From: Aquimarina sp. MMG016
GTDB lineage: Bacteria > Bacteroidota > Bacteroidia > Flavobacteriales > Flavobacteriaceae
DNA: 64,000 bases
Reading direction: 5' to 3'
Assembly: GCF_018100805.1 (NCBI RefSeq)
Contig: NZ_JAGJEA010000006.1
Span: 124,001 to 188,000 of the forward strand
The translations under genes and the position numbers were made by a program. Positions 1-64,000 of this stretch are shown here, piece by piece. Each line of letters starts with the position of its first letter. Position 1 is the first letter of the stretch. The notes beneath the pieces were generated by a model. It searched no databases and was not told where the DNA came from. It worked only from the letters and a program-made list of their open reading frames with translations.

Positions 1-542
1 TCATCCAGTAGTAATACTTTTGGTTTCAAAGCGAATGCCCTGGCTATCCCAACTCGTTGCTGCATTCCTTGAGACAATTCTTTAGCTTTCTTATGCATTG
101 CATCTTCCAACCCCACTTTGGATAAATAATACTTAACGATATCATCTCGATCCTTTTTAGTTCCGTGACTAAATACCTGTTTAACACCCAACAATACATT
201 ATCATATGCTGTCATCCAAGGCAACAAACTGGGTGATTGAAATATAACTCCTCGATCTGGCCCAGGACCTTTAATTGTTTGATTGTTAGCTACAATTGTT
301 CCTCTAGAAATAGGATTAAGACCTGCTATCATAGTAAGCAACGTAGACTTACCACAACCGGAATGACCAATTATTGAGATAAACTCTTCATGTTTCACTT
401 TCAAATCAAGGTCGTCTAAAACCACATAATCTCCTTTGGGAGTTGGATAAATTTTAGTCAATTGAGAAATATCCAGCATGTATTTATCTTCAAACAATCC
501 GTTATCGGATCTCTTCACTTCTGATTCTTCTAATGTTTCCAT
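1..542 (-). CDS. Nitrate-type ABC transporter ATP-binding protein (partial, C-terminus cut by window edge)
   Basis: ATPase subunit of a NitT/TauT-family importer; it would power uptake of nitrate or nitrite from the cytoplasmic face. Reading from ATG at 542, a roughly 30-residue N-terminal extension precedes the nucleotide-binding domain. Visible motifs are Walker A GHSGCGKST, the family sequence GPGPDRGVIFQ, signature SQGMQQR and the start of Walker B (LLLD) at the edge, so only the C-terminal third or so is missing. It starts 12 bases after the stop of a second ATPase gene on the same strand and is the fourth gene of the nrt-like operon. Two separate ATPases resemble the NrtC/NrtD pair of cyanobacteria, but whether the NrtC-type C-terminal sensor domain is present cannot be seen. 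Confidence 0.9.
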   Translation of the reverse strand, partial: METLEESEVKRSDNGLFEDKYMLDISQLTKIYPTPKGDYVVLDDLDLKVKHEEFISIIGHSGCGKSTLLTMIAGLNPISRGTIVANNQTIKGPGPDRGVIFQSPSLLPWMTAYDNVLLGVKQVFSHGTKKDRDDIVKYYLSKVGLEDAMHKKAKELSQGMQQRVGIARAFALKPKVLLLD

Positions 543-553
543 AGTACTGTCTT

Positions 554-1417
554 TTAACTAAAACTTAATCTTCTAAATGGTGCTGGTTTAATCCTTGGCT
601 TAATATCTGGCAAAACGTGATTATTTTCTTTTTTAGAAGCCCTTTGTTCTCCTATCTGAATGAGATATTCCATAATACCATTACGTAGTTTTTTATACTC
701 CTCATTATGGTTCAACGCGGTTTTATCTCTTGGACGATCCAAGTTGATCTTATATTCTGGTCCAAGAGTGGCTTTTGGACCAGGTTTTAATGGAATAATA
801 CGATCTGCCATTAAAATCCCTTCATCTACATCATTGGTAATCAACAGCGCCGTTTTTTTATCTTTATTCCAGATTTTAAGGATTTCCTGCTGTAAATTTC
901 CTCTGGTTAACGCATCTAACGCACTCAAAGGTTCATCCATTAAAATCACATCAGGACTCATAGATAATGCCCTGGTAACAGAAACCCTCTGACGCATCCC
1001 TCCAGAAAGTTCTTTAGGAAGTTTACCTATAGCGGGCGAAAGATTTACCATCTCCACATAATCTTCTACACGCTTATTTCTATCTTTTTTAGACATTTTT
1101 TTAAACGCTTCTTTAACCGCCATACCTACATTATTCCTGACGTTTAACCAAGGTAATAATGAATAATTCTGAAAAATCACACCACGTTCGTGACTAGGCC
1201 CCGTAACAGGTTCTCCTTTAAACAAAACCTGTCCTTCATCAGGCATCATTAATCCGGATATTAGGTTTATCAATGTAGTTTTTCCGCTACCGGTAAACCC
1301 AACGATCGCCACAAACTCCCCTTCTTCAATCTCTAAATTGATATTTGACAATACCTGAGTACGATCTTTTCCGGTACCAAAAGATTTTGATACATTTCTT
1401 AATTCTATATACGCCAT
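554..1417 (-). CDS. Nitrate-type ABC transporter ATP-binding protein
   Basis: Second ATPase subunit of the importer, 287 residues. It has Walker [10 protein letters not shown], the NitT/TauT hallmark [15 protein letters not shown], signature LSGGMRQR and Walker B DEPLSALD. The usual His switch is replaced by a TNDVDE sequence, as in NrtC/NrtD-type proteins. It ends shortly after the nucleotide-binding domain, so it lacks the fused NrtA-like domain of cyanobacterial NrtC. It lies 10 bases downstream of the permease gene and 11 bases upstream of the next ATPase, so it is translated from the same message. The substrate (nitrate/nitrite) is inferred from the neighbouring nirBD genes; the family also transports cyanate, bicarbonate and taurine. 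Confidence 0.92.
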
Positions 1418-1427
1418 ACTATTGATA

Positions 1428-2525
1428 TTAAGCTGTTTCCTCAGTAAACGTTACAAACTTCTGTATAGTTAACATTATTCTATCAAGCAAAAATCCTATA
1501 ATTCCAATAACAAACATCGCTACAATAATTTTGGAATTAGAATCATTAGCTCCGTTCTGAAATTCTTCCCAAACAAAAGAACCAAGTCCCGGACTTTGTG
1601 CTAATAACTCTATAGCAATTAACACCATCCAAGCTACGGATAATGTGATTCTTAGTCCCGTAAAAATTAATGGAAATGAAGATGGCAAAATGATCTTGAA
1701 CACTTTTTGCCCTACACTTAACTGAAGCACCTTAGCCACATTTATATAATCTTTATCTACAGAAGAAACCCCCATACTAGTATTGACCAATGTTGCCCAC
1801 ATCGAACATAGCCCAACACTTATAAAAGAAATAATAAAGGAACTATCAGAATCTGAGCCACGTGTTAAAGTTTTTACAATCATAAACACCAATAACAGCC
1901 ACACAACGGGAGAAACAGGTTTAAAAATCTGGATCAACCAGTTTACTGATGATCTTAGTGTTTTACTTAATCCTAGCATAATACCAATAGGGACTGCTAT
2001 AAACAGTGCCAACAAAAACCCAGCAAACACCGTTTTAAGACTTGTAAATATTTGGTCTACAAATGACGGTCTCCCTGTATATGTTATTGGCGCCAAACCT
2101 TGTGCTTCTCTTTGAGCATTGGTAGCTGCTACTTTGTCTGAAAAGGCAGCTTTCTTATCTGAAATAACTGCGTGATCCGCCAATAATGACTTATAAGCCG
2201 TCCAAACCTGAGCTGGCGATGGCAAGGTATTAGGTTGACAACTAATATCTCCCGAATCTATACAGGTACGCATTTCTAAAGCTGCTGCCTCTCCTTGATC
2301 AGTCATAGCTTTTTCGATTCTAGCATCTTTTTCAACATTATAAAGATATGTTGCTCCTGTATACCATAGTATCAAAAATAACCCTACGGATAATATTGGC
2401 AATAATACTTTTTTAAATAAAGCAATTAAATTTTTCTTTATTTCTTCTCCGGTTGCCAATCTAATAGCTGGTTCAAAAAAACCTAACCCTACAAAATTGA
2501 GAATATGTATAGACCTGTCTTTCAT
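1428..2525 (-). CDS. nrtB: Nitrate-type ABC transporter permease (NrtB-like)
   Basis: Membrane subunit of the importer, BPD_transp_1 fold, 365 residues against about 270-300 for a typical NrtB/TauC. A first membrane segment near residues 35-58 is followed by about 95 hydrophilic residues with two Cys (CIDSGDISC) and the family sequence LPSPAQVW. The remaining segments start near residue 163. The cytoplasmic loop that contacts the ATPase is near residues 255-300 ([21 protein letters not shown]). The enlarged extracytoplasmic part is the odd feature. It follows the binding-protein gene after 117 bases that contain a strong hairpin, and it precedes two ATPase genes. Nitrate specificity is inferred from the neighbourhood. 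Confidence 0.88.
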
Positions 2526-2617
2526 TTTATTTTATTTAAAACTTACTTCTCTTTCATTATTTCACTAATGCTATAGCATATTCTGCATTAGAGTTCATTT
2601 AATTCTTTTGTATGGAA

Positions 2618-2651
2618 GAGAAATAAAAAGGGGAATCCCTTTTTATTTCTC
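2618..2651 (-). promoter_or_regulatory. Perfect intercistronic hairpin between binding-protein and permease genes
   Basis: Arms GAGAAATAAAAAGGG (2618-2632) and CCCTTTTTATTTCTC (2637-2651) form a 15-bp perfect stem with a 4-base loop. The stem includes the stop codon of the upstream binding-protein gene. No T-run follows on the minus strand, so a complete intrinsic terminator is unlikely. An mRNA-stabilising or partly attenuating structure that raises binding protein over membrane subunits is a reasonable inference. Confidence 0.75.
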
Positions 2652-4046
2652 AATGCTTGAAACACCTTCCACATTTTCTTTGTTCCCGATACCAAAACTA
2701 TTAATATATCCAATCGGATCTTTAGCATCATATTTATTACCATCAATAAAATCAGTAGTTGCAGGTTTATACCCATCTGTTTTAGGTAATTCTGAAGCTT
2801 CTAGATGACCTTCTTTCACTAACAAATTAGCAGCTTTTGTCCAAATATCAGGACGATAGATATCCTTTATGGTTTTGTCATACCATTCCGCTGGCTTACT
2901 TTCTGGAATTTGTCCCCATCTTCTCATTTGGGTTAAGAACCAAATTCCGTCTGAGTAAAAAGGATAGGTAGCATCATAACGATAAAACACGTTAAAGTCC
3001 GGCATCTCTCTTTTATCTCCTTTTTCAAACTCAAAAGTACCTGTCATAGAATTTGCCAAGACAACTTCATCCGCACCTACATATTCCGGCATAGATAAAA
3101 TTTTCACTGCTTCTTTACGATTTCCAGGGGTGTCTAACCATTTTCCTGCTCTTATCAAAGCTTTAGTAACTGCAGTTGCAGTATTAGGATATTGCTCAAC
3201 AAATTTCTTGGTCATTACGAAAACTTTCTCAGGGTTATTCTTCCAGATATCATAATTCGTAGTAACCGGCACACCAATACCTTTAAAAACTGCTTGTTGA
3301 TTCCACGGCTCACCTACACAGTATCCATATATTGTACCTGCTTCAAGTGTTGCTGGCATTTGTGGTGGCGGAGTAACTGATAATAAAACATCTGCATCAA
3401 TTTGACCTTGAATATTATCTTTAGAGTACATTCCCGGATTAATTCCAGCCGCAGCTAACCAATATCTTATTTCGTAATTATGTGTCGAAACAGGAAATAC
3501 CATCCCCATCTTAAACGCTTTTCCATCATTCTTATAAGATTCTATTACAGGCTTAAGTGCGTCTGCCGAAATTGGATGAATAGGTTTACCATCTTCTCCT
3601 TTAGGAACATTTGGTTTCATTTTAGACCAAACATCGTTTGATACCGTAATACCATTACCATTTAAATCCATCGAGAATGGAGTTACCAACTCTGCTTGTC
3701 TACCAAAACCAGCTCCTGCAGCTATTGGTTGACCGGCTAACATATGCGAACCATCTAATTGTCCGTCGATAACACGATCCAAAACATTTTTCCAGTTAGA
3801 CTGCGCCTCTACAGAAACAAACAACCCTTCATCTTCGAAGAAGCCTTTTTCCTTTGCTATTGCTAAAGGAGCCATATCCGTTAACTTTATAAAACCGAAA
3901 GTTAATTGCGGTTTCTCTATAAGTAATTTAGGGTCATCCTTAGCAGAAGCTTCACTGGATGCTATTTCTTTCTTTTTTTCTCCACCACATGACACTAATA
4001 TCATTGCTGTAAAGATCATTACAATTTTAAGATGTATTTTTTTCAT
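2643..4046 (-). CDS. nrtA: Nitrate-binding-type periplasmic lipoprotein (NrtA/CmpA-like)
   Basis: Substrate-binding component of the ABC importer, 467 residues. A lipoprotein signal ends LVSC with the lipidated Cys at residue 20. The mature protein begins with a charged linker and then the family start [28 protein letters not shown]. Later NrtA/CmpA/SsuA-type sequences include GSHMLAGQP and GYCVGEPWN; the latter lies in the pocket region of nitrate- and bicarbonate-binding members. The length fits NrtA (about 440) rather than the shorter TauA. It is the first gene of a minus-strand operon and is preceded by a promoter with the shared 16-bp repeat. Nitrate/nitrite as ligand is inferred from the nirBD context. 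Confidence 0.9.
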
Positions 4047-4084
4047 AATCCTCTGTTTTTGAATATTTAGCTAATAGAACATTT

Positions 4085-4106
4085 CAAAACTAAGTATTAT
4101 TACTTA
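4085..4106 (-). promoter_or_regulatory. nrt-operon promoter: 16-bp inverted repeat overlapping a -7 box
   Basis: The plus strand shows TAAGTA-TTAT-TACTTA at 4091-4106. Read on the minus strand, the final TA of the repeat is also the first TA of TAGTTTTG (4092 to 4085), which fits the Bacteroidota -7 consensus TAnnTTTG. The same two-base overlap occurs at 6095-6116 and 7639-7660. Two TACGTA elements (4121-4126, 4135-4140) lie upstream in the direction of transcription. Confidence 0.75.
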
Positions 4107-4387
4107 ATAAATAATCATGCTACGTATAAAAAAGTACGTATTTATATCATTATTACATATTCCTAAATTTTAATTCTCATAAAATGAATATTTATGAATT
4201 AAGAATATATTTTTTTAAAGAATAATAAATTCATAAAACAAAAACATCTGTAAACTACTGATAAATAATGAATTAAATAATTTTAAAATATTTAAACATT
4301 GTAACTAAAAGAATTTTAATCATTTAAACTGGAATTATCTATATAGAAAGAAATAAAGGAAAAAACATCTTGTATAGATTTTAAAAA

Positions 4388-4403
4388 TAAGTATATTTAC
4401 TTA
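4388..4403. promoter_or_regulatory. 16-bp inverted repeat upstream of the PilJ-type gene
   Basis: TAAGTA-TATT-TACTTA, with the symmetry extending one more base on each side (4387-4404). It lies 48 bases before the preferred start codon at 4451 and overlaps none of that gene. The bases that would form a -7 box at the conserved spacing (TATAAAAA) lack TTTG, so this promoter differs from the other three. Confidence 0.7.
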
Positions 4404-4450
4404 TAAAAATGCTTTTTTCAAAACACATTACTAACCAAACTTTTTTACCC

Positions 4451-5278
4451 ATGAAGCTAAAATTTTTATCCATTTTGACAGTTTTTATACTAATATCAAT
4501 AACTAACTTATCTGGTCAATCACAGAATTATGGAGCCATCAGCTATAGTAAAGCAATAAATGTATCCGGAAAACAGCGTATGCTGTCTCAAAAAATGTCA
4601 AAGGCTTTCTTATTGATTAGCAATAGGATCAACAACTCCGAAATCCAAAAAGAACTAAACTCCAGCAAGTTTGTATTCAAAAAACAATTAGAAATACTAT
4701 CTAAGAACGCCACATCCACAACGATTAAACTATCTATTAAAAATGTACAGAAATTATGGATTCAGTTTAAAAGCATAATCAGCTCTACCCCTAATCTCGA
4801 AAACTCTTACAGAATAATGAAGCTAAACACAAAGCTTTTAGCAGCTTGTGATGACCTTGTAACAAGCATAGAACAAAGTTCTAATTACAACAATCGATTT
4901 TTTAAAAATGAAAATCAAGATTTAATTTCCACAATAAATGTATCAGGAAAACAACGTATGCTGGCCCAAAGAATGTGTTTATACTATATAGCTAACACTT
5001 TATTTCAGAATGAAAATTCGGAATATGGCAAAATACTAAGCATAGTTTATGACGAATTTGATACTGCAATTGGTAATCTGTTAATAAGTAGCTATAACAC
5101 AACTGATATCGAAGAAGAATTAGGAAACATCATGTCTATATGGGAAAAATTTCAATCAGATAGAAGAGGATTCATGAACGGAAAATTTCCTTTGGAAGAA
5201 GTATTTAAAATCACCAATACCCTTACAAAAAGCTTTAATAAAATAACCGGAATTTATGAAGGAATATCAAAAAAATAA
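4451..5278 (+). CDS. Secreted protein with two PilJ-type (type IV pili methyl-accepting, N-terminal) sensor motifs
   Basis: Predicted exported protein of 275 residues with no kinase or methyl-accepting part. A signal peptide (MKLKFLSILTVFILISITNLSG) is followed by two helical repeats. Each starts with the hallmark N-V-S-G-K-Q-R-M-L-[SA]-Q, at residues 37-47 and 163-173. The same motif opens the periplasmic domain of the histidine kinase at 11278. This PilJ N-terminal family is related to the ligand-binding part of the NarX/NarQ nitrate sensors. A soluble periplasmic nitrate/nitrite-binding partner of the kinase is an inference. The start at 4451 is preferred over the upstream in-frame ATG at 4409 because it gives a clean signal peptide and leaves room for the promoter. 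Confidence 0.8.
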   Translation: MKLKFLSILTVFILISITNLSGQSQNYGAISYSKAINVSGKQRMLSQKMSKAFLLISNRINNSEIQKELNSSKFVFKKQLEILSKNATSTTIKLSIKNVQKLWIQFKSIISSTPNLENSYRIMKLNTKLLAACDDLVTSIEQSSNYNNRFFKNENQDLISTINVSGKQRMLAQRMCLYYIANTLFQNENSEYGKILSIVYDEFDTAIGNLLISSYNTTDIEEELGNIMSIWEKFQSDRRGFMNGKFPLEEVFKITNTLTKSFNKITGIYEGISKK

Positions 5279-5283
5279 GCCTT

Positions 5284-5982
5284 CTAAAGGCTGGAGATCA
5301 TACCATGTTCTCTAGCCTTATTACTAAGCTCTAGAATATTTTTTACTCCCATTTTTTTCATTAGATTAAACCTATGCACTTCTGTCGTACGTCTACTTAT
5401 ATTCAATTCTGTCGCTATATCTTTATTAGTCATCCCCGAGATAGCTAGTTGAAGTATTTGACTTTCCCTTTTAGTTAGATCAAACGGGTTACCAACAATG
5501 CTTTTAGATTCCTTAGCAACTATATCACTTTGGTCTTCAAAATCTTTAGAATTGACCTGATCCTCAGATCGAATTTTCTTTACCAAAATAGAAGAAACAT
5601 CACCACTAAAATATTTCTCCCCTTTACTTATAGTAGATAAAGCCTTTAGAAACTCCTGTTTTCCTGCATCTTTTAAAAGATATCCATCTGCTCCGGCATT
5701 AATAGATTGAAGAATATATTCATCAGAGTCGTGCATCGATAACATAATCGTTTTAGAGCTTACACCTTGACTTACTAGTTCTCTAACAGTTTCTATACCC
5801 GACATTTCAGGCATTCGAATATCACAAATAACAATATCCGGCTTAAGTGACTGCACTAATGCAATTGCCTCTCTCCCATCCGAGGCTTCTCCGATGATTT
5901 TATATTGATCTTCATCTTCTAAGAGCGCTCGAATACCGTCTCTTACCAAAAAATGATCATCTACCAATACTATGCTTATCAT
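5284..5982 (-). CDS. NarL/FixJ-type response regulator
   Basis: Two-component transcription regulator, 232 residues from the ATG at 5982; an upstream ATG at 6003 would add seven residues. The receiver domain has acidic pocket D8-D9, phospho-acceptor D54 (VICDIRMPE) and the conserved Lys in LLKDAG near 104. A linker of about 40 residues leads to a LuxR-type HTH (LTKRESQILQLAISGMTNKDIA, then STYPE-like SRRTTEVHRFNLMKKMGV). It lies tail to tail with the PilJ-type gene, 5 bases apart, and divergent from the porin gene. The obvious partner is the HisKA_3-type kinase at 11278, since NarX-type kinases pair with NarL-type regulators. It is a candidate binder of the repeated 16-bp palindrome. Confidence 0.9.
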   Translation of the reverse strand: MISIVLVDDHFLVRDGIRALLEDEDQYKIIGEASDGREAIALVQSLKPDIVICDIRMPEMSGIETVRELVSQGVSSKTIMLSMHDSDEYILQSINAGADGYLLKDAGKQEFLKALSTISKGEKYFSGDVSSILVKKIRSEDQVNSKDFEDQSDIVAKESKSIVGNPFDLTKRESQILQLAISGMTNKDIATELNISRRTTEVHRFNLMKKMGVKNILELSNKAREHGMISSL

Positions 5983-6062
5983 ATCCTTAATATATATAGT
6001 CACTCAAAGATATGAATATTTCAAAAACACTTGTCATTATTTAAGTATATCAAAATTTTAAC

Positions 6063-6116
6063 TACGTATTTTTAAGTAATAAACACAATAAAAATAAGTA
6101 TTTATACTTAGATTTG
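6063..6116 (+). promoter_or_regulatory. Porin-gene promoter with shared 16-bp repeat
   Basis: TAAGTA-TTTA-TACTTA at 6095-6110 runs directly into TAGATTTG (6109-6116), a match to the -7 consensus TAnnTTTG, with the same two-base overlap as at the nrt and nirB promoters. A second element with the same 6-4-6 spacing, TACGTA-TTTT-TAAGTA, is at 6063-6078, exactly 32 bases (three helical turns) upstream. Confidence 0.75.
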
Positions 6117-6207
6117 CTTTCAATAATTATCAAACTAATAGAACATTATTAAGAAATGTAATCAACACAGGTTATCGCACTTGTATTTTAAGCAAAAAAA
6201 CGTTCAT

Positions 6208-7521
6208 ATGAAGAATACATTAAATTTTACTATATTAATATTTTTAGTTTTAGCATTTAAGGGAAAAGCACAAGAATTAAGTATTGATGCTGATTATAGA
6301 GCCAGATATGATTATCGACACGGATTTCACAATTTGGTTCCACAAGGTGTAGAACCAGCTTCTTTAGTCGAGCAGAGAGCGAGACTCAAATTTGGATATA
6401 CTTCAGAAAAATTTAAAGCACATTTAAGTTTTCAGGATGTCAGTGTATGGGGAGATACAAGACAAATTTTACCAACGGATAGTAATGATAGTTTTCAAAT
6501 AGCAGAAGCTTGGGTTCAATTAAAACTTAGCGAATCCTGGGCCACAAAAGTAGGACGACAAACCCTATCGTATGACGATCAAAGAATTTTAGGAGGTCTT
6601 GACTGGGCTATGCAAGGGCGTTTTCATGATGCTGCACTAATTAAATATGCAAAAGGAAAATCAAAACTTGATGTAGGGTTTTCTTTTAGTCAAAACTCCG
6701 GTTCAGCAAATCCTGCAAATGAATTTGGTAACGTATTTGATGTTACTGGCTTTTTTACCTACAAAGCATTAGAATTTGCTCATTATAATATCGCTTTTAC
6801 AGAAAATAATAGCCTTAGTATTTTAGCAATGAATAATACTTTTCAGAATATAGAAAATGGTATTGCTGTAGAAGGTTTTTTTCATAGACACACATTTGGT
6901 GCATATGGAAAATTTAAATTAGGAGGTGTTGGACTAGCAACTAGCGCGTATTATCAAGCCGGAAAAGCTAATCAAAACACAGACCTCAGTGCATACTTAC
7001 TGTCTGCAGAGGGAATCTATAAAGCTGGGGCTACCAAAATAGGGCTTGGATTTGAGATACAAAGTGGTACCGACCAAAATAGTACTGATGATAAAAACAA
7101 ATCTTTCTTCCCACTTTATGGCACCAATCACAAGTTTAATGGGTATATGGATTATTTCTATGTTGGCAACCACGCTAATAGTGTAGGGTTAACGGATATA
7201 TACGGAAAAGCAATCTTCAAAACAGGTAAAAAATCAAGTCTTTTGGTTAAAGCACATTATTTTGGAGCTGCAGCTACACTCATTAATGATAATGATGGGT
7301 CGGAAGCAGATTCTTACCTGGGAACAGAGGTTGATATTGTATTTACACAAAAACTATTACCATATGCTACTTTAAAAGTAGGATATTCTCAGATGTTTGC
7401 TAGTGAGAATATGGAATTCTTGAAGAACCAACCTGATCCTTCTGGATTACAAAACTGGGGATGGGCAATGCTTGTTGTAAAGCCAAACTTCTTAAAATGG
7501 AGCCCTAAGCCTTCAGAATAA
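6208..7521 (+). CDS. Outer-membrane porin, alginate-export-type beta-barrel family
   Basis: Predicted 437-residue outer-membrane channel. Cleavable signal peptide (MKNTLNFTILIFLVLAFKGKAQ), then a barrel rich in alternating aromatic/polar strands. The N-terminal sequence LSIDADYRARYDYR and the early segments EQRARLKFGY and VGRQTLSYDDQRI are typical of the alginate_exp porin family. An ATG at 6208 is used because the upstream alternative (TTG at 6181) would place nine charged residues ahead of the signal peptide. It lies between the regulators and nirB and shares their promoter element. Passage of nitrate/nitrite across the outer membrane is therefore inferred; the family itself does not define the substrate. 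An intrinsic terminator follows. Confidence 0.8.
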   Translation: MKNTLNFTILIFLVLAFKGKAQELSIDADYRARYDYRHGFHNLVPQGVEPASLVEQRARLKFGYTSEKFKAHLSFQDVSVWGDTRQILPTDSNDSFQIAEAWVQLKLSESWATKVGRQTLSYDDQRILGGLDWAMQGRFHDAALIKYAKGKSKLDVGFSFSQNSGSANPANEFGNVFDVTGFFTYKALEFAHYNIAFTENNSLSILAMNNTFQNIENGIAVEGFFHRHTFGAYGKFKLGGVGLATSAYYQAGKANQNTDLSAYLLSAEGIYKAGATKIGLGFEIQSGTDQNSTDDKNKSFFPLYGTNHKFNGYMDYFYVGNHANSVGLTDIYGKAIFKTGKKSSLLVKAHYFGAAATLINDNDGSEADSYLGTEVDIVFTQKLLPYATLKVGYSQMFASENMEFLKNQPDPSGLQNWGWAMLVVKPNFLKWSPKPSE

Positions 7522-7545
7522 ACCAACTACAAAAATATACAACGA

Positions 7546-7580
7546 AAAGCCTGCAAATAATTTTGCAGGTTTTTGCTTTT
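7546..7580 (+). terminator. Intrinsic terminator after the porin gene
   Basis: Stem CCTGCAAA (7550-7557) / TTTGCAGG (7562-7569), extended by flanking A/T pairs, with a 4-base loop and a T-rich tail. It separates the porin from the nirB promoter. Confidence 0.85.
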
Positions 7581-7616
7581 ATTATTTAAGCATTCTTAAT
7601 TTGACACCCATATAAT

Positions 7617-7675
7617 TACGTAATTCTTACTATTAAAATACGTATTAATACTTAATTTTGAACTATTAATACGTA
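7617..7675 (+). promoter_or_regulatory. nirB promoter with shared 16-bp repeat
   Basis: TACGTA-TTAA-TACTTA at 7639-7654 overlaps the -7 box TAATTTTG (7653-7660) by two bases. Further TACGTA elements are at 7617-7622 and 7670-7675. I see no clear -33 TTG element, which suggests that the promoter depends on a regulator. The untranslated leader would be short, since the ATG is at 7680. Confidence 0.8.
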
Positions 7676-7679
7676 ATTT

Positions 7680-10199
7680 ATGAAGAAGGTTGTAGTAATA
7701 GGTAACGGAATGGTAGGTTATAAGTTCTGTGAGAAGTTTGTATCATCAGAAAAATTTACCGAATATAAACTTATAGTATTTGGAGAAGAACCAAGACGTG
7801 CATATGATAGAGTACATCTGAGTGAGTTTTATGATGGTAAAACTGCAGAAGATTTAAGCATGTCGACCGCTAGTTGGTATACAGAAAACAATATTGATCT
7901 TCATATTTCAGAAATGATTACTGAGATTAATAGAGAAGACAAAACAGTAGCTAACCATCGTGGTGATACGTACTCATATGATTATTTAGTATTAGCAACA
8001 GGATCATCAGCATTTGTTCCTCCTATTCAGGGAGTTGATAAAGAAGGAGTTTTTGTGTATCGAACCATTGAAGACTTAGAAGCTACCGAAGCATATGCTA
8101 AAAAATTAAAAGCAGCCGGAAAAACAGAAGCCGCAGTACTTGGAGGAGGATTACTAGGCCTAGAAGCTGCAAATGCAGTTAAAAACTTAGGACTAAACGC
8201 ACATGTTATAGAATTCGCGCCAAGACTCATGCCTAGACAACTAGATAAGGGCGCCAGCGATATGTTACAAGCCAAGATCGAAAGTTTAGGTTTACAAGTT
8301 CACCTTTCGAAACAAACTCAATTCATCCAAGGAGATAAAGCCATTGAAGGTTTACAATATATCGATGGCACCGAATTAAAAGTAGATATGCTTGTTGTTT
8401 CTGCAGGGATACGTCCTCGCGATGAAGTTGCCAGAGAAGCAGGACTAGAAGTAGGTACCAGAGGCGGTATTGTAGTGAATCAACAAATGCAAACCTCTGA
8501 TCAGAATATCTATGCTATCGGAGAATGTGCACTCCTAAATAGTATGATATATGGTTTAGTTGCTCCGGGATATGATATGGCCGAAGTTGCCGTAAATCAA
8601 ATTACTGGAGGTACAAGTGCAATGCCTGAGTATATCGATATGTCAACGCAACTAAAACTCATTGGTACTGAAGTAGCAAGTTTTGGAGATGCGTTAAACG
8701 ATGCCAAAAAGGATATTGATGAAATTACCTATGAAAATAGACGTAAAGGAGTTTACAAAAAAATAAACGTTTCTAAAGACGGTACAAAACTTTTAGGAGG
8801 AATTCTTGTAGGTGACTCTTCAGACTATAATTCTCTTTTCCAAATATATATCAATGGAATGAAACTTCCGGAAGAACCCGAAGATCTTATCCTGGGTAGC
8901 CGTGGAGGCGATGATAGAGGCTTATTAGGTGATGTAATGGATTTACCAGATGGAGCTCAAATTTGTTCTTGCGAAAGCGTAACCAAAGGGCAAATTTGTG
9001 GTGCTATTGAAAGCGGAGAAGCTACAGATGTTGCTGGAGTAATTAGTTGTACAAAAGCAGGAACTGGTTGTGGTGGATGTAAACCAATGGTTACCGACCT
9101 AACAAATGCAGCTCTAAAATCTTTAGGTATTGAAATTAAGGATGGAGTTTGTGAACACTTTGAACTAAGTAGACAAGATTTATATAAAATTATTCAAGTA
9201 AAAGGATACACCAAATTTGATGAAGTATTAGATAATCATGGAAATGGAGGTCACGGATGTGAATTATGCAAACCACTTATTGCTTCGTTAATGGCAACCA
9301 TTCACGCTGATACGGCTAATAAAGAATATGCTATTCAAGATTCTAATGATCGTTTCTTAGCTAATATTCAGCGTAACGGAACATATTCTGTGGTTCCTAG
9401 AGTTCCTGGAGGAGAAATTACTCCAGAAAAACTTATTGCGCTAGGAGAAATTGCTAAAAAGTATGACTTATATACCAAAGTAACCGGTGGTGTTCGTATT
9501 GATTTATTTGGTGCCACTTTGAATCAATTACCTTTAATATGGAAAGATCTAATTGATAACGGTTTTGAAAGTGGCCACGCGTATGGTAAATCTTTACGTA
9601 CGGTAAAAACGTGTGTGGGCTCTACTTGGTGTCGCTACGGAATGGATGAAAGTGTCAGTTTTGGTATTGAGCTCGAAAATCGATACAGAGGAATTCGTGC
9701 TCCACATAAAATTAAAGGAGGAGTTTCAGGATGTATACGAGAATGTGCTGAAGCGCGTGGCAAAGATTTTGGTTTAATTGCAGTAGAAGGAGGATGGAAC
9801 CTATATGTTGGTGGAAACGGTGGTGCAACACCACGACATGCAGAACTATTTGCCGAACAAATTGATAATGAAACTGTAATAAAATACTTAGATCGCTACT
9901 TAATGTTCTATATGCGTACAGCAAAACCATTACAAAGAACAGCTGCCTGGCAAGAACGTTTAGAAGGTGGGTTAGAGTATCTAAAAGAGGTTATTATTGA
10001 TGATAAACTAGGTATCGCCGAAGATTTGGAAAAAGAAATGAAAACATTAGTTAACAAGTTTGAATGTGAGTGGACCCAAGCCATCAATGACCCTGAAATG
10101 ATGAAACGTTTTAATCATTTTGTTAATAGTGATGAAGAGGATGACAATATTGCTTTTGTTCCTATGAGAGAACAAAAAATGCCAGAACCTTGGAAATAA
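7680..10199 (+). CDS. nirB: Assimilatory nitrite reductase (NADH), large subunit
   Basis: Cytoplasmic enzyme reducing nitrite to ammonium with NAD(P)H, 839 residues, full length for NirB. Order of domains: FAD/NAD(P)H-binding oxidoreductase (about 1-300, starting VVVIGNGMVGYKF); rubredoxin-reductase C-terminal-like part; BFD-type [2Fe-2S] domain with CSCESV and CGGCKP; a second BFD-like module ending HGCELCKP; nitrite/sulphite reductase ferredoxin-like half domain (from about 560); and the siroheme/[4Fe-4S] domain with TCVGSTWCR and GCIRECAEARGKDFG. All four cluster Cys are present. It is the first gene of an operon with nirD, DUF4202 and a sensor kinase, under a promoter of the shared type. 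Confidence 0.97.
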   Translation: MKKVVVIGNGMVGYKFCEKFVSSEKFTEYKLIVFGEEPRRAYDRVHLSEFYDGKTAEDLSMSTASWYTENNIDLHISEMITEINREDKTVANHRGDTYSYDYLVLATGSSAFVPPIQGVDKEGVFVYRTIEDLEATEAYAKKLKAAGKTEAAVLGGGLLGLEAANAVKNLGLNAHVIEFAPRLMPRQLDKGASDMLQAKIESLGLQVHLSKQTQFIQGDKAIEGLQYIDGTELKVDMLVVSAGIRPRDEVAREAGLEVGTRGGIVVNQQMQTSDQNIYAIGECALLNSMIYGLVAPGYDMAEVAVNQITGGTSAMPEYIDMSTQLKLIGTEVASFGDALNDAKKDIDEITYENRRKGVYKKINVSKDGTKLLGGILVGDSSDYNSLFQIYINGMKLPEEPEDLILGSRGGDDRGLLGDVMDLPDGAQICSCESVTKGQICGAIESGEATDVAGVISCTKAGTGCGGCKPMVTDLTNAALKSLGIEIKDGVCEHFELSRQDLYKIIQVKGYTKFDEVLDNHGNGGHGCELCKPLIASLMATIHADTANKEYAIQDSNDRFLANIQRNGTYSVVPRVPGGEITPEKLIALGEIAKKYDLYTKVTGGVRIDLFGATLNQLPLIWKDLIDNGFESGHAYGKSLRTVKTCVGSTWCRYGMDESVSFGIELENRYRGIRAPHKIKGGVSGCIRECAEARGKDFGLIAVEGGWNLYVGGNGGATPRHAELFAEQIDNETVIKYLDRYLMFYMRTAKPLQRTAAWQERLEGGLEYLKEVIIDDKLGIAEDLEKEMKTLVNKFECEWTQAINDPEMMKRFNHFVNSDEEDDNIAFVPMREQKMPEPWK

Positions 10200-10252
10200 T
10201 AATCTTATACCATGGTACATCAAAATTAGATGAAACTAAACACAAGAAGACT

Positions 10253-10630
10253 ATGGAAGAAATTTTAGAAATATATAAAACTATAGCTACAGAAAATGTA
10301 AAAGTATGGTTTGAGGCTGCAAAAGTGAGTGACTTTCCTAAAAATGGAGGAGCTTGCGTGAAATACAAGGAAAAGCAAATTGCGGTCTTCAATTTTGAGC
10401 GAAAGAATGCGTGGTATGCATGCCAGAATGTATGTCCACATAAAATGGAAATGGTATTAAGCAGAGGAATGATTGGTGATCAAAATGGAATACCTAAGGT
10501 TGCCTGTCCTCTTCATAAGAAAACTTTTTCATTAGAAAGTGGTGAAAATCTAAATGGAGACCTGGCTCCCATTGCTACCTATCCTGTTAAAATAGAGGAT
10601 GGAATCGTGTTCATTGGGTTTGAAGAGTAA
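10253..10630 (+). CDS. nirD: Nitrite reductase (NADH) small subunit, Rieske-type
   Basis: Small subunit partner of NirB, 125 residues from the ATG at 10253. It carries a Rieske [2Fe-2S]-type fold with C61-P-H63 and C85-P-L-H88, so both Cys-His pairs are intact; many NirD proteins lack them. The segment between the pairs matches NirD (MVLSRGMIGDQNG-IPKVACPLHKKTF). The longer reading frame from 10190 overlaps nirB and adds residues unlike the family, so the shorter start is used, leaving a 53-base gap. It is cotranscribed with nirB. Confidence 0.93.
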   Translation: MEEILEIYKTIATENVKVWFEAAKVSDFPKNGGACVKYKEKQIAVFNFERKNAWYACQNVCPHKMEMVLSRGMIGDQNGIPKVACPLHKKTFSLESGENLNGDLAPIATYPVKIEDGIVFIGFEE

Positions 10631-10685
10631 TGCTTTTTAATGCTAAAAACATTAAATTAGCAGGCTTTTTAACATCATTACTTTT

Positions 10686-11270
10686 ATGCCAACCACAAAA
10701 CTAAACGAAGCATTTTCTCTCTTTGACAGAGTAAATGCAGACGACCCCAACAAAGAAATCGTTAACGGACAATCAATTGCCAAAGAATTGATATACGGTC
10801 AACGAATGAGCCAAACTCTAGAATCATTTGACCCTGAAGCTTCAGAAGCATTAAAACTAGCAGCAAGATCACAACATATTTGTCGTTGGGAAATCCCTCG
10901 TGATAGTTATCCAATGGATCGTGTAGGTTATTTAAAATGGAGAGAAGAGCTAAAGAAATTTCATGCAGCAAAAGCTTCAAACATATTAGAAAAGGTTGGT
11001 TATAATGCTGAGACTATTGAACGAGTTTCATTCTTGCTCCAAAAGAAGAAGTTAAAAAAAGATGAAGAAACACAAACTCTTGAAGATGTAATTTGTCTGG
11101 TATTTTTAAACTTCTACTATGAACCTTTTTTAGAAAAACACACCAAAGAAAAGGTTATCGACATTCTACAAAAAACCTGGAGAAAAATGTCTGAAAAAGG
11201 TCATCAGGCAGCTTTACAACTTTCATATTCAGAAAAAGCTTTAGATTTGGTAAAACAAGCTTTATTATAG
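10686..11270 (+). CDS. DUF4202 family protein
   Basis: Cytoplasmic protein of 194 residues matching the DUF4202 family from start to end. Recognisable blocks are ARSQHICRWEIPRDSYPMDRVGYLKWR and the following KFHAAKASNIL segment, which carry conserved His, Trp and Arg residues of HD-like character. No function is established. Its position between nirD and the nitrate-sensor kinase (55 and 7 bases away) places it in nitrite/nitrate assimilation. Small-molecule hydrolysis or cofactor supply is only a guess. No signal peptide or membrane segment is seen. Confidence 0.8.
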   Translation: MPTTKLNEAFSLFDRVNADDPNKEIVNGQSIAKELIYGQRMSQTLESFDPEASEALKLAARSQHICRWEIPRDSYPMDRVGYLKWREELKKFHAAKASNILEKVGYNAETIERVSFLLQKKKLKKDEETQTLEDVICLVFLNFYYEPFLEKHTKEKVIDILQKTWRKMSEKGHQAALQLSYSEKALDLVKQALL

Positions 11271-11277
11271 TTCTACA

Positions 11278-13092
11278 TTGAGTAAACGAGAATCTTTAGA
11301 CCACCAAACTTTTAGTCGCCTTAGCAAGATCTACATTATTGCTTTAGGCGCAATCGCACTATTCACTATTGGTGGACAATTTTTTATCCAGAGATATTTA
11401 AATTCTCAAATAGACGATTCCAGGATAATTAACCTTTCCGGAAGACAACGTATGCTAAGTCAAAAGCTAACTAAAGAAATTCTATTACTCACTGATCTAA
11501 AAAATAAAACTTTAAAAGAAAATCATATTAAAGATCTGGAGTCCACGATTGATTTATGGAAAGGATCACATCAGGCACTTCTACAATACAATAAATCAAT
11601 ACAACTGGAAAGTAATGATAGTATTGAGATACAAAAAATGTTTGTGGTTTTAGAACCATACTTTCAAACTATTTATAGTAATAGTAAAAAGGCTCTAAAT
11701 CAATTTAAGCAAGATTCTGTTGATACTGCAGAACTAAAAATAAGTCTTGATGCAATTATCAAAAACGAAGCTCTTTTTTTAAAGCAAATGGATGCGATTG
11801 TATCCCAATATGATAAAGAAGCCAAAGAAAAAGTATCTTATCTAAAACAAGTTGAGTATTTATTATTCTCAGTAATTATATTAATTCTAATTTTCGAGTT
11901 TTTTCTACTGTTCAGACCTGTAGCTTTAAGTATAAAAAAAACGATATCCAACTTGTTAACCTCTCAACAAAAAACTGAGGAAATGGCTTCTAGAACAGAA
12001 AACCTAAGGAAAGCTCAAGAAAAAAACGTTCAGGAATTAGTTGCACTTACCAAAGCAATTGATCAGACCCTGTTATATGCGAGAGTAAATGAAAATGGTG
12101 TGATTCAAAGTTTAGGTGATAGATTTGCAAAATTACTAAGTACCGAACACAATTATGAACAAAAAAACTTAGCTGACATTATGGAGTTAGGAGAAGTTCA
12201 GAAAAATAGATTGCTTCAACTTATTTCACAAAATAATGGCGATATATTTAATGAAGAGTTTGAGTTCGCAACAGTTTCCGGGCAAAAGCTTTGGTTAGAC
12301 GTATCCATACTTACTGTTTTTAGGGAGTCTGGTAAACCCGAAAGACTAGTACTTTGTTCAGACATTTCTAAACGTAAAGAAGCTCAACAGGAAGTTGATA
12401 GATTGAATGCTTCGAGGTATAAAGAAAAGGAAGAAATTCAAAAATCAAATGCCAGTCAGATTGTTGAAGCACAGGAGGAAGAACGTGAACGTATTGCAAA
12501 AGAAATTCATGATAGTATTGGTCAAATGCTTACCGCATTAAAATTTAATATAGAATCAATTAATCTTGATAATACAGAAAAAGCGGCTAGCAAAATTGAA
12601 GGTTTAAAGCAATTATCCAAAGATCTAATTCAAGGAATCCGAATGGCTACATTTAATCTTACTCCTCCGGAGCTTAAAGATTACGGAATCTCTATTGCGC
12701 TTCAAAAAATGGCCAAAGAGTTATCTAAATTGACTGGTAAAAACATCCTTTTTGAAAACAAATCTGATTTTAACCACCGTTATGATACACTTGTAGAAAC
12801 CAATTTATATCGAGTGACTCAAGAAGCAGTAAATAATGCCATTAAATATGCTAAATCTGACTATATAATGATCACAGTCAATCATTCTGATACTATATTG
12901 AGCATTACTATTGATGATAATGGAAAAGGATTTGACATAAACAAAATACCTTCAAAACCAACCAATAAAGCAGAAGGAGGAATGGGTCTATTCTTTATGA
13001 AAGAACGCATGAACTATATCAACGGTAGGATATTTATAAACTCTACTCCGGGAAAAGGAACGAGAGTAACACTTAATTATAATATCCTCTAG
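11278..13092 (+). CDS. Membrane histidine kinase with periplasmic PilJ/NarX-like sensor domain
   Basis: NarX/NarQ-like sensor, 604 residues. Membrane segment about 18-37; periplasmic helical domain 40-190 opening with INLSGRQRMLSQKL (51-64); second membrane segment 194-213; cytoplasmic coiled coil; PAS-like domain about 255-365; HisKA_3 dimerisation/phospho-acceptor domain with H411 (AKEIHDSIGQML); HATPase with NNAIKYA, DDNGKGFD and GMGLFFMKER. It probably phosphorylates the NarL-type regulator at 5284-5982. The start is TTG at 11278: an in-frame stop at 11251 leaves no ATG upstream and the next ATG would remove the sensor motif. It lies in the nirBD operon, so the sensor gene is likely autoregulated. 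Confidence 0.9.
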   Translation: MSKRESLDHQTFSRLSKIYIIALGAIALFTIGGQFFIQRYLNSQIDDSRIINLSGRQRMLSQKLTKEILLLTDLKNKTLKENHIKDLESTIDLWKGSHQALLQYNKSIQLESNDSIEIQKMFVVLEPYFQTIYSNSKKALNQFKQDSVDTAELKISLDAIIKNEALFLKQMDAIVSQYDKEAKEKVSYLKQVEYLLFSVIILILIFEFFLLFRPVALSIKKTISNLLTSQQKTEEMASRTENLRKAQEKNVQELVALTKAIDQTLLYARVNENGVIQSLGDRFAKLLSTEHNYEQKNLADIMELGEVQKNRLLQLISQNNGDIFNEEFEFATVSGQKLWLDVSILTVFRESGKPERLVLCSDISKRKEAQQEVDRLNASRYKEKEEIQKSNASQIVEAQEEERERIAKEIHDSIGQMLTALKFNIESINLDNTEKAASKIEGLKQLSKDLIQGIRMATFNLTPPELKDYGISIALQKMAKELSKLTGKNILFENKSDFNHRYDTLVETNLYRVTQEAVNNAIKYAKSDYIMITVNHSDTILSITIDDNGKGFDINKIPSKPTNKAEGGMGLFFMKERMNYINGRIFINSTPGKGTRVTLNYNIL

Positions 13093-13145
13093 CATACTTG
13101 ATGTAAATGTATTTTATTTGCACAATACCCTAAAACTAATTCAGA

Positions 13146-13520
13146 TTGAAAGTAAAAAAGGAAGACATAAAATATGTCGTAAACTGGAGTGCAAAAAAAA
13201 TAAGGAGAGAGGAAATTATTAGTAAAAAGTTTGTCAAGTATCTTAATGAAAAAGAAGTTCATAAACTCATTAAAGAGGAGGACACTCAACTAGGAATTAT
13301 TTCAGAACGAGATATTATAGATTGGTTAGAAAAAGAGAAAAATATAGGTTTATGGAACGATAAAATCCAAAACCATATTTGCGAACAAATTATCAAAGAT
13401 GATGATGATTACTTTGTCGGATGCGAATATGAAGATTTTAAAGGAGGTTATTTTTTTGTTGCAAGTCTATGGAAGATGAAACAAGGAGATAACCTTATCA
13501 TTCTAGAGCATTATCATTGA
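13146..13520 (+). CDS. Hypothetical protein
   Basis: Not recognised. The frame encodes about 124 charged residues with no signal peptide or membrane segment; the C-terminal third has aromatic clusters (YFVGCEYEDFKGGYFFVASLWKM shortened here to its ends YFVG and LWKM). An in-frame stop at 13137 leaves TTG at 13146 as the only usual start, which lowers confidence. Composition looks protein-like rather than random. It lies 53 bases after the sensor kinase and could be the last gene of that operon. It is convergent with the sugar kinase at 13536. Confidence 0.5.
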   Translation: MKVKKEDIKYVVNWSAKKIRREEIISKKFVKYLNEKEVHKLIKEEDTQLGIISERDIIDWLEKEKNIGLWNDKIQNHICEQIIKDDDDYFVGCEYEDFKGGYFFVASLWKMKQGDNLIILEHYH

Positions 13521-13535
13521 TGAATACATTCGTGA

Positions 13536-14405
13536 TTAGACCTTATCAGTCTTTTTTTTTATCACTTCATTACGGTAATAATCAATAATCCCATCAATTG
13601 GTCTTCTTACAATATTTCCTACTGTAAGATGATATGGCCAAACAGCAGCTCTAATAATATCTTCACTAAAATGAGCAATGGATCCTATAAAATGAATAGG
13701 CACATTCTGAGCTTCAGGAAAACACAACACGCGATTTTCTACAAATTCCTGAATACCTTCGGTTACAATTTTATAGAAATACCCATTACGCTCGCTAGTA
13801 AAAATAAATTCTGCAAAAGAAGCCAAATACGTATTTGGATTGTCTTTTTTGTATAAATTTTCTTTTATAGCATCAGAAGAAAGGTCAAATCGTTTTTCAA
13901 ATTCAGCAGCTACCTCAGGAGGCATTCTTTTATAATAATAATCTCGTATTAATCTCTTTCCAAAATAATTTCCACTGGCTTCATCCATCAGAATATATCC
14001 TAAAGAATCTACCGCCATGTGAATATCATCTCCATCATAGTAGCAACTGTTAGAACCAGTACCCAAAATACAAACAATACCTGGCTCAGTAGTTGCTGCA
14101 TAGACTGCGGCAACCATATCTTCTTTTACAACAACCTCTGCATTGATAAAAAACTCTTCAAAAACTTTTGTAAGCATAGCAGCGGGTCTAGGAGTACCAC
14201 ATCCTGCTCCATAAAAATTAATGACCTCTACCCTTTCTTTATAAGAAGAAAGCTCTTTATTAGCTCTAATTCTTTCTTCCAAAAGAGCTTTCTCAAATAC
14301 AGCAGGATTTAAACCTTCTGTACGGGTTTTAAAAACGATTTCTCCTGAATCATCAAGAAGAATCCAATCGCATTTAGTAGAACCACCATCAGCTAATAAA
14401 ATCAT
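13536..14405 (-). CDS. BadF/BadG-type ATPase, N-acetylglucosamine kinase-like
   Basis: Sugar kinase of the ASKHA fold, 289 residues. The N-terminal phosphate-1 motif LADGGSTKCDWIL and the phosphate-2 motif ILGTGSNSCYY are present, followed by VDSLGYILMDEASGNYFGKRL, the usual block of the BadF/NAGK family. The likely reaction is ATP-dependent phosphorylation of N-acetylglucosamine or a related sugar; the exact substrate cannot be read from sequence. It lies downstream of gapA on the same strand, 130 bases away with an inverted repeat in between, so it may have its own promoter. Confidence 0.85.
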   Translation of the reverse strand: MILLADGGSTKCDWILLDDSGEIVFKTRTEGLNPAVFEKALLEERIRANKELSSYKERVEVINFYGAGCGTPRPAAMLTKVFEEFFINAEVVVKEDMVAAVYAATTEPGIVCILGTGSNSCYYDGDDIHMAVDSLGYILMDEASGNYFGKRLIRDYYYKRMPPEVAAEFEKRFDLSSDAIKENLYKKDNPNTYLASFAEFIFTSERNGYFYKIVTEGIQEFVENRVLCFPEAQNVPIHFIGSIAHFSEDIIRAAVWPYHLTVGNIVRRPIDGIIDYYRNEVIKKKTDKV

Positions 14406-14455
14406 TTGAAAATTTATTTGTTGTTAGCAAAGAGAAAAATAACACCCTAATCCAT

Positions 14456-14515
14456 CTGTCTTGTCAAGCGTAGTCAAAAGAATTAATTATATTTTGACTA
14501 CGCTCAAGGTGACAG
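14456..14515. repeat. Extended inverted repeat (REP-like) between gapA and the sugar kinase
   Basis: Arms GCGTAGTCAAAA (14468-14479) and TTTTGACTACGC (14492-14503) give a 12-bp perfect stem with a 12-base loop. Outer arms CTGTC (14456-14460) and GACAG (14511-14515) extend it. The core resembles the TTTGACTACGCTCA-type palindromic elements I associate with intergenic spaces of flavobacterial genomes. It could end gapA transcription or be a dispersed repeat. Confidence 0.65.
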
Positions 14516-14535
14516 CTACACTTAGTGTTTATATA

Positions 14536-15576
<1,041 letters not shown>

Positions 15577-15583
15577 TTAAATA

Positions 15584-16570
15584 TTATACCGAAGTGATAT
15601 CGGCTACTTTTATTAATCCATCGTGTTTGTGCGCTCTCTTTTCTAAAGCTTTCTTAAGCGGGACTATTGTTACCTTCTTATGAACAATACCTATCATTAC
15701 TTCACTTTGCCCCTCTAATAAAGTTTCTACCGCTCCTACTCCAAGTTTACTTGCCAAAACTCTGTCATAGCAACTCGGTGCTCCTCCTCTTTGAATATGA
15801 CCTAAGACTGAAACTCTTACTTCATAGTCATTAAGGTTCTCTTCAACATATTCGCCTAATTCAAAAATATTTTTACCCGACTTATCACCTTCAGCAACTA
15901 CAATGATACTAGAGGTTTTTCCTGTTTTTTTACTTTTTTTAAGGGATTCTAATAATCTATCAGCCCCCATGTCTTCTTCGGGAATTAAAATCTCTTCTGC
16001 TCCTGCTCCAATACCTGCATTAAGAGCAATATCCCCAGCATCTCTACCCATCACCTCAATAAGGAACAGTCTATTATGAGAGCTTGCCGTATCACGGATT
16101 TTATCAATTGCTTCTACAACTGTATTTAATGCTGTATCATAGCCAATCGTATAATCGGTACCATTAATATCATTATCAATAGTGCCTGGAATTCCTACTA
16201 CTGGAAAATTAAATTCTTCTGATAATTTTAATGCTCCGGTAAAGCTTCCATCACCTCCGATTACTACAAGAGCATCAATATTATTTTTAATCAAATTCTC
16301 ATGGGCCTTCTGCCTTCCTTCTACAGTTCTAAAGTCTTTTGATCGTGCAGACTTAAGAAAGGTTCCTCCTTTATTAATAATATTACGAACAGAACGTGCA
16401 TTTAATTCTTCGATCTCATTATGAATAAGACCTTCATATCCTTTATAAACTCCAAAACATTGTACCTTATAATAACTACAAGCACGAACAACAGCGCGAA
16501 TTGCAGCATTCATTCCGGGAGCATCTCCTCCAGAAGTCAGCACAGCTATATTTTTAACCTTTTTTGTCAT
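15584..16570 (-). CDS. pfkA: 6-phosphofructokinase
   Basis: ATP-dependent phosphofructokinase committing fructose 6-phosphate to glycolysis, about 328 residues. The start at 16570 (MTKKVKNIAVLTSGGDAPGMN) is preferred over an in-frame ATG three codons upstream. ATP-binding GGD(S/A)PG, the GGDGSFTGA loop, the catalytic block PGTIDNDINGTDYTIGYDTA with its two Asp, MGRDAGD and the GHIQRGGAPSCYDRVLA block mark the bacterial ATP-PFK family. It is the first gene of a pfkA-gapA unit. A LacI-type palindrome about 53 bases upstream of the ATG suggests control together with the glucan locus. Confidence 0.96.
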   Translation of the reverse strand: MTKKVKNIAVLTSGGDAPGMNAAIRAVVRACSYYKVQCFGVYKGYEGLIHNEIEELNARSVRNIINKGGTFLKSARSKDFRTVEGRQKAHENLIKNNIDALVVIGGDGSFTGALKLSEEFNFPVVGIPGTIDNDINGTDYTIGYDTALNTVVEAIDKIRDTASSHNRLFLIEVMGRDAGDIALNAGIGAGAEEILIPEEDMGADRLLESLKKSKKTGKTSSIIVVAEGDKSGKNIFELGEYVEENLNDYEVRVSVLGHIQRGGAPSCYDRVLASKLGVGAVETLLEGQSEVMIGIVHKKVTIVPLKKALEKRAHKHDGLIKVADITSV

Positions 16571-16622
16571 TGAAGCCAAATCTATCGTTAAAGAGTTTAA
16601 TAACCTAATTTGCTAAAAAACT

Positions 16623-16634
16623 AAAACGTTTTCG
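16623..16634. promoter_or_regulatory. LacI-type operator upstream of pfkA
   Basis: AAAACGTTTT (16623-16632) followed by CG, a CpG-centred palindrome of the kind bound by LacI/GalR regulators. It shares AAACGTTTTCG with the site upstream of susC (26010-26023) and lies 53-64 bases before the pfkA start. Confidence 0.65.
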
Positions 16635-16764
16635 GTTGATAAATTCAGTATTTACCGACAAAAAAGACATTATTTTAACACATTTTCAATGATTGCGTTA
16701 AGAAAAAGGTAATACCTCAAATCACATTTTCTAAAGGTTTTATCATCTCAAAAATTGTTTTAAA

Positions 16765-16794
16765 AACAAAAACGACCCGTTTACACAGGTCGTT
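16765..16794 (-). terminator. Intrinsic terminator of the minus-strand glucan operon
   Basis: Stem AACGACC (16771-16777) / GGTCGTT (16788-16794), with an A-run at 16765-16772 that becomes the U-tail on the minus strand. It separates the amylase gene from pfkA. Confidence 0.85.
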
Positions 16795-16821
16795 TATTCA
16801 ATATATAATATAGTATTTTGA

Positions 16822-18207
16822 TTATTCCTGAATCAGGATCAAGTATTGCCACGGATCCAATCCATATTTTTGCTCAGGGCTTCCTTCATATTTTGTTCCA
16901 GAAAGATAATCAGTAAACTTACCTGAGTATTCTGCAGTAAATTCTACAGTCTCATTAGTCATATTTGCCACAAACAATACTTTACTACCATCTTTTTCTC
17001 TTTTAAAAACTAACACCTTATTATCTTCAGAAGTTTTAATACGTTCATAAGAGGCAGCTTTTTTTCCTCCGTGCAAAGCAGGATTTTCATTTTTAAGCTT
17101 ACCCAGTTTTTCGTACAGTGGAAAGAATTTTCCTTTCTTTTTGATAATGGTGTCTTTCTCGAAGAACAATAGGCGTTTATCCATATCATATTCCTGACCA
17201 GAATAGATTAAAGGCATACCGGGTGCAACATATGATAATGCTGCGAACATTTCCTTAGCATCCCCCATACGCTCTTCAACAGTTCCGTTCCATGAATTTT
17301 CATCATGATTAGAAGTAAAATTCATTAGAATATCATCAGCAGCATACATAGTATCTATCTGAACCATTCTTTTATCCCATTCTTTTGCATCTGCTTTTCC
17401 CTGAGCAATATCATTCATCTTATGATGCGTATCCCAACCATACCCCATATCAAAGGCATTCTCCATCAATTCAGGCTCCCATCCTTCAGCTAGCATAAAT
17501 ACTGGTTTGATTTTTTTTAGCTCCGCAACAGTATTATCCCAGAAATCTACAGGCACCATTCCTGCAACATCACAACGGAAACCATCAACTCCCTCTTCCT
17601 GAAGCCAATACTTCATTGCCGCAAGCATATCTGAGCGCATCTCTTTATTATCATAATTAAGATCGGCTACATCTGTCCAATCCGTTCCTACTGTATGCGT
17701 AATTTCTCCTTTATCATTTTTAGTATAATACTCAGGATGGTCCTTTAACCAAACGTGATCCCAGCCAGTATGATTAGCCACCCAATCCAAAATTACATAG
17801 ATTCCATTATCATGAGCAGCTTTTACCAACTCTCTAAAATCTTCAATAGTTCCAAACTCAGGATTTACTTTAGTATAATCAGAGATTGCGTAGTAACTTC
17901 CTAAAGAACCTTTACTTTTGGTAGTAGAAATTGGATAAATTGGCATTACCCAAAGTACTTTTACTCCAAGTTTTTTTAATTCAGGGATATCTTTAGTAAA
18001 AGCATCAAAAGAACCCTCTTCAGAATATTGACGGATGTTTGCCTCATAGATAACAGCATTTTCCATCATTTCATCGTTAACAGGAGCTAATGTTTCAGGT
18101 ACTTCTTCCTGAGTGGTATCAACTTTTGCAACAGTTTCTTCTCTTTTTACTTTTCCGCAGGAAAATAAGACACCTATAGTTACTAAACTTAAAATTACTT
18201 TTTTCAT
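16822..18207 (-). CDS. GH13 alpha-amylase lipoprotein
   Basis: Alpha-glucan hydrolase of family GH13, 461 residues. The lipoprotein signal ends LFSC (Cys17), so it is membrane-anchored in the periplasm or on the surface. The barrel starts near residue 52 (VIYEANIRQYS). Conserved regions include DWVANHTG, GFRCDVAG (nucleophile D213), MLAEGWEP (acid/base E241) and TSNHDENS (D302). A C-terminal beta domain follows. It is the last gene of the operon and is followed by a terminator. Its role is likely cutting of maltodextrins taken up through the SusCD system; exact product specificity cannot be read. Confidence 0.92.
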   Translation of the reverse strand: MKKVILSLVTIGVLFSCGKVKREETVAKVDTTQEEVPETLAPVNDEMMENAVIYEANIRQYSEEGSFDAFTKDIPELKKLGVKVLWVMPIYPISTTKSKGSLGSYYAISDYTKVNPEFGTIEDFRELVKAAHDNGIYVILDWVANHTGWDHVWLKDHPEYYTKNDKGEITHTVGTDWTDVADLNYDNKEMRSDMLAAMKYWLQEEGVDGFRCDVAGMVPVDFWDNTVAELKKIKPVFMLAEGWEPELMENAFDMGYGWDTHHKMNDIAQGKADAKEWDKRMVQIDTMYAADDILMNFTSNHDENSWNGTVEERMGDAKEMFAALSYVAPGMPLIYSGQEYDMDKRLLFFEKDTIIKKKGKFFPLYEKLGKLKNENPALHGGKKAASYERIKTSEDNKVLVFKREKDGSKVLFVANMTNETVEFTAEYSGKFTDYLSGTKYEGSPEQKYGLDPWQYLILIQE

Positions 18208-18233
18208 TTGTTAAAATTATCTGTGGTTGTATA

Positions 18234-20090
18234 TTATTTCAGTTCTATTATCATTGGTGTTTTAGCCTGAACTTTAAAGTTTTCGGTAACATCAATATTA
18301 GAATCTGTTATGATATCTGTACCCATTTTAAAATCTTTCAAACCTTCTTTAAAACGAGTGATATCTATTTCTTGATTTTTTGAACTGTTATTGATGATTA
18401 CCATCACAGTTTTTTCTTCATTATACCTAAAGTATACATATACATTATCAAACGGAATAAACTGCATTAGTTTGCCTTTATGAATAACTTCTGCGTCTTT
18501 TCTCCAGTTTAGCACTTTTTTAGTAAAAGCATGATATGCCTCTTGATCATTAGTTCTTCCTTTCTTTTCTTTTGATGACACAAAGGCACTTTGAACATCT
18601 CCCGACCATCCACCAGGAAAGTCTCTACGTATATCACCATCACCTTTTTTATCACGATTACCTAACATACCTATTTCATCACCATAATATATCTGAGGGA
18701 TACCACGAGTTGTGAAGATTAATGTCATTGCCATTTTATACTTATTAATATCGCTTTGATAAATCTCATTGATTCGATTAGTATCGTGATTACCTGCAAA
18801 CAACAGAATATTATTGATGTCAGGATATAAGAAATCATTTGTAAAATTCTCGTATGCCCTAATCATACCCTTGTCCCAGGCATTTTCATCCTCATTAAAC
18901 ATGATCATAATAGCATCATGAAGTGTGAAATCCATAACGGATGGTAAACCGGAATTATAATTATCTAAAGCTCCTATTTTACTATCCTTTTGCCAATAAG
19001 CCATCTGCGCCTGATCGTGCATCCAAACTTCCCCTACAATATTAAAGTTAGGATATTCATTCATAATAGCTTTAGTCCATTTTGCTATTCCTTCTTTATC
19101 ATTATAAGAATAGGTATCTACTCTAAAACCATCCAAATCAGCATATTCTATCCACCAGATTGCATTTTGTGTAATATAATTTAATAGCAAAGGATTGCTT
19201 TGGTTCATATCTGGCATAGTAGTATCGAACCATCCATCCATACATCCTTTAGCATCAATCTTAGAAGCATTACTGTCGAATTGCGTGGTCATACGATAAT
19301 TACTACGTCTGAAACCTTCAGGCCATTGGTGAATCCAATCTGTAGTTGGTAAATCCTTAATCATCCAATGCTTTGAACCCCAATGGTTGGTAACATAATC
19401 CATAATTAATTTCATATCCAACTTATGCATTTCTGAAGCCAAACGTTTATAATCTTCATTAGTTCCATAACGTGGATCAATCTTATACAAATCACTCTGC
19501 GCATAGGTATGGTATGAATATACCGGTTCATTATCTTCTAGTAAAGGTGTGCTCCATAGTGCTGTAGCTCCTAAATCTTTTAAGTAATCCAAATGATCAA
19601 TCACTCCTTGCAGATCTCCGCCATGGCGCCCTCCAGGATTAGAACGGTCTGCTTTCTCCACAGTATCCGAATTTGAATCATTTTTAGGATTCCCATTGGC
19701 AAATCGATCTGGCATAATCAAATACATTACATCGCTACTATCAAAACCTTTGCGTTCCGCTGAATTTTCTCTTCTAGCTTTGAACTCGTATGCCTGTGAA
19801 AACACTACCTTATCGCTTTCCTTAAAATCTATAGAAACCTTTCCTACAGAAATATCTTTAGCTTCAATAGTTACAAATAAGTAATTAGAATTTTCAGTCT
19901 TGGTGATATCAGTAATAGTAACACCTTCAATATCAACATTATATTTAGAGATATTTTTTCCGTAACACATCAACTGAAGTGTTTCGCCTTTCATGCCACT
20001 CCACCAAAAAGGAGGTTCTATTTTTTCTACCTGTGCCTGAATTGTTGAAACAACGCATAGTAAAAATAGAATGGCTAATCTGTTTTTCAT
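18234..20090 (-). CDS. GH13 neopullulanase/cyclomaltodextrinase-type enzyme (SusA-like)
   Basis: Secreted GH13 enzyme of 618 residues. Signal peptide MKNRLAILFLLCVVSTIQAQ, then a cyclomaltodextrinase N-terminal domain (IEPPFWWSGMKGETLQLMCYG) and the barrel from about residue 118. Catalytic residues are D325 (GFRVDTYSY), E354 (IVGEVWMHD) and D436 (AGNHDTNR). It probably hydrolyses maltodextrins or cyclodextrins in the periplasm, giving maltose for the phosphorylase. The frame is open up to 20186, but a hairpin at 20143-20171 and the signal peptide argue for the start at 20090. It lies 26 bases upstream of the next GH13 gene. Confidence 0.92.
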   Translation of the reverse strand: MKNRLAILFLLCVVSTIQAQVEKIEPPFWWSGMKGETLQLMCYGKNISKYNVDIEGVTITDITKTENSNYLFVTIEAKDISVGKVSIDFKESDKVVFSQAYEFKARRENSAERKGFDSSDVMYLIMPDRFANGNPKNDSNSDTVEKADRSNPGGRHGGDLQGVIDHLDYLKDLGATALWSTPLLEDNEPVYSYHTYAQSDLYKIDPRYGTNEDYKRLASEMHKLDMKLIMDYVTNHWGSKHWMIKDLPTTDWIHQWPEGFRRSNYRMTTQFDSNASKIDAKGCMDGWFDTTMPDMNQSNPLLLNYITQNAIWWIEYADLDGFRVDTYSYNDKEGIAKWTKAIMNEYPNFNIVGEVWMHDQAQMAYWQKDSKIGALDNYNSGLPSVMDFTLHDAIMIMFNEDENAWDKGMIRAYENFTNDFLYPDINNILLFAGNHDTNRINEIYQSDINKYKMAMTLIFTTRGIPQIYYGDEIGMLGNRDKKGDGDIRRDFPGGWSGDVQSAFVSSKEKKGRTNDQEAYHAFTKKVLNWRKDAEVIHKGKLMQFIPFDNVYVYFRYNEEKTVMVIINNSSKNQEIDITRFKEGLKDFKMGTDIITDSNIDVTENFKVQAKTPMIIELK

Positions 20091-20142
20091 CTTGTAAGTT
20101 TTTAATTTCAAAACAAAGTTTGTGTGATTGTTATAGAAACAA

Positions 20143-20171
20143 ATACCCCAAAAACAAAGCCTTTGGGGTAT
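20143..20171 (-). promoter_or_regulatory. Attenuator-like hairpin inside the glucan operon
   Basis: Arms ATACCCCAAA (20143-20152) and TTTGGGGTAT (20162-20171) give a 10-bp stem with a 9-base loop. It lies between the GH65 stop and the GH13 start and is followed on the minus strand by TTTGTTTC. It could partly terminate or process the operon message. On the plus strand a T-rich tail follows as well. Confidence 0.7.
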
Positions 20172-20194
20172 TTTTATTTTCATCAATACAATTT

Positions 20195-22501
20195 TTAAAT
20201 ATTGATTAAACTATTTGGAGAAATTGTAAACTCTTTACCATCAACATAGATGACTAATTCCTGATCTCCTTCTAGATTAAATGATGTCCCTTCTTGAGAA
20301 ACTTTCACTTTAAGTATCTGGTTTCTAAAATTCACATTAAAAGTATAACCTTTCCATTCCTTTGGAATCTTAGGTGTAAATGATAACTTATCATTCTTAA
20401 TCCTTAATCCTCCAAAACCTTCTACAATACTCATCCAGGTTCCAGCCATGCTTGTAATATGTAAGCCTTCTTCTACTTCCTTATTATAATCATCAAGATC
20501 CAGCCTGGAAGTCCTAAGATAGAATGTATATGCCTGATCCATTTGATCCAATGCCGCTGCCTGGATACTATGAACACAAGGAGAAAGAGACGACTCATGA
20601 ACCGTAAACGGCTCATAAAAATCAAAATGACGCTTCAACTCTTCTTTAGAAAACTGATCTTCAAACATATAAAACCCTTGAAGTGTATCTGCCTGCTTAA
20701 TATATGGCGATCTTAAAATTCTATCCCAACTCCATTTTTGATTAATTGGTCTTTGAGATTTATCCAAATCAGCTACAGTAATCAATTCCTTATCTAAGAA
20801 ACCATCTTGTTGTAAGTATACTTGATGTTTTTCTGAATAAGGGAAATACATTTTTTCTGCAACTTTCATCATAGCGTCAATTTCAGCCTGACCAAGATCA
20901 GTTTTTTCAATTATTCTGCTATAATCAGTCTGGTATTCAGCTTTTACTTTATTAATATTTTCAACACAATATTCTATACACCATTTAGCTAAATAGTTAG
21001 TATACCAGTTATTATTGATATTGTTTTCATATTCATTAGGACCTGTAACACCCAGGATCACATATTTATCTTTGTCAGTAGAGAATGTAGCTCTCTGATG
21101 CCAGAAACGAGCAATAGCAATCATTACTTCTAGTCCCTTTTCAGGTACGTAACTGTAATCTCCAGTATATCTAACATAGTTATAAATAGCAAAAGTCATG
21201 GCTCCATTACGGTGAATCTCTTCAAAAGTAATTTCCCACTCATTATGACATTCTTCACCATTCATGGTTACCATTGGGTATAATGCTGCTCCGTTAGTGA
21301 AACCAAGCTTTTCTGCATTCTCAATAGCTCTCTCTAAGTGATGATAACGATAAGTCAATAAATTACGAGCAACCAATTGATCCTTGGTAGCCATATAGAA
21401 TGGAATACAATAGGCTTCGGTATCCCAGTATGTACTTCCTCCATACTTTTCTCCTGTAAACCCTTTAGGACCTATATTCAACCTGGCATCTTTCCCTAAA
21501 TAAGTTTGGTTTAATTGGAAAATATTAAAACGAATACCTTGTTGTGCTTTTACATCACCATCAATAATAATGTCAGCCATCTCCCATATCTTTGACCAAG
21601 CTTGCTTCTGTAAATCAAGCAAAGCGTCAAAACCAGATTCTGAAGCTTGCTTTAGTACAGCTGCACTTGCGGATGCTAAATCTTCTTCTTTATGATTTAA
21701 AGAAACAGTATATCCACCATATTTAATAACACTTGCGACTTTTCCTTTTGGAACATCTATTTGATACGTTAACCCTACAAAAGTTTTATTTGTCTCTACT
21801 TCTGGATAAGTATCTTGTAATTTTTCATCTAAGAAAATCTGGTTCAGCATTCCTGTACACGCATGGAATTCTGTCTTCATTGTTTTTGAAGAAATATGAG
21901 CTGAATTACCTTTATGAGCCACCTCATAAGTATCCCAGAACTTATCATCCCAGTTACTATCTTCATTAGTAATACCAGCATCGAGATATGGTGTAAACTT
22001 AATTACAGCATCTTCGCTTAACGGAGTAACTTCATATTTAATTGCTCCCACCTCGTCTAAATCCAGACTTAAGAAGCGAGTCGATTTAACTGATACTTCA
22101 GTTTTATTAATCAAAACAGCTTTAAAAGAACGTTGATACCAACCTTCTTTCATGTTTAACTCTCTTCTAAAATCGGACACAGATCTACATCGGTTAAGGT
22201 CTAATTTTTCTCCATTCACTTCTACATTAATACCAATCCAATTAGGAGCATTTAGTACTTTTGCAAAATATTCAGGATATCCGTTTTTCCACCAACCTAC
22301 TCTGGTCTTATCGGGATAATAAACTCCTGCTATATAGCTTCCTTGGAATGTAGGTCCAGTATACGCCTCTTCAAAGTTAGCACGCTGTCCCATCGCTCCA
22401 TTACCAATACTAAATAAGCTTTCTGAGGATTTAACCCTTTCTGCATCAAATCCTTCTTCAATAATCGACCAGTTATCTGGTTTAATATAATCCTGGTTCA
22501 T
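20195..22501 (-). CDS. GH65 family maltose-phosphorylase-type enzyme
   Basis: Cytoplasmic phosphorylase, 768 residues, full length for GH65. No signal peptide. Early block GNGAMGQRANFEE, then barrel motifs YWDTEAYCIPFY and GEECHNEWEITFEEIHRNGA. The catalytic acid is E490 in GVTGPNEYENN. GH65 members split maltose, trehalose or kojibiose with phosphate, giving beta-glucose 1-phosphate and glucose. The adjacent beta-phosphoglucomutase, GH13 enzymes and MFS carrier make maltose the likely substrate. It is the third gene of the operon. Confidence 0.92.
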   Translation of the reverse strand: MNQDYIKPDNWSIIEEGFDAERVKSSESLFSIGNGAMGQRANFEEAYTGPTFQGSYIAGVYYPDKTRVGWWKNGYPEYFAKVLNAPNWIGINVEVNGEKLDLNRCRSVSDFRRELNMKEGWYQRSFKAVLINKTEVSVKSTRFLSLDLDEVGAIKYEVTPLSEDAVIKFTPYLDAGITNEDSNWDDKFWDTYEVAHKGNSAHISSKTMKTEFHACTGMLNQIFLDEKLQDTYPEVETNKTFVGLTYQIDVPKGKVASVIKYGGYTVSLNHKEEDLASASAAVLKQASESGFDALLDLQKQAWSKIWEMADIIIDGDVKAQQGIRFNIFQLNQTYLGKDARLNIGPKGFTGEKYGGSTYWDTEAYCIPFYMATKDQLVARNLLTYRYHHLERAIENAEKLGFTNGAALYPMVTMNGEECHNEWEITFEEIHRNGAMTFAIYNYVRYTGDYSYVPEKGLEVMIAIARFWHQRATFSTDKDKYVILGVTGPNEYENNINNNWYTNYLAKWCIEYCVENINKVKAEYQTDYSRIIEKTDLGQAEIDAMMKVAEKMYFPYSEKHQVYLQQDGFLDKELITVADLDKSQRPINQKWSWDRILRSPYIKQADTLQGFYMFEDQFSKEELKRHFDFYEPFTVHESSLSPCVHSIQAAALDQMDQAYTFYLRTSRLDLDDYNKEVEEGLHITSMAGTWMSIVEGFGGLRIKNDKLSFTPKIPKEWKGYTFNVNFRNQILKVKVSQEGTSFNLEGDQELVIYVDGKEFTISPNSLINI

Positions 22502-22582
22502 CTATCTGTTTCTTTTTTATACATTTTAGTTATCAATACAAATGGTTCTGATTTTTTTCAGAGAGCCATTAAACTTTCATTT

Positions 22583-22608
22583 TGAGCTATTGATTAAAAC
22601 ATAGCTCA
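22583..22608 (-). promoter_or_regulatory. Intercistronic hairpin between pgmB and the GH65 gene
   Basis: Arms TGAGCTAT (22583-22590) and ATAGCTCA (22601-22608), 10-base loop, no T-run. A second imperfect stem AATGG...CCATT spans about 22541-22570. Together they fill the 120-base gap and may direct message processing. Confidence 0.55.
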
Positions 22609-22621
22609 TCCATTTTAATAG

Positions 22622-23275
22622 TTAAGCCTTAATTAAATTACTTATAAATTCTTCTGTGATCTGTGTGAAATCATCAAACACATAATCTGCCTCATGTAAC
22701 ACTTGAGCATCACCTATACCAATACTCACCATATTCGCAATATTTGCCGCTTGAACCCCTGCAACAGAGTCTTCAAAAACTATACAATTTCCGGGGGCTA
22801 AATCTAATTTTTCCGCTCCTATTAGGAATACCTCTGGATCCGGCTTTGCTTTAGAAACGTCATTACCATCTACTATAGTATGAAATTTCTTACTAAGTTT
22901 AACTTTTTCAAGAATCACTCTTGCATTCTTACTTGCAGACCCTAAAGCTATCAATTGTTGATTGTCAATCAAATACTCCAACACTCTTGGAACATCTGGG
23001 AGAATTTCTGTAGTATCCATTTTATCAATATACTGTAGATACTCAACATTCTTTTCCGTCATCAATCTGGTAAACTCTTCTTCTGAAATGGTTTTGTTAC
23101 CCCATTCTAAAATTTTTTCTAAAGATCGTACTCGGCTAACTCCTTTTAGTTGTTCATTTTGTTCTTCAGAAAAAGAAATACCTAAGCTATTGGCTAAATT
23201 TTGCCAAGCTAAAAAGTGATATTTTGCTGTATCAACAATTACACCGTCAAGATCAAATATAAATCCTTTCTTCAT
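22622..23275 (-). CDS. pgmB: Beta-phosphoglucomutase
   Basis: HAD-superfamily mutase converting beta-glucose 1-phosphate to glucose 6-phosphate, cytoplasmic, 217 residues. The catalytic DLDGVIVDT motif supplies the nucleophile D8 and the acid/base D10. The cap domain carries the substrate-loop sequence LKGVSRVRSLE typical of beta-PGM. Then come the GSASKNA motif II and KPDPEVF and FEDSVAGVQAA motifs. It lies 4 bases after the MFS transporter gene and upstream of the GH65 phosphorylase whose product it would use. Confidence 0.95.
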   Translation of the reverse strand: MKKGFIFDLDGVIVDTAKYHFLAWQNLANSLGISFSEEQNEQLKGVSRVRSLEKILEWGNKTISEEEFTRLMTEKNVEYLQYIDKMDTTEILPDVPRVLEYLIDNQQLIALGSASKNARVILEKVKLSKKFHTIVDGNDVSKAKPDPEVFLIGAEKLDLAPGNCIVFEDSVAGVQAANIANMVSIGIGDAQVLHEADYVFDDFTQITEEFISNLIKA

Positions 23276-23279
23276 CTAT

Positions 23280-24659
23280 CTAATTTTCTTTTGGATTATA
23301 GGTTATTGCGTCTTTATTAGTAATCCATAAATTACAAAGACCTGCTATGATTAAACTTATTCCGGCTATGATCATCGCATTAATAGTTTCTTCGCCAATT
23401 AGCTTATAGGCAAAATTAACACCTCCAACTGCTGCAATAATCTGAGGTATAACAATAAACATATTGAATATACCCATTATAACTCCCATTTTCTTAGGAT
23501 CTACAGAACTAGATAACATCGCATATGGCATAGATAATATACTACCCCAAGCAAAACCAACCAATGTAAATGAAAGGATTAACCATTCCGGCGAAGGAAT
23601 AAAATACATGGATATAAAACCAATCCCTCCTAAAACAAGTGATCCAAGATGTACTAATTTTCTATTTATTCTTTTTCTGGAAGTGTAAAAAGTTAAAATT
23701 AATGCAAACGCCATCGATGATAAACCATATGTACCCATATATCTACCAACATCATTAGATGATTTCTGAAAAGCGGTACTTGCTTCTTTAAATGCTGCGG
23801 CAGACTCTGGAACATTCATATCAAATGAAGATTCAACAGGTACCGGTGTATTAAAAACATGCTCTGTAAGTGCAGGGTTAGCTAAACTCCACATAGTAAA
23901 AAATGCAAACCATGAAAAAAACTGGATTAATCCCAATTTTTTCATCGTTAACGGCATACTCCCAATATTATTCACAATATCAGAAATGAATTGGTTTTTC
24001 TTCTTTTTTTCTCTTTCGAACTCCTCCATATCCTCTGGAGGATATTCAGATGTTGTAAAAACTGTATAAAGAATACTTCCAAGAAAAACTATTGCACCAA
24101 TTCCAAAGGCTATCTTTACTGACATTGGAACAACTCCTGTAGGAGCAGAATCACTAACACCCATTTGTGAAACCATCCAAGGTAAATTACTAGCTACCCA
24201 CGTTCCAATACCAATAATAAGTGTCTGAGTAACAAAACCGTAAGAACGCTGAGACTCAGGCAACTTATCTGCAACCAAAGCCCTAAAAGGCTCCATAGAA
24301 ATATTGATAGAAGCATCTAGAATCCATAAAAACCCAGCAGCTACCCATAGTACAGGTGAATGAGGCACCAAAAATAAAGCAATTGAACTTAAAACTGCTC
24401 CAATTAAAAAGTATGGTCTTCTACGACCCCACTTAGGGCTCCAAGTCCTGTCACTTAGATAACCTATAATAGGTTGAACCAATAACCCCGTTAGAGGAGC
24501 AGCTATCCACAGCAATGGAATAGCATCTTTATCTGCACCTAAAGTTTGAAATATTCTAGACATGAATCCACCCTGTAAGGCAAATCCAAATTGTATTCCT
24601 AAGAAACCGAAACTCATATTCCAGATTTCCCAGAAACCTAATTTACGCTTGTTCATCAA
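23280..24659 (-). CDS. MFS sugar transporter (maltose/sucrose SLC45-like)
   Basis: Inner-membrane carrier of 459 residues with about 12 hydrophobic segments. The start (KLGFWEIWNMSFGFLGIQFGFALQ), the PIIGYLSDRTWSPKWGRRRPYFLIGA loop (shortened here) and the second-half CNLW end match SLC45/GPH-like sugar transporters found in flavobacterial alpha-glucan loci. It probably carries maltose or short maltodextrins from periplasm to cytoplasm, complementing the two cytoplasmic enzymes downstream. It is the first gene of a five-gene minus-strand operon. Confidence 0.88.
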   Translation of the reverse strand: MMNKRKLGFWEIWNMSFGFLGIQFGFALQGGFMSRIFQTLGADKDAIPLLWIAAPLTGLLVQPIIGYLSDRTWSPKWGRRRPYFLIGAVLSSIALFLVPHSPVLWVAAGFLWILDASINISMEPFRALVADKLPESQRSYGFVTQTLIIGIGTWVASNLPWMVSQMGVSDSAPTGVVPMSVKIAFGIGAIVFLGSILYTVFTTSEYPPEDMEEFEREKKKKNQFISDIVNNIGSMPLTMKKLGLIQFFSWFAFFTMWSLANPALTEHVFNTPVPVESSFDMNVPESAAAFKEASTAFQKSSNDVGRYMGTYGLSSMAFALILTFYTSRKRINRKLVHLGSLVLGGIGFISMYFIPSPEWLILSFTLVGFAWGSILSMPYAMLSSSVDPKKMGVIMGIFNMFIVIPQIIAAVGGVNFAYKLIGEETINAMIIAGISLIIAGLCNLWITNKDAITYNPKEN

Positions 24660-24683
24660 GTAAATATTTGTGTTTTATTACGT

Positions 24684-24703
24684 GATAAGCGTTTAAACTT
24701 ATC
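24684..24703. promoter_or_regulatory. Palindrome upstream of the MFS-led operon
   Basis: GATAAG-CGTTTAAA-CTTATC, perfect 6-bp arms around an 8-base centre, 25 bases before the transporter start codon. The centre contains CGTTT, as in the two LacI-type sites nearby. The position suits an operator for the neighbouring LacI regulator, but the match to the other sites is partial. Confidence 0.5.
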
Positions 24704-24782
24704 AAAACTTATTTTAGTAGAAAGTGAAAATATAAGTTCTGATAGGCGTCAAATATATTATATATTTTTTAAATAGTTTAAA

Positions 24783-25814
24783 CTAAACTTCCTTTTTTTT
24801 GGTAGATTGTCTCTGAATTAGGCTTGTATCTATAATAACTGTCTTATATTCTTCTGTTACACTATCATCCCCTTCTAACTTATCTATAAGCAGTTTTGCA
24901 GCTCTAACACCCATTTCCTCACCATGTTGACTTATGGTAGTTAATGAAGGAATGAAGTGTTTAGAAAGAATTCCATCTGTAAAACCTATTACAGAAACAT
25001 CATCCGGTACAATTTTACCGTGTTCTTTTAAAACTTTGGTAGCGGTAACTGCAAATAATTCATTTACTGCAAAAACAGCATCCACGTCTTTATCTTTTAG
25101 AAATTCTGATATTTCAGACTCACAATTATCTATATCTTCGATTTTAAGGATATAGCCTTCATTCTCAGGTACATCATACGCCCTCAAAGCTCTTAAGTAA
25201 CCATTTGTCCTAAGTTTACCAACACTGATGTAATCGACTGTAGTAAGAATCGCAATTTTTTTACAACCCAATGTAAGAAGATGGTTCGTTGCTGTTTGTG
25301 CCCCTTTAGCATCATCAATAATTACTTTATCACAAACAATTTCATCTATAATCCTATCAAAAAGGACCACTGGCATCCCTTGACTCATAGTTTCCTCTAT
25401 ATGGTGATAGTCTTTTTTAAGTTGAGTCTCTTTTGCAACTGATAAAATAAATCCATCCGCACTTCCGCTGGCCAGCATTTCCAGGTTAATCACCTCCTTA
25501 TCAAAAGAGTTATTAGATGAGCAAATGATCACATTATAACCCTTTTCATTAGCCACTTTCTCTACTCCACCTATTACAGTAGTAAAAAAATGATGAACAA
25601 TTTCAGGAATAATTACCCCTATAGTTTTAGTTTTTTTATTCTTAAGACTTAAAGCAATATTATTAGGCTTGTAATTATACAGTTTAGCGAAAGCTTTTAC
25701 TTTTTGTCGAGTATCCAAACTTATCTCTACACTATCCTTTAATGCTTTTGACACTGTAGAAATAGAAACATCCAGTTCTTTAGCTATTTGTTTTAACGTA
25801 ACTTTTTGTCTCAT
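24783..25814 (-). CDS. LacI-family transcription regulator
   Basis: Sugar-responsive regulator of 343 residues. The N-terminal HTH (TLKQIAKELDVSISTVSKALKDS) and hinge (NNIALSLKNKKTKTIGVIIPEI) lead into a periplasmic-binding-protein-type ligand domain ending LIQRQS. It lies between the minus-strand glucan operon and the divergent susC operon, the usual place for the local regulator. The inducer is probably maltose or a maltodextrin (inference). Candidate operators are at 26010-26023 (susC), 16623-16634 (pfkA) and possibly 24684-24703. Confidence 0.93.
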   Translation of the reverse strand: MRQKVTLKQIAKELDVSISTVSKALKDSVEISLDTRQKVKAFAKLYNYKPNNIALSLKNKKTKTIGVIIPEIVHHFFTTVIGGVEKVANEKGYNVIICSSNNSFDKEVINLEMLASGSADGFILSVAKETQLKKDYHHIEETMSQGMPVVLFDRIIDEIVCDKVIIDDAKGAQTATNHLLTLGCKKIAILTTVDYISVGKLRTNGYLRALRAYDVPENEGYILKIEDIDNCESEISEFLKDKDVDAVFAVNELFAVTATKVLKEHGKIVPDDVSVIGFTDGILSKHFIPSLTTISQHGEEMGVRAAKLLIDKLEGDDSVTEEYKTVIIDTSLIQRQSTKKKEV

Positions 25815-26132
25815 TTATTTCTTATTAATTTTTTGATTTTTTTTATGAAATTTATCTTAAAAAACTTCTGCAATCGCAATATAATCAGTATTCTTCGAAT
25901 ATGGTGTTTTTTTGATTTTTTTGCCAACTAACTAAATTCCGCGGCGAAAATATGTCATAAACCTATATTTATACCTAAAATTTTAACGAAATTTTAAAAG
26001 TTATTCACACGCAAACGTTTTCGTAAGGTTACGGCTACACCGTATTTCAAATTTAACATAGAATTTACATACATTGGTATCCAGAAAGTGAAAATATAAG
26101 GCTAAAAACAATTAAAAACTAATAAATTTTAT
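25815..26132. other. Divergent promoter region between lacI and susC
   Basis: No gene is seen in these 318 bases. The left half is T-rich. The operator-like CGCAAACGTTTTCG lies at 26010-26023, and the 18-base sequence at 26083-26100 is repeated at 24719-24736. I did not find a convincing -33/-7 pair for susC. Confidence 0.75.
26010..26023. promoter_or_regulatory. LacI-type operator upstream of susC
   Basis: CGCAAACGTTTTCG: palindrome CG-n-AAACGTTT-n-CG, the CpG-centred form bound by LacI/GalR proteins. It is 110 bases before the susC ATG and about 196 bases from the lacI start. Confidence 0.75.
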
Positions 26133-29063
26133 ATGAAAACATTTACTAAAAGCGCATTGTTTTTGTTGTGGTTGATACCAATGAGCTTTTTTGCGCAGTC
26201 CACTGTAACTGGTACAGTGACTGATGCTGGAAACGGACAACCGATTCCCGGTGTAAATATCATTGTTAAGGGAACAACAAACGGAACTACAACGGATTTT
26301 GATGGAATTTATTCTGTGAATAATGTAAACAATGGAGATATACTTGTATTCTCCTATGTTGGATTTATTGCACAAGAATTCACTTATTCAGGTCAATCCT
26401 CATTAAATGTAGTCTTAGAAGAAGACACGGCTCAATTAGAGCAAGTGGTACTAATTGGATATGGTACTTCTCGTAAAAAAGATTTAACAGGATCTGTAGC
26501 ACTAGTAACATCAGACAATTTTAACACAGGTAATAATGTTACCGCAGAAAACCTAGTTACTGGTCGAGTTGCAGGTGTTAATATTAATACTGGTGGTGGT
26601 CCTGCTGCAAACTCTGAAATTAGAATTAGAGGTGGTGCATCATTAAATGCATCTAACGACCCTTTAATTGTAGTGGATGGGTTACCATTGTATGATCCAC
26701 GTGATCTATCAAATGGTTCAAGATCTGTTCTTTCTGCTATTAACCCAAATGATATTGAATCATTTTCTATTCTTAAGGATGCATCTTCTGCCGCTATTTA
26801 TGGTAACCGTGGTGCAAATGGGGTAATTATTATTACAACTAAAAAAGGTAGGAAGAAACTACAAATATCACTTGATTCTAAAACAACTGTAAACAGATTA
26901 CCTCAAACTATTGATGTTTTTTCTGCAGATGACTACCGTGATTATATAACTACCAATTTCCCGGACAGAGTAGATTTGTTAGGAAATGCTAGTACAGATT
27001 GGCAGGATGAAATATATAGAGATGCATTTTCCGCAGATCATAACTTATCCATTAGCGGATCTTTATTAGGTGATGTTTTACCTGCTCGTTTAGCGATTGG
27101 AAGATCTGATCAAGAAGGATTAAGATTAACTTCTAAATTCGAGAGAACATCTACTTCACTTTCTTTAAACCCAAGACTTTTTAATGGTCATCTTAAGATT
27201 GACTTAAATGGTAACTTGAATTTTGAAAAAAATAGATTTGCACCTGGTGTTGAAGGAGCTGCATTAACATTTAACCCTACTCAACCTGTATTTGATCCTT
27301 CTTCTCCTTATGGAGGTTATTTTGAGTATTTAAATGCTAATGGATTTGCACAGAACAACGTACAGAGAAACCCAGTTGCTCAATTACAACAAACCAGAGA
27401 TATTGCTAACGTAAGAAGATACTATGGTAATATAAAGTTTGATTATAAATTACATTTCTTTCCTGATCTAAGAGCAGTGCTGAACTTAGGTGTTGATAAC
27501 TCATTAACCAAGCGAACTTCAGAAACAGACATTAATAGTGCAACTGGATTTAATGCTTCTGAAGGAGAATTTAACGGTTCCAAATCAGATACTGACTTAG
27601 AGGTTTCTAATAAACTTTTGGATGCTTATTTAGTATATAACAAAACATTAGGTTCTTTTGATATTGAAGCTACTGGTGGTTATTCTTATCAGAAACTGGA
27701 ACTAGAAAAATTTGAAACATTTGATCAAAGAAATCCAACCGATAATGAACCAGATGAAACTATTGCTGGAGACGCAGTATTATTGGCTTATTTCTTAAGA
27801 ACCAATTTTAAACTTAATGACAGATATTTCCTATCAGGTTCTATACGTCGAGATGGTTCTTCAAGATTTGGACCAGACAATAGATGGGGTTATTTTCCAG
27901 CTGTATCTTTTGGATGGCAAATAAGTGAGGAAGGGTTCTTAAAGAATTCATCTACATTGAGTAATTTAAAACTTAGATTAGGATATGGTATCACAGGTCA
28001 GCAAGATATTTCTGCAGCTTTCGATTACATAGCTAGATATGGTACAGGTAATTCTAATTCACAGTATATCCTTGGTGGAGAAGTAATAAATATTGCACAG
28101 CCTCAATTTAGAAATGAAGGTATAGAGTGGGAAAAAATTTCTGAATACAATGTTGGTTTAGATTACGGTTTCTTTAATGATCGTATTACTGGAGCTGTAG
28201 ATGTGTTTAGAAAAGAATCTGATGATCTTTTATCACAGGCACCTATTGCAGATGGTGCTAACTTCTCTAACTCAGGTTTCCAAAATATTGGTAAATTTGT
28301 AACAGAAGGAATAGAGTTTTCTATTAGCGCTGATATTATCAATACTGATGATGCAAACTGGAATTTAAGTTATAATACAACATTTATTGATAGAGAAATT
28401 GAAACACTTGCTTTTGGACAAGATATTTTAACTGGAGGTATTAGTGGTGGAACCGGTAACAATATCCAGGTTCAAAGAGAAGGAGAAGCACCTAATTCAT
28501 TCTTTACTCGTGCTCAGATTTATGATGCTAATGGTAACCCAATAGAAGGAGCATACGCAGATCTTAATGGTGATGGAGTAATTAATGCTAATGACAGATA
28601 TATCTCTGGTAATGGAACTGCAGATATCACTATGGGACTTCAATCAAATTTGAATTACAAAAATTTTGACTTTAGCTTTAGTCTTAGAGCCAGTTTAGGA
28701 AACGAGATTTATAATAATGTTGCTTCTTCTAATGCACAATCAGGGAATGTTTTTAGAACAGTATTAAATAACATCCCGACATCTGCTTTAGAAACTAATT
28801 TTGTAAATACTCCAGACGTAATTCTTTCTGATTTTTATGTAGAGGACGCTTCTTTCTTAAGAATGGATAATATTACTCTAGGATATACGCTAAGAGATGT
28901 TATGAAGGGTGTATCTAGTCTAAGACTATGGGGTGGTGTTCAAAATGCTTTTGTAATCACTGACTACTCAGGTCTAGATCCTGAAATTGCCAATAATGGT
29001 ATAGACAACACAATATTCCCAAGAGGACGTACTTTGTTATTTGGAATAAATTATAAATATTAA
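26133..29063 (+). CDS. susC: SusC-like TonB-dependent outer-membrane receptor
   Basis: Outer-membrane transporter of 976 residues that imports glucan oligosaccharides together with SusD, powered by TonB/ExbBD. Signal peptide ending FAQS, then a carboxypeptidase-regulatory-like domain (VTGTVTDAGNGQPIPGVNIIVKGT), TonB box region (EQVVLIGYGTSRKKDLTG), plug (about 110-230, ILKDASSAAIYGNRGANGVIIITT) and a C-terminal barrel ending LLFGINYKY, with a terminal aromatic. It is the first gene of susC-susD-susE-amylase, 11 bases before susD. Starch/maltodextrin specificity follows from the neighbouring enzymes. Confidence 0.96.
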   Translation: MKTFTKSALFLLWLIPMSFFAQSTVTGTVTDAGNGQPIPGVNIIVKGTTNGTTTDFDGIYSVNNVNNGDILVFSYVGFIAQEFTYSGQSSLNVVLEEDTAQLEQVVLIGYGTSRKKDLTGSVALVTSDNFNTGNNVTAENLVTGRVAGVNINTGGGPAANSEIRIRGGASLNASNDPLIVVDGLPLYDPRDLSNGSRSVLSAINPNDIESFSILKDASSAAIYGNRGANGVIIITTKKGRKKLQISLDSKTTVNRLPQTIDVFSADDYRDYITTNFPDRVDLLGNASTDWQDEIYRDAFSADHNLSISGSLLGDVLPARLAIGRSDQEGLRLTSKFERTSTSLSLNPRLFNGHLKIDLNGNLNFEKNRFAPGVEGAALTFNPTQPVFDPSSPYGGYFEYLNANGFAQNNVQRNPVAQLQQTRDIANVRRYYGNIKFDYKLHFFPDLRAVLNLGVDNSLTKRTSETDINSATGFNASEGEFNGSKSDTDLEVSNKLLDAYLVYNKTLGSFDIEATGGYSYQKLELEKFETFDQRNPTDNEPDETIAGDAVLLAYFLRTNFKLNDRYFLSGSIRRDGSSRFGPDNRWGYFPAVSFGWQISEEGFLKNSSTLSNLKLRLGYGITGQQDISAAFDYIARYGTGNSNSQYILGGEVINIAQPQFRNEGIEWEKISEYNVGLDYGFFNDRITGAVDVFRKESDDLLSQAPIADGANFSNSGFQNIGKFVTEGIEFSISADIINTDDANWNLSYNTTFIDREIETLAFGQDILTGGISGGTGNNIQVQREGEAPNSFFTRAQIYDANGNPIEGAYADLNGDGVINANDRYISGNGTADITMGLQSNLNYKNFDFSFSLRASLGNEIYNNVASSNAQSGNVFRTVLNNIPTSALETNFVNTPDVILSDFYVEDASFLRMDNITLGYTLRDVMKGVSSLRLWGGVQNAFVITDYSGLDPEIANNGIDNTIFPRGRTLLFGINYKY

Positions 29064-29074
29064 AAACATAAGAA

Positions 29075-30730
29075 ATGAAACTAAATAAAATATTTTTATA
29101 CGCATTTCTGTTCATAGGTATATTTACCTCTTGTGAAGGAGATTTAGATGTAGAGCTGGAAGACGATGATATAACCACATCAGATGATCTATTTAGTGGT
29201 CCTGATGCTTATAAACGTGCGATTGCAGGAGTTTATGCAAATTTATCTTTAGTAGGACTAAATGGTGCCGGAACCTCAAATATTTCTGGACTTGACGCAG
29301 GTACAGGTCAATATATGAGAGGACTTTTTAACTTACAGAATTTATCTACTGATGAAGTAATATGGACTTTTGAAAATGACCCCGGACTTCGTGGAATGCA
29401 AAGAAATTCTTGGGGTGCTAATAATGTTTTGATTTTAGGAGTTTTTGCTAGAGCAACTTTCCAAGTAGCATTAGCCAATGAATTCTTACGTCAAACCACC
29501 GATGACAAGTTAAATGAAAGAGGTGTAAGTCCTGATTTAAGAGCTGAGATAGCCACTTTCAGAGCAGAAGCTAGAGTATTAAGAGCTCTAGCATATTATC
29601 ATTTAATGGACATGTTCGGTAGAGCACCAAAATTGACAGAAAATGATCCTGTTGGATTTATACAAGGGCCTGAAATGTTAAGACCTGAGATGTTTGCTTT
29701 TATTGAAAGTGAATTACTAGCTGTAGACGCTGCACTTATAGATATTAATGCAGGTTCTGCTTCAGAATATGCTAGAGTAGATAAAGGAGTGGCTAAAATG
29801 ATTTTAGCAAAGATCTACCTTAATGCAGAAGTATATTTAGGTACCGGACAAGGAAGGTATGCTGATTGTCTAAGCGTGTGTAGTGAATTGATTAATGGTG
29901 GTTATTCTCTTGCTCCTAATTATTTGTACAATTTTATGGCAGATAATAATTCTAATGGTGCACAGAATGAAATTATATTCCCAATTGTTAATGACGGAGT
30001 TAATACTCAAAATTTTGGAGGAACAACCATTCTTATCCAAGGTACCGTAAATGGTAATACCGATTTCGAACCTACTGGAGCAACTTTAGGTGTTCAAGAT
30101 GGTGGATTTGGTGGTCTGTACAGATTAAGAAAAGAGTTTGCAGAGTTATTTACTGCTGACCCTCTTTTTGCAAATGATGGTAGAAATACTGTGGTAACCC
30201 AAGATAGTAATGGTGTTGATGCACCAGTTGACAGACCAATAGATATTGATAATATTGGTGACAACTCTCAAGGGTATTTAATCGCAAAATATACGAACCG
30301 TACCTCTACTGGAGACGCAGGATCTAATACATTATTTACAGATACAGATTTCCCATTATTTAGATTAGCCGATGTATACTTAATGTATGCAGAATCACAT
30401 CTAAGAGGTGGTGGTGGAGATATTACAACAGCTACAGGATATGTAAATCAACTTAGAGAAAGAGCATTTGGTAATACTTCTGCAAACATTGCTGAAGGTG
30501 ACTTAACTCTTGATTTCTTAATTGACGAAAGATCTAGAGAACTACACTGGGAGAGTCATAGAAGACAAGACCTTATTCGTTTTGATCGATATACCGGAGG
30601 AACATATAACTGGACATATAAAGGAGGACCACAAAATGGTACTGCGATCTCAGATAACTTTAAACTTTTCCCTGTTCCGACACAAAGTTTATCAACAAAC
30701 CAAAACCTAGGGCAAAACCCTGGATACTAA
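29075..30730 (+). CDS. susD: SusD-like glycan-binding outer-membrane lipoprotein
   Basis: Surface lipoprotein of 551 residues that lids the SusC channel and binds glucan. Lipobox FTSC (Cys20) is followed by acidic residues (EGDLDVELEDDD), typical of the surface-export signal of this phylum. The RagB/SusD helical fold is seen in FRAEARVLRALAYYHLMDMFG (N-terminal SusD-like domain) and in FRLADVYLMYAES and the LIDERSRELHWESHRRQDLIRF block (C-terminal SusD domain). It is translated 11 bases after susC. Confidence 0.96.
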   Translation: MKLNKIFLYAFLFIGIFTSCEGDLDVELEDDDITTSDDLFSGPDAYKRAIAGVYANLSLVGLNGAGTSNISGLDAGTGQYMRGLFNLQNLSTDEVIWTFENDPGLRGMQRNSWGANNVLILGVFARATFQVALANEFLRQTTDDKLNERGVSPDLRAEIATFRAEARVLRALAYYHLMDMFGRAPKLTENDPVGFIQGPEMLRPEMFAFIESELLAVDAALIDINAGSASEYARVDKGVAKMILAKIYLNAEVYLGTGQGRYADCLSVCSELINGGYSLAPNYLYNFMADNNSNGAQNEIIFPIVNDGVNTQNFGGTTILIQGTVNGNTDFEPTGATLGVQDGGFGGLYRLRKEFAELFTADPLFANDGRNTVVTQDSNGVDAPVDRPIDIDNIGDNSQGYLIAKYTNRTSTGDAGSNTLFTDTDFPLFRLADVYLMYAESHLRGGGGDITTATGYVNQLRERAFGNTSANIAEGDLTLDFLIDERSRELHWESHRRQDLIRFDRYTGGTYNWTYKGGPQNGTAISDNFKLFPVPTQSLSTNQNLGQNPGY

Positions 30731-30760
30731 AAATTATTTAAAATTTAATTTATATAAGTC

Positions 30761-31894
30761 ATGAAAAAGATATCAAACTTAATTTTAGCATTTATAGCTG
30801 TAATTAGCTTTAATGCTTGTGTAGAAGACGATGAACCTACATTTATGATTGAGCCTACTCAATCTACAGGACCGGCAATTACAACTGCAAATGCAGCAGT
30901 AACATTAGATAGAGATTTAAAAGATTTCCCTGCGTATACTTTGGTATGGGATGATGCTTCTTATAATATTCTTACTCCAATAACATATACTATAGAAGCT
31001 GGAGTTGGCGGTACTGGATTTGCAACACCAAACGTTGCTGCTCAAACTAGTTCTCGTTCTTTTTCCTGGACCATTGAAGAGTTAAATAGTCTAGCAATTT
31101 CTACCGGTCTTGCGGATAATACGGAAGGTACTTTAGAACTTCGTGTGGTTTCTTCTATTGGAACTAACGGTGGGTCTTCTTTTGAGTCTAATGCTGTGGT
31201 TTTAACAGTAACTCCTTATCCAGCTGTAATACCGCAAAAAGATCTTTTCTTGGTGGGTAATGCTACTGCTCCAGGATGGGAAAATGATGGTGTTGCAGCT
31301 AGTACACACCCTAACCCTCCTCTTGTTAGAGATCCAAATAACGTTAATGAGTTTAAGTATACCGGTAGATTACTTGGAGGAAGTAATGCTTTTAAATTTT
31401 TAGAGGTTATTGGTCAATGGCAACCACAATGGGGTACTAATGATGGTAGTACCTTATCAGTAAATGATGGTTCAGGCTCTGATCCTAATCCATTTAGTGT
31501 AGGAACAGATGGTTATTATGAAATTACTGCTAACATTGAAGATAATACATTTTCTATTGTTGCTTTTGATGCTAGTTCTGCTCCAACGTATGCTACTATT
31601 GCTATTATTGGTTCTTCTAGAACAGGAGATGATACTGGATGGGGTGGTGATGATACTGATATGACAAAATCATCATTTGACGAGCATTTATGGTATATCC
31701 AGGATGTTACTTTATTTGATGGTGTTCTTAAGTTTAGACATAGTAATGACTGGCCAGGTAACTGGGGAGGAACGACTGCAATTAGTGGTGAAACGACAAC
31801 TGCCGGAGATCCACCAGCAATCCCAGTAAGTGCTGGTACTTATGACATCTGGTTCAATGATTTAGATGGACGTTACATTTTTATTGTTAAATAA
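30761..31894 (+). CDS. SusE-like starch-binding lipoprotein
   Basis: Surface lipoprotein of 377 residues. Lipobox FNAC (Cys20) followed by VEDDE. The first third is a SusE N-terminal (immunoglobulin-like) domain (DLKDFPAYTLVWDDASYN). Two SusE/SusF-type carbohydrate-binding repeats follow: LFLVGNATAPGWENDG and IAIIGSSRTGDDTGWGGDDT, each with aromatic residues suited to stacking on glucose rings. It lies between susD and the amylase gene. It probably holds starch at the cell surface and is not itself an enzyme. Confidence 0.88.
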   Translation: MKKISNLILAFIAVISFNACVEDDEPTFMIEPTQSTGPAITTANAAVTLDRDLKDFPAYTLVWDDASYNILTPITYTIEAGVGGTGFATPNVAAQTSSRSFSWTIEELNSLAISTGLADNTEGTLELRVVSSIGTNGGSSFESNAVVLTVTPYPAVIPQKDLFLVGNATAPGWENDGVAASTHPNPPLVRDPNNVNEFKYTGRLLGGSNAFKFLEVIGQWQPQWGTNDGSTLSVNDGSGSDPNPFSVGTDGYYEITANIEDNTFSIVAFDASSAPTYATIAIIGSSRTGDDTGWGGDDTDMTKSSFDEHLWYIQDVTLFDGVLKFRHSNDWPGNWGGTTAISGETTTAGDPPAIPVSAGTYDIWFNDLDGRYIFIVK

Positions 31895-31920
31895 CCAAGT
31901 GTAAATACTAAAAAATAGAG

Positions 31921-33369
31921 ATGAAAAATATAAAAAATATATCAACCAGAGCTATCCTCCTAGGAGGGTTAGCTCTCGGTTTATACTCTTGTGTAGAAGA
32001 TGATGATTCTACTACAAATACAGGAGTTGATGTTGTAATACAAAATGTAAAATTAGACCTAAATCAGTTTAGAAAAGCTGATGCTGGTGTAATGATGCAG
32101 GCCTTTTATTGGGATGTAGAACCTCGTGGTGCATGGTATGACGAAGTAAGTAGTAAAATTGATGATTGGGCTGCTTCGGGTGTCAATAGAATATGGCTTC
32201 CAGCACCAGGAAAAGGTCAATCAGGAGGCTTTTCTATGGGATATGACCCTTCAGATTATTTTGATGTAGGCGAGTTTGATCAACAAGGAAGTGTTGAAAC
32301 TCGTTTCGGCTCGAGAGCTGAACTAGAAAGCTTGATTCAAAAATCTCATAGCAAAAATATTGAGGTAGTAGCTGATATTGTAATGGGTCATAATTCTGGT
32401 GGTGGTCTTCAAGAGAATCCTTTCAGACCAGGAGATACTGAAGTTTATTCTTTATTTAATGAAGATAATGGTAATGCTTCTGGTAAATTTAACCGCTCTT
32501 ATGAACATTTCCACCCAAATGATATCCATGACAATGATGAGCAGGCCTTGTTTTTTGAAAAAACAGATTTATGCCATGATCAACAATATGTTCAAGATTG
32601 GTTATGGGGACGTGATGATTCTGTAGCAGAGTTTTATAAATCTTTAGGTTTTGATGGATGGCGTTTTGATTATGTAAAGAGTTTTGCTCCTAAATGGGTA
32701 ACAGCTTGGAATGACAAAGTTGGAGGTTTCTCTGTAGGTGAAAATTTTGATGGTAATGAGCAAGTTCTTAAAGATTGGGTAGATGCTTCGGGATCTCCGG
32801 CTTTCGATTTTGCATGTTTCTACAGGTTAGATGAAACACTAGATAGAGCTAAAGATCTAACAGCACTAGGCGATGCTGGAAATATGCTAAGAAAGTTAGA
32901 CCCTGACAATGCAGTTACTTTTACAGCTAATCATGATACAGAAAAAGATCCGAATCCTGATAATAGAATTAGCTATGCTAACAAGTTATTAGCTTATTCT
33001 TATATCCTTACACACGACGGATATCCAACTATTTTCTATAGTGATTATGAAAATGATTCTTTTAAAGGAAAATTAAAGGATTTAATTCTTATCTATAATA
33101 CTATTGCTACAGGAGATGTAGAGGTTTTAGTTGCTAATGAAAATGAATATATCATGAGAAGAAATGGTACTGGCAGTAACCCAGGTCTGATTCTTTATAT
33201 GAATATAAGTAGTAATACTAAGCAATATGAGGTAAGTACAAACTGGAACAATAGAAGACTGGCTGATTATGCTAATAATTCTAAAGCTACTCCAGTTACC
33301 GATGGAAGTGGAAACACTACTATCTATGCACCAGGTAAAAGTTTTACAATCTGGTCTATTGCTCAGTAG
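31921..33369 (+). CDS. Surface GH13 alpha-amylase lipoprotein (SusG role)
   Basis: Alpha-amylase of 482 residues with a lipobox LYSC (Cys24) and following VEDDDS, so probably on the cell surface. The barrel starts near residue 57 (VMMQAFYWDVEPRGAWYDEV). Conserved residues are VADIVMGHN, nucleophile D250 (GWRFDYVK), acid/base E274 (VGENFD) and D339 (TANHDTEKD). The sequence looks like the calcium-dependent plant/archaeal-type amylase branch more than SusG itself. As last gene of the sus operon it would make the first cuts in starch before uptake through SusCD. Confidence 0.92.
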   Translation: MKNIKNISTRAILLGGLALGLYSCVEDDDSTTNTGVDVVIQNVKLDLNQFRKADAGVMMQAFYWDVEPRGAWYDEVSSKIDDWAASGVNRIWLPAPGKGQSGGFSMGYDPSDYFDVGEFDQQGSVETRFGSRAELESLIQKSHSKNIEVVADIVMGHNSGGGLQENPFRPGDTEVYSLFNEDNGNASGKFNRSYEHFHPNDIHDNDEQALFFEKTDLCHDQQYVQDWLWGRDDSVAEFYKSLGFDGWRFDYVKSFAPKWVTAWNDKVGGFSVGENFDGNEQVLKDWVDASGSPAFDFACFYRLDETLDRAKDLTALGDAGNMLRKLDPDNAVTFTANHDTEKDPNPDNRISYANKLLAYSYILTHDGYPTIFYSDYENDSFKGKLKDLILIYNTIATGDVEVLVANENEYIMRRNGTGSNPGLILYMNISSNTKQYEVSTNWNNRRLADYANNSKATPVTDGSGNTTIYAPGKSFTIWSIAQ

Positions 33370-33421
33370 GAGTTAGCCAAAATTTGGGATGAAACCCAAA
33401 TAATTCGACTACAGTTTTATC

Positions 33422-33455
33422 AAAAGAGTGTTTTTTAAAAAACACTCTTTTTTTG
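33422..33455 (+). terminator. Strong intrinsic terminator of the sus operon
   Basis: Perfect palindrome AAAGAGTGTTTTTT (33423-33436) / AAAAAACACTCTTT (33437-33450) followed by a T-run to 33454. The pairing of the middle A/T bases is limited by loop formation, but the outer stem is 8 bp or more. Confidence 0.9.
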
Positions 33456-33545
33456 TTTCTTTATACCAAAATCTAAGGTATAGTATAATCGAAAAGAATT
33501 ACTTTTCTTTGTAGAAGATCTTATTACACAAAATTAAAACTCTGA

Positions 33546-35750
33546 ATGCCAAAATTTCCTTTTTATAAACAAGCTGAATCTAAAGATTGTGGACCTACCT
33601 GTATCAAGATTATAGCTAAGCACTATGGAAAAATTTTAAATACCCAAAAGCTAAGATCATTGAGTGAAACCACCCGAGAGGGAAGCTCACTGTTAGGACT
33701 TAGTGATGCTGTAGAAGAAATAGGATTCAGGTCTCTGGGAGTTAAACTCTCTCTCAATAAACTACAAGAAGTACCCCTACCCTGTATTGTTCACTGGAAT
33801 AAAGTTCACTATGTGGTTGTATATAAGATAAAGACCTCCCGAAAAGGAGATATGACCATTTATGTATCGGATCCTGCACATGGGTTAATAACATACAATA
33901 AAGATGAATTTATTAAAGCTTGGATTGGAAACAATGCAGATGAACATACAGAAGAAGGTGTTGCCTTATTACTAGAACCTACTCCAAAGTTTTACAGTGA
34001 TAATCTAGATGAAGAGGATGAAAAGTTTGGCTTTAAGTTTATTTCAAAATATGTTTTTAAATACAAAGCATTTCTTTTTCAATTAATCCTTGGTCTTGCA
34101 GCAGGTAGTTTATTACAACTTATTACTCCTTTCTTAACACAGAGCATTGTAGATGTAGGGATCGAGAATCAAGATATTGACTTTGTATATCTGGTATTGA
34201 TCGCTATGCTTTCACTATTTATTGGTCGAACACTGATTGATGTTTTAAGAAGTTGGATATTACTTCATCTCAGTACTAGAATTAATATTTCGCTTATTTC
34301 TGACTTTTTCATCAAATTAATGAATTTACCTATCTCCTACTTTGATGTGAAAATGACAGGAGATTTATTACAACGTATTAATGACCATAAACGTATAGAA
34401 CAGATATTAACAATGTCTTCATTGAACACGCTATTTTCTATGGTTAATTTAATAGTCTATAGCTTTGTTCTAATATATTATAGTGTTCCAATTTTTACAA
34501 TTTTTGCCATAGGAAGTGTTTTCTACTTTGCGTGGATACTTGTCTTTTTCAAAAAGAGAAAGAAACTAGATTACAAAAGGTTTTCTCAGATTAGCGAGGA
34601 GCAAAGTAAAGTAATTGAATTGGTAAATGGCATGCAGGAAATAAAACTCCATAATGCCGAAAAAAGAAAGCGATGGAATTGGGAATTTGTTCAGGCCAAG
34701 CTTTTCAAAATATCAATTGAAAATCTGGCTCTTGAACAATATCAAAGTGTAGGATCTTCATTCATTAATGAATTAAAAAATATTCTTATCACCGTATTAT
34801 CCGCCAAACTGGTTATCGATGGCGATATTACCTTAGGTATGATGCTAGCAATTACAGCTATTGTTGGTCAATTGAATGCTCCAATCACACAGCTTATTAA
34901 TTTCTTAAGAGAGTTACAAGATGCACAGATTTCACTAGAACGTTTAGGTGAGATTCATAATAAAGAAGATGAAGAACATCCTGGTGATGAAAAGATTAGA
35001 GAAATTCCTGAAAACTCAGGTTTTATGATAAAAGGGCTTAATTTTAGATATGTAGGATCCGACAAACCGGTTTTAGAAAATTTGGATCTTAACATCCCTG
35101 CAAATAAAATTACAGCAGTAGTTGGAGTGAGTGGTAGTGGAAAAACTACGTTAATGAAACTCTTACTGAAATTTTATGAACCTGAAAATGGGCAGATATT
35201 TATTGGTACACATGATTTACAAAATGTATCCCAAAAAGCGTGGAGAGATCAATTTGGGGTAGTGATGCAGGAAGGATATATATTCAATGATACTATAGCC
35301 AATAATATTGCCGTAGGAGAAGATTATGTAGACAAGAATAAACTAGCTCACGCTGTTGAAGTTGCAAATATTAAAGAATTTATTGAGTCTTTACCACTAT
35401 CCTATAATACAAAAATTGGTATGGAAGGTGTAGGACTAAGCACAGGACAGAAACAACGCTTGTTTATCGCTAGGGCTGTGTATAAAAACCCTAAGTTCTT
35501 ATTCTTTGATGAAGCCACTTCTGCCTTGGATGCTAATAATGAAAAGAAGATCATGGAGAATCTGGACATGTTCTTTAAGGATAAAACGGTAATGGTTATA
35601 GCTCATCGACTAAGTACAGTAAAAAATGCTCATCAAATTGTAGTATTAGATCAAGGAGAAATTGTAGAAGTTGGAAATCATCAAGAATTAGTTGAAAAGA
35701 AAGGAAACTATTTTAACTTAGTTAAAAACCAACTTGAATTAGGAAAGTAA
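33546..35750 (+). CDS. Peptidase-containing (C39) ABC exporter
   Basis: Bacteriocin/peptide exporter of 734 residues. N-terminal C39 peptidase: catalytic C15 (SKDCGPTC), H88 (NKVHYVVVY) and D109 (VSDPAHG), so leader-cleaving activity is plausible. Membrane domain about 165-450 with six segments. The nucleotide-binding domain has Walker A GVSGSGKTT, signature LSTGQKQR, Walker B FFDEATSALD and the switch His in IAHRLST. The HlyD partner starts 88 bases downstream. Such exporters cut double-glycine leader peptides from their cargo during export, but no small double-glycine precursor is seen near it. Confidence 0.92.
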   Translation: MPKFPFYKQAESKDCGPTCIKIIAKHYGKILNTQKLRSLSETTREGSSLLGLSDAVEEIGFRSLGVKLSLNKLQEVPLPCIVHWNKVHYVVVYKIKTSRKGDMTIYVSDPAHGLITYNKDEFIKAWIGNNADEHTEEGVALLLEPTPKFYSDNLDEEDEKFGFKFISKYVFKYKAFLFQLILGLAAGSLLQLITPFLTQSIVDVGIENQDIDFVYLVLIAMLSLFIGRTLIDVLRSWILLHLSTRINISLISDFFIKLMNLPISYFDVKMTGDLLQRINDHKRIEQILTMSSLNTLFSMVNLIVYSFVLIYYSVPIFTIFAIGSVFYFAWILVFFKKRKKLDYKRFSQISEEQSKVIELVNGMQEIKLHNAEKRKRWNWEFVQAKLFKISIENLALEQYQSVGSSFINELKNILITVLSAKLVIDGDITLGMMLAITAIVGQLNAPITQLINFLRELQDAQISLERLGEIHNKEDEEHPGDEKIREIPENSGFMIKGLNFRYVGSDKPVLENLDLNIPANKITAVVGVSGSGKTTLMKLLLKFYEPENGQIFIGTHDLQNVSQKAWRDQFGVVMQEGYIFNDTIANNIAVGEDYVDKNKLAHAVEVANIKEFIESLPLSYNTKIGMEGVGLSTGQKQRLFIARAVYKNPKFLFFDEATSALDANNEKKIMENLDMFFKDKTVMVIAHRLSTVKNAHQIVVLDQGEIVEVGNHQELVEKKGNYFNLVKNQLELGK

Positions 35751-35838
35751 TAACAAAATACGATTTTAGAAGTACGATCTAAGGATTTTATTGATAATAG
35801 AATATCGTAAATCAAAAATCTCAATTCGTAATAAAAAT

Positions 35839-37131
35839 ATGCCGGATAATTTAGACGATATACAATTAAGAAGTGAAGAGGTCCAAGAAATATTAACTCG
35901 TGTACCACACTGGATGATTCGCTGGGGGAATGTGCTAATATTAGTTTTAGTATTAATGTTGCTATTTCTTTCCTGGTTAGTCAAGTATCCGGATGTTATC
36001 CCCGCAGAAGCTATGATCACTACACAAATCCCTCCTCAAAAAGAGTATGCCAGAGTTAGCGGAAAAATAGAGTCTATACTTGTTGAAGATGGACAAATAG
36101 TATCCAAAGCAACACCTCTGGCTATATTAGAAAACAATGCTAACTATCTTGATGTTTTTTCTCTTAAATCAATTATAGATACTATTCCTGTAAATAGCAA
36201 GTCTTTTAGTTTTCCTATTGAAAAGATTCCTTTATTATTTTTAGGAGATATTGAGACCGATTATGCCTTATTCGAAAATAGTTATTCAGAGTATCTCTTA
36301 AATAAAGAGTTAAAACCTTTTTTTAATGAAGCTATTGCCAATGAAGTATCTATTTCTGAATTAAATCGCAGATATCAAACCGCAAAGGCACAAAAGAACC
36401 TAAGAAGTACAGAACTAAAGATCAAAAAGAAAGATTTTGAGCGTCATAAGATACTTTATGAAAAAGGAAGTATTTCTCAGCAAGAATTTGACAACAAAGA
36501 ACTAGAGTATTTACAGGCCAAAAGTAGTTATGAAAATAATAATGTTACCCTTTCTCAGATAAAAGAAAACATTAGTAATGCAACAAAAACATCTAGAGGA
36601 ACTGAAATCAATAAACAAAAAGAAGATATAAATCTTCGCAAAAGAGTACTTCAGTCATTTGATCAGCTTAAGAAAAGCATCAAAGATTGGGAGCTACAAT
36701 ACGTGCTGAAATCCGATATGGAAGGTCGCGTTTCTTTTTTGAACTATAGAACCAAAAACCAATCAGTAACTGCAGGTGACGTAGTTTTTGTAATCATACC
36801 TGTAGAAGAGTCTTCTTATATTGCTAGAATCAAGGCTCCTTCTCAAAACTCAGGAAAAATTAAAATTGGTCAAACAGCTAACATAAAACTAGAGAATTTT
36901 CCGGATAATGAGTTCGGAACATTAAAAGGTGTTGTAAAACACATTTCCCTTTTTCCGGATAAAGATGGATTATATTTAATTGATGTCGCTTTACCTGAAA
37001 AGTTAATTACCTCTTACAACAAAGAAATCCCTTTTAAGCAAGAAATGAGAGGTATGGTAGAAATTATTACTGAAGACCTTCGTCTTATAGAACGCTTCTT
37101 CTATCAGTTTAGAACACTAATGGACAAATAA
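35839..37131 (+). CDS. HlyD-family membrane fusion protein
   Basis: Periplasmic adaptor linking the ABC exporter to an outer-membrane channel, 430 residues. N-terminal cytoplasmic tail, one membrane segment about 33-53 (NVLILVLVLMLLFLSWLV), a biotinyl/lipoyl-like half (RVSGKIESILVEDGQIVSKATPLA), a long coiled-coil hairpin about 150-280 and a C-terminal HlyD domain (SDMEGRVSFLNYRTKNQSVTAGD). The start at 35839 (MPDNLDD) is chosen because the upstream extension from 35791 is AT-rich and unlike the family. It functions with the upstream C39 exporter. Confidence 0.9.
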   Translation: MPDNLDDIQLRSEEVQEILTRVPHWMIRWGNVLILVLVLMLLFLSWLVKYPDVIPAEAMITTQIPPQKEYARVSGKIESILVEDGQIVSKATPLAILENNANYLDVFSLKSIIDTIPVNSKSFSFPIEKIPLLFLGDIETDYALFENSYSEYLLNKELKPFFNEAIANEVSISELNRRYQTAKAQKNLRSTELKIKKKDFERHKILYEKGSISQQEFDNKELEYLQAKSSYENNNVTLSQIKENISNATKTSRGTEINKQKEDINLRKRVLQSFDQLKKSIKDWELQYVLKSDMEGRVSFLNYRTKNQSVTAGDVVFVIIPVEESSYIARIKAPSQNSGKIKIGQTANIKLENFPDNEFGTLKGVVKHISLFPDKDGLYLIDVALPEKLITSYNKEIPFKQEMRGMVEIITEDLRLIERFFYQFRTLMDK

Positions 37132-37162
37132 GAAAGCTACTGTTTAGACTTTTTTTAAGAAC

Positions 37163-39139
37163 TCATGCAGCCTTGGGCAAGAAAACACAAAATGTACTTC
37201 CTTCTCCAGGCTTGCTTTCTACTTGTATTTTACCTTTATTTAGTTCCACTAATTCCTTACATATCCTAAGACCTAGACCGGTTCCTGTTTCATTTTGTGT
37301 ACCATCAGTTGTAAAGGTTTCTTCTGCAAAAAGTTTATCCAAGTGGTTAGGATCGATCCCAACGCCTGTATCTCTAAAACATATTTCGTAACCATCATCT
37401 CTTTCATTAGATTCCAGCGCAATACTATCACCAGGATTACAAAATTTTATTGCATTGGCAATTAAATTCTGTGCAACGATACCAAACATTGCTTTGTCTG
37501 CATAAATATTAGTTGGATTCAATTCATTAATTAATCGTATGTTTTTTTGAATTGCCTTGGTTTCAAAAAAGGTGAATTTATCAGAAATCACTTCATTAAT
37601 ATCAAAACTTGTAGGTTTTGCATTCAGTTCTTTTAATTGAGATTTTGACCAATTTAATAGGTTATTTAATAAAATAGACGTCTGATGTGTTCTGTTTGCT
37701 AATAACGGAATAATCTCTCTAAATTCTTCTTCAGACAATGCATTCTCTTTAAGGAGATTAAGACTACTATCCAATCCATGAATCTCATTTTTTAAGTCGT
37801 GCGAAATAATTGAAAACAGCTTGTTTTTGATTTGGTTGGATTCGTTCAATTGTTTTATTAGTCTTTTACGCTCATTTCTTGTTCTTATGATTAAAACTAA
37901 AAAAGTCAATATCACCAGAATAACTCCTAGTGCTGTATAGGTAATAACTCGATATCTAAGCAGTTTAGCTTCTGTTTCTTGTTCTCTCTTTTCTTGTTCA
38001 TCTATTAACCTCAAGTGCTCCAATTCTGCTTTATATCGTGCTTCTGCTCTTTCAATCTTTTTTGCAGATGCTTCCGATTTTCTTTGGTCAGAAAGTTTTT
38101 GGTATTCCTTTTGCCAGGTTAAAGCACCTAGAAGATTTCCACGAGCAGAGTCTAATTTAAAAGAAAATTGATAATTTTTTAATAATAAAGGTGTCGCTTG
38201 CAAGCTAGAAAACTTTTCTCTTGTAATTTTTAGTAATTCTTCTGCTTTTTTATAATTTTTTGATTCAATAGCAATTAGTCCTAGCTGTTGTTTAGCATTA
38301 ACAGATAAGATTTCGAAATTAGTTTGACTCGCCACACATAAAGTGGTGTCATAGTATTTCTTAGCTTTTTCGTAATTCTTATTATACAAAGCAACCTTGG
38401 CCATAATGCTATAGGATTGAGCAGTATTTCTAAGGTTATTCTCTTTTCTGTTTATTTCTATAGATTCTAATAATAAATCATGTGCTTTTTTAGATTTGTT
38501 GTTTTCAATATATAATAAAGCCAAATTATTCATAGTAACTCCTGTTCCTGTGGCTCCTAATTGTTTTTTAAGTGTTATAGATTTTTGGTAATATTCCTCT
38601 GCAGATTCTATTTTATTCAACCCTGCATAAATCATTGCTAAATTATTGTACATACCAGACACTGCTAAGCTGTCATTTAATCTTTCATAGTACATTTTAG
38701 CCTCTAAAAGATGATCAGCACTTTTTTCTAAATTTCCTTTGCTTTCTTCAATAATAAATCGATCATTGTTCAACATTGCTAAACCTCTAAGCTCATTTAT
38801 GTCTTTATAATACTTTTCTGCTATTTCATAATTTTTTTCTGCTTCAACAATTCTATTAGTACGATTGAGTATTCTACCCTTTTGTAAATAAACATCACCC
38901 AGCCCTCTTTGATAATTCAACTTATCGCCTGACTCAATAAGATTGTTTACCAATTTTTCTGCTCTATCGTATTGATTTTCTACAACTAATTCTTGTAAAT
39001 GATTTATAGCTTTGTTAAAAGTCAAAGTATCTTTTATGGTACTGTTATGTAGAAAATAATTATCAGAAAAATTATCTTGTGAGAAAACCAGGAAACCGGA
39101 AAACATCAATACCAATACTGTCAAAAAATTCCATTTCAT
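37163..39139 (-). CDS. TPR-containing membrane histidine kinase
   Basis: Sensor kinase of 658 residues. Signal peptide (about 1-20), at least five tetratricopeptide repeats in the extracytoplasmic half (about 40-310), coiled coil 355-395, membrane segment 399-418, HisKA domain with phospho-acceptor H447 (FSIISHDLKNEI) and HATPase with NLIANAIKFC, FRDTGVGID and GTGLGLRICKE. This TPR-kinase layout is common in Bacteroidota and the repeats probably bind a protein partner. No response regulator is adjacent. The gene is convergent with the exporter operon, 31 bases away. Confidence 0.92.
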   Translation of the reverse strand: MKWNFLTVLVLMFSGFLVFSQDNFSDNYFLHNSTIKDTLTFNKAINHLQELVVENQYDRAEKLVNNLIESGDKLNYQRGLGDVYLQKGRILNRTNRIVEAEKNYEIAEKYYKDINELRGLAMLNNDRFIIEESKGNLEKSADHLLEAKMYYERLNDSLAVSGMYNNLAMIYAGLNKIESAEEYYQKSITLKKQLGATGTGVTMNNLALLYIENNKSKKAHDLLLESIEINRKENNLRNTAQSYSIMAKVALYNKNYEKAKKYYDTTLCVASQTNFEILSVNAKQQLGLIAIESKNYKKAEELLKITREKFSSLQATPLLLKNYQFSFKLDSARGNLLGALTWQKEYQKLSDQRKSEASAKKIERAEARYKAELEHLRLIDEQEKREQETEAKLLRYRVITYTALGVILVILTFLVLIIRTRNERKRLIKQLNESNQIKNKLFSIISHDLKNEIHGLDSSLNLLKENALSEEEFREIIPLLANRTHQTSILLNNLLNWSKSQLKELNAKPTSFDINEVISDKFTFFETKAIQKNIRLINELNPTNIYADKAMFGIVAQNLIANAIKFCNPGDSIALESNERDDGYEICFRDTGVGIDPNHLDKLFAEETFTTDGTQNETGTGLGLRICKELVELNKGKIQVESKPGEGSTFCVFLPKAA

Positions 39140-39244
39140 ACTCTTTGTTTTTGGGGCGTTAATCAGTCAAAAAACTAATTTAATCCTCAAAATACTTATT
39201 TTTTTTAAATTTAAACAAATTTAGTAATATTATTCTTACAAATA

Positions 39245-39265
39245 TTTTACGGTTTTACCGTAAAA
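39245..39265. promoter_or_regulatory. Palindrome upstream of the TPR-kinase gene
   Basis: TTTTACGGT (39245-39253) and ACCGTAAAA (39257-39265): 9-bp perfect arms with a 3-base spacer, 106 bases upstream of the kinase start. It could be an operator; the spacer is short for an RNA hairpin. No second copy was noticed in the window. Confidence 0.5.
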
Positions 39266-39282
39266 ACATGTTAATACAAGTA

Positions 39283-39316
39283 AAAACCTCTTCAAATTGA
39301 TTTTTGAAGAGGTTTT
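39283..39316 (-). terminator. Intrinsic terminator after the DUF885 gene
   Basis: AAAACCTCTTCAAA (39283-39296) / TTTGAAGAGGTTTT (39303-39316), 14-bp stem with a 6-base loop, T-rich tail on both strands. It lies 62 bases past the stop of the minus-strand DUF885 gene. Confidence 0.88.
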
Positions 39317-39377
39317 CATACTAAGAAGTTAACCTTAAAGTTATTAAGGTTTATGATGTATATTGTAAGTTTTGATT

Positions 39378-41219
39378 TTATTTAGAAGTTACCCAAGCAT
39401 CAACTAATTCTTCTAAGACATTAAGCGGTACAGCTCCATTAGTTAATACTACGTCATGAAATTCTCTAATATCAAATTTATCGCCGAGCTTTTTCCTGGC
39501 ATTTTCTCGTAATTCCAAAATTTTATTCATCCCGATCTTATAAGCAGTTGCCTGACTTGGCATTACAATATGTCGTTCTACCATTTTCACTGCATCACTT
39601 TCTGCGTTTGGGGTATTGTCTGTATAATATTTGATACCTTCTTCTCTAGTCCATTTTTTAGCATGAATTCCTGTATCTACTACTAATCTACAAGCTCTCC
39701 ATAATTCCATAGCTAACCTACCAAAGTCAGAATACGGGTCACTATACATTCCAATTTCTTTTGGTAATAATTCATTATACAAACCCCATCCTTCTACATA
39801 GGCAGTATAACCGCCAAATTTTCTGAATTTTGGAATATCCTGTAACTCCTGAGCAATAGAAATCTGCATATGATGCCCTGGTATACCTTCATGATATGCC
39901 AAAGCCTCCATTTGATACTTTGGCATAGCTTCCATATCATATAAGTTAGCATAATATGTTCCTGGTCTTGATCCGTCAGGAGTACCTCTTTGATAAAAAG
40001 CTTTTCCTGCACTTTTTTCTCTAAAAGCCTCTACAGCTTTTACATCAATATCAGCTTTTGGTTTAGTAATAAATAACTCATCCATTCTGGATTTCATAGT
40101 ATTAATTAACCCTACGGCTTGTTCCAGATATGCTTTTTTACCGGCTTCATTATTAGCGAAATAGAATTGCTTATCTTCTTTCATATACTTAAAGAAATCT
40201 TGTAAAGTTCCTTCGTACTTCACTTGTTTCATGATATCCCTCATTTCCTTATGTATGCGCTCTACTTCTTTTAAACCAAGCTCATGAATCTGATCTGCAG
40301 TCATATCAGTTGTAGTAGTTCGTTTAAGTGCATTATTGTAAAAAGCTTCTCCCTTTGGAAACTTCCATGCACCATCATCTGTAGTAGCTCTTTGTTGTTG
40401 ATCTTCCAACAAGGATATCAAATTTTCAAAAGCAGGTTTTACCCCTAGCACCATAGCCTTTTCTGCATCAAGAATTAATTGGTCTTTTTCTTCTTCAGAG
40501 AGTTGAATTTTCTCTAGTTTTCCCTTAAAATCAGCCAACAAAGTACTTACTTCATTAGATCTTTCATAAGGCCTTCCTTTTATAATATTACGGCTATCGT
40601 CAAGAACTTTTGCAAAAACAAACTTAGGAGGAAGGATTCCATTCTTTTCTCTCATCTTCATATTATCAATGGCCTGAGCAAACATTTCATCCATACCGTC
40701 TAATCTAGAGATATAAGCTTCTGCATCGCTTTTATCCTCTATTCTATGCATATTGATCAAAAAAGCGGGGATTTCCGCTTGTAATCCGTGCATTTGATTT
40801 ACTGGATAGTTGTAGAATCGATATTGAAAATCTTCTATTTCATTTTCCAGATCTTGTTTCATTAATTTATAACTCAATACTGTAGCTTCATTTAGCTTTG
40901 AGACATCAACGGAATCTTTTAGATATCCTAAACGTTTTTTAGCTTTCTCTAAGTCTTCTGCTTCTTTTTTAGAAGATATATCATCCCACTTACCATAATC
41001 TTTTGTTTTAACACCCAAATAGGTTTGCATCATTGGTGATTCAGACACTTCTTCCTGAAATTGTGCCTCAAACCAATCATTTAGTTTTTTGGAATGTTCC
41101 TCAATCACTTCTTCTACAGAAGCAACATCGTTTTTTTCCGGTTCTTTACTTTCTTGCTTACAACTATTTAACACAAAAAACGAAGAAAGAAATAACACAC
41201 TGATTTTTGATTTGTTCAT
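39378..41219 (-). CDS. DUF885 family metallopeptidase-like lipoprotein
   Basis: Secreted lipoprotein of 613 residues with lipobox LNSC (Cys20). The DUF885 family covers the whole mature part. Its hallmark EALAYHEGIPGHHMQI, near residue 440, provides two His as likely zinc ligands, as in HExxH-type peptidases. YVEGWGLYNE further on is also conserved. The probable role is peptide hydrolysis in the periplasm or on the surface, but no substrate is established. It follows the CocE/NonD hydrolase gene by 20 bases and is probably cotranscribed with it. Confidence 0.88.
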   Translation of the reverse strand: MNKSKISVLFLSSFFVLNSCKQESKEPEKNDVASVEEVIEEHSKKLNDWFEAQFQEEVSESPMMQTYLGVKTKDYGKWDDISSKKEAEDLEKAKKRLGYLKDSVDVSKLNEATVLSYKLMKQDLENEIEDFQYRFYNYPVNQMHGLQAEIPAFLINMHRIEDKSDAEAYISRLDGMDEMFAQAIDNMKMREKNGILPPKFVFAKVLDDSRNIIKGRPYERSNEVSTLLADFKGKLEKIQLSEEEKDQLILDAEKAMVLGVKPAFENLISLLEDQQQRATTDDGAWKFPKGEAFYNNALKRTTTTDMTADQIHELGLKEVERIHKEMRDIMKQVKYEGTLQDFFKYMKEDKQFYFANNEAGKKAYLEQAVGLINTMKSRMDELFITKPKADIDVKAVEAFREKSAGKAFYQRGTPDGSRPGTYYANLYDMEAMPKYQMEALAYHEGIPGHHMQISIAQELQDIPKFRKFGGYTAYVEGWGLYNELLPKEIGMYSDPYSDFGRLAMELWRACRLVVDTGIHAKKWTREEGIKYYTDNTPNAESDAVKMVERHIVMPSQATAYKIGMNKILELRENARKKLGDKFDIREFHDVVLTNGAVPLNVLEELVDAWVTSK

Positions 41220-41239
41220 GGTGATTATATTAGGGTTAG

Positions 41240-43132
41240 TTATTTTAGTACAGAAACTTCTATTGCAGAATCATGATATACTTTATGTGTCTGTTTCGTA
41301 AAATCAGAAGCCTCAGCCTTAAAAATATTAGGCACATAAGTCTGTGGATTTAAGTCTATCAAAGGAAACCAAGTACTCTGTACCTGAATATGAATTTTAT
41401 GTCCTTTCTTAAAGGTATGATGAACATCTTGAAGTTTTATATTCACATCCGTTTTTTGGTTAGCTATAAAAGGCTCTGGGTTACTGAAACTATTTCTAAA
41501 ACGCCCTCTCATCACCTCACTGCGTACCATCATATGATAATTAGCCATTTTAAGGTATTTCTGAGTCTCTTCTGTGTCTTCAATATCATTAGGATACACA
41601 TCTATTAGTTTAACCGCCCAATCAGCATCCGTTCCTGTGGTAGCAACTTTTAGTTTTGCCAATATTTCTCCGGATAATGTAACATCTTCGGTTAATACCG
41701 GAGTTTCAAAAACCAAAACATCAGGGCGACGGGCAGCAAATCGCTGATCATCTGTCATATATTTTCTTGGAGTGAATACCATTTTGATATCTTCTGAGTA
41801 CGGAACCGGTTTTTTAGGGTCACTAATAAATTCTGAAGTTCCGGTTCCTGCTTTTTCAGATAATTCTTCATTAGCAGATAAATAGAATGTTTTTTTCTGA
41901 ATATTCTTTGGAGGCCAATTTTCATAAGAATTCCACTCTTTTTTACCCGTATCAAAAATCTGAATTTCTGGTAATCCAGTTTCGTCTCCTTCTCCTTTTA
42001 AGAAATGATTAAAAAATTTGGTTTCTACGTTCTTCTGAAAGTTCAAAGAAATATCATCTCCAAAATATACATTTCCAATTGCTTGACGCTTCTTAGTACG
42101 TGCCCAATCTCCATGACTCCAGGGGCCAAAAACCATAATATTATAATTATTGCTTTTATTTTCTATATTTTCATACGTTTCGAATGGGCCATATAAATCC
42201 TCTGCATCAAACAACCCTCCGACAGTCATCACGGCGGGTTTGATATCTTTTAGATGTTGAATAATTCCTCTACTCTGCCAAAATTCATCATAATTAGGGT
42301 GCTCCTTAAGCTGCGTCCAGAACACATTATCCTCTTTATAATATTGGTCCAAATTACTTAAAGGCCCCACATCCAAAAAGAATTGGTATTGATCCTTACT
42401 CCCCAATTCAGGAAAAGTATACCAACTTTCAGAAACGGGTTCTGTCTTTTCATAACCAAAAACGGCTGTTGCTCTCCAATAACTTAACAAATATGCTCCG
42501 TTATGATGAAAATCATCAAAAAAGAAATCTCCAATACAAGCTTGTGGCGAAACTGCTTTTAACGCCGGATGTGAATCCAATAGTGAATATGTAGCATAAA
42601 AACCAGGATATGAAATCCCCCACACTCCAACATTTCCATTATTATTCTCCACATTTTTAACTAACCAATCAATAGTATCATAGGTATCACTAGCTTCATC
42701 AAATTGTTTTTCTGTCTTATTAGGAATATAAGCTCTCATATTATCATATACACCTTCACTCATCCATCGACCACGAACATCTTGATAAACTATAATATTA
42801 CCTTCTTTCATTAAAAATTCATTCGGACCAATTTTTGATCGAAACTGATTTACTCCATAGGGTCTTGAACTATAAGGGGTACGATTCATTAATATGGGAT
42901 ATTTCTTTGAAGTATCTTTTGGTGAATAGATAGTAGTATGAAGCTTTGTTCCATCCCGCATTACAATATCTACTTCTTGTTTATTATAATATTCTTTTAC
43001 ATCATAAGAATCTTCTACAATAGTTTCTTTTGTTTCTTTTTTAGTTTCTAGTTCAGTAGTTTTTTTTGTACAAGAAAAAACAAAAAGAGTAAGGAATGAA
43101 AAAGACAACAATAGTATTCTGATTGATCGCAT
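41240..43132 (-). CDS. CocE/NonD-family hydrolase (X-Pro dipeptidyl-peptidase S15-like) lipoprotein
   Basis: Serine hydrolase of 630 residues. The lipobox is FSC with Cys about 21. Alpha/beta-hydrolase domain about 50-330 with nucleophile motif GISYPG, acid in GGLFDAEDLYGP and His in GPWSHGDWAR. The C-terminal jelly-roll domain (X-Pro dipeptidyl-peptidase C-terminal type) starts near residue 400. The family includes glutaryl-7-ACA acylases, cocaine esterase and X-Pro dipeptidyl peptidases, so the substrate is open; pairing with a DUF885 protein favours peptides. It is the first gene of a two-gene unit. Confidence 0.9.
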   Translation of the reverse strand: MRSIRILLLSFSFLTLFVFSCTKKTTELETKKETKETIVEDSYDVKEYYNKQEVDIVMRDGTKLHTTIYSPKDTSKKYPILMNRTPYSSRPYGVNQFRSKIGPNEFLMKEGNIIVYQDVRGRWMSEGVYDNMRAYIPNKTEKQFDEASDTYDTIDWLVKNVENNNGNVGVWGISYPGFYATYSLLDSHPALKAVSPQACIGDFFFDDFHHNGAYLLSYWRATAVFGYEKTEPVSESWYTFPELGSKDQYQFFLDVGPLSNLDQYYKEDNVFWTQLKEHPNYDEFWQSRGIIQHLKDIKPAVMTVGGLFDAEDLYGPFETYENIENKSNNYNIMVFGPWSHGDWARTKKRQAIGNVYFGDDISLNFQKNVETKFFNHFLKGEGDETGLPEIQIFDTGKKEWNSYENWPPKNIQKKTFYLSANEELSEKAGTGTSEFISDPKKPVPYSEDIKMVFTPRKYMTDDQRFAARRPDVLVFETPVLTEDVTLSGEILAKLKVATTGTDADWAVKLIDVYPNDIEDTEETQKYLKMANYHMMVRSEVMRGRFRNSFSNPEPFIANQKTDVNIKLQDVHHTFKKGHKIHIQVQSTWFPLIDLNPQTYVPNIFKAEASDFTKQTHKVYHDSAIEVSVLK

Positions 43133-43227
43133 TGGTTTGAATTTAGTTTGTGCTGAAGATAAAAAATTGGATTCTCGAGTATTATAGTTTTAAGGAGATT
43201 TTAACAACTCAAAACATAGGTAAAAAG

Positions 43228-43262
43228 AAACCTGTCCGGTTCTTTATAACCGACAGGTTTTC
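43228..43262 (-). terminator. Intrinsic terminator after the SDR gene
   Basis: AAACCTGTCCGGTT (43228-43241) pairs with AACCGACAGGTTT (43248-43260) with one bulged base. A-rich sequence upstream provides the U-tail on the minus strand. Confidence 0.85.
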
Positions 43263-43286
43263 TACAAAATCAAAAAACAAATCTAA

Positions 43287-44069
43287 TTAATTAGCCTTAT
43301 CCTGAACACTTCTGGTAATCTTAGTAACCATATTTCTTGGCATAAAACGAACAGAGTTTGCTAATATCCTATTCATAACTCCATGAATGGCAACAGTTTT
43401 TCCTTTCATCATGGCTTTATAACCGTATTGTGCTACTTCTGCTGATGGCGGCAGTTTTTTCCCTTTTACCAGTTTACTCTCCTCCATCTCAGCAACAGAT
43501 TGAAAACCACTTTCAGTAGCTCCCGGGCATAATGCTGTAACCGTAATTCCTTTGCCTTTTACCTCATTGGCTATGGCCTCAGAAAAATGTAATACAAAAG
43601 CTTTGGTTGCATAGTATACTGCCATCGTCGGTCCAGGTTGAAAAGCTGCAGTAGAAGCTACGTTCATTATCCTACCACTATTACGTTTAACCATTTCTTT
43701 TAGGTATAGTTTGGTGAATTGTGTAAGAGCAGTAATATTAAGCTCAATCATTTTATGTTCCTTCTCCCAATTGGTCTCGGAGAACATTCCGAAGTCTCCA
43801 AAACCGGCATTATTAATCAAATAATCAACCGGTATTGCTTTATGAATCGTTTCATCAAAAACTTCCTGAGCAGCGTTGGGTAATGAAAGATCTTTAGCTA
43901 TTACCAACACATTTATGTTATGCTTGCTTTCTAATTCTACCTTCAATTCTTCAAGCTTAACTTGATTCCTGGCTACCAAAACCAGGTTATCACCTTTGGC
44001 AGCGTGTACTTTAGCTAATTCTAGTCCAATACCACTAGACGCTCCTGTAATTAATGCTGTTTTTCTCAT
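43287..44069 (-). CDS. Short-chain dehydrogenase/reductase (SDR)
   Basis: NAD(P)-dependent oxidoreductase of 260 residues. Nucleotide-binding TGASSGIGLELA (TGxxxGxG), NNAG at about 86-89, catalytic S139, Y152 and K156 (YYATK). The LVLVARN segment with Arg near 34 suggests NADP(H). The C-terminal FMPRNMVTKITRSVQDK resembles the DltE/YqjQ-type SDRs that reduce fatty or short-chain carbonyls; the substrate is unknown. A TetR gene lies upstream with 48 bases between, and both are under matching operators, so the SDR is a direct target of that repressor. Confidence 0.9.
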   Translation of the reverse strand: MRKTALITGASSGIGLELAKVHAAKGDNLVLVARNQVKLEELKVELESKHNINVLVIAKDLSLPNAAQEVFDETIHKAIPVDYLINNAGFGDFGMFSETNWEKEHKMIELNITALTQFTKLYLKEMVKRNSGRIMNVASTAAFQPGPTMAVYYATKAFVLHFSEAIANEVKGKGITVTALCPGATESGFQSVAEMEESKLVKGKKLPPSAEVAQYGYKAMMKGKTVAIHGVMNRILANSVRFMPRNMVTKITRSVQDKAN

Positions 44070-44085
44070 TTCAAAATTATTTTAG

Positions 44086-44099
44086 TGAATTTTTATTCA
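44086..44099. promoter_or_regulatory. TetR operator copy between the TetR and SDR genes
   Basis: TGAAT-TTTT-ATTCA, a 5-4-5 palindrome identical over 14 bases to the copy at 44721-44734. It starts 17 bases upstream of the SDR start. Confidence 0.7.
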
Positions 44100-44117
44100 T
44101 TTAAAAGTTAAAAAAAA

Positions 44118-44693
44118 TTATTTCCTAATACTATTCCATGCCATGGTAAAGCAAGTATGCATATCATTTTTCTGAAGTTCTATAGCTCCCTTTACAACCA
44201 TTTTTACAATTTCATGAATTGAACCTTGTAAGTATGCCTTAAGAATCTCCATATCTACATCCTTTATTACTCCTTGTTTTTGTCCATCAATAAGAAACTG
44301 ATTCAATGCTTCAAAATAAGATTCCGTAACAGAAATATTAACTTCAGAAATAAATCCGCTATAGATAAATTGCTCCACAAACATCATCTTTTCCGGATGT
44401 TTCAAACAATATCCAAAATACCCATACCACATTGCTTTAAAGGTATCGTAGAAAGTATCTTTGAGGTATTCAGGGTTGATAATAGCTCGCGAAATCTCTT
44501 TTTTAGTATTCACGTATACGTCATTGATCAATTCTTCTTTACTTTTATAGTATACGTACAATGTACCTGTTGCAACACCAGATTTCTTAGCTACCTCAGC
44601 CATTTTTAAACCAGAAAAACCAGTTTTGGTAATTAGTTCTATGGTAGCTTTATGAATAGCTTCTACTTTATTTTGATCTTTTAATTTTGGCAT
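44118..44693 (-). CDS. TetR-family transcription repressor
   Basis: Repressor of 191 residues from the ATG at 44693. The HTH is in residues about 12-55 (ATIELITKTGFSGLKMAEVAKKSGVATGTLYVYYKSKEELI shortened to its ends ATIELI and SKEELI); the C-terminal helices form a ligand pocket. The upstream in-frame start at 44735 is rejected because it would put an operator inside the coding region. Three copies of TGAAT-N4-ATTCA flank it, so it probably represses itself and the SDR gene. The ligand is unknown. Confidence 0.9.
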   Translation of the reverse strand: MPKLKDQNKVEAIHKATIELITKTGFSGLKMAEVAKKSGVATGTLYVYYKSKEELINDVYVNTKKEISRAIINPEYLKDTFYDTFKAMWYGYFGYCLKHPEKMMFVEQFIYSGFISEVNISVTESYFEALNQFLIDGQKQGVIKDVDMEILKAYLQGSIHEIVKMVVKGAIELQKNDMHTCFTMAWNSIRK

Positions 44694-44720
44694 TATTCTA
44701 AAATTCCATACAAACATAAG

Positions 44721-44760
44721 TGAATTTTTATTCAATTAAGAATAAATGAATATTTATTCA
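44721..44760. promoter_or_regulatory. Two TetR operator copies upstream of the TetR gene
   Basis: TGAAT-TTTT-ATTCA at 44721-44734 and TGAAT-ATTT-ATTCA at 44747-44760, 26 bases centre to centre. Together with 44086-44099 they form a consistent set of three palindromes around one regulator gene. Confidence 0.75.
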
Positions 44761-44795
44761 CTATAAACTTATAAATATCATTTATAAATAACAAA

Positions 44796-44822
44796 AAAGC
44801 CCTTGACCTGTGGTCAAAGGCT
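44796..44822 (-). terminator. Intrinsic terminator after the lamin-tail/spondin gene
   Basis: AAGCCCTTGACC and GGTCAAAGGCTT form a stem with one C/A mismatch and a 3-base loop. The A-run at 44792-44798 gives the U-tail on the minus strand. Confidence 0.85.
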
Positions 44823-44880
44823 TACATCTATCACTTATAAAATCTATATCATTATAGAAAAATAGCTATTAAGTTAGGTA

Positions 44881-47247
44881 TTATCTTGGTTGAATATCAA
44901 CTTCTATTAGATTATACCCTCCTCTTGGATCTCCAAACCAAGTGACTCCCGGAGTACTATTGATTACTCCCTTTCCGAATTGTACATCATCTAGAGCTCC
45001 TACTCGTCTAATAGTAGTATTTGCATCTGCTACGCCTGAGTTAGGACCGCTTTGATTCATCACCTGATCAGGTCCAAATCCTACTGGTTGATCTTCTTCT
45101 GTTCCTGCATCATATAGATACGTATTGGAACTAGTTCCAACTCCTGAGAATGGAGTTCCATCTGCATTAAACAATGTCAAACCAACATTATTGTTACTAA
45201 TGAACCAATCATTAGATTTGACAAACATGGTTCCAAAACCTAATTTATAATCTTGCCCTTGTGGTACTTCAATAATAAATGTAAATGATCCTCCCGGTCC
45301 AATAGGTCCATCCTCTGCTGGAAGTGCAACAGGAATACCAAAATCTTTTAAGTAATTATAAGCCACCATTCTATTTCCATCTTCAGCTATCTCTTCTAAC
45401 CCACTAGAGGTTTTAGCTGTATCACCTTGTGTAAACCAAGGGTCTCTTTCTGTATTAAAAGCGTAGATTAATGCAGGTGAAAAAGGTGTTAATGAGGAAG
45501 ATAATCTAAGTGGTGTTCCTTGAGAACCCGTTTCTGTAAACCATTCATACAATACACCTGGCATACCGTCTTCTGCTATTCTTTCTAGCCCTACCCCTCT
45601 ATCTTCGTCTCCAAGGGTAAATAAAGGCTCAGGTTGAGCGTGTAATACTACTATTCCAGGGGTGACTACAAACCCATTATCCTGACTAGGTGCTATTCCC
45701 GAATCCGGCGCATTGATTGCTGTAATAGTTAAGGTAAATGTACCTGCAGAATTACCGTCTCCATTTGTATAATTAAGTATTGCTGTAATATAAATATCTC
45801 CAGTACCGCGACCAGGTACTAAACGAACGGATGAGTTTGGATCTGCGGGACCAACATCAGTTCCTGCAGGGGGAAAAGTACTAGGGTCTCCGTCAGCTTC
45901 TGTTCCCAAATCGTACAGAGAAAGTTGATCTGCAATATCAACACCATTTAATGCCTGTCCGTTTGGAAATAAATCTATTCCGCTTAGATTGGTTGGAGCC
46001 AAAAACCAATCATTACTATTCCCCATCATAGTAACGGGTGTAAATTTAGTTCCAGGAACAGCTTTAAATGATAATTGATATTGTGCTCCATTTACACCTA
46101 AAGGTCCTGGGCTTGATGCTCCTACGGGAGTTGTAAATGTATGTACATTCAAATAGTTTACTGTATTTGTAATTGTAACAGAAAAGGTGGTAGTGTTAAT
46201 TGTTGTTGCGTTACCTATCCCGAAAGTAGGGTTAATAGCCTCTGTCCAATCTGAAGAAGCATCACCCTCACCATCATATGCGATACTATAGCTAGCTAAT
46301 CTTACTCCAGGAACAAAATCTCCAGAGCTCCATATACCAGCTGCTACAGCTACATTTTCACGTGCACTTCCTCCAGCTCCCCATTGTACGAAATCCATGA
46401 TAGCATCTGCACTGGTAAAAGAATTGTTAGTATATAATCCTAATCCTTCGCTATCACTTAATTGATCCCAGTTGAATACAACAAATTCTCCTGGATCTAA
46501 ATTAGTATCTCCATTGATAATAGTAGCATTCTGGATCTGAACATATTGACCAGGCCCTAAACATAACCAATAAGAAGCTATATCGACAGCAACGGTTCCA
46601 TTATTCCATAATTCGATTAGCTTATCTTCACCATAATTTACTTCATTAATTACTATGGAACGTACATCATTATTAGGCATAGTAAGGATATTTTCTGCAC
46701 CAAAGGTCACAGTGGTTGTTTCTGACCAGTTTTCTACTCCATTACCTTCTCCATCAAATATGATACTATTATCCGCACTACTCACCACTGGTATAAAATC
46801 ACCTGCTGTCCATAATCCTGCGGTGACGGCCACATCTTCTCGGGCGCTGGCTCCCGAACCGTATTGCAAAAAATCTACAATAGCATTAGCGTCTGTAAAT
46901 GCATTACTGGAGTATAATCCTAAGCCACCTTCGGTATCTGGAAGATTATAGGACAATACAAGGTATTCCCCACCTGGAATAACTATATTTCCGCTTTCGG
47001 GTGTTAGATCACCTATTCTTTGATATGTTCCCGGACCCAAGCATAACCAATAATCGCTTAAATCAGCTTCTTGATTTCCTCGATTAAAAATCTCTATGAG
47101 ATCAGTTCCTTGAAATTTAATTTCATTAAAGACTACATTGTTCACCACCGGATCTGGTCCATTAGGTAGGATTACTAAATCGTCATCGTCGCTACACGCG
47201 GCAAAAACCAATAAACTAATAATTAGATAAATGTTAATTTTTTTCAT
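44881..47247 (-). CDS. Large lipoprotein with two lamin-tail domains and two spondin-N-like domains
   Basis: Predicted surface lipoprotein of 788 residues; lipobox FAAC (Cys18) followed by SDDDD. Two consecutive lamin-tail domains (about 35-195 and 195-350) share VVFNEIKFQG / IVINEVNYGE starts, a SDYWLCLGPG / ASYWLCLGPG block and ARE(D/N)VAV...AGxWxxGDF. Then two spondin-N-like domains: about 355-510 (SFKAVPGTKFTPVTMMGNSNDWF) and about 630-780 (FGTMFVKSNDWF), each with the acidic/aromatic NDWF core. A block of paired EDG-M/N sequences lies between. There is no enzyme motif; adhesion or matrix binding is inferred. It is transcribed alone and has palindromes matching a Crp/Fnr site upstream. 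Confidence 0.75.
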   Translation of the reverse strand: MKKINIYLIISLLVFAACSDDDDLVILPNGPDPVVNNVVFNEIKFQGTDLIEIFNRGNQEADLSDYWLCLGPGTYQRIGDLTPESGNIVIPGGEYLVLSYNLPDTEGGLGLYSSNAFTDANAIVDFLQYGSGASAREDVAVTAGLWTAGDFIPVVSSADNSIIFDGEGNGVENWSETTTVTFGAENILTMPNNDVRSIVINEVNYGEDKLIELWNNGTVAVDIASYWLCLGPGQYVQIQNATIINGDTNLDPGEFVVFNWDQLSDSEGLGLYTNNSFTSADAIMDFVQWGAGGSARENVAVAAGIWSSGDFVPGVRLASYSIAYDGEGDASSDWTEAINPTFGIGNATTINTTTFSVTITNTVNYLNVHTFTTPVGASSPGPLGVNGAQYQLSFKAVPGTKFTPVTMMGNSNDWFLAPTNLSGIDLFPNGQALNGVDIADQLSLYDLGTEADGDPSTFPPAGTDVGPADPNSSVRLVPGRGTGDIYITAILNYTNGDGNSAGTFTLTITAINAPDSGIAPSQDNGFVVTPGIVVLHAQPEPLFTLGDEDRGVGLERIAEDGMPGVLYEWFTETGSQGTPLRLSSSLTPFSPALIYAFNTERDPWFTQGDTAKTSSGLEEIAEDGNRMVAYNYLKDFGIPVALPAEDGPIGPGGSFTFIIEVPQGQDYKLGFGTMFVKSNDWFISNNNVGLTLFNADGTPFSGVGTSSNTYLYDAGTEEDQPVGFGPDQVMNQSGPNSGVADANTTIRRVGALDDVQFGKGVINSTPGVTWFGDPRGGYNLIEVDIQPR

Positions 47248-47288
47248 GATACATACTTTTATTTGTTCATCTTATTTGACACAAATGT

Positions 47289-47327
47289 ATCACGTGATCT
47301 ATCCAATAAACGGTGACTTTTGTCACC
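47289..47327. promoter_or_regulatory. Crp/Fnr-like palindromes upstream of the lamin-tail/spondin gene
   Basis: GGTGAC-TTTT-GTCACC at 47312-47327 contains GTGA-N6-TCAC, the Crp/Fnr half-site arrangement. ATCACGTGAT at 47289-47298 is a second palindrome of similar bases. They lie 42-80 bases before the lipoprotein start and near the 3' end of the Crp/Fnr-type gene. Confidence 0.6.
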
Positions 47328-47394
47328 AAAAAACGTTAAATAAATGTTATTTAAATAATTGATTTTCAGTATTTTAATTAAATAAAACACAACA

Positions 47395-47423
47395 AACCCG
47401 AGCACAAATCAAGCACTCGAGTT
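47395..47423 (-). terminator. Probable terminator after the Crp/Fnr gene
   Basis: AACCCGAG (47395-47402) / CTCGAGTT (47416-47423) with one G-U pair and a 13-base loop. On the minus strand it is followed by TTGTTGTGTTTT-type sequence. A weak terminator. Confidence 0.6.
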
Positions 47424-47448
47424 ATACTGGTAAAGTTGACTATTTTTG

Positions 47449-48084
47449 TTAAGCTACACTAAGCTGAATATGTCTTTTATGCTGAATTAGCATTCCTGAT
47501 TTCTGAAGCTTTTTGATTATTCTAGTAATTACTTCTCTAGAAGTTCCTAAATCAGAAGCTATTTGTTTATGCGATACTTCTATTTGGTTTTTGCTTGTCA
47601 ACTTTGCCTTCTGCAAAAGATATTCTTTTAATCTATCCTCTATTTTATAACAAACAATTTGCTTTGTTGTATTTAATAGATCTTCATAATTACGCTGAAA
47701 ATCTTTTAAGACTATCTTAGAAAATGAAGGGTATTTTACAAACCACTCTTTGACTTTGTTAACTGGTAAACATAAAACGGTAGTATCCTTCTCCGTTTTA
47801 GCCGAGAATCGAACTGCTTCCTGATCAAACAAATGATTAAAACTAAGAATACAACATTGATTAGGATGTATATAATATAGTAAGAATTCTAACTCATCTT
47901 CTTCTGCATACATTTTAATTAATCCATCCAAAATAATTGGCAAAAAACTAAGATAACTTCCTTGTTTTACTACATACTGACCTTTTGGGATATTCTTAAG
48001 TTCTCCAAACAACAAGAAATCATCCTTTAATTCTTTTTCTATAAACGGAAAGCACTTAGAAAGTTCAATACTGTCGATTGTCAT
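47449..48084 (-). CDS. Crp/Fnr-family transcription regulator
   Basis: Regulator of 211 residues. The cyclic-nucleotide-binding-like beta-roll (about 20-130, starting LKNIPKGQYVVKQGSYLSFLPIILDGLIKMY) lacks the Arg/Ser phosphate-binding signature of true CRP and has no Fnr-type Cys cluster, so the signal is unknown. The C-terminal winged HTH (IEVSHKQIASDLGTSREVITRIIKKLQKSG) carries SREVITR as recognition helix, close to FNR/CRP-type. It lies upstream of the lamin-tail/spondin gene, whose promoter shows a GTGA-N6-TCAC palindrome. Confidence 0.9.
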   Translation of the reverse strand: MTIDSIELSKCFPFIEKELKDDFLLFGELKNIPKGQYVVKQGSYLSFLPIILDGLIKMYAEEDELEFLLYYIHPNQCCILSFNHLFDQEAVRFSAKTEKDTTVLCLPVNKVKEWFVKYPSFSKIVLKDFQRNYEDLLNTTKQIVCYKIEDRLKEYLLQKAKLTSKNQIEVSHKQIASDLGTSREVITRIIKKLQKSGMLIQHKRHIQLSVA

Positions 48085-48177
48085 TTTTCAACTTATTTGA
48101 GTTAGTAATAATAAAGTCGAAAAATTATCTTGTACTTACAGCAGCTTTATAATAAAAAACTATAGTGCTATAAGTTC

Positions 48178-50160
48178 TTATGGTTTTGTATAGTTCTTTA
48201 ATCCCTCTTTTAACCAATTTAAGTACTCATTAGTATCTGGAGTATATGCAGTTGTAGTATTTAACAAATTCATCTCTGAATCAAGTAATACATAAAATGG
48301 TTGTGAGTTATTCTCAAAATTCAAAGTTTGAAAAGTTGCCCACTTATCTCCTATCGTTTTTATACTTTTGACTCTACCGTCAGGTTTTAGAAATTTGAAC
48401 TGATCTTGTTCTTCAAGTGTTTTACGGTCGTCAACATATAGAGATATTAGGATGTACTTATTTTTCAGAATATCTATAATTTCGGGATAACTCCATACTT
48501 GTTCTTCCATCTTACGGCAGTTCACACAAGCCCAACCTGTAAAATCGATCATAATAGGTTTGTTCTGAGCTTTTGCAGCTTTTACACCTGCTTCAAAATC
48601 GGTATATGCATTTAGACCTAAAGGTCCATGCGCCTCTTTTTCATAAATACTATAAAATAATGGTGGTGGAAAACCACTAAGCAACTTAAGATTAGCATAT
48701 GCCGTATTTGTTAAACCAGGAAGCAAATAAATTACAAATGCCAACGTCAAGGTTCCCAAGGTTTTTCTACCCATGCTGAGCTTTTGTATAGGGCTATCAT
48801 GCGGAAAACGAATTTTTCCGAAAAGGTACAATACCATTCCGATCCCTATAATAATCCAAATTCCGATAAATATTTCTCTTTTAAGGATCCCCCAATGTTC
48901 TACCAAATCAGCATTGGACAAGAATTTAAATGCTAATGCCAATTCTATGAATCCTAATACTACTTTTACAGCATTTAACCATCCTCCACTTTTTGGTAAA
49001 GAATTCAGCCAATTAGGAAATAATGCAAACAATCCAAATGGTAATGCCAGAGCTAAACCAAACCCTCCCATACCGAAACTTAATTGCATAGCTCCTCCAT
49101 CACTTGATAAAGAACCTCCTAAAAGTGACCCTAAAATTGGCCCTGTACAAGAAAATGATACCAAAGCTAAAGTCAGTGCCATAAAAAACACTCCCACTAC
49201 TCCACCGATACTATTTGCTTTACTATCCAGACTATTACTCCAGGATGCCGGTAAGGTAATTTCAAAATACCCAAAAAATGAAATCGCAAAAACAATAAAG
49301 ATCACAAAAAAGATGATATTCAATGTAACATTGGTAGAAATATTATTCAATATCTCCGGGTCTAAGGAATCTAACAAATGAAAAGGAAGACTTAACAATA
49401 CATAGATCGCAAAGATGAAAAATCCGTACAGAATTGCATTAAATGTTCCCTTTTTCTTGTCCTTGGCACTTTTAGTAAAAAAAGAAACCGTAAGAGGAAT
49501 CATAGGAAAAACACAAGGCGTCAATAATGCTATCAATCCTCCTAAAAACCCTAGTACAAAAATTGTAAGGTAACTTTTATCTTTTACATCTTCTCTTGGG
49601 AATTTATCCCAACCCTTTACTCCTATATTAAGCCCTTCTGATTTATTCCGATCTTCTTCAGTAATACTTGTGGCATCTCCTTTGTTTTCTGAAGCTTTTC
49701 CTGCTAGGTTCAAATCAAATTCAACAATATCCGGCGCCAAGCACTTTTCGTCATCACAAACAGAGAAAAACACTTCAGCTTTTACCGCTTTTAAATTTTT
49801 ATCAATGAGTTTAATTTTTTGAGAAAAAGTAACTTTCCCTTCAAAATACTTTACATCCATCTCAAATATATTGTCAAACTTTTCAATACCAGCAGGCTCA
49901 AAAGTTTCTCCAACAAGTTCATAGGTCTCCGGAGTATTATTATAACTAAACTCAGTAGGAGTTGGTGCTATCTCATCTGTTTCTGCCTCTTTCTGAGAAT
50001 ATAAATGCCATCCTTTATCGAGTTTAGCCTCAAAATACAGAATATAAGTGTCATCAGCTTCTTTTTCTACATTGGCTTTCCATTTAATAGGGTCCAAAGT
50101 CTGAGAAAAAATTGTAGTAGAAAATAATACTGTAGATAGTAATAAAATGAAGTACCGCAT
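48178..50160 (-). CDS. dsbD: Thiol:disulfide interchange protein DsbD
   Basis: Inner-membrane reductant transporter of 660 residues that carries electrons from cytoplasmic thioredoxin to periplasmic partners. Signal peptide (ending FSQT), N-terminal DsbD alpha domain (about 25-155, with CDDEKCLAPD), eight membrane segments about 195-490 with the reactive Cys in LTPCVFPMIP and SFSCTGPILG, and a C-terminal thioredoxin domain with CVNC at 545-548. It overlaps the stop of tilS by one base (TAATG), so translation is probably coupled. Confidence 0.95.
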   Translation of the reverse strand: MRYFILLLSTVLFSTTIFSQTLDPIKWKANVEKEADDTYILYFEAKLDKGWHLYSQKEAETDEIAPTPTEFSYNNTPETYELVGETFEPAGIEKFDNIFEMDVKYFEGKVTFSQKIKLIDKNLKAVKAEVFFSVCDDEKCLAPDIVEFDLNLAGKASENKGDATSITEEDRNKSEGLNIGVKGWDKFPREDVKDKSYLTIFVLGFLGGLIALLTPCVFPMIPLTVSFFTKSAKDKKKGTFNAILYGFFIFAIYVLLSLPFHLLDSLDPEILNNISTNVTLNIIFFVIFIVFAISFFGYFEITLPASWSNSLDSKANSIGGVVGVFFMALTLALVSFSCTGPILGSLLGGSLSSDGGAMQLSFGMGGFGLALALPFGLFALFPNWLNSLPKSGGWLNAVKVVLGFIELALAFKFLSNADLVEHWGILKREIFIGIWIIIGIGMVLYLFGKIRFPHDSPIQKLSMGRKTLGTLTLAFVIYLLPGLTNTAYANLKLLSGFPPPLFYSIYEKEAHGPLGLNAYTDFEAGVKAAKAQNKPIMIDFTGWACVNCRKMEEQVWSYPEIIDILKNKYILISLYVDDRKTLEEQDQFKFLKPDGRVKSIKTIGDKWATFQTLNFENNSQPFYVLLDSEMNLLNTTTAYTPDTNEYLNWLKEGLKNYTKP

Positions 50161-51491
50161 TAGGTTATCTTAATTTTTAATATTTGTTTAGTTTGGGGGG
50201 TAATCTTAAATCTGTTATCTGCTCTATAATTGATAATCCAAACAATTTCGTCTCCAGAACACAATAACAATACCCTTTCTTTTGCTAGCAAAGATAGTTT
50301 TTCATCTTTAAAATATTTACTCAACTTCTTTTTGCCTTTCATCCCCAATGGATAAAAATAGTCGCCTTCTTTCCATTTTCTTACAACCAAAGGGTACTTT
50401 AACTTTTCTTTATCTACATAGATCGTCTTAAGATCTATATTGCCAATTTCATCAACTAACCTAAATTTTAGTGTTCCTGAAGGAATCATAATCATATTTT
50501 CTTCCTCAGGAATCTTATAAGAACGATCCGTTACTTTATTCTCGATTGGATTTAATAATAAAAACTCTCTATCCTTGACTAATCGATGAGTAACCGAAAA
50601 GATCTGTTTGCCCGGCTGGGCACTAAGTATCTGAACAATATCTTCCCAAGCCGTGAAACCATAATCTTTTAGCAGAAAGTACACATAGGCTTTGGGATTA
50701 CCAAATTTCTGAAGCTTATGGATAGATATCTTCACAGTATCTGATTCTGAAAACTCAAAGAGTTCATTTTTTAGTATAGCTACTTGACTTTTGATAAAAG
50801 ATTTACTTTCTTTTAGATACTCTAAAGTTGTTTGAAAATTCTTTAGAAATTGAGGGTTCACAGATTTAAGCTCTGGTACTACTGTATGTCTAAAATTATT
50901 CCTCAGGTATTTTGTAGTTTTATTACTGCTATCTTCTCTCCACTTCACATTATTTTGATTAGCATATTCTAAAATCCGATCTCTAGAAAAAGGGAGTAAA
51001 GGGCGAATAAAAATATCATTGACTTCAGGAATCCCGGTTAATCCATCTATTCCGGTTCCTCTAGAAAGATTAATTAAAAATGTTTCCAGATTATCATCAG
51101 CATGATGAGCTGTCAAAACATAATCATACTCGTATTGATCAGACAGTACTATAAACCAACTATAACGTATATTCCTGGCTGCAACTTGTATTGATATATT
51201 ATTTTTATCAGCGTATTCTTCTGTATTATAATGTTCAATATAATACGGTACACTCCATTGACCTGCAAGATTTTTAACAAAAGCTTCGTCTCCGTCACTT
51301 TCTTCTCCGCGTAATTTAAAATTACAATGCGCAATACCAAATTCTAACCCTAATTCTTTGCATAAACGTGCTAGTACCACACTGTCCAATCCTCCGCTAC
51401 AGGCAACTAGCACTTTACTTTCTGACAGAAAGGAAAGGTTTGCACTAATGTGTTCTTTAAACGCTTTTAACAATGATTTATGTTTAGTCAT
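50160..51491 (-). CDS. tilS: tRNA(Ile)-lysidine synthase
   Basis: Essential tRNA-modifying enzyme that converts C34 of the CAU anticodon of tRNA-Ile to lysidine, 443 residues. PP-loop SGGLDS at 32-37, then HHADDNLETFLINLSRGTG and the WREDSSN block, typical of the N-terminal catalytic half. The C-terminal TilS domain (about 365-443) contains LKYPLVVRKWKEGDYFYPLGMKGKKKLSKYFKD (given by its ends LKYPLVVRKW and KYFKD). It is divergent from the gene at 51631. Confidence 0.95.
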   Translation of the reverse strand: MTKHKSLLKAFKEHISANLSFLSESKVLVACSGGLDSVVLARLCKELGLEFGIAHCNFKLRGEESDGDEAFVKNLAGQWSVPYYIEHYNTEEYADKNNISIQVAARNIRYSWFIVLSDQYEYDYVLTAHHADDNLETFLINLSRGTGIDGLTGIPEVNDIFIRPLLPFSRDRILEYANQNNVKWREDSSNKTTKYLRNNFRHTVVPELKSVNPQFLKNFQTTLEYLKESKSFIKSQVAILKNELFEFSESDTVKISIHKLQKFGNPKAYVYFLLKDYGFTAWEDIVQILSAQPGKQIFSVTHRLVKDREFLLLNPIENKVTDRSYKIPEEENMIMIPSGTLKFRLVDEIGNIDLKTIYVDKEKLKYPLVVRKWKEGDYFYPLGMKGKKKLSKYFKDEKLSLLAKERVLLLCSGDEIVWIINYRADNRFKITPQTKQILKIKIT

Positions 51492-51630
51492 AATATTAAA
51501 GCCAAATATACAATTTTGTATGGCTACATTATTTCACAACAAAAGTATATTTATAAGCTGATTTTCAAGTTTTTAACACAAAAAATAGTTTCTTTTCGTT
51601 ATTTTTAAAAAACTCTTAAATCGCTCACAA

Positions 51631-52332
51631 ATGAATAACACACACGAATTACAAAAATTTTATGGAGCTGATGATCAAAGAGAATTCAGTAAAAAATTAT
51701 TATCCATAGTTCCACATTTACATCCATACGTAAAACATAGGTTATACATTGCAGAAAGTGTCGGCATTTTGCCCCAAAACATGTATTGCTCCAATGGTAT
51801 CATTGATGATGCAATACTAAAGCTATACTATGATGATTTAGATTTTGAAATCGATACATTATCATTAGAATTAAAACTTTTTAAAATTGCCGATGAGCTC
51901 ATAGATGAACTATATAATAAAGAAGGTTGGCATCAAAGAAACATAAGTACAAATCATTTTTTAAAAATAGAGCTTGAAAAACTGGAAGAAAGTTTTACTG
52001 CAGAAGCTGATAATGATTTGATTATGAAAGAAGATCTTGATGACATCTGTTATCATCAAAACCCTGATGGGAAACAAAATTTTATTTATGATGACACAGA
52101 TTCTGAAATCCTTAAAATAATAGACTCTGAGACTTCTTCTGACTCCAGAAAGCAAAAATTGTTAGGTAAATTTTATAGTTGGTTACCTATGGAAACCTCT
52201 AAGATTATTGACCTTTTTGTTTTTGGAAAATTGAATTTTGAAGAAATCGCTTCTATTAAAGATATAACTGCTCAAGAGGTTAAAGAGACTATTATTGACG
52301 TAAGAAAAAGTTTTAGGAGAAACCTGATTTAG
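51631..52332 (+). CDS. Uncharacterised protein with sigma-region-4-like C-terminus
   Basis: Soluble 233-residue protein, not confidently assigned. The N-terminal half is acidic and helical (YVKHRLYIAESVGILP, then a DDLDFEIDTLSLELKLFKIADELIDELY-type segment, listed by its ends). The last 60 residues (LPMETSKIIDLFVFGKLNFEEIASI through TAQEVKETIIDVRKSFRRN) have the spacing of a sigma-70 region 4 HTH: a bundle of helices with an LNFEEIASI-like turn. No region 2 is seen, so it is not a complete sigma factor. It is divergent from tilS and convergent with pabB. Confidence 0.7.
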   Translation: MNNTHELQKFYGADDQREFSKKLLSIVPHLHPYVKHRLYIAESVGILPQNMYCSNGIIDDAILKLYYDDLDFEIDTLSLELKLFKIADELIDELYNKEGWHQRNISTNHFLKIELEKLEESFTAEADNDLIMKEDLDDICYHQNPDGKQNFIYDDTDSEILKIIDSETSSDSRKQKLLGKFYSWLPMETSKIIDLFVFGKLNFEEIASIKDITAQEVKETIIDVRKSFRRNLI

Positions 52333-52385
52333 ATCTTAGGTAGTAGGTATTAGGTTTGAGAATTATCTTTTAAGATACAATAAGT

Positions 52386-52420
52386 TCTCACCTCTCACAG
52401 CGAAGCGCTCTCACCTCTCA
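52386..52420. repeat. Direct repeat with small palindrome at the 3' end of pabB
   Basis: TCTCACCTCTCA occurs at 52386-52397 and 52409-52420. The 11-base spacer holds AGCG-AAG-CGCT (52399-52409). The stop codon of pabB lies in the first copy, so the last codons come from the repeat. It has the look of a dispersed intergenic element that entered the gene end. Confidence 0.55.
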
Positions 52421-53750
52421 TCCCTTCCAAAACTTCTCGCATGGCTTTGGCCTTAAGCAAACATTCTTCATACTCCTTATCAGGATCAGATTTGGCAGTA
52501 ATTGCGCCCCCCACTGTATATGAGATATATCGTTCTGCTTCATTATATAAAATACTTCGAATTACCACATTGAAATCAAAATCCCCTTCCGGCGTAAAAT
52601 AACCAACTGCACCGCTGTACAAGCCTCTTTTGGATGCTTCCAAGTCTTCAATAATTTGCATTGCCGAAATCTTTGGAGCACCAGTCATACTTCCCATAGG
52701 GAAAGTTGATTTAATAACATCAACAGGAGAAGTCTCTGTATTAATTTCTGAAATCACAGTAGAAATCATCTGATGGACCTGTTTAAACGAATATACTTCG
52801 CACAGTTCTTCTACCTTAACAGAACCTTTGATTGCCGTTCTGGATAAATCATTTCGTACCAAATCTACAATCATTACGTTTTCTGATCGCTCTTTGGGGT
52901 CATTTTTAAGATCTTCTATCAGTTTATTATCAGCTACTTCATCTTCAGATCGCTTTGCAGTGCCTTTGATGGGTTGCGAAATAATCTTCTGTCTTTCTTT
53001 TCTAAGATAACGTTCTGGAGAAGCTGAAAGCAAATATTGATGATTCATCTTAAAAAATGTTGCAAATGGTGGTTTTGAAATTGCATTAAGATGATAATAT
53101 GTTTGTAAAGGATCTATACAACTATCTTTAGCAAAAAACTCCTGGCAAAAATTAGCTTCGTAAATATCTCCTCGATGAATATGGTCTAACATCAAATTCA
53201 CCCTTTCTTTATATACATCTTTAGTTATACTAAGACTTATTTTAACCTTTCCGCAAGAAGATTCATCATTAGAGGAATGATGAATGTCAGAAGAAAAAGC
53301 AGAAATCTGTTGAAAATCATCTTCTATTTCATCATCAACCATTCTCAGGTACTTGATTTCTAATTGATCATTCTTAAGTAAAAAAAGTTTTTTAGGCTGG
53401 AAGAAATACAAATCCGGGAAGCCTAATCCATCCTGATTTTCGGAAACTAGATCTTCTGTATCATTTTTTAAATCATAAGAAAGATATCCAAAAATCCAAT
53501 CTGCCGCTTGTTCCTGATATTCTTTAAGCTTTTCAAAAGCATTATAGTGGTCTGTAAGGATAGCTGTAAAAGCATCTACTGCCAAAACAGCATCATAACT
53601 AGAATATTGCTGCGAATAATCATTAGAATCCAGCCAAACTACATCATCAAATTGTTGTGACCACTGTAATAATTTGGTTTTAAACTTAGAAGGGTTTTTT
53701 ATGGAATATTTTTGGGTAGTACGCACTAGATTATGTGATTTGCTGCGCAA
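52395..53750 (-). CDS. pabB: Aminodeoxychorismate synthase component I
   Basis: Chorismate-using enzyme of the folate pathway that forms 4-amino-4-deoxychorismate with a glutaminase partner, 451 residues. The chorismate-binding domain shows [46 protein letters not shown] and [20 protein letters not shown], then GAVGYF. It is shorter than trpE-type proteins and has PIKGT, where Lys replaces the Ala of anthranilate synthases, favouring PabB. It overlaps the upstream FMN reductase gene by 20 bases. Its last codons lie in a repeat. Confidence 0.92.
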
Positions 53751-54267
53751 AAGTACTGAGAACTTCGTTTAATCCCAATGAAAGTGTTTCGTTTATAACT
53801 TGATTTTCATCAGAAGAAAAATTATCATAAAAAGATGGAAAACTAAAACTCTCTACAATTTCTGCCCCAAATCTAGGAAATATACTTTTTGCGAAGTCTA
53901 ATGAACCTAATCCACCTCTTTTACCTGGTGAAGTGCTCATTAGTAGTATTTTCTTTCCTTCTAAAAAATTACGATCCAATCTAGAAAGCCAATCTATAAT
54001 ATTCTTAAAAAAAGCCCCCAAACTACCATTATGTTCATTCACAGAGATAATCAGTGCATCTGATTTAGCAATTTCTTCTTTTAGCTTCGATACCATTTCA
54101 GGAAACCCCTTTTTTTCTTCATCTTCACTATACATAGGTATTGGATAATTAGTAAGTTCAATCACTGTTGTATTGTGAATTTTTATTTCTGAAGCTACAA
54201 ACTCAACTAGTTTTTGATTAATTGAGGTACTGCTATTGGAACCAGCAAATGCTAAAATATTTTTCAT
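53731..54267 (-). CDS. NADPH-dependent FMN reductase
   Basis: Flavodoxin-like reductase of 178 residues from the ATG at 54267 (MKNILAFAGSNSSTS). The phosphate-binding loop GSNSSTS and the flavin-contact VNEHNGSLGAFFKNIIDWLSR and STSPGKRGG segments match NADPH-dependent FMN/azoreductase members. The start 21 bases upstream is not needed. It overlaps pabB by 20 bases, so the two are probably one message. Physiological electron acceptor unknown. Confidence 0.9.
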   Translation of the reverse strand: MKNILAFAGSNSSTSINQKLVEFVASEIKIHNTTVIELTNYPIPMYSEDEEKKGFPEMVSKLKEEIAKSDALIISVNEHNGSLGAFFKNIIDWLSRLDRNFLEGKKILLMSTSPGKRGGLGSLDFAKSIFPRFGAEIVESFSFPSFYDNFSSDENQVINETLSLGLNEVLSTFAQQIT

Positions 54268-54317
54268 TAGATATGAGTTTATACTCAAAAGTAATTAAAA
54301 TATTGACTCATAAAAAA

Positions 54318-54344
54318 CGCCTAACATATTAATCCTGTTAGGCG
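54318..54344 (-). terminator. Intrinsic terminator after the small lipoprotein gene
   Basis: CGCCTAACA (54318-54326) / TGTTAGGCG (54336-54344), 9-bp perfect stem with a 9-base loop. The A-run at 54312-54317 gives the minus-strand U-tail. Confidence 0.88.
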
Positions 54345-54383
54345 CTCTTAAAGCTCTATTTGTATAGAGCCTCCCAAATATTT

Positions 54384-54962
54384 TTAGTTTTTAATGACCA
54401 TAATCCAATCTGCTTCAGCAGGATCCATTATTCCAACTGCCGGGGTATATAACAGTATATTAATTTTAGTTTCAGGATTATTTCTTCTATATTCTTTAAC
54501 TAATTTTAGATCAGCTATAGACTCCCATATTTTTTGATACTCGATATTCTCCGGATAAAAAGCGTGTTCGTCATACATTACTTTTTTAAACTCAGATACA
54601 TCCGGCATCGGTAAAGGTTCATTCAATCGGTTGAAATCCTCAGGCTGAATAAACTTTTCAGGAAAATCAATTTTACCCAAACCGCTCCACACTATAGTTC
54701 CTGAAAACAATTTCTGCTGAGTTCCTTTATATAACAAGTCAATACTTCCAAAATCTCCAGGCGAAACATATTCCGATGAAATATCAAAATCCTTATTGGT
54801 ACTAAAAACAAATTCTCTACCTTCTTCAAAAGTATTTGCTTCGAAATCAATCTTGAGCAGTAAGACCCTATTTTGATCCATAGGATTAATCTGTCTATCA
54901 TCATCATTATTACAACTTATAATACTCAATATCCCAAAGAGTATAAGCCCCATTTTTTTCAT
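54384..54962 (-). CDS. Hypothetical lipoprotein
   Basis: Exported lipoprotein of 192 residues, lipobox ISC with Cys 17 followed by NNDDD. The mature part begins VLLLKIDFEANTFEEG, a beginning shared by a small family of flavobacterial lipoproteins I cannot name, and contains a beta-rich middle plus charged C-terminus. No catalytic motif is seen. It stands alone with its own terminator, divergent from the RNA helicase gene 153 bases away. Confidence 0.75.
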   Translation of the reverse strand: MKKMGLILFGILSIISCNNDDDRQINPMDQNRVLLLKIDFEANTFEEGREFVFSTNKDFDISSEYVSPGDFGSIDLLYKGTQQKLFSGTIVWSGLGKIDFPEKFIQPEDFNRLNEPLPMPDVSEFKKVMYDEHAFYPENIEYQKIWESIADLKLVKEYRRNNPETKINILLYTPAVGIMDPAEADWIMVIKN

Positions 54963-55115
54963 TCCTTATAGATTTTAGATGTACTCTATAGATTCAAAAA
55001 AAGTATCAAGGTTGCGTATTATGAAATAATTTTTAGTCATAAACATTTATTTTGTTTACCTTATTTTTATATTTTCTGAGCAAATACAATTACTTTCGCA
55101 TAAAATCAAACCTAC

Positions 55116-56471
55116 GTGACTTTCAGAGATTTAAACTTAAGCAACCAACTTATTAATGCCCTCGATGATTTAGGGTTTGACACCCCTACACCTATACAAG
55201 AGCAGGCATTTTCTCCGGTAATGTCTGGAAAAGATGTTGTAGGTATTGCGCAAACCGGTACTGGTAAGACTTATGCATACATGCTTCCCATTTTGCGAAT
55301 GCTAAAATATTCTGTTCAACAAAATCCCAGAGTCTTAGTTTTAGTGCCTACCAGAGAATTAGTAGTTCAGGTTGTGGATGAGATTGAAAAACTATCCACC
55401 TATATTAATGTTCGTATTACCGGTGTTTATGGCGGAACGAATATAAATACACAAAAACAAGCGGTTTCTCAGGGGTTGGATATCATTGTCGCTACCCCGG
55501 GACGTTTATATGATTTGGCGGTAAGTAGAGCTTTGCAATTAAAATCTATTCAAAAACTAGTTATTGATGAAGTAGATGTAATGATGGATCTTGGTTTCAG
55601 GCATCAATTGATGAATATTTTTGATATTCTTCCTAGACAGAGACAAAACATTATGTTTTCTGCTACGATGACTGATGAAGTAGATGAACTAATTTCAGAA
55701 ATATTTATAAATCCACAAAAAATATCAATTGCCAAAAGTGGAACACCGCTAGAAAACATAAAACAATATGGCTATCATGTAGCTAATTTTTATACCAAAG
55801 TAAATCTTCTGGAATATTTACTGGAGAATTCCGAGGAGTTTGAAAAGGTTTTAGTATTTGTTAGCAACAAAAGAATGGCTGATCGACTATTCGAAAGGTT
55901 TGAAAAAACTTTCCCTGATCAATGTGCTGTGATTCATTCTAATAAAACTCAAAACTACAGGTTACGAAGTATAGAACAATTCGAAAATGGTGAAAACCGA
56001 ATCTTAATTGCTACTGATGTTATGGCACGAGGATTAGATATTGATGATATCAGCCACGTTATCAATGTAGATACTCCAGAATATCCTGAGAATTATATGC
56101 ATCGAATTGGTAGAACCGGACGTGCACAAAAAGAAGGAATTGCTATAGTTCTGACAACAGAAAAAGAACAAGAGTTTTTGGAAGCTATTGAAGATTTAAT
56201 GGAAATGAAAGTCTCAGTAATTGATTTTCCTTCTGCTGTCGAAATCTCTGAAGAACTTACTCCAGAAGAACAACCAAATATCAAAGAGATATACAACCCA
56301 AATAAGCTTGATGAAGATGTTGGCCCTGCTTTTCACGAAAAGAAAGAAAAAAACAGAAAAGTAAATCTTGGCGGAAAATATAAACGAGAGATCAAAAAGA
56401 AGTACAAAAAACCTAAAACTAAAGGTGATAAAACTTTTAATCTAAAACATAAGAAACGTAAGAAAAAATGA
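55116..56471 (+). CDS. DEAD-box-family RNA helicase with DEVD motif
   Basis: ATP-dependent RNA helicase of 451 residues, starting with GTG at 55116. Q motif (DLGFDTPTPIQEQAF), motif I AQTGTGKT (45-52), Ia PTRELVVQ, Ib TPGR, motif II DEVD at 151-154 in place of DEAD, motif III SAT, then the second RecA domain with HRIGRTGRA. A Lys-rich tail of about 50 residues (KKKYKKPKTKGDK) likely binds RNA. The role is RNA unwinding in ribosome assembly or cold adaptation (family knowledge). Six bases later the SnoaL-like gene starts, so it is the first gene of a possible operon. Confidence 0.94.
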   Translation: MTFRDLNLSNQLINALDDLGFDTPTPIQEQAFSPVMSGKDVVGIAQTGTGKTYAYMLPILRMLKYSVQQNPRVLVLVPTRELVVQVVDEIEKLSTYINVRITGVYGGTNINTQKQAVSQGLDIIVATPGRLYDLAVSRALQLKSIQKLVIDEVDVMMDLGFRHQLMNIFDILPRQRQNIMFSATMTDEVDELISEIFINPQKISIAKSGTPLENIKQYGYHVANFYTKVNLLEYLLENSEEFEKVLVFVSNKRMADRLFERFEKTFPDQCAVIHSNKTQNYRLRSIEQFENGENRILIATDVMARGLDIDDISHVINVDTPEYPENYMHRIGRTGRAQKEGIAIVLTTEKEQEFLEAIEDLMEMKVSVIDFPSAVEISEELTPEEQPNIKEIYNPNKLDEDVGPAFHEKKEKNRKVNLGGKYKREIKKKYKKPKTKGDKTFNLKHKKRKKK

Positions 56472-56477
56472 TTCATC

Positions 56478-56975
56478 ATGAAAAAATTAAAGCTGGCATT
56501 GTTGTTTATATCGATAATCGGATGTAAACAAGATCCAAACACTAACAAAGACGCTACAGATATTCTTGATAAAAATGAAAATGCCATACTAGCTATTAAT
56601 ATGAACTATGTAGCGGGTTGGAAAAATATGAATGAAGAACAGATAATGTCTCTTTTTGAAGATAATGCACGCATACAACCAAATTCATTAAAACCTATTG
56701 AAGGTAAAGAAAATATAAGAAGCTTTTGGTTTCCAAAAGATAGTTCTATTACAATCATTAATACTTTTAAAACGGAGCTACTTAATCTAGATATCAAAGA
56801 TTCGTTGGCTATAACGACACATACTACATTATTAGATTGGACGTACAAAAAAGACACCATCCAATTTGGAATGATTCAAAATGGAATAAATACTACTATA
56901 TATCGTAAGCAAGAAGATTCTTCTTGGAAAATATGGCGAAAAATGTGGACTGACATTTACAGTAAAAGAAAATAA
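56478..56975 (+). CDS. SnoaL/DUF4440-like lipoprotein
   Basis: Lipoprotein of 165 residues, lipobox IGC with Cys 16. The mature part fits the NTF2-like fold of DUF4440/SnoaL proteins: an A-I-x-x-x-x-x-Y-V-A-G-W start, SLFEDNARIQPNSLKPIEGKENIRSFW in the middle and WKIWRKMW at the end. Such proteins bind small ligands or catalyse isomerisations; no catalytic pair is clear here. It lies 6 bases after the helicase gene and 5 bases before the NYN-domain gene. Confidence 0.8.
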   Translation: MKKLKLALLFISIIGCKQDPNTNKDATDILDKNENAILAINMNYVAGWKNMNEEQIMSLFEDNARIQPNSLKPIEGKENIRSFWFPKDSSITIINTFKTELLNLDIKDSLAITTHTTLLDWTYKKDTIQFGMIQNGINTTIYRKQEDSSWKIWRKMWTDIYSKRK

Positions 56976-56980
56976 TTTTT

Positions 56981-57754
56981 ATGGATTTAAACCTTGCAGT
57001 ATTAATTGATGGAGATAATATTCCTTCTTCATACATCAAAGAAATGATGGAAGAGATTGCCAAATATGGCAACCCCACCATAAAGAGAATTTATGGTGAT
57101 TGGACTAATCCCGGTCTATTAAAATGGAAGAAAATCCTTTTAGAAAATGCAATTACTCCAATCCAGCAATATGGATATACCCGAGGAAAAAACGCTACAG
57201 ATTCTGCTATGATTATAGACGCCATGGATATTCTTTATTCGGGCAAAGTCAATGGTTTTTGTTTAGTATCCAGCGACAGTGATTTTACTCGTTTAGCAAC
57301 GAGACTCAGAGAAGCTGGAATGAAAGTTTTTGGTATTGGAGAGAAAAAAACACCTAATCCATTTATAGTAGCTTGTGATAAATTTATTTATCTGGAAATC
57401 CTTAAATATGAATCTGAAGAAGAAACAGAATCTAACACAGAAGAACCAAAGCCTAGAAAGGATGCTGACAAAATCACTCAAAAAGAAATTAAGCTGATTT
57501 CTACTACAATTTCAGATATAGCAGATGATGATGGGTGGGCATTTCTTGGAGATGTTGGTAGTTTACTTCAAAAAAAGCAACCTAACTTTGACTCAAGAAA
57601 TTACGGTTTTCAGAAGTTAACACCTTTAATCAAATCTATTAAAAACTTTGAAATAGAACAACGAGAAACATCCAAAGGTAGGTCTAAACTTATTTATGTT
57701 AGAAATAAAAGACAGCAGAAGCCAAGTCAAAGAAGATCAGCCAAGAAAAAGTAA
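56981..57754 (+). CDS. NYN-domain putative ribonuclease with C-terminal LOTUS (OST-HTH) domain
   Basis: Cytoplasmic protein of 257 residues. N-terminal NYN (LabA/DUF88-type PIN-like nuclease) domain with D10-G-D12, ATDSAMIIDAMD and SSDSDFTRLATRLRE carrying the acidic residues expected for metal binding. A charged linker about 150-170 leads to an OST-HTH/LOTUS RNA-binding domain (about 172-245, DDGWAFLGDVGSLL then YGFQKLTPLIKS). A basic tail follows. RNA cleavage or RNA quality control is a family-based inference. It lies directly behind a helicase gene and a small lipoprotein gene. Confidence 0.88.
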   Translation: MDLNLAVLIDGDNIPSSYIKEMMEEIAKYGNPTIKRIYGDWTNPGLLKWKKILLENAITPIQQYGYTRGKNATDSAMIIDAMDILYSGKVNGFCLVSSDSDFTRLATRLREAGMKVFGIGEKKTPNPFIVACDKFIYLEILKYESEEETESNTEEPKPRKDADKITQKEIKLISTTISDIADDDGWAFLGDVGSLLQKKQPNFDSRNYGFQKLTPLIKSIKNFEIEQRETSKGRSKLIYVRNKRQQKPSQRRSAKKK

Positions 57755-57788
57755 TTATTGAACGACCTAAAAAGATTTACAAAATATA

Positions 57789-58343
57789 ATGGCCTCCATC
57801 TTTGCACACGGATTTGCTGCATATGCTTTTGGGAAAAGTTTTTCCAAAGAAATTACTACTAAGAAGTTTTGGATTCTAGGCATCTTTTGTTCGGTATTAC
57901 CGGATGCAGATGTTATTAGTTTTGCATTTGGAGTTAAATACGAAGATTTCTGGGGACATCGTGGATTTACACATTCTTTTGTATTTGCTTTATTATTAGG
58001 TGTTTTAGTAACTACTATTTTTTATAACAAAAAGCTTTTTACCAAAAACAGTATTGCTCTCATTGCATATTTCACAATTTGTACTGCCTCGCACGGTATT
58101 CTGGATGCGATGACTACTGGTGGATTGGGTATTGCTTTCTTTTCTCCTTTTGACAACGTTAGATATTTTTTACCCTGGCGACCTATTCAGGTTTCACCAA
58201 TTGGCGCTAGTAAGTTTTTTAGCATTTGGGGAATTAAGGTTTTGTTAAGTGAATTAATCTGGGTCGGAATTCCAGGAACTATTTATATTTTAGTGACACA
58301 TTATGTCAAAAAATATAAAATCCAATCTAAAAGTGTTGAATAA
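57789..58343 (+). CDS. Membrane-bound metal-dependent hydrolase (YdjM/LexA-regulated family)
   Basis: Inner-membrane protein of 184 residues, DUF457/YdjM type. It starts MASIFAHGFAAYAFG, has the family's DxD-type site (LPDADVISFAFG) and the HRGFTHS motif, plus SHGILDAMTTGG, giving several His and Asp for a metal site among four to five membrane segments. Family members are annotated as inner-membrane hydrolases of unknown substrate. The 3' end overlaps the start proposed for the beta-lactamase gene by 41 bases. Confidence 0.85.
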   Translation: MASIFAHGFAAYAFGKSFSKEITTKKFWILGIFCSVLPDADVISFAFGVKYEDFWGHRGFTHSFVFALLLGVLVTTIFYNKKLFTKNSIALIAYFTICTASHGILDAMTTGGLGIAFFSPFDNVRYFLPWRPIQVSPIGASKFFSIWGIKVLLSELIWVGIPGTIYILVTHYVKKYKIQSKSVE

Positions 58344-59079
58344 AAAAACTCTTGTTTTACTCATATCGCTTACTTTTCTTCTTTTTACTTTACCTTATAG
58401 CAGTATTGCCCAGGAGAAGATTACCATTTCTGAAAACCTTAAAATTACCAAAGTTAATGAACATAGTTATATTCATATTTCAAAAATCACTTTGGAGAAT
58501 GGAGGTAAATTTCCTTGTAATGGTTTTGTGTACATTAACAATAACGAAGCCTATATTTTTGATACGCCTGCCAATGATCAGGCAACAGTAGAATTAATCA
58601 ATTGGCTTAAAAATGATAAAAAAGTTATCATAAAAGGTGTAGTGTTCAATCACTTTCATAGGGATTGCATAGAAGGTATGGACGTTTTCCAAAAAAATAA
58701 TATCCCTTGTATTGCTTCAAAAAATACAGCTATGTATATGAAATTAGAGGGGTACGATCTCCCTGACCAAATGTTTCAGGATTATTTAGACCTAAAATTA
58801 GGTGATAAAAAAATTATCAATAGATATTTTGGTGAAGCACACACATCTGATAATATCATATCCTATTTTCCTGACGAAGAAGTTATATTTGGAGGATGCA
58901 TGATAAAAAGTATACACGCTTCAAAAGGAAATCTAGCCGATGCGAATATTAATGAATGGTCAAAAACAGTGACCAAGATCAAAAAAGCATATCCTAATAT
59001 TGAAGTTGTGATTCCCGGACACGGAGATTACGGAAATAGAAAGTTATTAGATTACACTATTTCTTTATTTAAAAAATAG
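58303..59079 (+). CDS. Subclass B1 metallo-beta-lactamase
   Basis: Zinc enzyme hydrolysing beta-lactams by family assignment, 258 residues. Signal peptide (LVLLISLTFLLFTLPYSSIAQ) for periplasmic export. Zinc ligands are all visible: H117-F-H119-R-D121, H180 (GEAHTSDN), C199 (FGGCMIKS) and H240 (IPGHGDYG), as in BlaB, IND, CcrA and IMP types; C199 defines subclass B1. The start at 58303 overlaps the previous gene by 41 bases; GTG at 58333 or TTG at 58336 would shorten the n-region. It lies inside a run of plus-strand genes with no mobile element nearby, so it looks resident. Confidence 0.88.
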   Translation: MSKNIKSNLKVLNKKTLVLLISLTFLLFTLPYSSIAQEKITISENLKITKVNEHSYIHISKITLENGGKFPCNGFVYINNNEAYIFDTPANDQATVELINWLKNDKKVIIKGVVFNHFHRDCIEGMDVFQKNNIPCIASKNTAMYMKLEGYDLPDQMFQDYLDLKLGDKKIINRYFGEAHTSDNIISYFPDEEVIFGGCMIKSIHASKGNLADANINEWSKTVTKIKKAYPNIEVVIPGHGDYGNRKLLDYTISLFKK

Positions 59080-59087
59080 ATAAGACA

Positions 59088-60863
59088 ATGAAAGAATTAA
59101 AAGATAAAAACACTCAAAAGAAAAAGCCAAAAGTCACCATGGCTAAAGCCTTTAAGACTATTATCTGGCCTCGAAGGAACTTAGTATTTATTGGCTTAAT
59201 TTTGATTATTTTTAATAGAATGGCTGGACTTGTCCTACCGTGGAAAAGTAAAACTCTGTTAGATGATGTAATTCCCAGTAAGGATATGGGACAATTGTAT
59301 GATTTACTCATTTTTGTTGGGCTAGCTATACTTGTTCAAGCAACTACTTCCTTTTTATTAACAAGAATTCTAAGTGTCCAGGCTCAATATTTGATATCTG
59401 AACTTAGGGCTCAGGTACAGAAAAAAGTATTATCACTACCGATTAGTTTTTTTGACAACACCAAATCGGGAGCGTTGGTTTCCAGAATTATGAGCGATGT
59501 AGAAGGAGTAAGAAACCTTATTGGTACAGGTTTAGTGCAAATGGTAGGTGGAACATTTACAGCTATCGTTTCATTAATTATACTTATTTATATAAATCCA
59601 TGGATGACGCTTTTTGTGCTAGTTCCCGTAAGTCTATTCGGAATTGTAGCGCTTAAAGCGTTCAAATATATTCGCCCAATTTTTAGAGTTAGAGGAGAGA
59701 TTAATGCCGAAGTAAAAGGAAGGCTTACCGAAACACTAGCTGGAGTTAGAGTCATTAAAGGTTTTGGTGCAGAAGAACAAGAACATAAAATCTTTGAAAA
59801 AGGGGTTAATCGTTTATTTCAAAATGTAAAAAAAAGTCTTACTGCAACTGCTTTGATGACTAGCTCTTCTACATTTCTTTTAGCAGGAATTGCCTCTACA
59901 GGTATTATGGGTATTGGTGGATATTATATGATGCAGGATGTGGATCCTATGACAACTGGTGATTTTCTATTTTTCACTTTAGTGCTTGGGTTTATGATCG
60001 CTCCTATCGTACAGATGAGTAATATAGGTAGTCAATTAACCGAGGCGTTAGCAGGATTAGATCGCACCGAAGAACTGATGAATATGGATCCAGAGGAAGA
60101 TGTTACCAACAGAACCATTCATCTAAATGGTATTACGGGTGATATCGTATTTGATAATGTTTCTTTTTCTTACGAAAAAGGTAAAGAAGTACTACACGAT
60201 ATTAGTTTTAAAGCTAATTCTGGAACCGTAACAGCTTTGGTTGGAAGTTCAGGATCCGGAAAATCTACTATAGCAGGATTGGCAGCTACATTTCTCAATC
60301 CTGAATCTGGTCAAATCACTATTGATCAACAAGATCTATCTAAGGTAAATCTTAGCAGTTATCGAAGAAACCTAGGGGTTGTGCTACAAGATGAATTCTT
60401 ATTTGAAGGGACAATCAGAGAAAATATTCTTTTCCCACGACCGGATGCCACTGATGAGCAAGTCCAACAAGCCGTAAAAGCTGCCTATGTTAATGAATTT
60501 ACAGATCGTTTTGATAATGGTCTGGATACATTGATTGGTGAGCGTGGTGTAAAATTATCAGGTGGTCAAAGACAACGGATTGCAATAGCCAGAGCCATTC
60601 TTGCAGATCCTAAAATTATCATTCTGGATGAAGCTACCTCCAACCTGGATACAGAAAGCGAAGCTTTGATTCAAAAAAGTCTTGGAGAACTGATGAAAGG
60701 TAGAACTACATTTGTTATTGCTCATAGACTAAGTACGATTAAAAAAGCCAATCAGATTTTAGTGATTGAATCAGGAAATATAGCAGAAAGAGGCACGCAC
60801 GATGAGTTAATTGAAGCAGAAGGACGTTATTTTGATTTGTATACCTATCAGGCGAGAATTTAG
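59088..60863 (+). CDS. MsbA/BmrA-type ABC exporter
   Basis: Half-transporter of 591 residues, functioning as a homodimer or with a partner. Membrane domain about 30-320 (six segments), nucleotide-binding domain with Walker A GSSGSGKST, Q-loop region GVVLQDEFLFEGTIRENI, signature LSGGQRQR, Walker B IILDEATSNLD and the switch His in IAHRLST. Lipid or drug export are the usual roles. It starts 8 bases after the beta-lactamase gene, which suggests joint transcription but does not prove joint function. Confidence 0.9.
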   Translation: MKELKDKNTQKKKPKVTMAKAFKTIIWPRRNLVFIGLILIIFNRMAGLVLPWKSKTLLDDVIPSKDMGQLYDLLIFVGLAILVQATTSFLLTRILSVQAQYLISELRAQVQKKVLSLPISFFDNTKSGALVSRIMSDVEGVRNLIGTGLVQMVGGTFTAIVSLIILIYINPWMTLFVLVPVSLFGIVALKAFKYIRPIFRVRGEINAEVKGRLTETLAGVRVIKGFGAEEQEHKIFEKGVNRLFQNVKKSLTATALMTSSSTFLLAGIASTGIMGIGGYYMMQDVDPMTTGDFLFFTLVLGFMIAPIVQMSNIGSQLTEALAGLDRTEELMNMDPEEDVTNRTIHLNGITGDIVFDNVSFSYEKGKEVLHDISFKANSGTVTALVGSSGSGKSTIAGLAATFLNPESGQITIDQQDLSKVNLSSYRRNLGVVLQDEFLFEGTIRENILFPRPDATDEQVQQAVKAAYVNEFTDRFDNGLDTLIGERGVKLSGGQRQRIAIARAILADPKIIILDEATSNLDTESEALIQKSLGELMKGRTTFVIAHRLSTIKKANQILVIESGNIAERGTHDELIEAEGRYFDLYTYQARI

Positions 60864-60915
60864 AATAATTCTTAACCTAGGATTTGATAATTTTAAAGAA
60901 ATAAAAATCAAATCT

Positions 60916-61155
60916 ATGGAAAATAATATAAGAGGTGGTGATGCTCCCATAGCATGCCAATTAGAAGCCGATAAAAATTATGCCTGGTGCAGTTGTGGTC
61001 ATAGCGCAGATCAACCTTTTTGCAATGGTAATCACAAGAAAGAAGGAGGAACGAATCCTGTTATTTTTAGTGTAGAAGAAGCCAAAGAAGCTTATTTATG
61101 TACTTGTAAACAAACAAGTAACCCTCCATACTGTGATGGGTCACATAAGAATTAA
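60916..61155 (+). CDS. CDGSH iron-sulfur domain protein, two motifs
   Basis: Small cytoplasmic protein of 79 residues. Two CDGSH-type [2Fe-2S] motifs are present: C-S-C-G-H-S-A-D-Q-P-F-C-N-G-N-H and C-T-C-K-Q-T-S-N-P-P-Y-C-D-G-S-H, each with three Cys and one His ligand. The double form is common in bacteria. ATG at 60916 is used; the frame to 60811 overlaps the ABC gene and does not match the family. Role in redox or iron handling is family-based. A terminator follows. Confidence 0.9.
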   Translation: MENNIRGGDAPIACQLEADKNYAWCSCGHSADQPFCNGNHKKEGGTNPVIFSVEEAKEAYLCTCKQTSNPPYCDGSHKN

Positions 61156-61159
61156 ATAA

Positions 61160-61190
61160 AAACCCTATTTAGTTAAATTAAATAGGGTTT
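61160..61190. terminator. Bidirectional terminator
   Basis: AAACCCTATTTA (61160-61171) / TAAATAGGGTTT (61179-61190) with a 7-base loop and A/T runs on both sides, between the converging CDGSH and TolQ-like genes. Confidence 0.9.
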
Positions 61191-61207
61191 TTAGTTATAT
61201 ACATAGT

Positions 61208-61633
61208 TTATGGGTGCGTTACATTTTCTTTCTGAATCCAAGTAAAAATTATAGTAGCTATCCTTGAAATTATAAAAACAAAAAAACCGAATACCGGTGG
61301 CAGTGCAGATACTTTTAACCCACCTGCAAAAATATGAGTAGAAATCTCACCGATCTTCTCTACGCTATCAAACATTCCTATAATACCTATTAATTGTCCT
61401 AACATGCCCCATACTAATGTTAACAAGCCAATTGAATTGATGAGCTGAATATTCTTTTGTAACCCTGAATGTCCTTTAAGTATTCCTAAGATGCTTTTTA
61501 CAACTAAAAAAAGTACTAGTAATAACATAATAAAAATGGGAAACATAAAAAACATTCCTCCTTCTTTCATTCGATCAAACAATTGAATAAAGAGTAATGA
61601 ATTGTGAGCAAAATTTACTATTAATGAAATCAT
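61208..61633 (-). CDS. Small MotA/TolQ/ExbB-like membrane protein
   Basis: Inner-membrane protein of 141 residues, three hydrophobic segments (about 28-48, 65-90, 112-132). The middle part LLTLVWGMLGQLIGIIGMFDSVE followed by GLKVSALPPVFG is the MotA/TolQ/ExbB proton-channel signature. It is shorter than ExbB (about 230 residues) and has no ExbD/TolR partner next to it. Small members of this family with an unknown partner are seen in Bacteroidota. Function beyond a proton-channel-like fold cannot be stated. Confidence 0.78.
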   Translation of the reverse strand: MISLIVNFAHNSLLFIQLFDRMKEGGMFFMFPIFIMLLLVLFLVVKSILGILKGHSGLQKNIQLINSIGLLTLVWGMLGQLIGIIGMFDSVEKIGEISTHIFAGGLKVSALPPVFGFFVFIISRIATIIFTWIQKENVTHP

Positions 61634-61851
61634 AATTAATATACATTTTAGGATTAAACATATCCAAAACTATTTCTTAATGATCCTCCAATTATTTTTT
61701 TGCGTCTAATTACCAGATTAATTCTAGTTAATGCACGATTGAAGCTATCTTCAGATAAAAATATATTTATTTTGCTATACTTAGTATTAAAACCGTTATT
61801 CATCTCAAAAAAGTATCTAAAAAATAAAAATTACAGATATTGTGCTCTTGT

Positions 61852-62919
61852 ATGATCTCCAGAGAATTTATACTTAAGAAAATTGCAAAACTGCTGCTTC
61901 ACACAATCTTTTGGGTAGTAGTCCTGTTTGGTTATACATATTTCTTTGGCTACAACACAGAGAATATTAATTATGTATTTTCTTTCTCTCTTTTTTTAAT
62001 GCCAGTGACGATAGGCACAACTTATACCGTAATTGATATTTTAATCCCAAAATATTTAATTAAAGAAAGGTATCTGTTATTTATACTTTATTGTATTTAT
62101 ACTGTTATAATTTCAGCATTTTTTATTGTTATTTCCTTTTTTTACGGTTTGATTTTCTTAACGGAAATAAAAATTGGAGAGATGGCCCCTATGACCCGAA
62201 GCCCTTTTTTTCTATTCATCGCAGTATATTTTGTAGTTTTTATTGCCAGTGCTCTTAGTTTAGCTCAACATAATTATAAATCTACTTCGGCTAATCAGAA
62301 ATTGAAAACTAAAATTCTAGAAGCACAACTAAAACTCAAAGAACAAGAATTACAATATCTCAAAATGCAGATTCATCCTCATTTCTTATTTAATACGCTA
62401 AATACCATATATGGTTTTGCATTAAAAAAATCTGAAGAAACTCCAGAGATGATTTTAAGATTATCCAATCTCCTTGATTATCTACTATATCAAGTTGATA
62501 AACCTTTAGTTTCCCTTCAGGATGAGGTTGATCATATTAAAGATTACGTAGTTTTGGAACAAATGCGTTTTAGTGATACACTGGATGTGAAAATGAATTT
62601 TGAAAATATTAGTAATACTATCCAGGTAGCTCCGATGCTATTGATTCCTTTCGTAGAAAACAGCTTCAAACATGGGCAAATCAAAAATCAAAAACTATCC
62701 ATCATAATGGACTTGAAATATGTCGAAAATGAAATACATTTCTGTATAAAAAATTCAGTACTTAACTACTCAGAAAACAATAATCAAGGTATTGGACTGG
62801 TCAACATTAAAAAAAGATTAGATTTATTGTACCCCGGCAAACACCATTTAAAGATTATAAATAATAAAGGTTGGTATACAGTAAAACTTACCTTAAAAAC
62901 AATAATTGATGAATCATAA
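61852..62919 (+). CDS. LytS-type membrane histidine kinase
   Basis: Sensor kinase of 355 residues from the ATG at 61852 (MISREFILKK). Four membrane segments in residues about 12-145 without an obvious ligand domain, a coiled coil (LKLKEQELQYLKMQ), then the His_kinase domain with phospho-acceptor His in MQIHPHFLFNTLNTIYGFA and HATPase LIPFVENSFKHG and GIGLVNIKKRLDLLYPG. It overlaps the next gene by 11 bases, typical for LytS/LytTR pairs. The signal is unknown. Confidence 0.93.
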   Translation: MISREFILKKIAKLLLHTIFWVVVLFGYTYFFGYNTENINYVFSFSLFLMPVTIGTTYTVIDILIPKYLIKERYLLFILYCIYTVIISAFFIVISFFYGLIFLTEIKIGEMAPMTRSPFFLFIAVYFVVFIASALSLAQHNYKSTSANQKLKTKILEAQLKLKEQELQYLKMQIHPHFLFNTLNTIYGFALKKSEETPEMILRLSNLLDYLLYQVDKPLVSLQDEVDHIKDYVVLEQMRFSDTLDVKMNFENISNTIQVAPMLLIPFVENSFKHGQIKNQKLSIIMDLKYVENEIHFCIKNSVLNYSENNNQGIGLVNIKKRLDLLYPGKHHLKIINNKGWYTVKLTLKTIIDES

Positions 62920-63619
62920 AGTCTCTTGCATTATAGTAGATGACGAACCCACTGCCAGAGATATCATAGAAGATCATCTTTCTAAAATTGATCGTATAGA
63001 TATTGTAGCTAAATGCAGTAGCTCATTAGAAGCATTTAATGTAATCAATAAACAAGATATTGATCTTATCTTTTTGGATATCAATATGCCTGAGATATCA
63101 GGTATTTCTTTTGCCAAATCAATCAATAAGGATATTAAAATTATTTTCACTACGGCATATCGAGAATATGCTATAGATGGTTTTGATTTACAAGCCGTAG
63201 ACTATTTGCTAAAACCCATTTCTTTTGAACGATTATTGAAAGCTATCAATAATTACTTTGATGTATATCACAAAACTGAGACAGTAAAAACTTCTGAAAC
63301 TATTATTAATGACTTCATTTTTGTACGTTCTGACCGGAGAATGAAAAAAATTAACTTTTCTGATATACATTATATTGAAAGCTATAGTGATTATATAAAA
63401 GTTCATTGCACTACAGAGATAATTGTTACTAGAGAAACAATTAGTAATATTGAATCTAAACTTCCCCAACAACAATTTTTAAGAACACATCGGTCATATA
63501 TCATTTCGATTTCTAAAATAGATTCTTTCTCTAATGAAGAAATAGAACTGAACAATAAATCTATTCCGATTAGCAGGAGTTATAAAGAAGAGGTTTTGCG
63601 CTGTTTAGAAAGACTTTAA
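62909..63619 (+). CDS. LytTR-type response regulator
   Basis: Regulator of 236 residues from the ATG at 62909. Receiver domain with D-D-E near residues 11-13, phospho-acceptor Asp in LIFLDINMPE and the Lys in YLLKPISFERLL. The C-terminal LytTR DNA-binding domain (about 135-230) shows FVRSDRRMKKINFSDIHYIES, then RTHRSYIISISKI. It is coupled to the LytS kinase by an 11-base overlap. Targets are unknown, but the CHRD-like lipoprotein gene 113 bases downstream is one candidate. Confidence 0.93.
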   Translation: MNHKVSCIIVDDEPTARDIIEDHLSKIDRIDIVAKCSSSLEAFNVINKQDIDLIFLDINMPEISGISFAKSINKDIKIIFTTAYREYAIDGFDLQAVDYLLKPISFERLLKAINNYFDVYHKTETVKTSETIINDFIFVRSDRRMKKINFSDIHYIESYSDYIKVHCTTEIIVTRETISNIESKLPQQQFLRTHRSYIISISKIDSFSNEEIELNNKSIPISRSYKEEVLRCLERL

Positions 63620-63732
63620 GCATAGTTAACAACTGTTTTTCAGGTAATTAACAAAAATTTAATTGTTTTCTCAAGCAACCAAATTCTGTTAATCACATCT
63701 TATTAAAAGTACAAAACTCAAAACCTCACATT

Positions 63733-64000
63733 ATGAAAAAATCAATCTTAGTTTTATTAATTGTACCATTTTTATTAATGAATTGTAGTGACGATGATGA
63801 CGCTATTGTAGAAGTGTCTACAACTTATACACTTAATGCCGTAGGAGACTCCGGAGTATCAGGCACTGCTAAATTTGTTAAAATAAATTCAACTACAACC
63901 AGAATAGATGTACAACTTACAGGAACTCCTGCAGATGGTGATCACCCAATGCATATACATAAGAACGATGCAGCAACAGGAGGAGGAATTGCTATTACAT
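63733..64000 (+). CDS. CHRD-like lipoprotein (partial, 3' end beyond window)
   Basis: Only the first 89 codons are present. Lipobox LMNC with Cys 18 followed by SDDDD. The mature part (YTLNAVGDSGVSGTAKF, then TRIDVQLTGTP and GDHPMHIHKNDAATGGGIAIT) matches the start of CHRD-type beta-sandwich domains, whose HIHKG-like motif is seen here as HIHKND. Such domains occur in secreted proteins of many bacteria. Function unknown; could be the target of the LytS/LytTR pair just upstream. Confidence 0.7.
   Translation, partial: MKKSILVLLIVPFLLMNCSDDDDAIVEVSTTYTLNAVGDSGVSGTAKFVKINSTTTRIDVQLTGTPADGDHPMHIHKNDAATGGGIAIT

Follow-up and report, generated by a model that had tools for sequence, protein, structure and literature searches.

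Nitrate and nitrite genes in Escherichia coli are governed by NarX/NarL and NarQ/NarP, in which a PilJ/NarX-type kinase is paired with a NarL-family regulator. In the 7-2-7 sites of NarL, TAC stands at the outer ends, and inverted repeats of the NreC type have an N4 spacer. The NarL heptamer is given as TACYYMT (PMC4886647); NarL sites are described as often being 7-2-7 inverted repeats, and those at the ogt promoter as centred at -44.5 and -77.5 (PMC7419079). In staphylococcal NreBC, too, a response regulator acts at a palindrome that precedes nitrate genes but, unlike the system described below, its NreC site is GC-rich and NreB senses oxygen through an Fe-S cluster (PMC8139620). For Bacteroidetes, a 2021 review describes narHK/narRR, whose nitrate-sensor kinase lacks HAMP or GAF and adjoins nitrate genes, and reports PAS domains in Flavobacteriales kinases; the portions of that review drawn on here give no binding site, regulon or promoter structure for narHK/narRR (PMC8199190). 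The -7 consensus of flavobacterial sigma-A promoters is TAnnTTTG, at positions -12 to -5 (PMC9723704). In the parts of the literature searched, no account was found of a flavobacterial nitrate-use operator or regulon.

Here we analysed a 64,000-nucleotide stretch of the genome of Aquimarina sp. MMG016 (the window), whose nitrate/nitrite features are collected in Table 1. Its cluster shares with the E. coli systems the PilJ-type kinase, the NarL-family regulator and the nitrate and nitrite genes. As in narHK/narRR, a PilJ kinase without HAMP and a regulator with receiver and GerE domains adjoin the nitrate/nitrite genes; binding of and response to nitrate or nitrite are predicted for them. The kinase was matched by PilJ, HisKA_3, HATPase_c and HATPase_c_2, whereas HAMP, GAF and PAS were not found in it (Pfam, E ≤ 0.001), which distinguishes it from the Flavobacteriales kinases with PAS (PMC8199190); PAS was found in L118. 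The half-site TACTTA matches the NarL heptamer at its positions 1 to 6 (PMC4886647), but a NarL/NarP-type 7-2-7 operator was rejected, the motif being 6-4-6 with TAC innermost, a spacer of 4, TACGTA allowed too and usually a fusion to the -7 box. The palindrome is centred at about -18.5, against -44.5 and -77.5 for NarL at ogt (PMC7419079). Judged from sequence, the local nitrate/nitrite two-component system probably uses this palindrome as its operator, at which a dimer of the regulator would activate transcription.

Table 1. Genes, palindromes, -7 boxes and half-sites of the nitrate/nitrite cluster (window positions)
Feature	Position	Strand	Basis or remark
Importer ATPase	554..1417	-	Pfam
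Importer permease	1428..2525	-	Pfam
NMT1-like (NrtA-type) substrate-binding protein of importer, proposed target	2643..4046	-	Pfam
Importer -7 box TAGTTTTG	4085..4092	-	sequence; TA shared with palindrome
Importer operon palindrome TAAGTA-N4-TACTTA	4091..4106	-	exact match; locked to minus-strand TAGTTTTG box
Importer upstream half-site TACGTA	4121..4126	.	offset -20 from palindrome
Importer upstream half-site TACGTA	4135..4140	.	offset -34 from palindrome
Tandem-PilJ gene palindrome	4388..4403	+	exact match; no TAnnTTTG lock towards gene
Tandem-PilJ protein without kinase, proposed target	4409..5278	+	Pfam PilJ, two stretches
Response regulator, receiver + GerE/LuxR HTH, proposed binder	5284..6003	-	Pfam; E. 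coli NarL 1a04; co-occurrence
Porin upstream half-site TAAGTA	6042..6047	.	offset -53
Porin upstream half-sites TACGTA (6063-6068) and TAAGTA (6073-6078)	6063..6078	.	offsets -32 and -22
Porin promoter palindrome	6095..6110	+	exact match; region common to divergent response regulator gene
Porin -7 box TAGATTTG	6109..6116	+	sequence; TA shared with palindrome end
Outer-membrane porin, Alginate_exp family, proposed target	6181..7521	+	Pfam
nirB upstream half-site TACGTA	7617..7622	.	offset -22
nirB palindrome TACGTA-N4-TACTTA	7639..7654	+	exact match; kept in 80/80 of best 80 relatives
nirB -7 box TAATTTTG	7653..7660	+	sequence; TA shared with palindrome end
nirB downstream half-site TACGTA	7670..7675	.	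offset +31
nirB nitrite reductase, proposed target	7680..10199	+	Pfam
nirD (Rieske), next gene after nirB	10190..10630	+	Pfam
DUF4202 gene between nirD and kinase	10686..11270	+	Pfam
Histidine kinase whose sensor domain is PilJ; would sense nitrate/nitrite for the regulator	11278..13092	+	PilJ, HisKA_3, HATPase_c; same 46 genomes

Results

Palindrome sites in the window and in the host genome

The initial annotation had described a four-member regulon marked by a 16-bp palindrome, TAMGTA-N4-TACTTA. All four sites are exact, but a scan of the 5.35-Mb host genome enlarges the set: the pattern has 8 exact matches, against 3 per strand for the reversed pattern as control, and six of the 8 are intergenic and lie within 16 kb in one nitrate/nitrite cluster, so that the promoter sites here number six, not four. 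The two additional ones lie about 8 kb ahead of the window, at a nitrate reductase and a globin operon. The remaining two places, on C7 and C29 outside the cluster, were dropped, both being inside ORFs. The motif is thus not scattered at random in the genome, and its confinement to the nitrate cluster, apart from the two sites inside ORFs, supports the earlier reading of one regulon under one DNA-binding protein. Across the whole 64-kb window no further exact palindrome was found, in agreement with the initial annotation, which had noticed none, and the three sites with one mismatch (12298, 31827 and 33206) are every one inside an ORF. With two mismatches allowed, the window gave 34 matches against a shuffle mean of 22, a count reached by 11 of 100 shuffles and therefore not unusual; the signal is carried by the exact pattern. 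An RNA feature was rejected, since Rfam gave no hit in the window at gathering scores and no tRNA lies there.

At nirB the palindrome was present in 80/80 of the best 80 of 243 nirB relatives (78 exact, the rest with at most one mismatch), these relatives not being independent of each other. Loss upstream of nirB in relatives, which had been named as grounds for abandoning the proposal, was thus not seen. Within the same 80 loci, 244 of 247 exact palindromes lay outside ORF interiors, by mechanical ORF calls that set some nirB starts too early. A chance origin of the palindrome was ruled out by the genome scan, the family control (below), the conservation at nirB and the register of the -7 box.

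The palindrome is mostly locked to the -7 box

The last TA of the palindrome was said to be the first TA of a TAnnTTTG box at three of the four window sites, and this holds for the importer, the porin and nirB, and not for the tandem-PilJ gene; with the nitrate reductase, four of the six host-genome promoter sites are locked. Among 109 loci, of which some are one record fetched twice (L071/L089, L080/L090), the start of such a sigma-A-type box falls exactly at +14 of the palindrome 181 times, in 180 distinct contexts, and no other offset exceeds 12 cases, which bears out the view that the fixed spacing reflects selection. The composite TACKTA-nn-TTTG occurs 237 times, versus 29, 52 and 41 times with spacings of 1, 3 and 4. 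About a third of the intergenic palindromes (90/244, in the best 80 of 243 nirB loci) are unlocked, and this class includes nearly all PilJ, globin and regulator-gene sites.

In flavobacterial sigma-A promoters a TTG (-33) element stands some 21-23 bp ahead of the box. At locked promoters this element was sought and mostly missing: TTG stood 19-27 bp upstream of 10 of 161 locked boxes versus 57 of 295 other boxes, where it is enriched. The scarcity is explained in part by the G-poor upstream sequence of the locked promoters, and it fits activator-dependent promoters. The initial annotation placed the protein between the -33 and -7 elements; the position stands, but no -33 element was found, so the phrase is purely positional.

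Extra TACGTA or TAAGTA half-sites are present upstream of the importer, porin and nirB palindromes, as had been noticed, and none were found upstream at the nitrate reductase and globin operon promoters. Over 175 promoters, 238 upstream half-sites were counted (shuffle mean 52; reversed-hexamer control 65), and in 86 promoters left non-redundant by a crude 60% identity cut they keep a helical register with a period of about 10.5 bp, for which Rayleigh values serve as guides only.

These arrangements also bear on the direction of control. The same regulator could bind the palindrome and mainly repress, covering the -7 box and blocking polymerase, with nitrate or nitrite releasing the block or setting a feedback limit. 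The overlap with the -7 box would suit such a repressor, as would the half-sites that 33 of 99 non-redundant promoters carry downstream, at about +3 to +9. We nevertheless consider repression unlikely: it needs no single exact register, yet 181 boxes share one offset, half-sites also lie two or three turns upstream, and the paucity of -33 TTG fits promoters that depend on an activator.

The regulator and kinase accompany the motif

The closest solved relative of the 5284 regulator is E. coli NarL (1a04). Among 199 family genomes its orthologues are confined to 46, the very ones that hold nirB and the kinase, which supports its earlier nomination as the nearest candidate binder. Palindrome plus box was found in 43 of these 46 genomes and in 6 of the 153 others (reversed control: 3/46 and 4/153), so family genomes that lack the two-component system have the palindrome about as often as chance predicts. 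nirB, kinase, regulator and motif come and go as a set within the family, where every nirB genome has the regulator; for this reason co-occurrence cannot by itself name the binder. Phylum-wide, all 14 genomes with palindrome, box and this kinase belong to the window's family and all 11 nirB genomes without them lie outside it (control: 19/395), a comparison confounded by family membership. G383, from outside the family, has retained the kinase and regulator together with an exact palindrome upstream of nirB; in G180 the motif is still present before nirB with regulator and kinase on a different contig; G368 keeps kinase and regulator with half-sites at a 5-bp spacer; and G002 and G082, whose kinases have no sensor domain, retain the motif nonetheless.

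The recognition helix reads HRFN[LM]M[KR]K in 77/77 regulators that cover it and come from loci with this kinase, and differs in the regulators of L108 and L113, loci without the palindrome. Conservation of this helix could stem from orthology.

Another DNA-binding protein might occupy the palindrome while the two-component system acts elsewhere, since co-occurrence cannot separate genes within one cluster. This is improbable: besides the regulator, Pfam found no DNA-binding family in ten window proteins or four L006 proteins, and the regulator gene is preceded by its own motif in many relatives.

A Crp/Fnr-type factor, which the initial annotation had thought to fit as well, is now disfavoured and very improbable as the binder. 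A nitrate-linked Fnr-like gene that encodes an N-terminal cysteine cluster does occur in 34 of the 46 genomes and 0 of the 153 others (at least 270 bits), but 12 of the 46 lack this orthologue, among them the window's genome, so that it does not accompany the motif everywhere. Any match at E ≤ 1e-30 was seen in 43/46 and 80/153 genomes and in none of G000, G177 and G143, all with the motif, in a search with one Fnr-like query whose reach ends short of more distant Crp-family proteins. The FNR site TTGAT-N4-ATCAA is unlike the motif. Moreover, Fnr-like genes often stand behind the motif themselves: from a list of about a hundred matches we hand-picked 20 off-cluster regions, and 12 of the 20 precede Fnr-like genes (L137 by Pfam; all 12 among close orthologues). 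Three more stand before a transporter gene with a nitrate reductase gene next in line (the L130 transporter is MFS by Pfam; those of L141 and L128 were identified by eye), one before an Alginate_exp-type porin (L138) and two before another porin, which in L135 is BBP2 by Pfam with P-II and AmtB genes following and in L124, whose contig ends early, was judged by eye. One lies before the gene of a 186-aa protein (L134), and L129 has no gene within 1.3 kb. That the palindrome belongs to the core promoter, as an element read by an alternative sigma factor for instance, and is no operator would suit its fixed register with the -7 box but is the least probable reading, given the near-perfect dyad, its chance frequency in family genomes that lack the two-component system and the unlocked palindromes at other promoters.

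Discussion

In the activation mechanism that we favour, the PilJ domain of the kinase would sense nitrate or nitrite, the kinase would phosphorylate the NarL-family regulator, and a regulator dimer would bind TAMGTA-N4-TACKTA, aided by additional half-sites at a distance of two or three helical turns. The downstream half-site is fused to the -7 box (TACKTA-nn-TTTG) at most promoters of nirB, the porin and the nitrate reductase, and this would place the dimer at about -26 to -11. Most likely the dimer would activate promoters that RNA polymerase is unable to open unaided. Its targets are proposed to be an importer or MFS transporter, nitrate reductase, nirBD-DUF4202-kinase, the porin, the tandem-PilJ protein and the globin operon; the regulator itself would often be another, as would an Fnr-like regulator in many relatives.

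A further step is put forward more tentatively, with the balance slightly against it: the regulator may activate from within the spacer, with one half-site, which has bases in common with the -7 box, standing in for the -33 contact of the unusual Bacteroidota sigma factor. We know of no other NarL-family member with this promoter architecture; BvgA, a possible precedent for activator sites close to the promoter, was left out of the argument.

The motif and its lock make regulon members predictable from sequence alone and tie them to a candidate sensor and regulator, and the system lends itself to a clean test of NarL-type action at the unusual flavobacterial promoter. If activation from the spacer is true, it would be a fixed module reused at several nitrate genes and, in many species, upstream of an Fnr-like regulator. 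The nitrate-use gene set can now be read, and put to the test, in marine flavobacteria, a poorly studied group.

Palindrome sites in the host genome

The initial annotation had placed a palindrome, TAMGTA-N4-TACTTA, before the importer operon, the tandem-PilJ gene, the porin gene and nirB. All four sites matched exactly with correct coordinates, and in three the last TA was also the first TA of a TAnnTTTG -7 promoter element (hereafter locked). A scan of the whole host genome (5.35 Mb; control: reversed pattern, 3 per strand) returned the exact palindrome at 8 places, including 2 additional promoter sites ~8 kb ahead of the window, one before a molybdopterin nitrate reductase and one before a globin gene. 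The last two, C7 and C29, were rejected as promoter sites, both lying within ORFs. The 6 promoter palindromes all fall in a single nitrate cluster, and 4 of them share a TA with the box. The motif-preceded PilJ protein may bind nitrate and act as a partner of the kinase.

Features in the window and in fetched loci (L numbers)
Source	Position	Strand	Feature	Observation
Window	4409-5278		PilJ protein	Motif-preceded; two nitrate-sensor-like domains; kinase part absent
Window	5284-6003	-	NarL-type response regulator	
Window	10686-11270		DUF4202	Function unassigned family; accompanies nirD and kinase in 76/80 fetched clusters (L009-L088)
Window	11278-13092	+	PilJ-sensor histidine kinase	
L006	6234-7676		480-aa protein	NIR_SIR ferredoxin-like half domain and rubredoxin; adjoins nitrate reductase
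L118 (G002)	13175-14515		Kinase orthologue	Pfam: PAS, HisKA_3, HATPase_c; PilJ sensor domain absent; motif retained
L119 (G082)	12812-14179		Kinase orthologue	No PilJ sensor domain by alignment range and sequence; motif retained
L124	2060		Motif locus	Motif ahead of porin-like gene
L135	1989-4659		Motif locus	Motif precedes porin-like BBP2 gene, then P-II and ammonium transporter

Conservation upstream of nirB and the promoter lock

Host nirB is 95% identical to that of an Aquimarina sp. The nirB scan gave 243 relatives, of which the best 80 were retained (Aquimarina, Algibacter, Polaribacter, Maribacter, Tenacibaculum, Cellulophaga, Winogradskyella and others). The expected conservation was borne out in these best 80: TAMGTA-N4-TACKTA lay ≤350 bp upstream of nirB in 80/80, exact in 78 and with one mismatch in 2. 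These loci held 247 exact sites, 244 outside the interior of long ORFs, with TTTG 2 bases past an end in 154 and without it in 90; the kinase was within the fetched stretch in 76/80.

Box offsets were counted across 109 loci and 293 exact sites, with both strands scored. In 181 cases, from 180 distinct contexts, TAnnTTTG began exactly 14 bases past the start of the palindrome; each other offset was seen at most 12 times. TACKTA-nn-TTTG occurred 237 times versus 29, 52 and 41 with a spacer of 1, 3 and 4 bases; the lock is carried by the half-site itself. Several nirB promoters whose exact palindrome is unlocked have a further, imperfect copy that is locked to the box. By gene class (sites between divergent genes entered in both), locked sites were 26/28 for porin, 21/24 for nitrate reductase, 63/80 for nirB, 18/48 for NrtA, 1/7 for globin, 4/46 for regulator and 1/25 for PilJ, so the lock is not universal. 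With the flavobacterial -7 box at -12 to -5, as given in PMC9723704, a locked palindrome would span about -26 to -11.

Non-locked boxes of the same loci showed TTG enrichment 21-23 bp upstream. TTG stood 19-27 bp upstream of 10/161 locked versus 57/295 other boxes, a deficit that is partly compositional because G is scarce throughout locked promoters. Upstream half-sites numbered 238 in 175 promoters (shuffle mean 52; reversed hexamers 65), mostly at about -32/-33 or -22/-23 and rarely at both (4/184); their period of ~10.5 bp holds in a non-redundant set of 86.

Co-occurrence and the candidate binding protein

Searches of 199 family genomes for nirB (E ≤ 1e-200), the regulator (E ≤ 1e-42) and the kinase (E ≤ 1e-40) each matched an identical set of 46, the kinase match being only partial in G002, G082 and G180. 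TAMGTA-N4-TACKTA-nn-TTTG was found in 43/46 of these versus 6/153 others (reversed control: 3/46 and 4/153); the exceptions, G001, G024 and G075, retain the exact palindrome before nirB and lack the TTTG box. No nirB genome among the 199 lacked the regulator, so co-occurrence cannot single out the gene that the motif tracks.

Across 395 phylum genomes, nirB was present in 28. The palindrome plus box occurred in 14/17 nirB genomes with this kinase nearby, and in 0/11 that lack it or, as in L108 and L113, have divergent versions of kinase and regulator. Of the other three among the 17, G001 and G383 have the exact palindrome and no box, and G368 has half-sites separated by a 5-bp spacer; in its nirB promoter (L105) these are TACGTA half-sites, and the lock to TTTG persists at the downstream one. 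All 14 lie within the window's family and all 11 outside, so kinship accounts for the phylum pattern equally well; outside the family, the regulator is tied to the motif in G383 and G368 alone. Palindrome plus box also occurred in 7 nirB-free genomes, and the reversed control matched 19/395, none carrying nirB.

The recognition helix HRFN[LM]M[KR]K was found in 77/77 regulators covering it from loci with this kinase (76 from exact-palindrome loci plus L105; truncated L117 excluded), and differs in the L108 and L113 regulators. The closest solved relative is NarL (1a04), whose recognition helix is not the same. Compared with the NarL heptamers, the arrangement here is reversed, with a spacer of 4. 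In likeness, half-site TACTTA agrees with the first six letters of the heptamer given as TACYYMT in PMC4886647.

A Crp/Fnr-type binder had also been proposed. At 12/20 hand-picked off-cluster sites the motif precedes a protein with N-terminal cysteines, one of which (L137) was shown to be cNMP_binding plus HTH_Crp_2. Close orthologues (at least 270 bits) occurred in 34 genomes, all among the 46, and were absent from the other 12, the host genome included: G000, G001, G011, G024, G030, G082, G121, G129, G143, G164, G172 and G177. Because it is absent from 12/46 genomes and often behind the motif, this Fnr-like protein is disfavoured as binder and is better read as a putative target, a second control layer.

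Interpretation

The kinase-regulator pair is already named narHK/narRR in a review (PMC8199190); neither its operator, nor its regulon, nor a promoter lock was seen described in the literature searched, which covered few subscription journals. From sequence comparison, the regulator is, with high confidence, the likely binder of the palindrome. If it binds, activation from this position is plausible, and we hold it with fair confidence; a simple activator is weakened by downstream half-sites, which begin 28-34 bases past the palindrome start in 33/99 non-redundant promoters. The motif before porin-like genes in two genomes, in L135 with P-II and an ammonium transporter, suggests a wider nitrogen regulon. 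Both the observation and the main interpretation of the initial annotation stand, the four promoters having been widened to a regulon that spans the family, and the 5-bp-spacer variant of G368 could test co-evolution of regulator and site.
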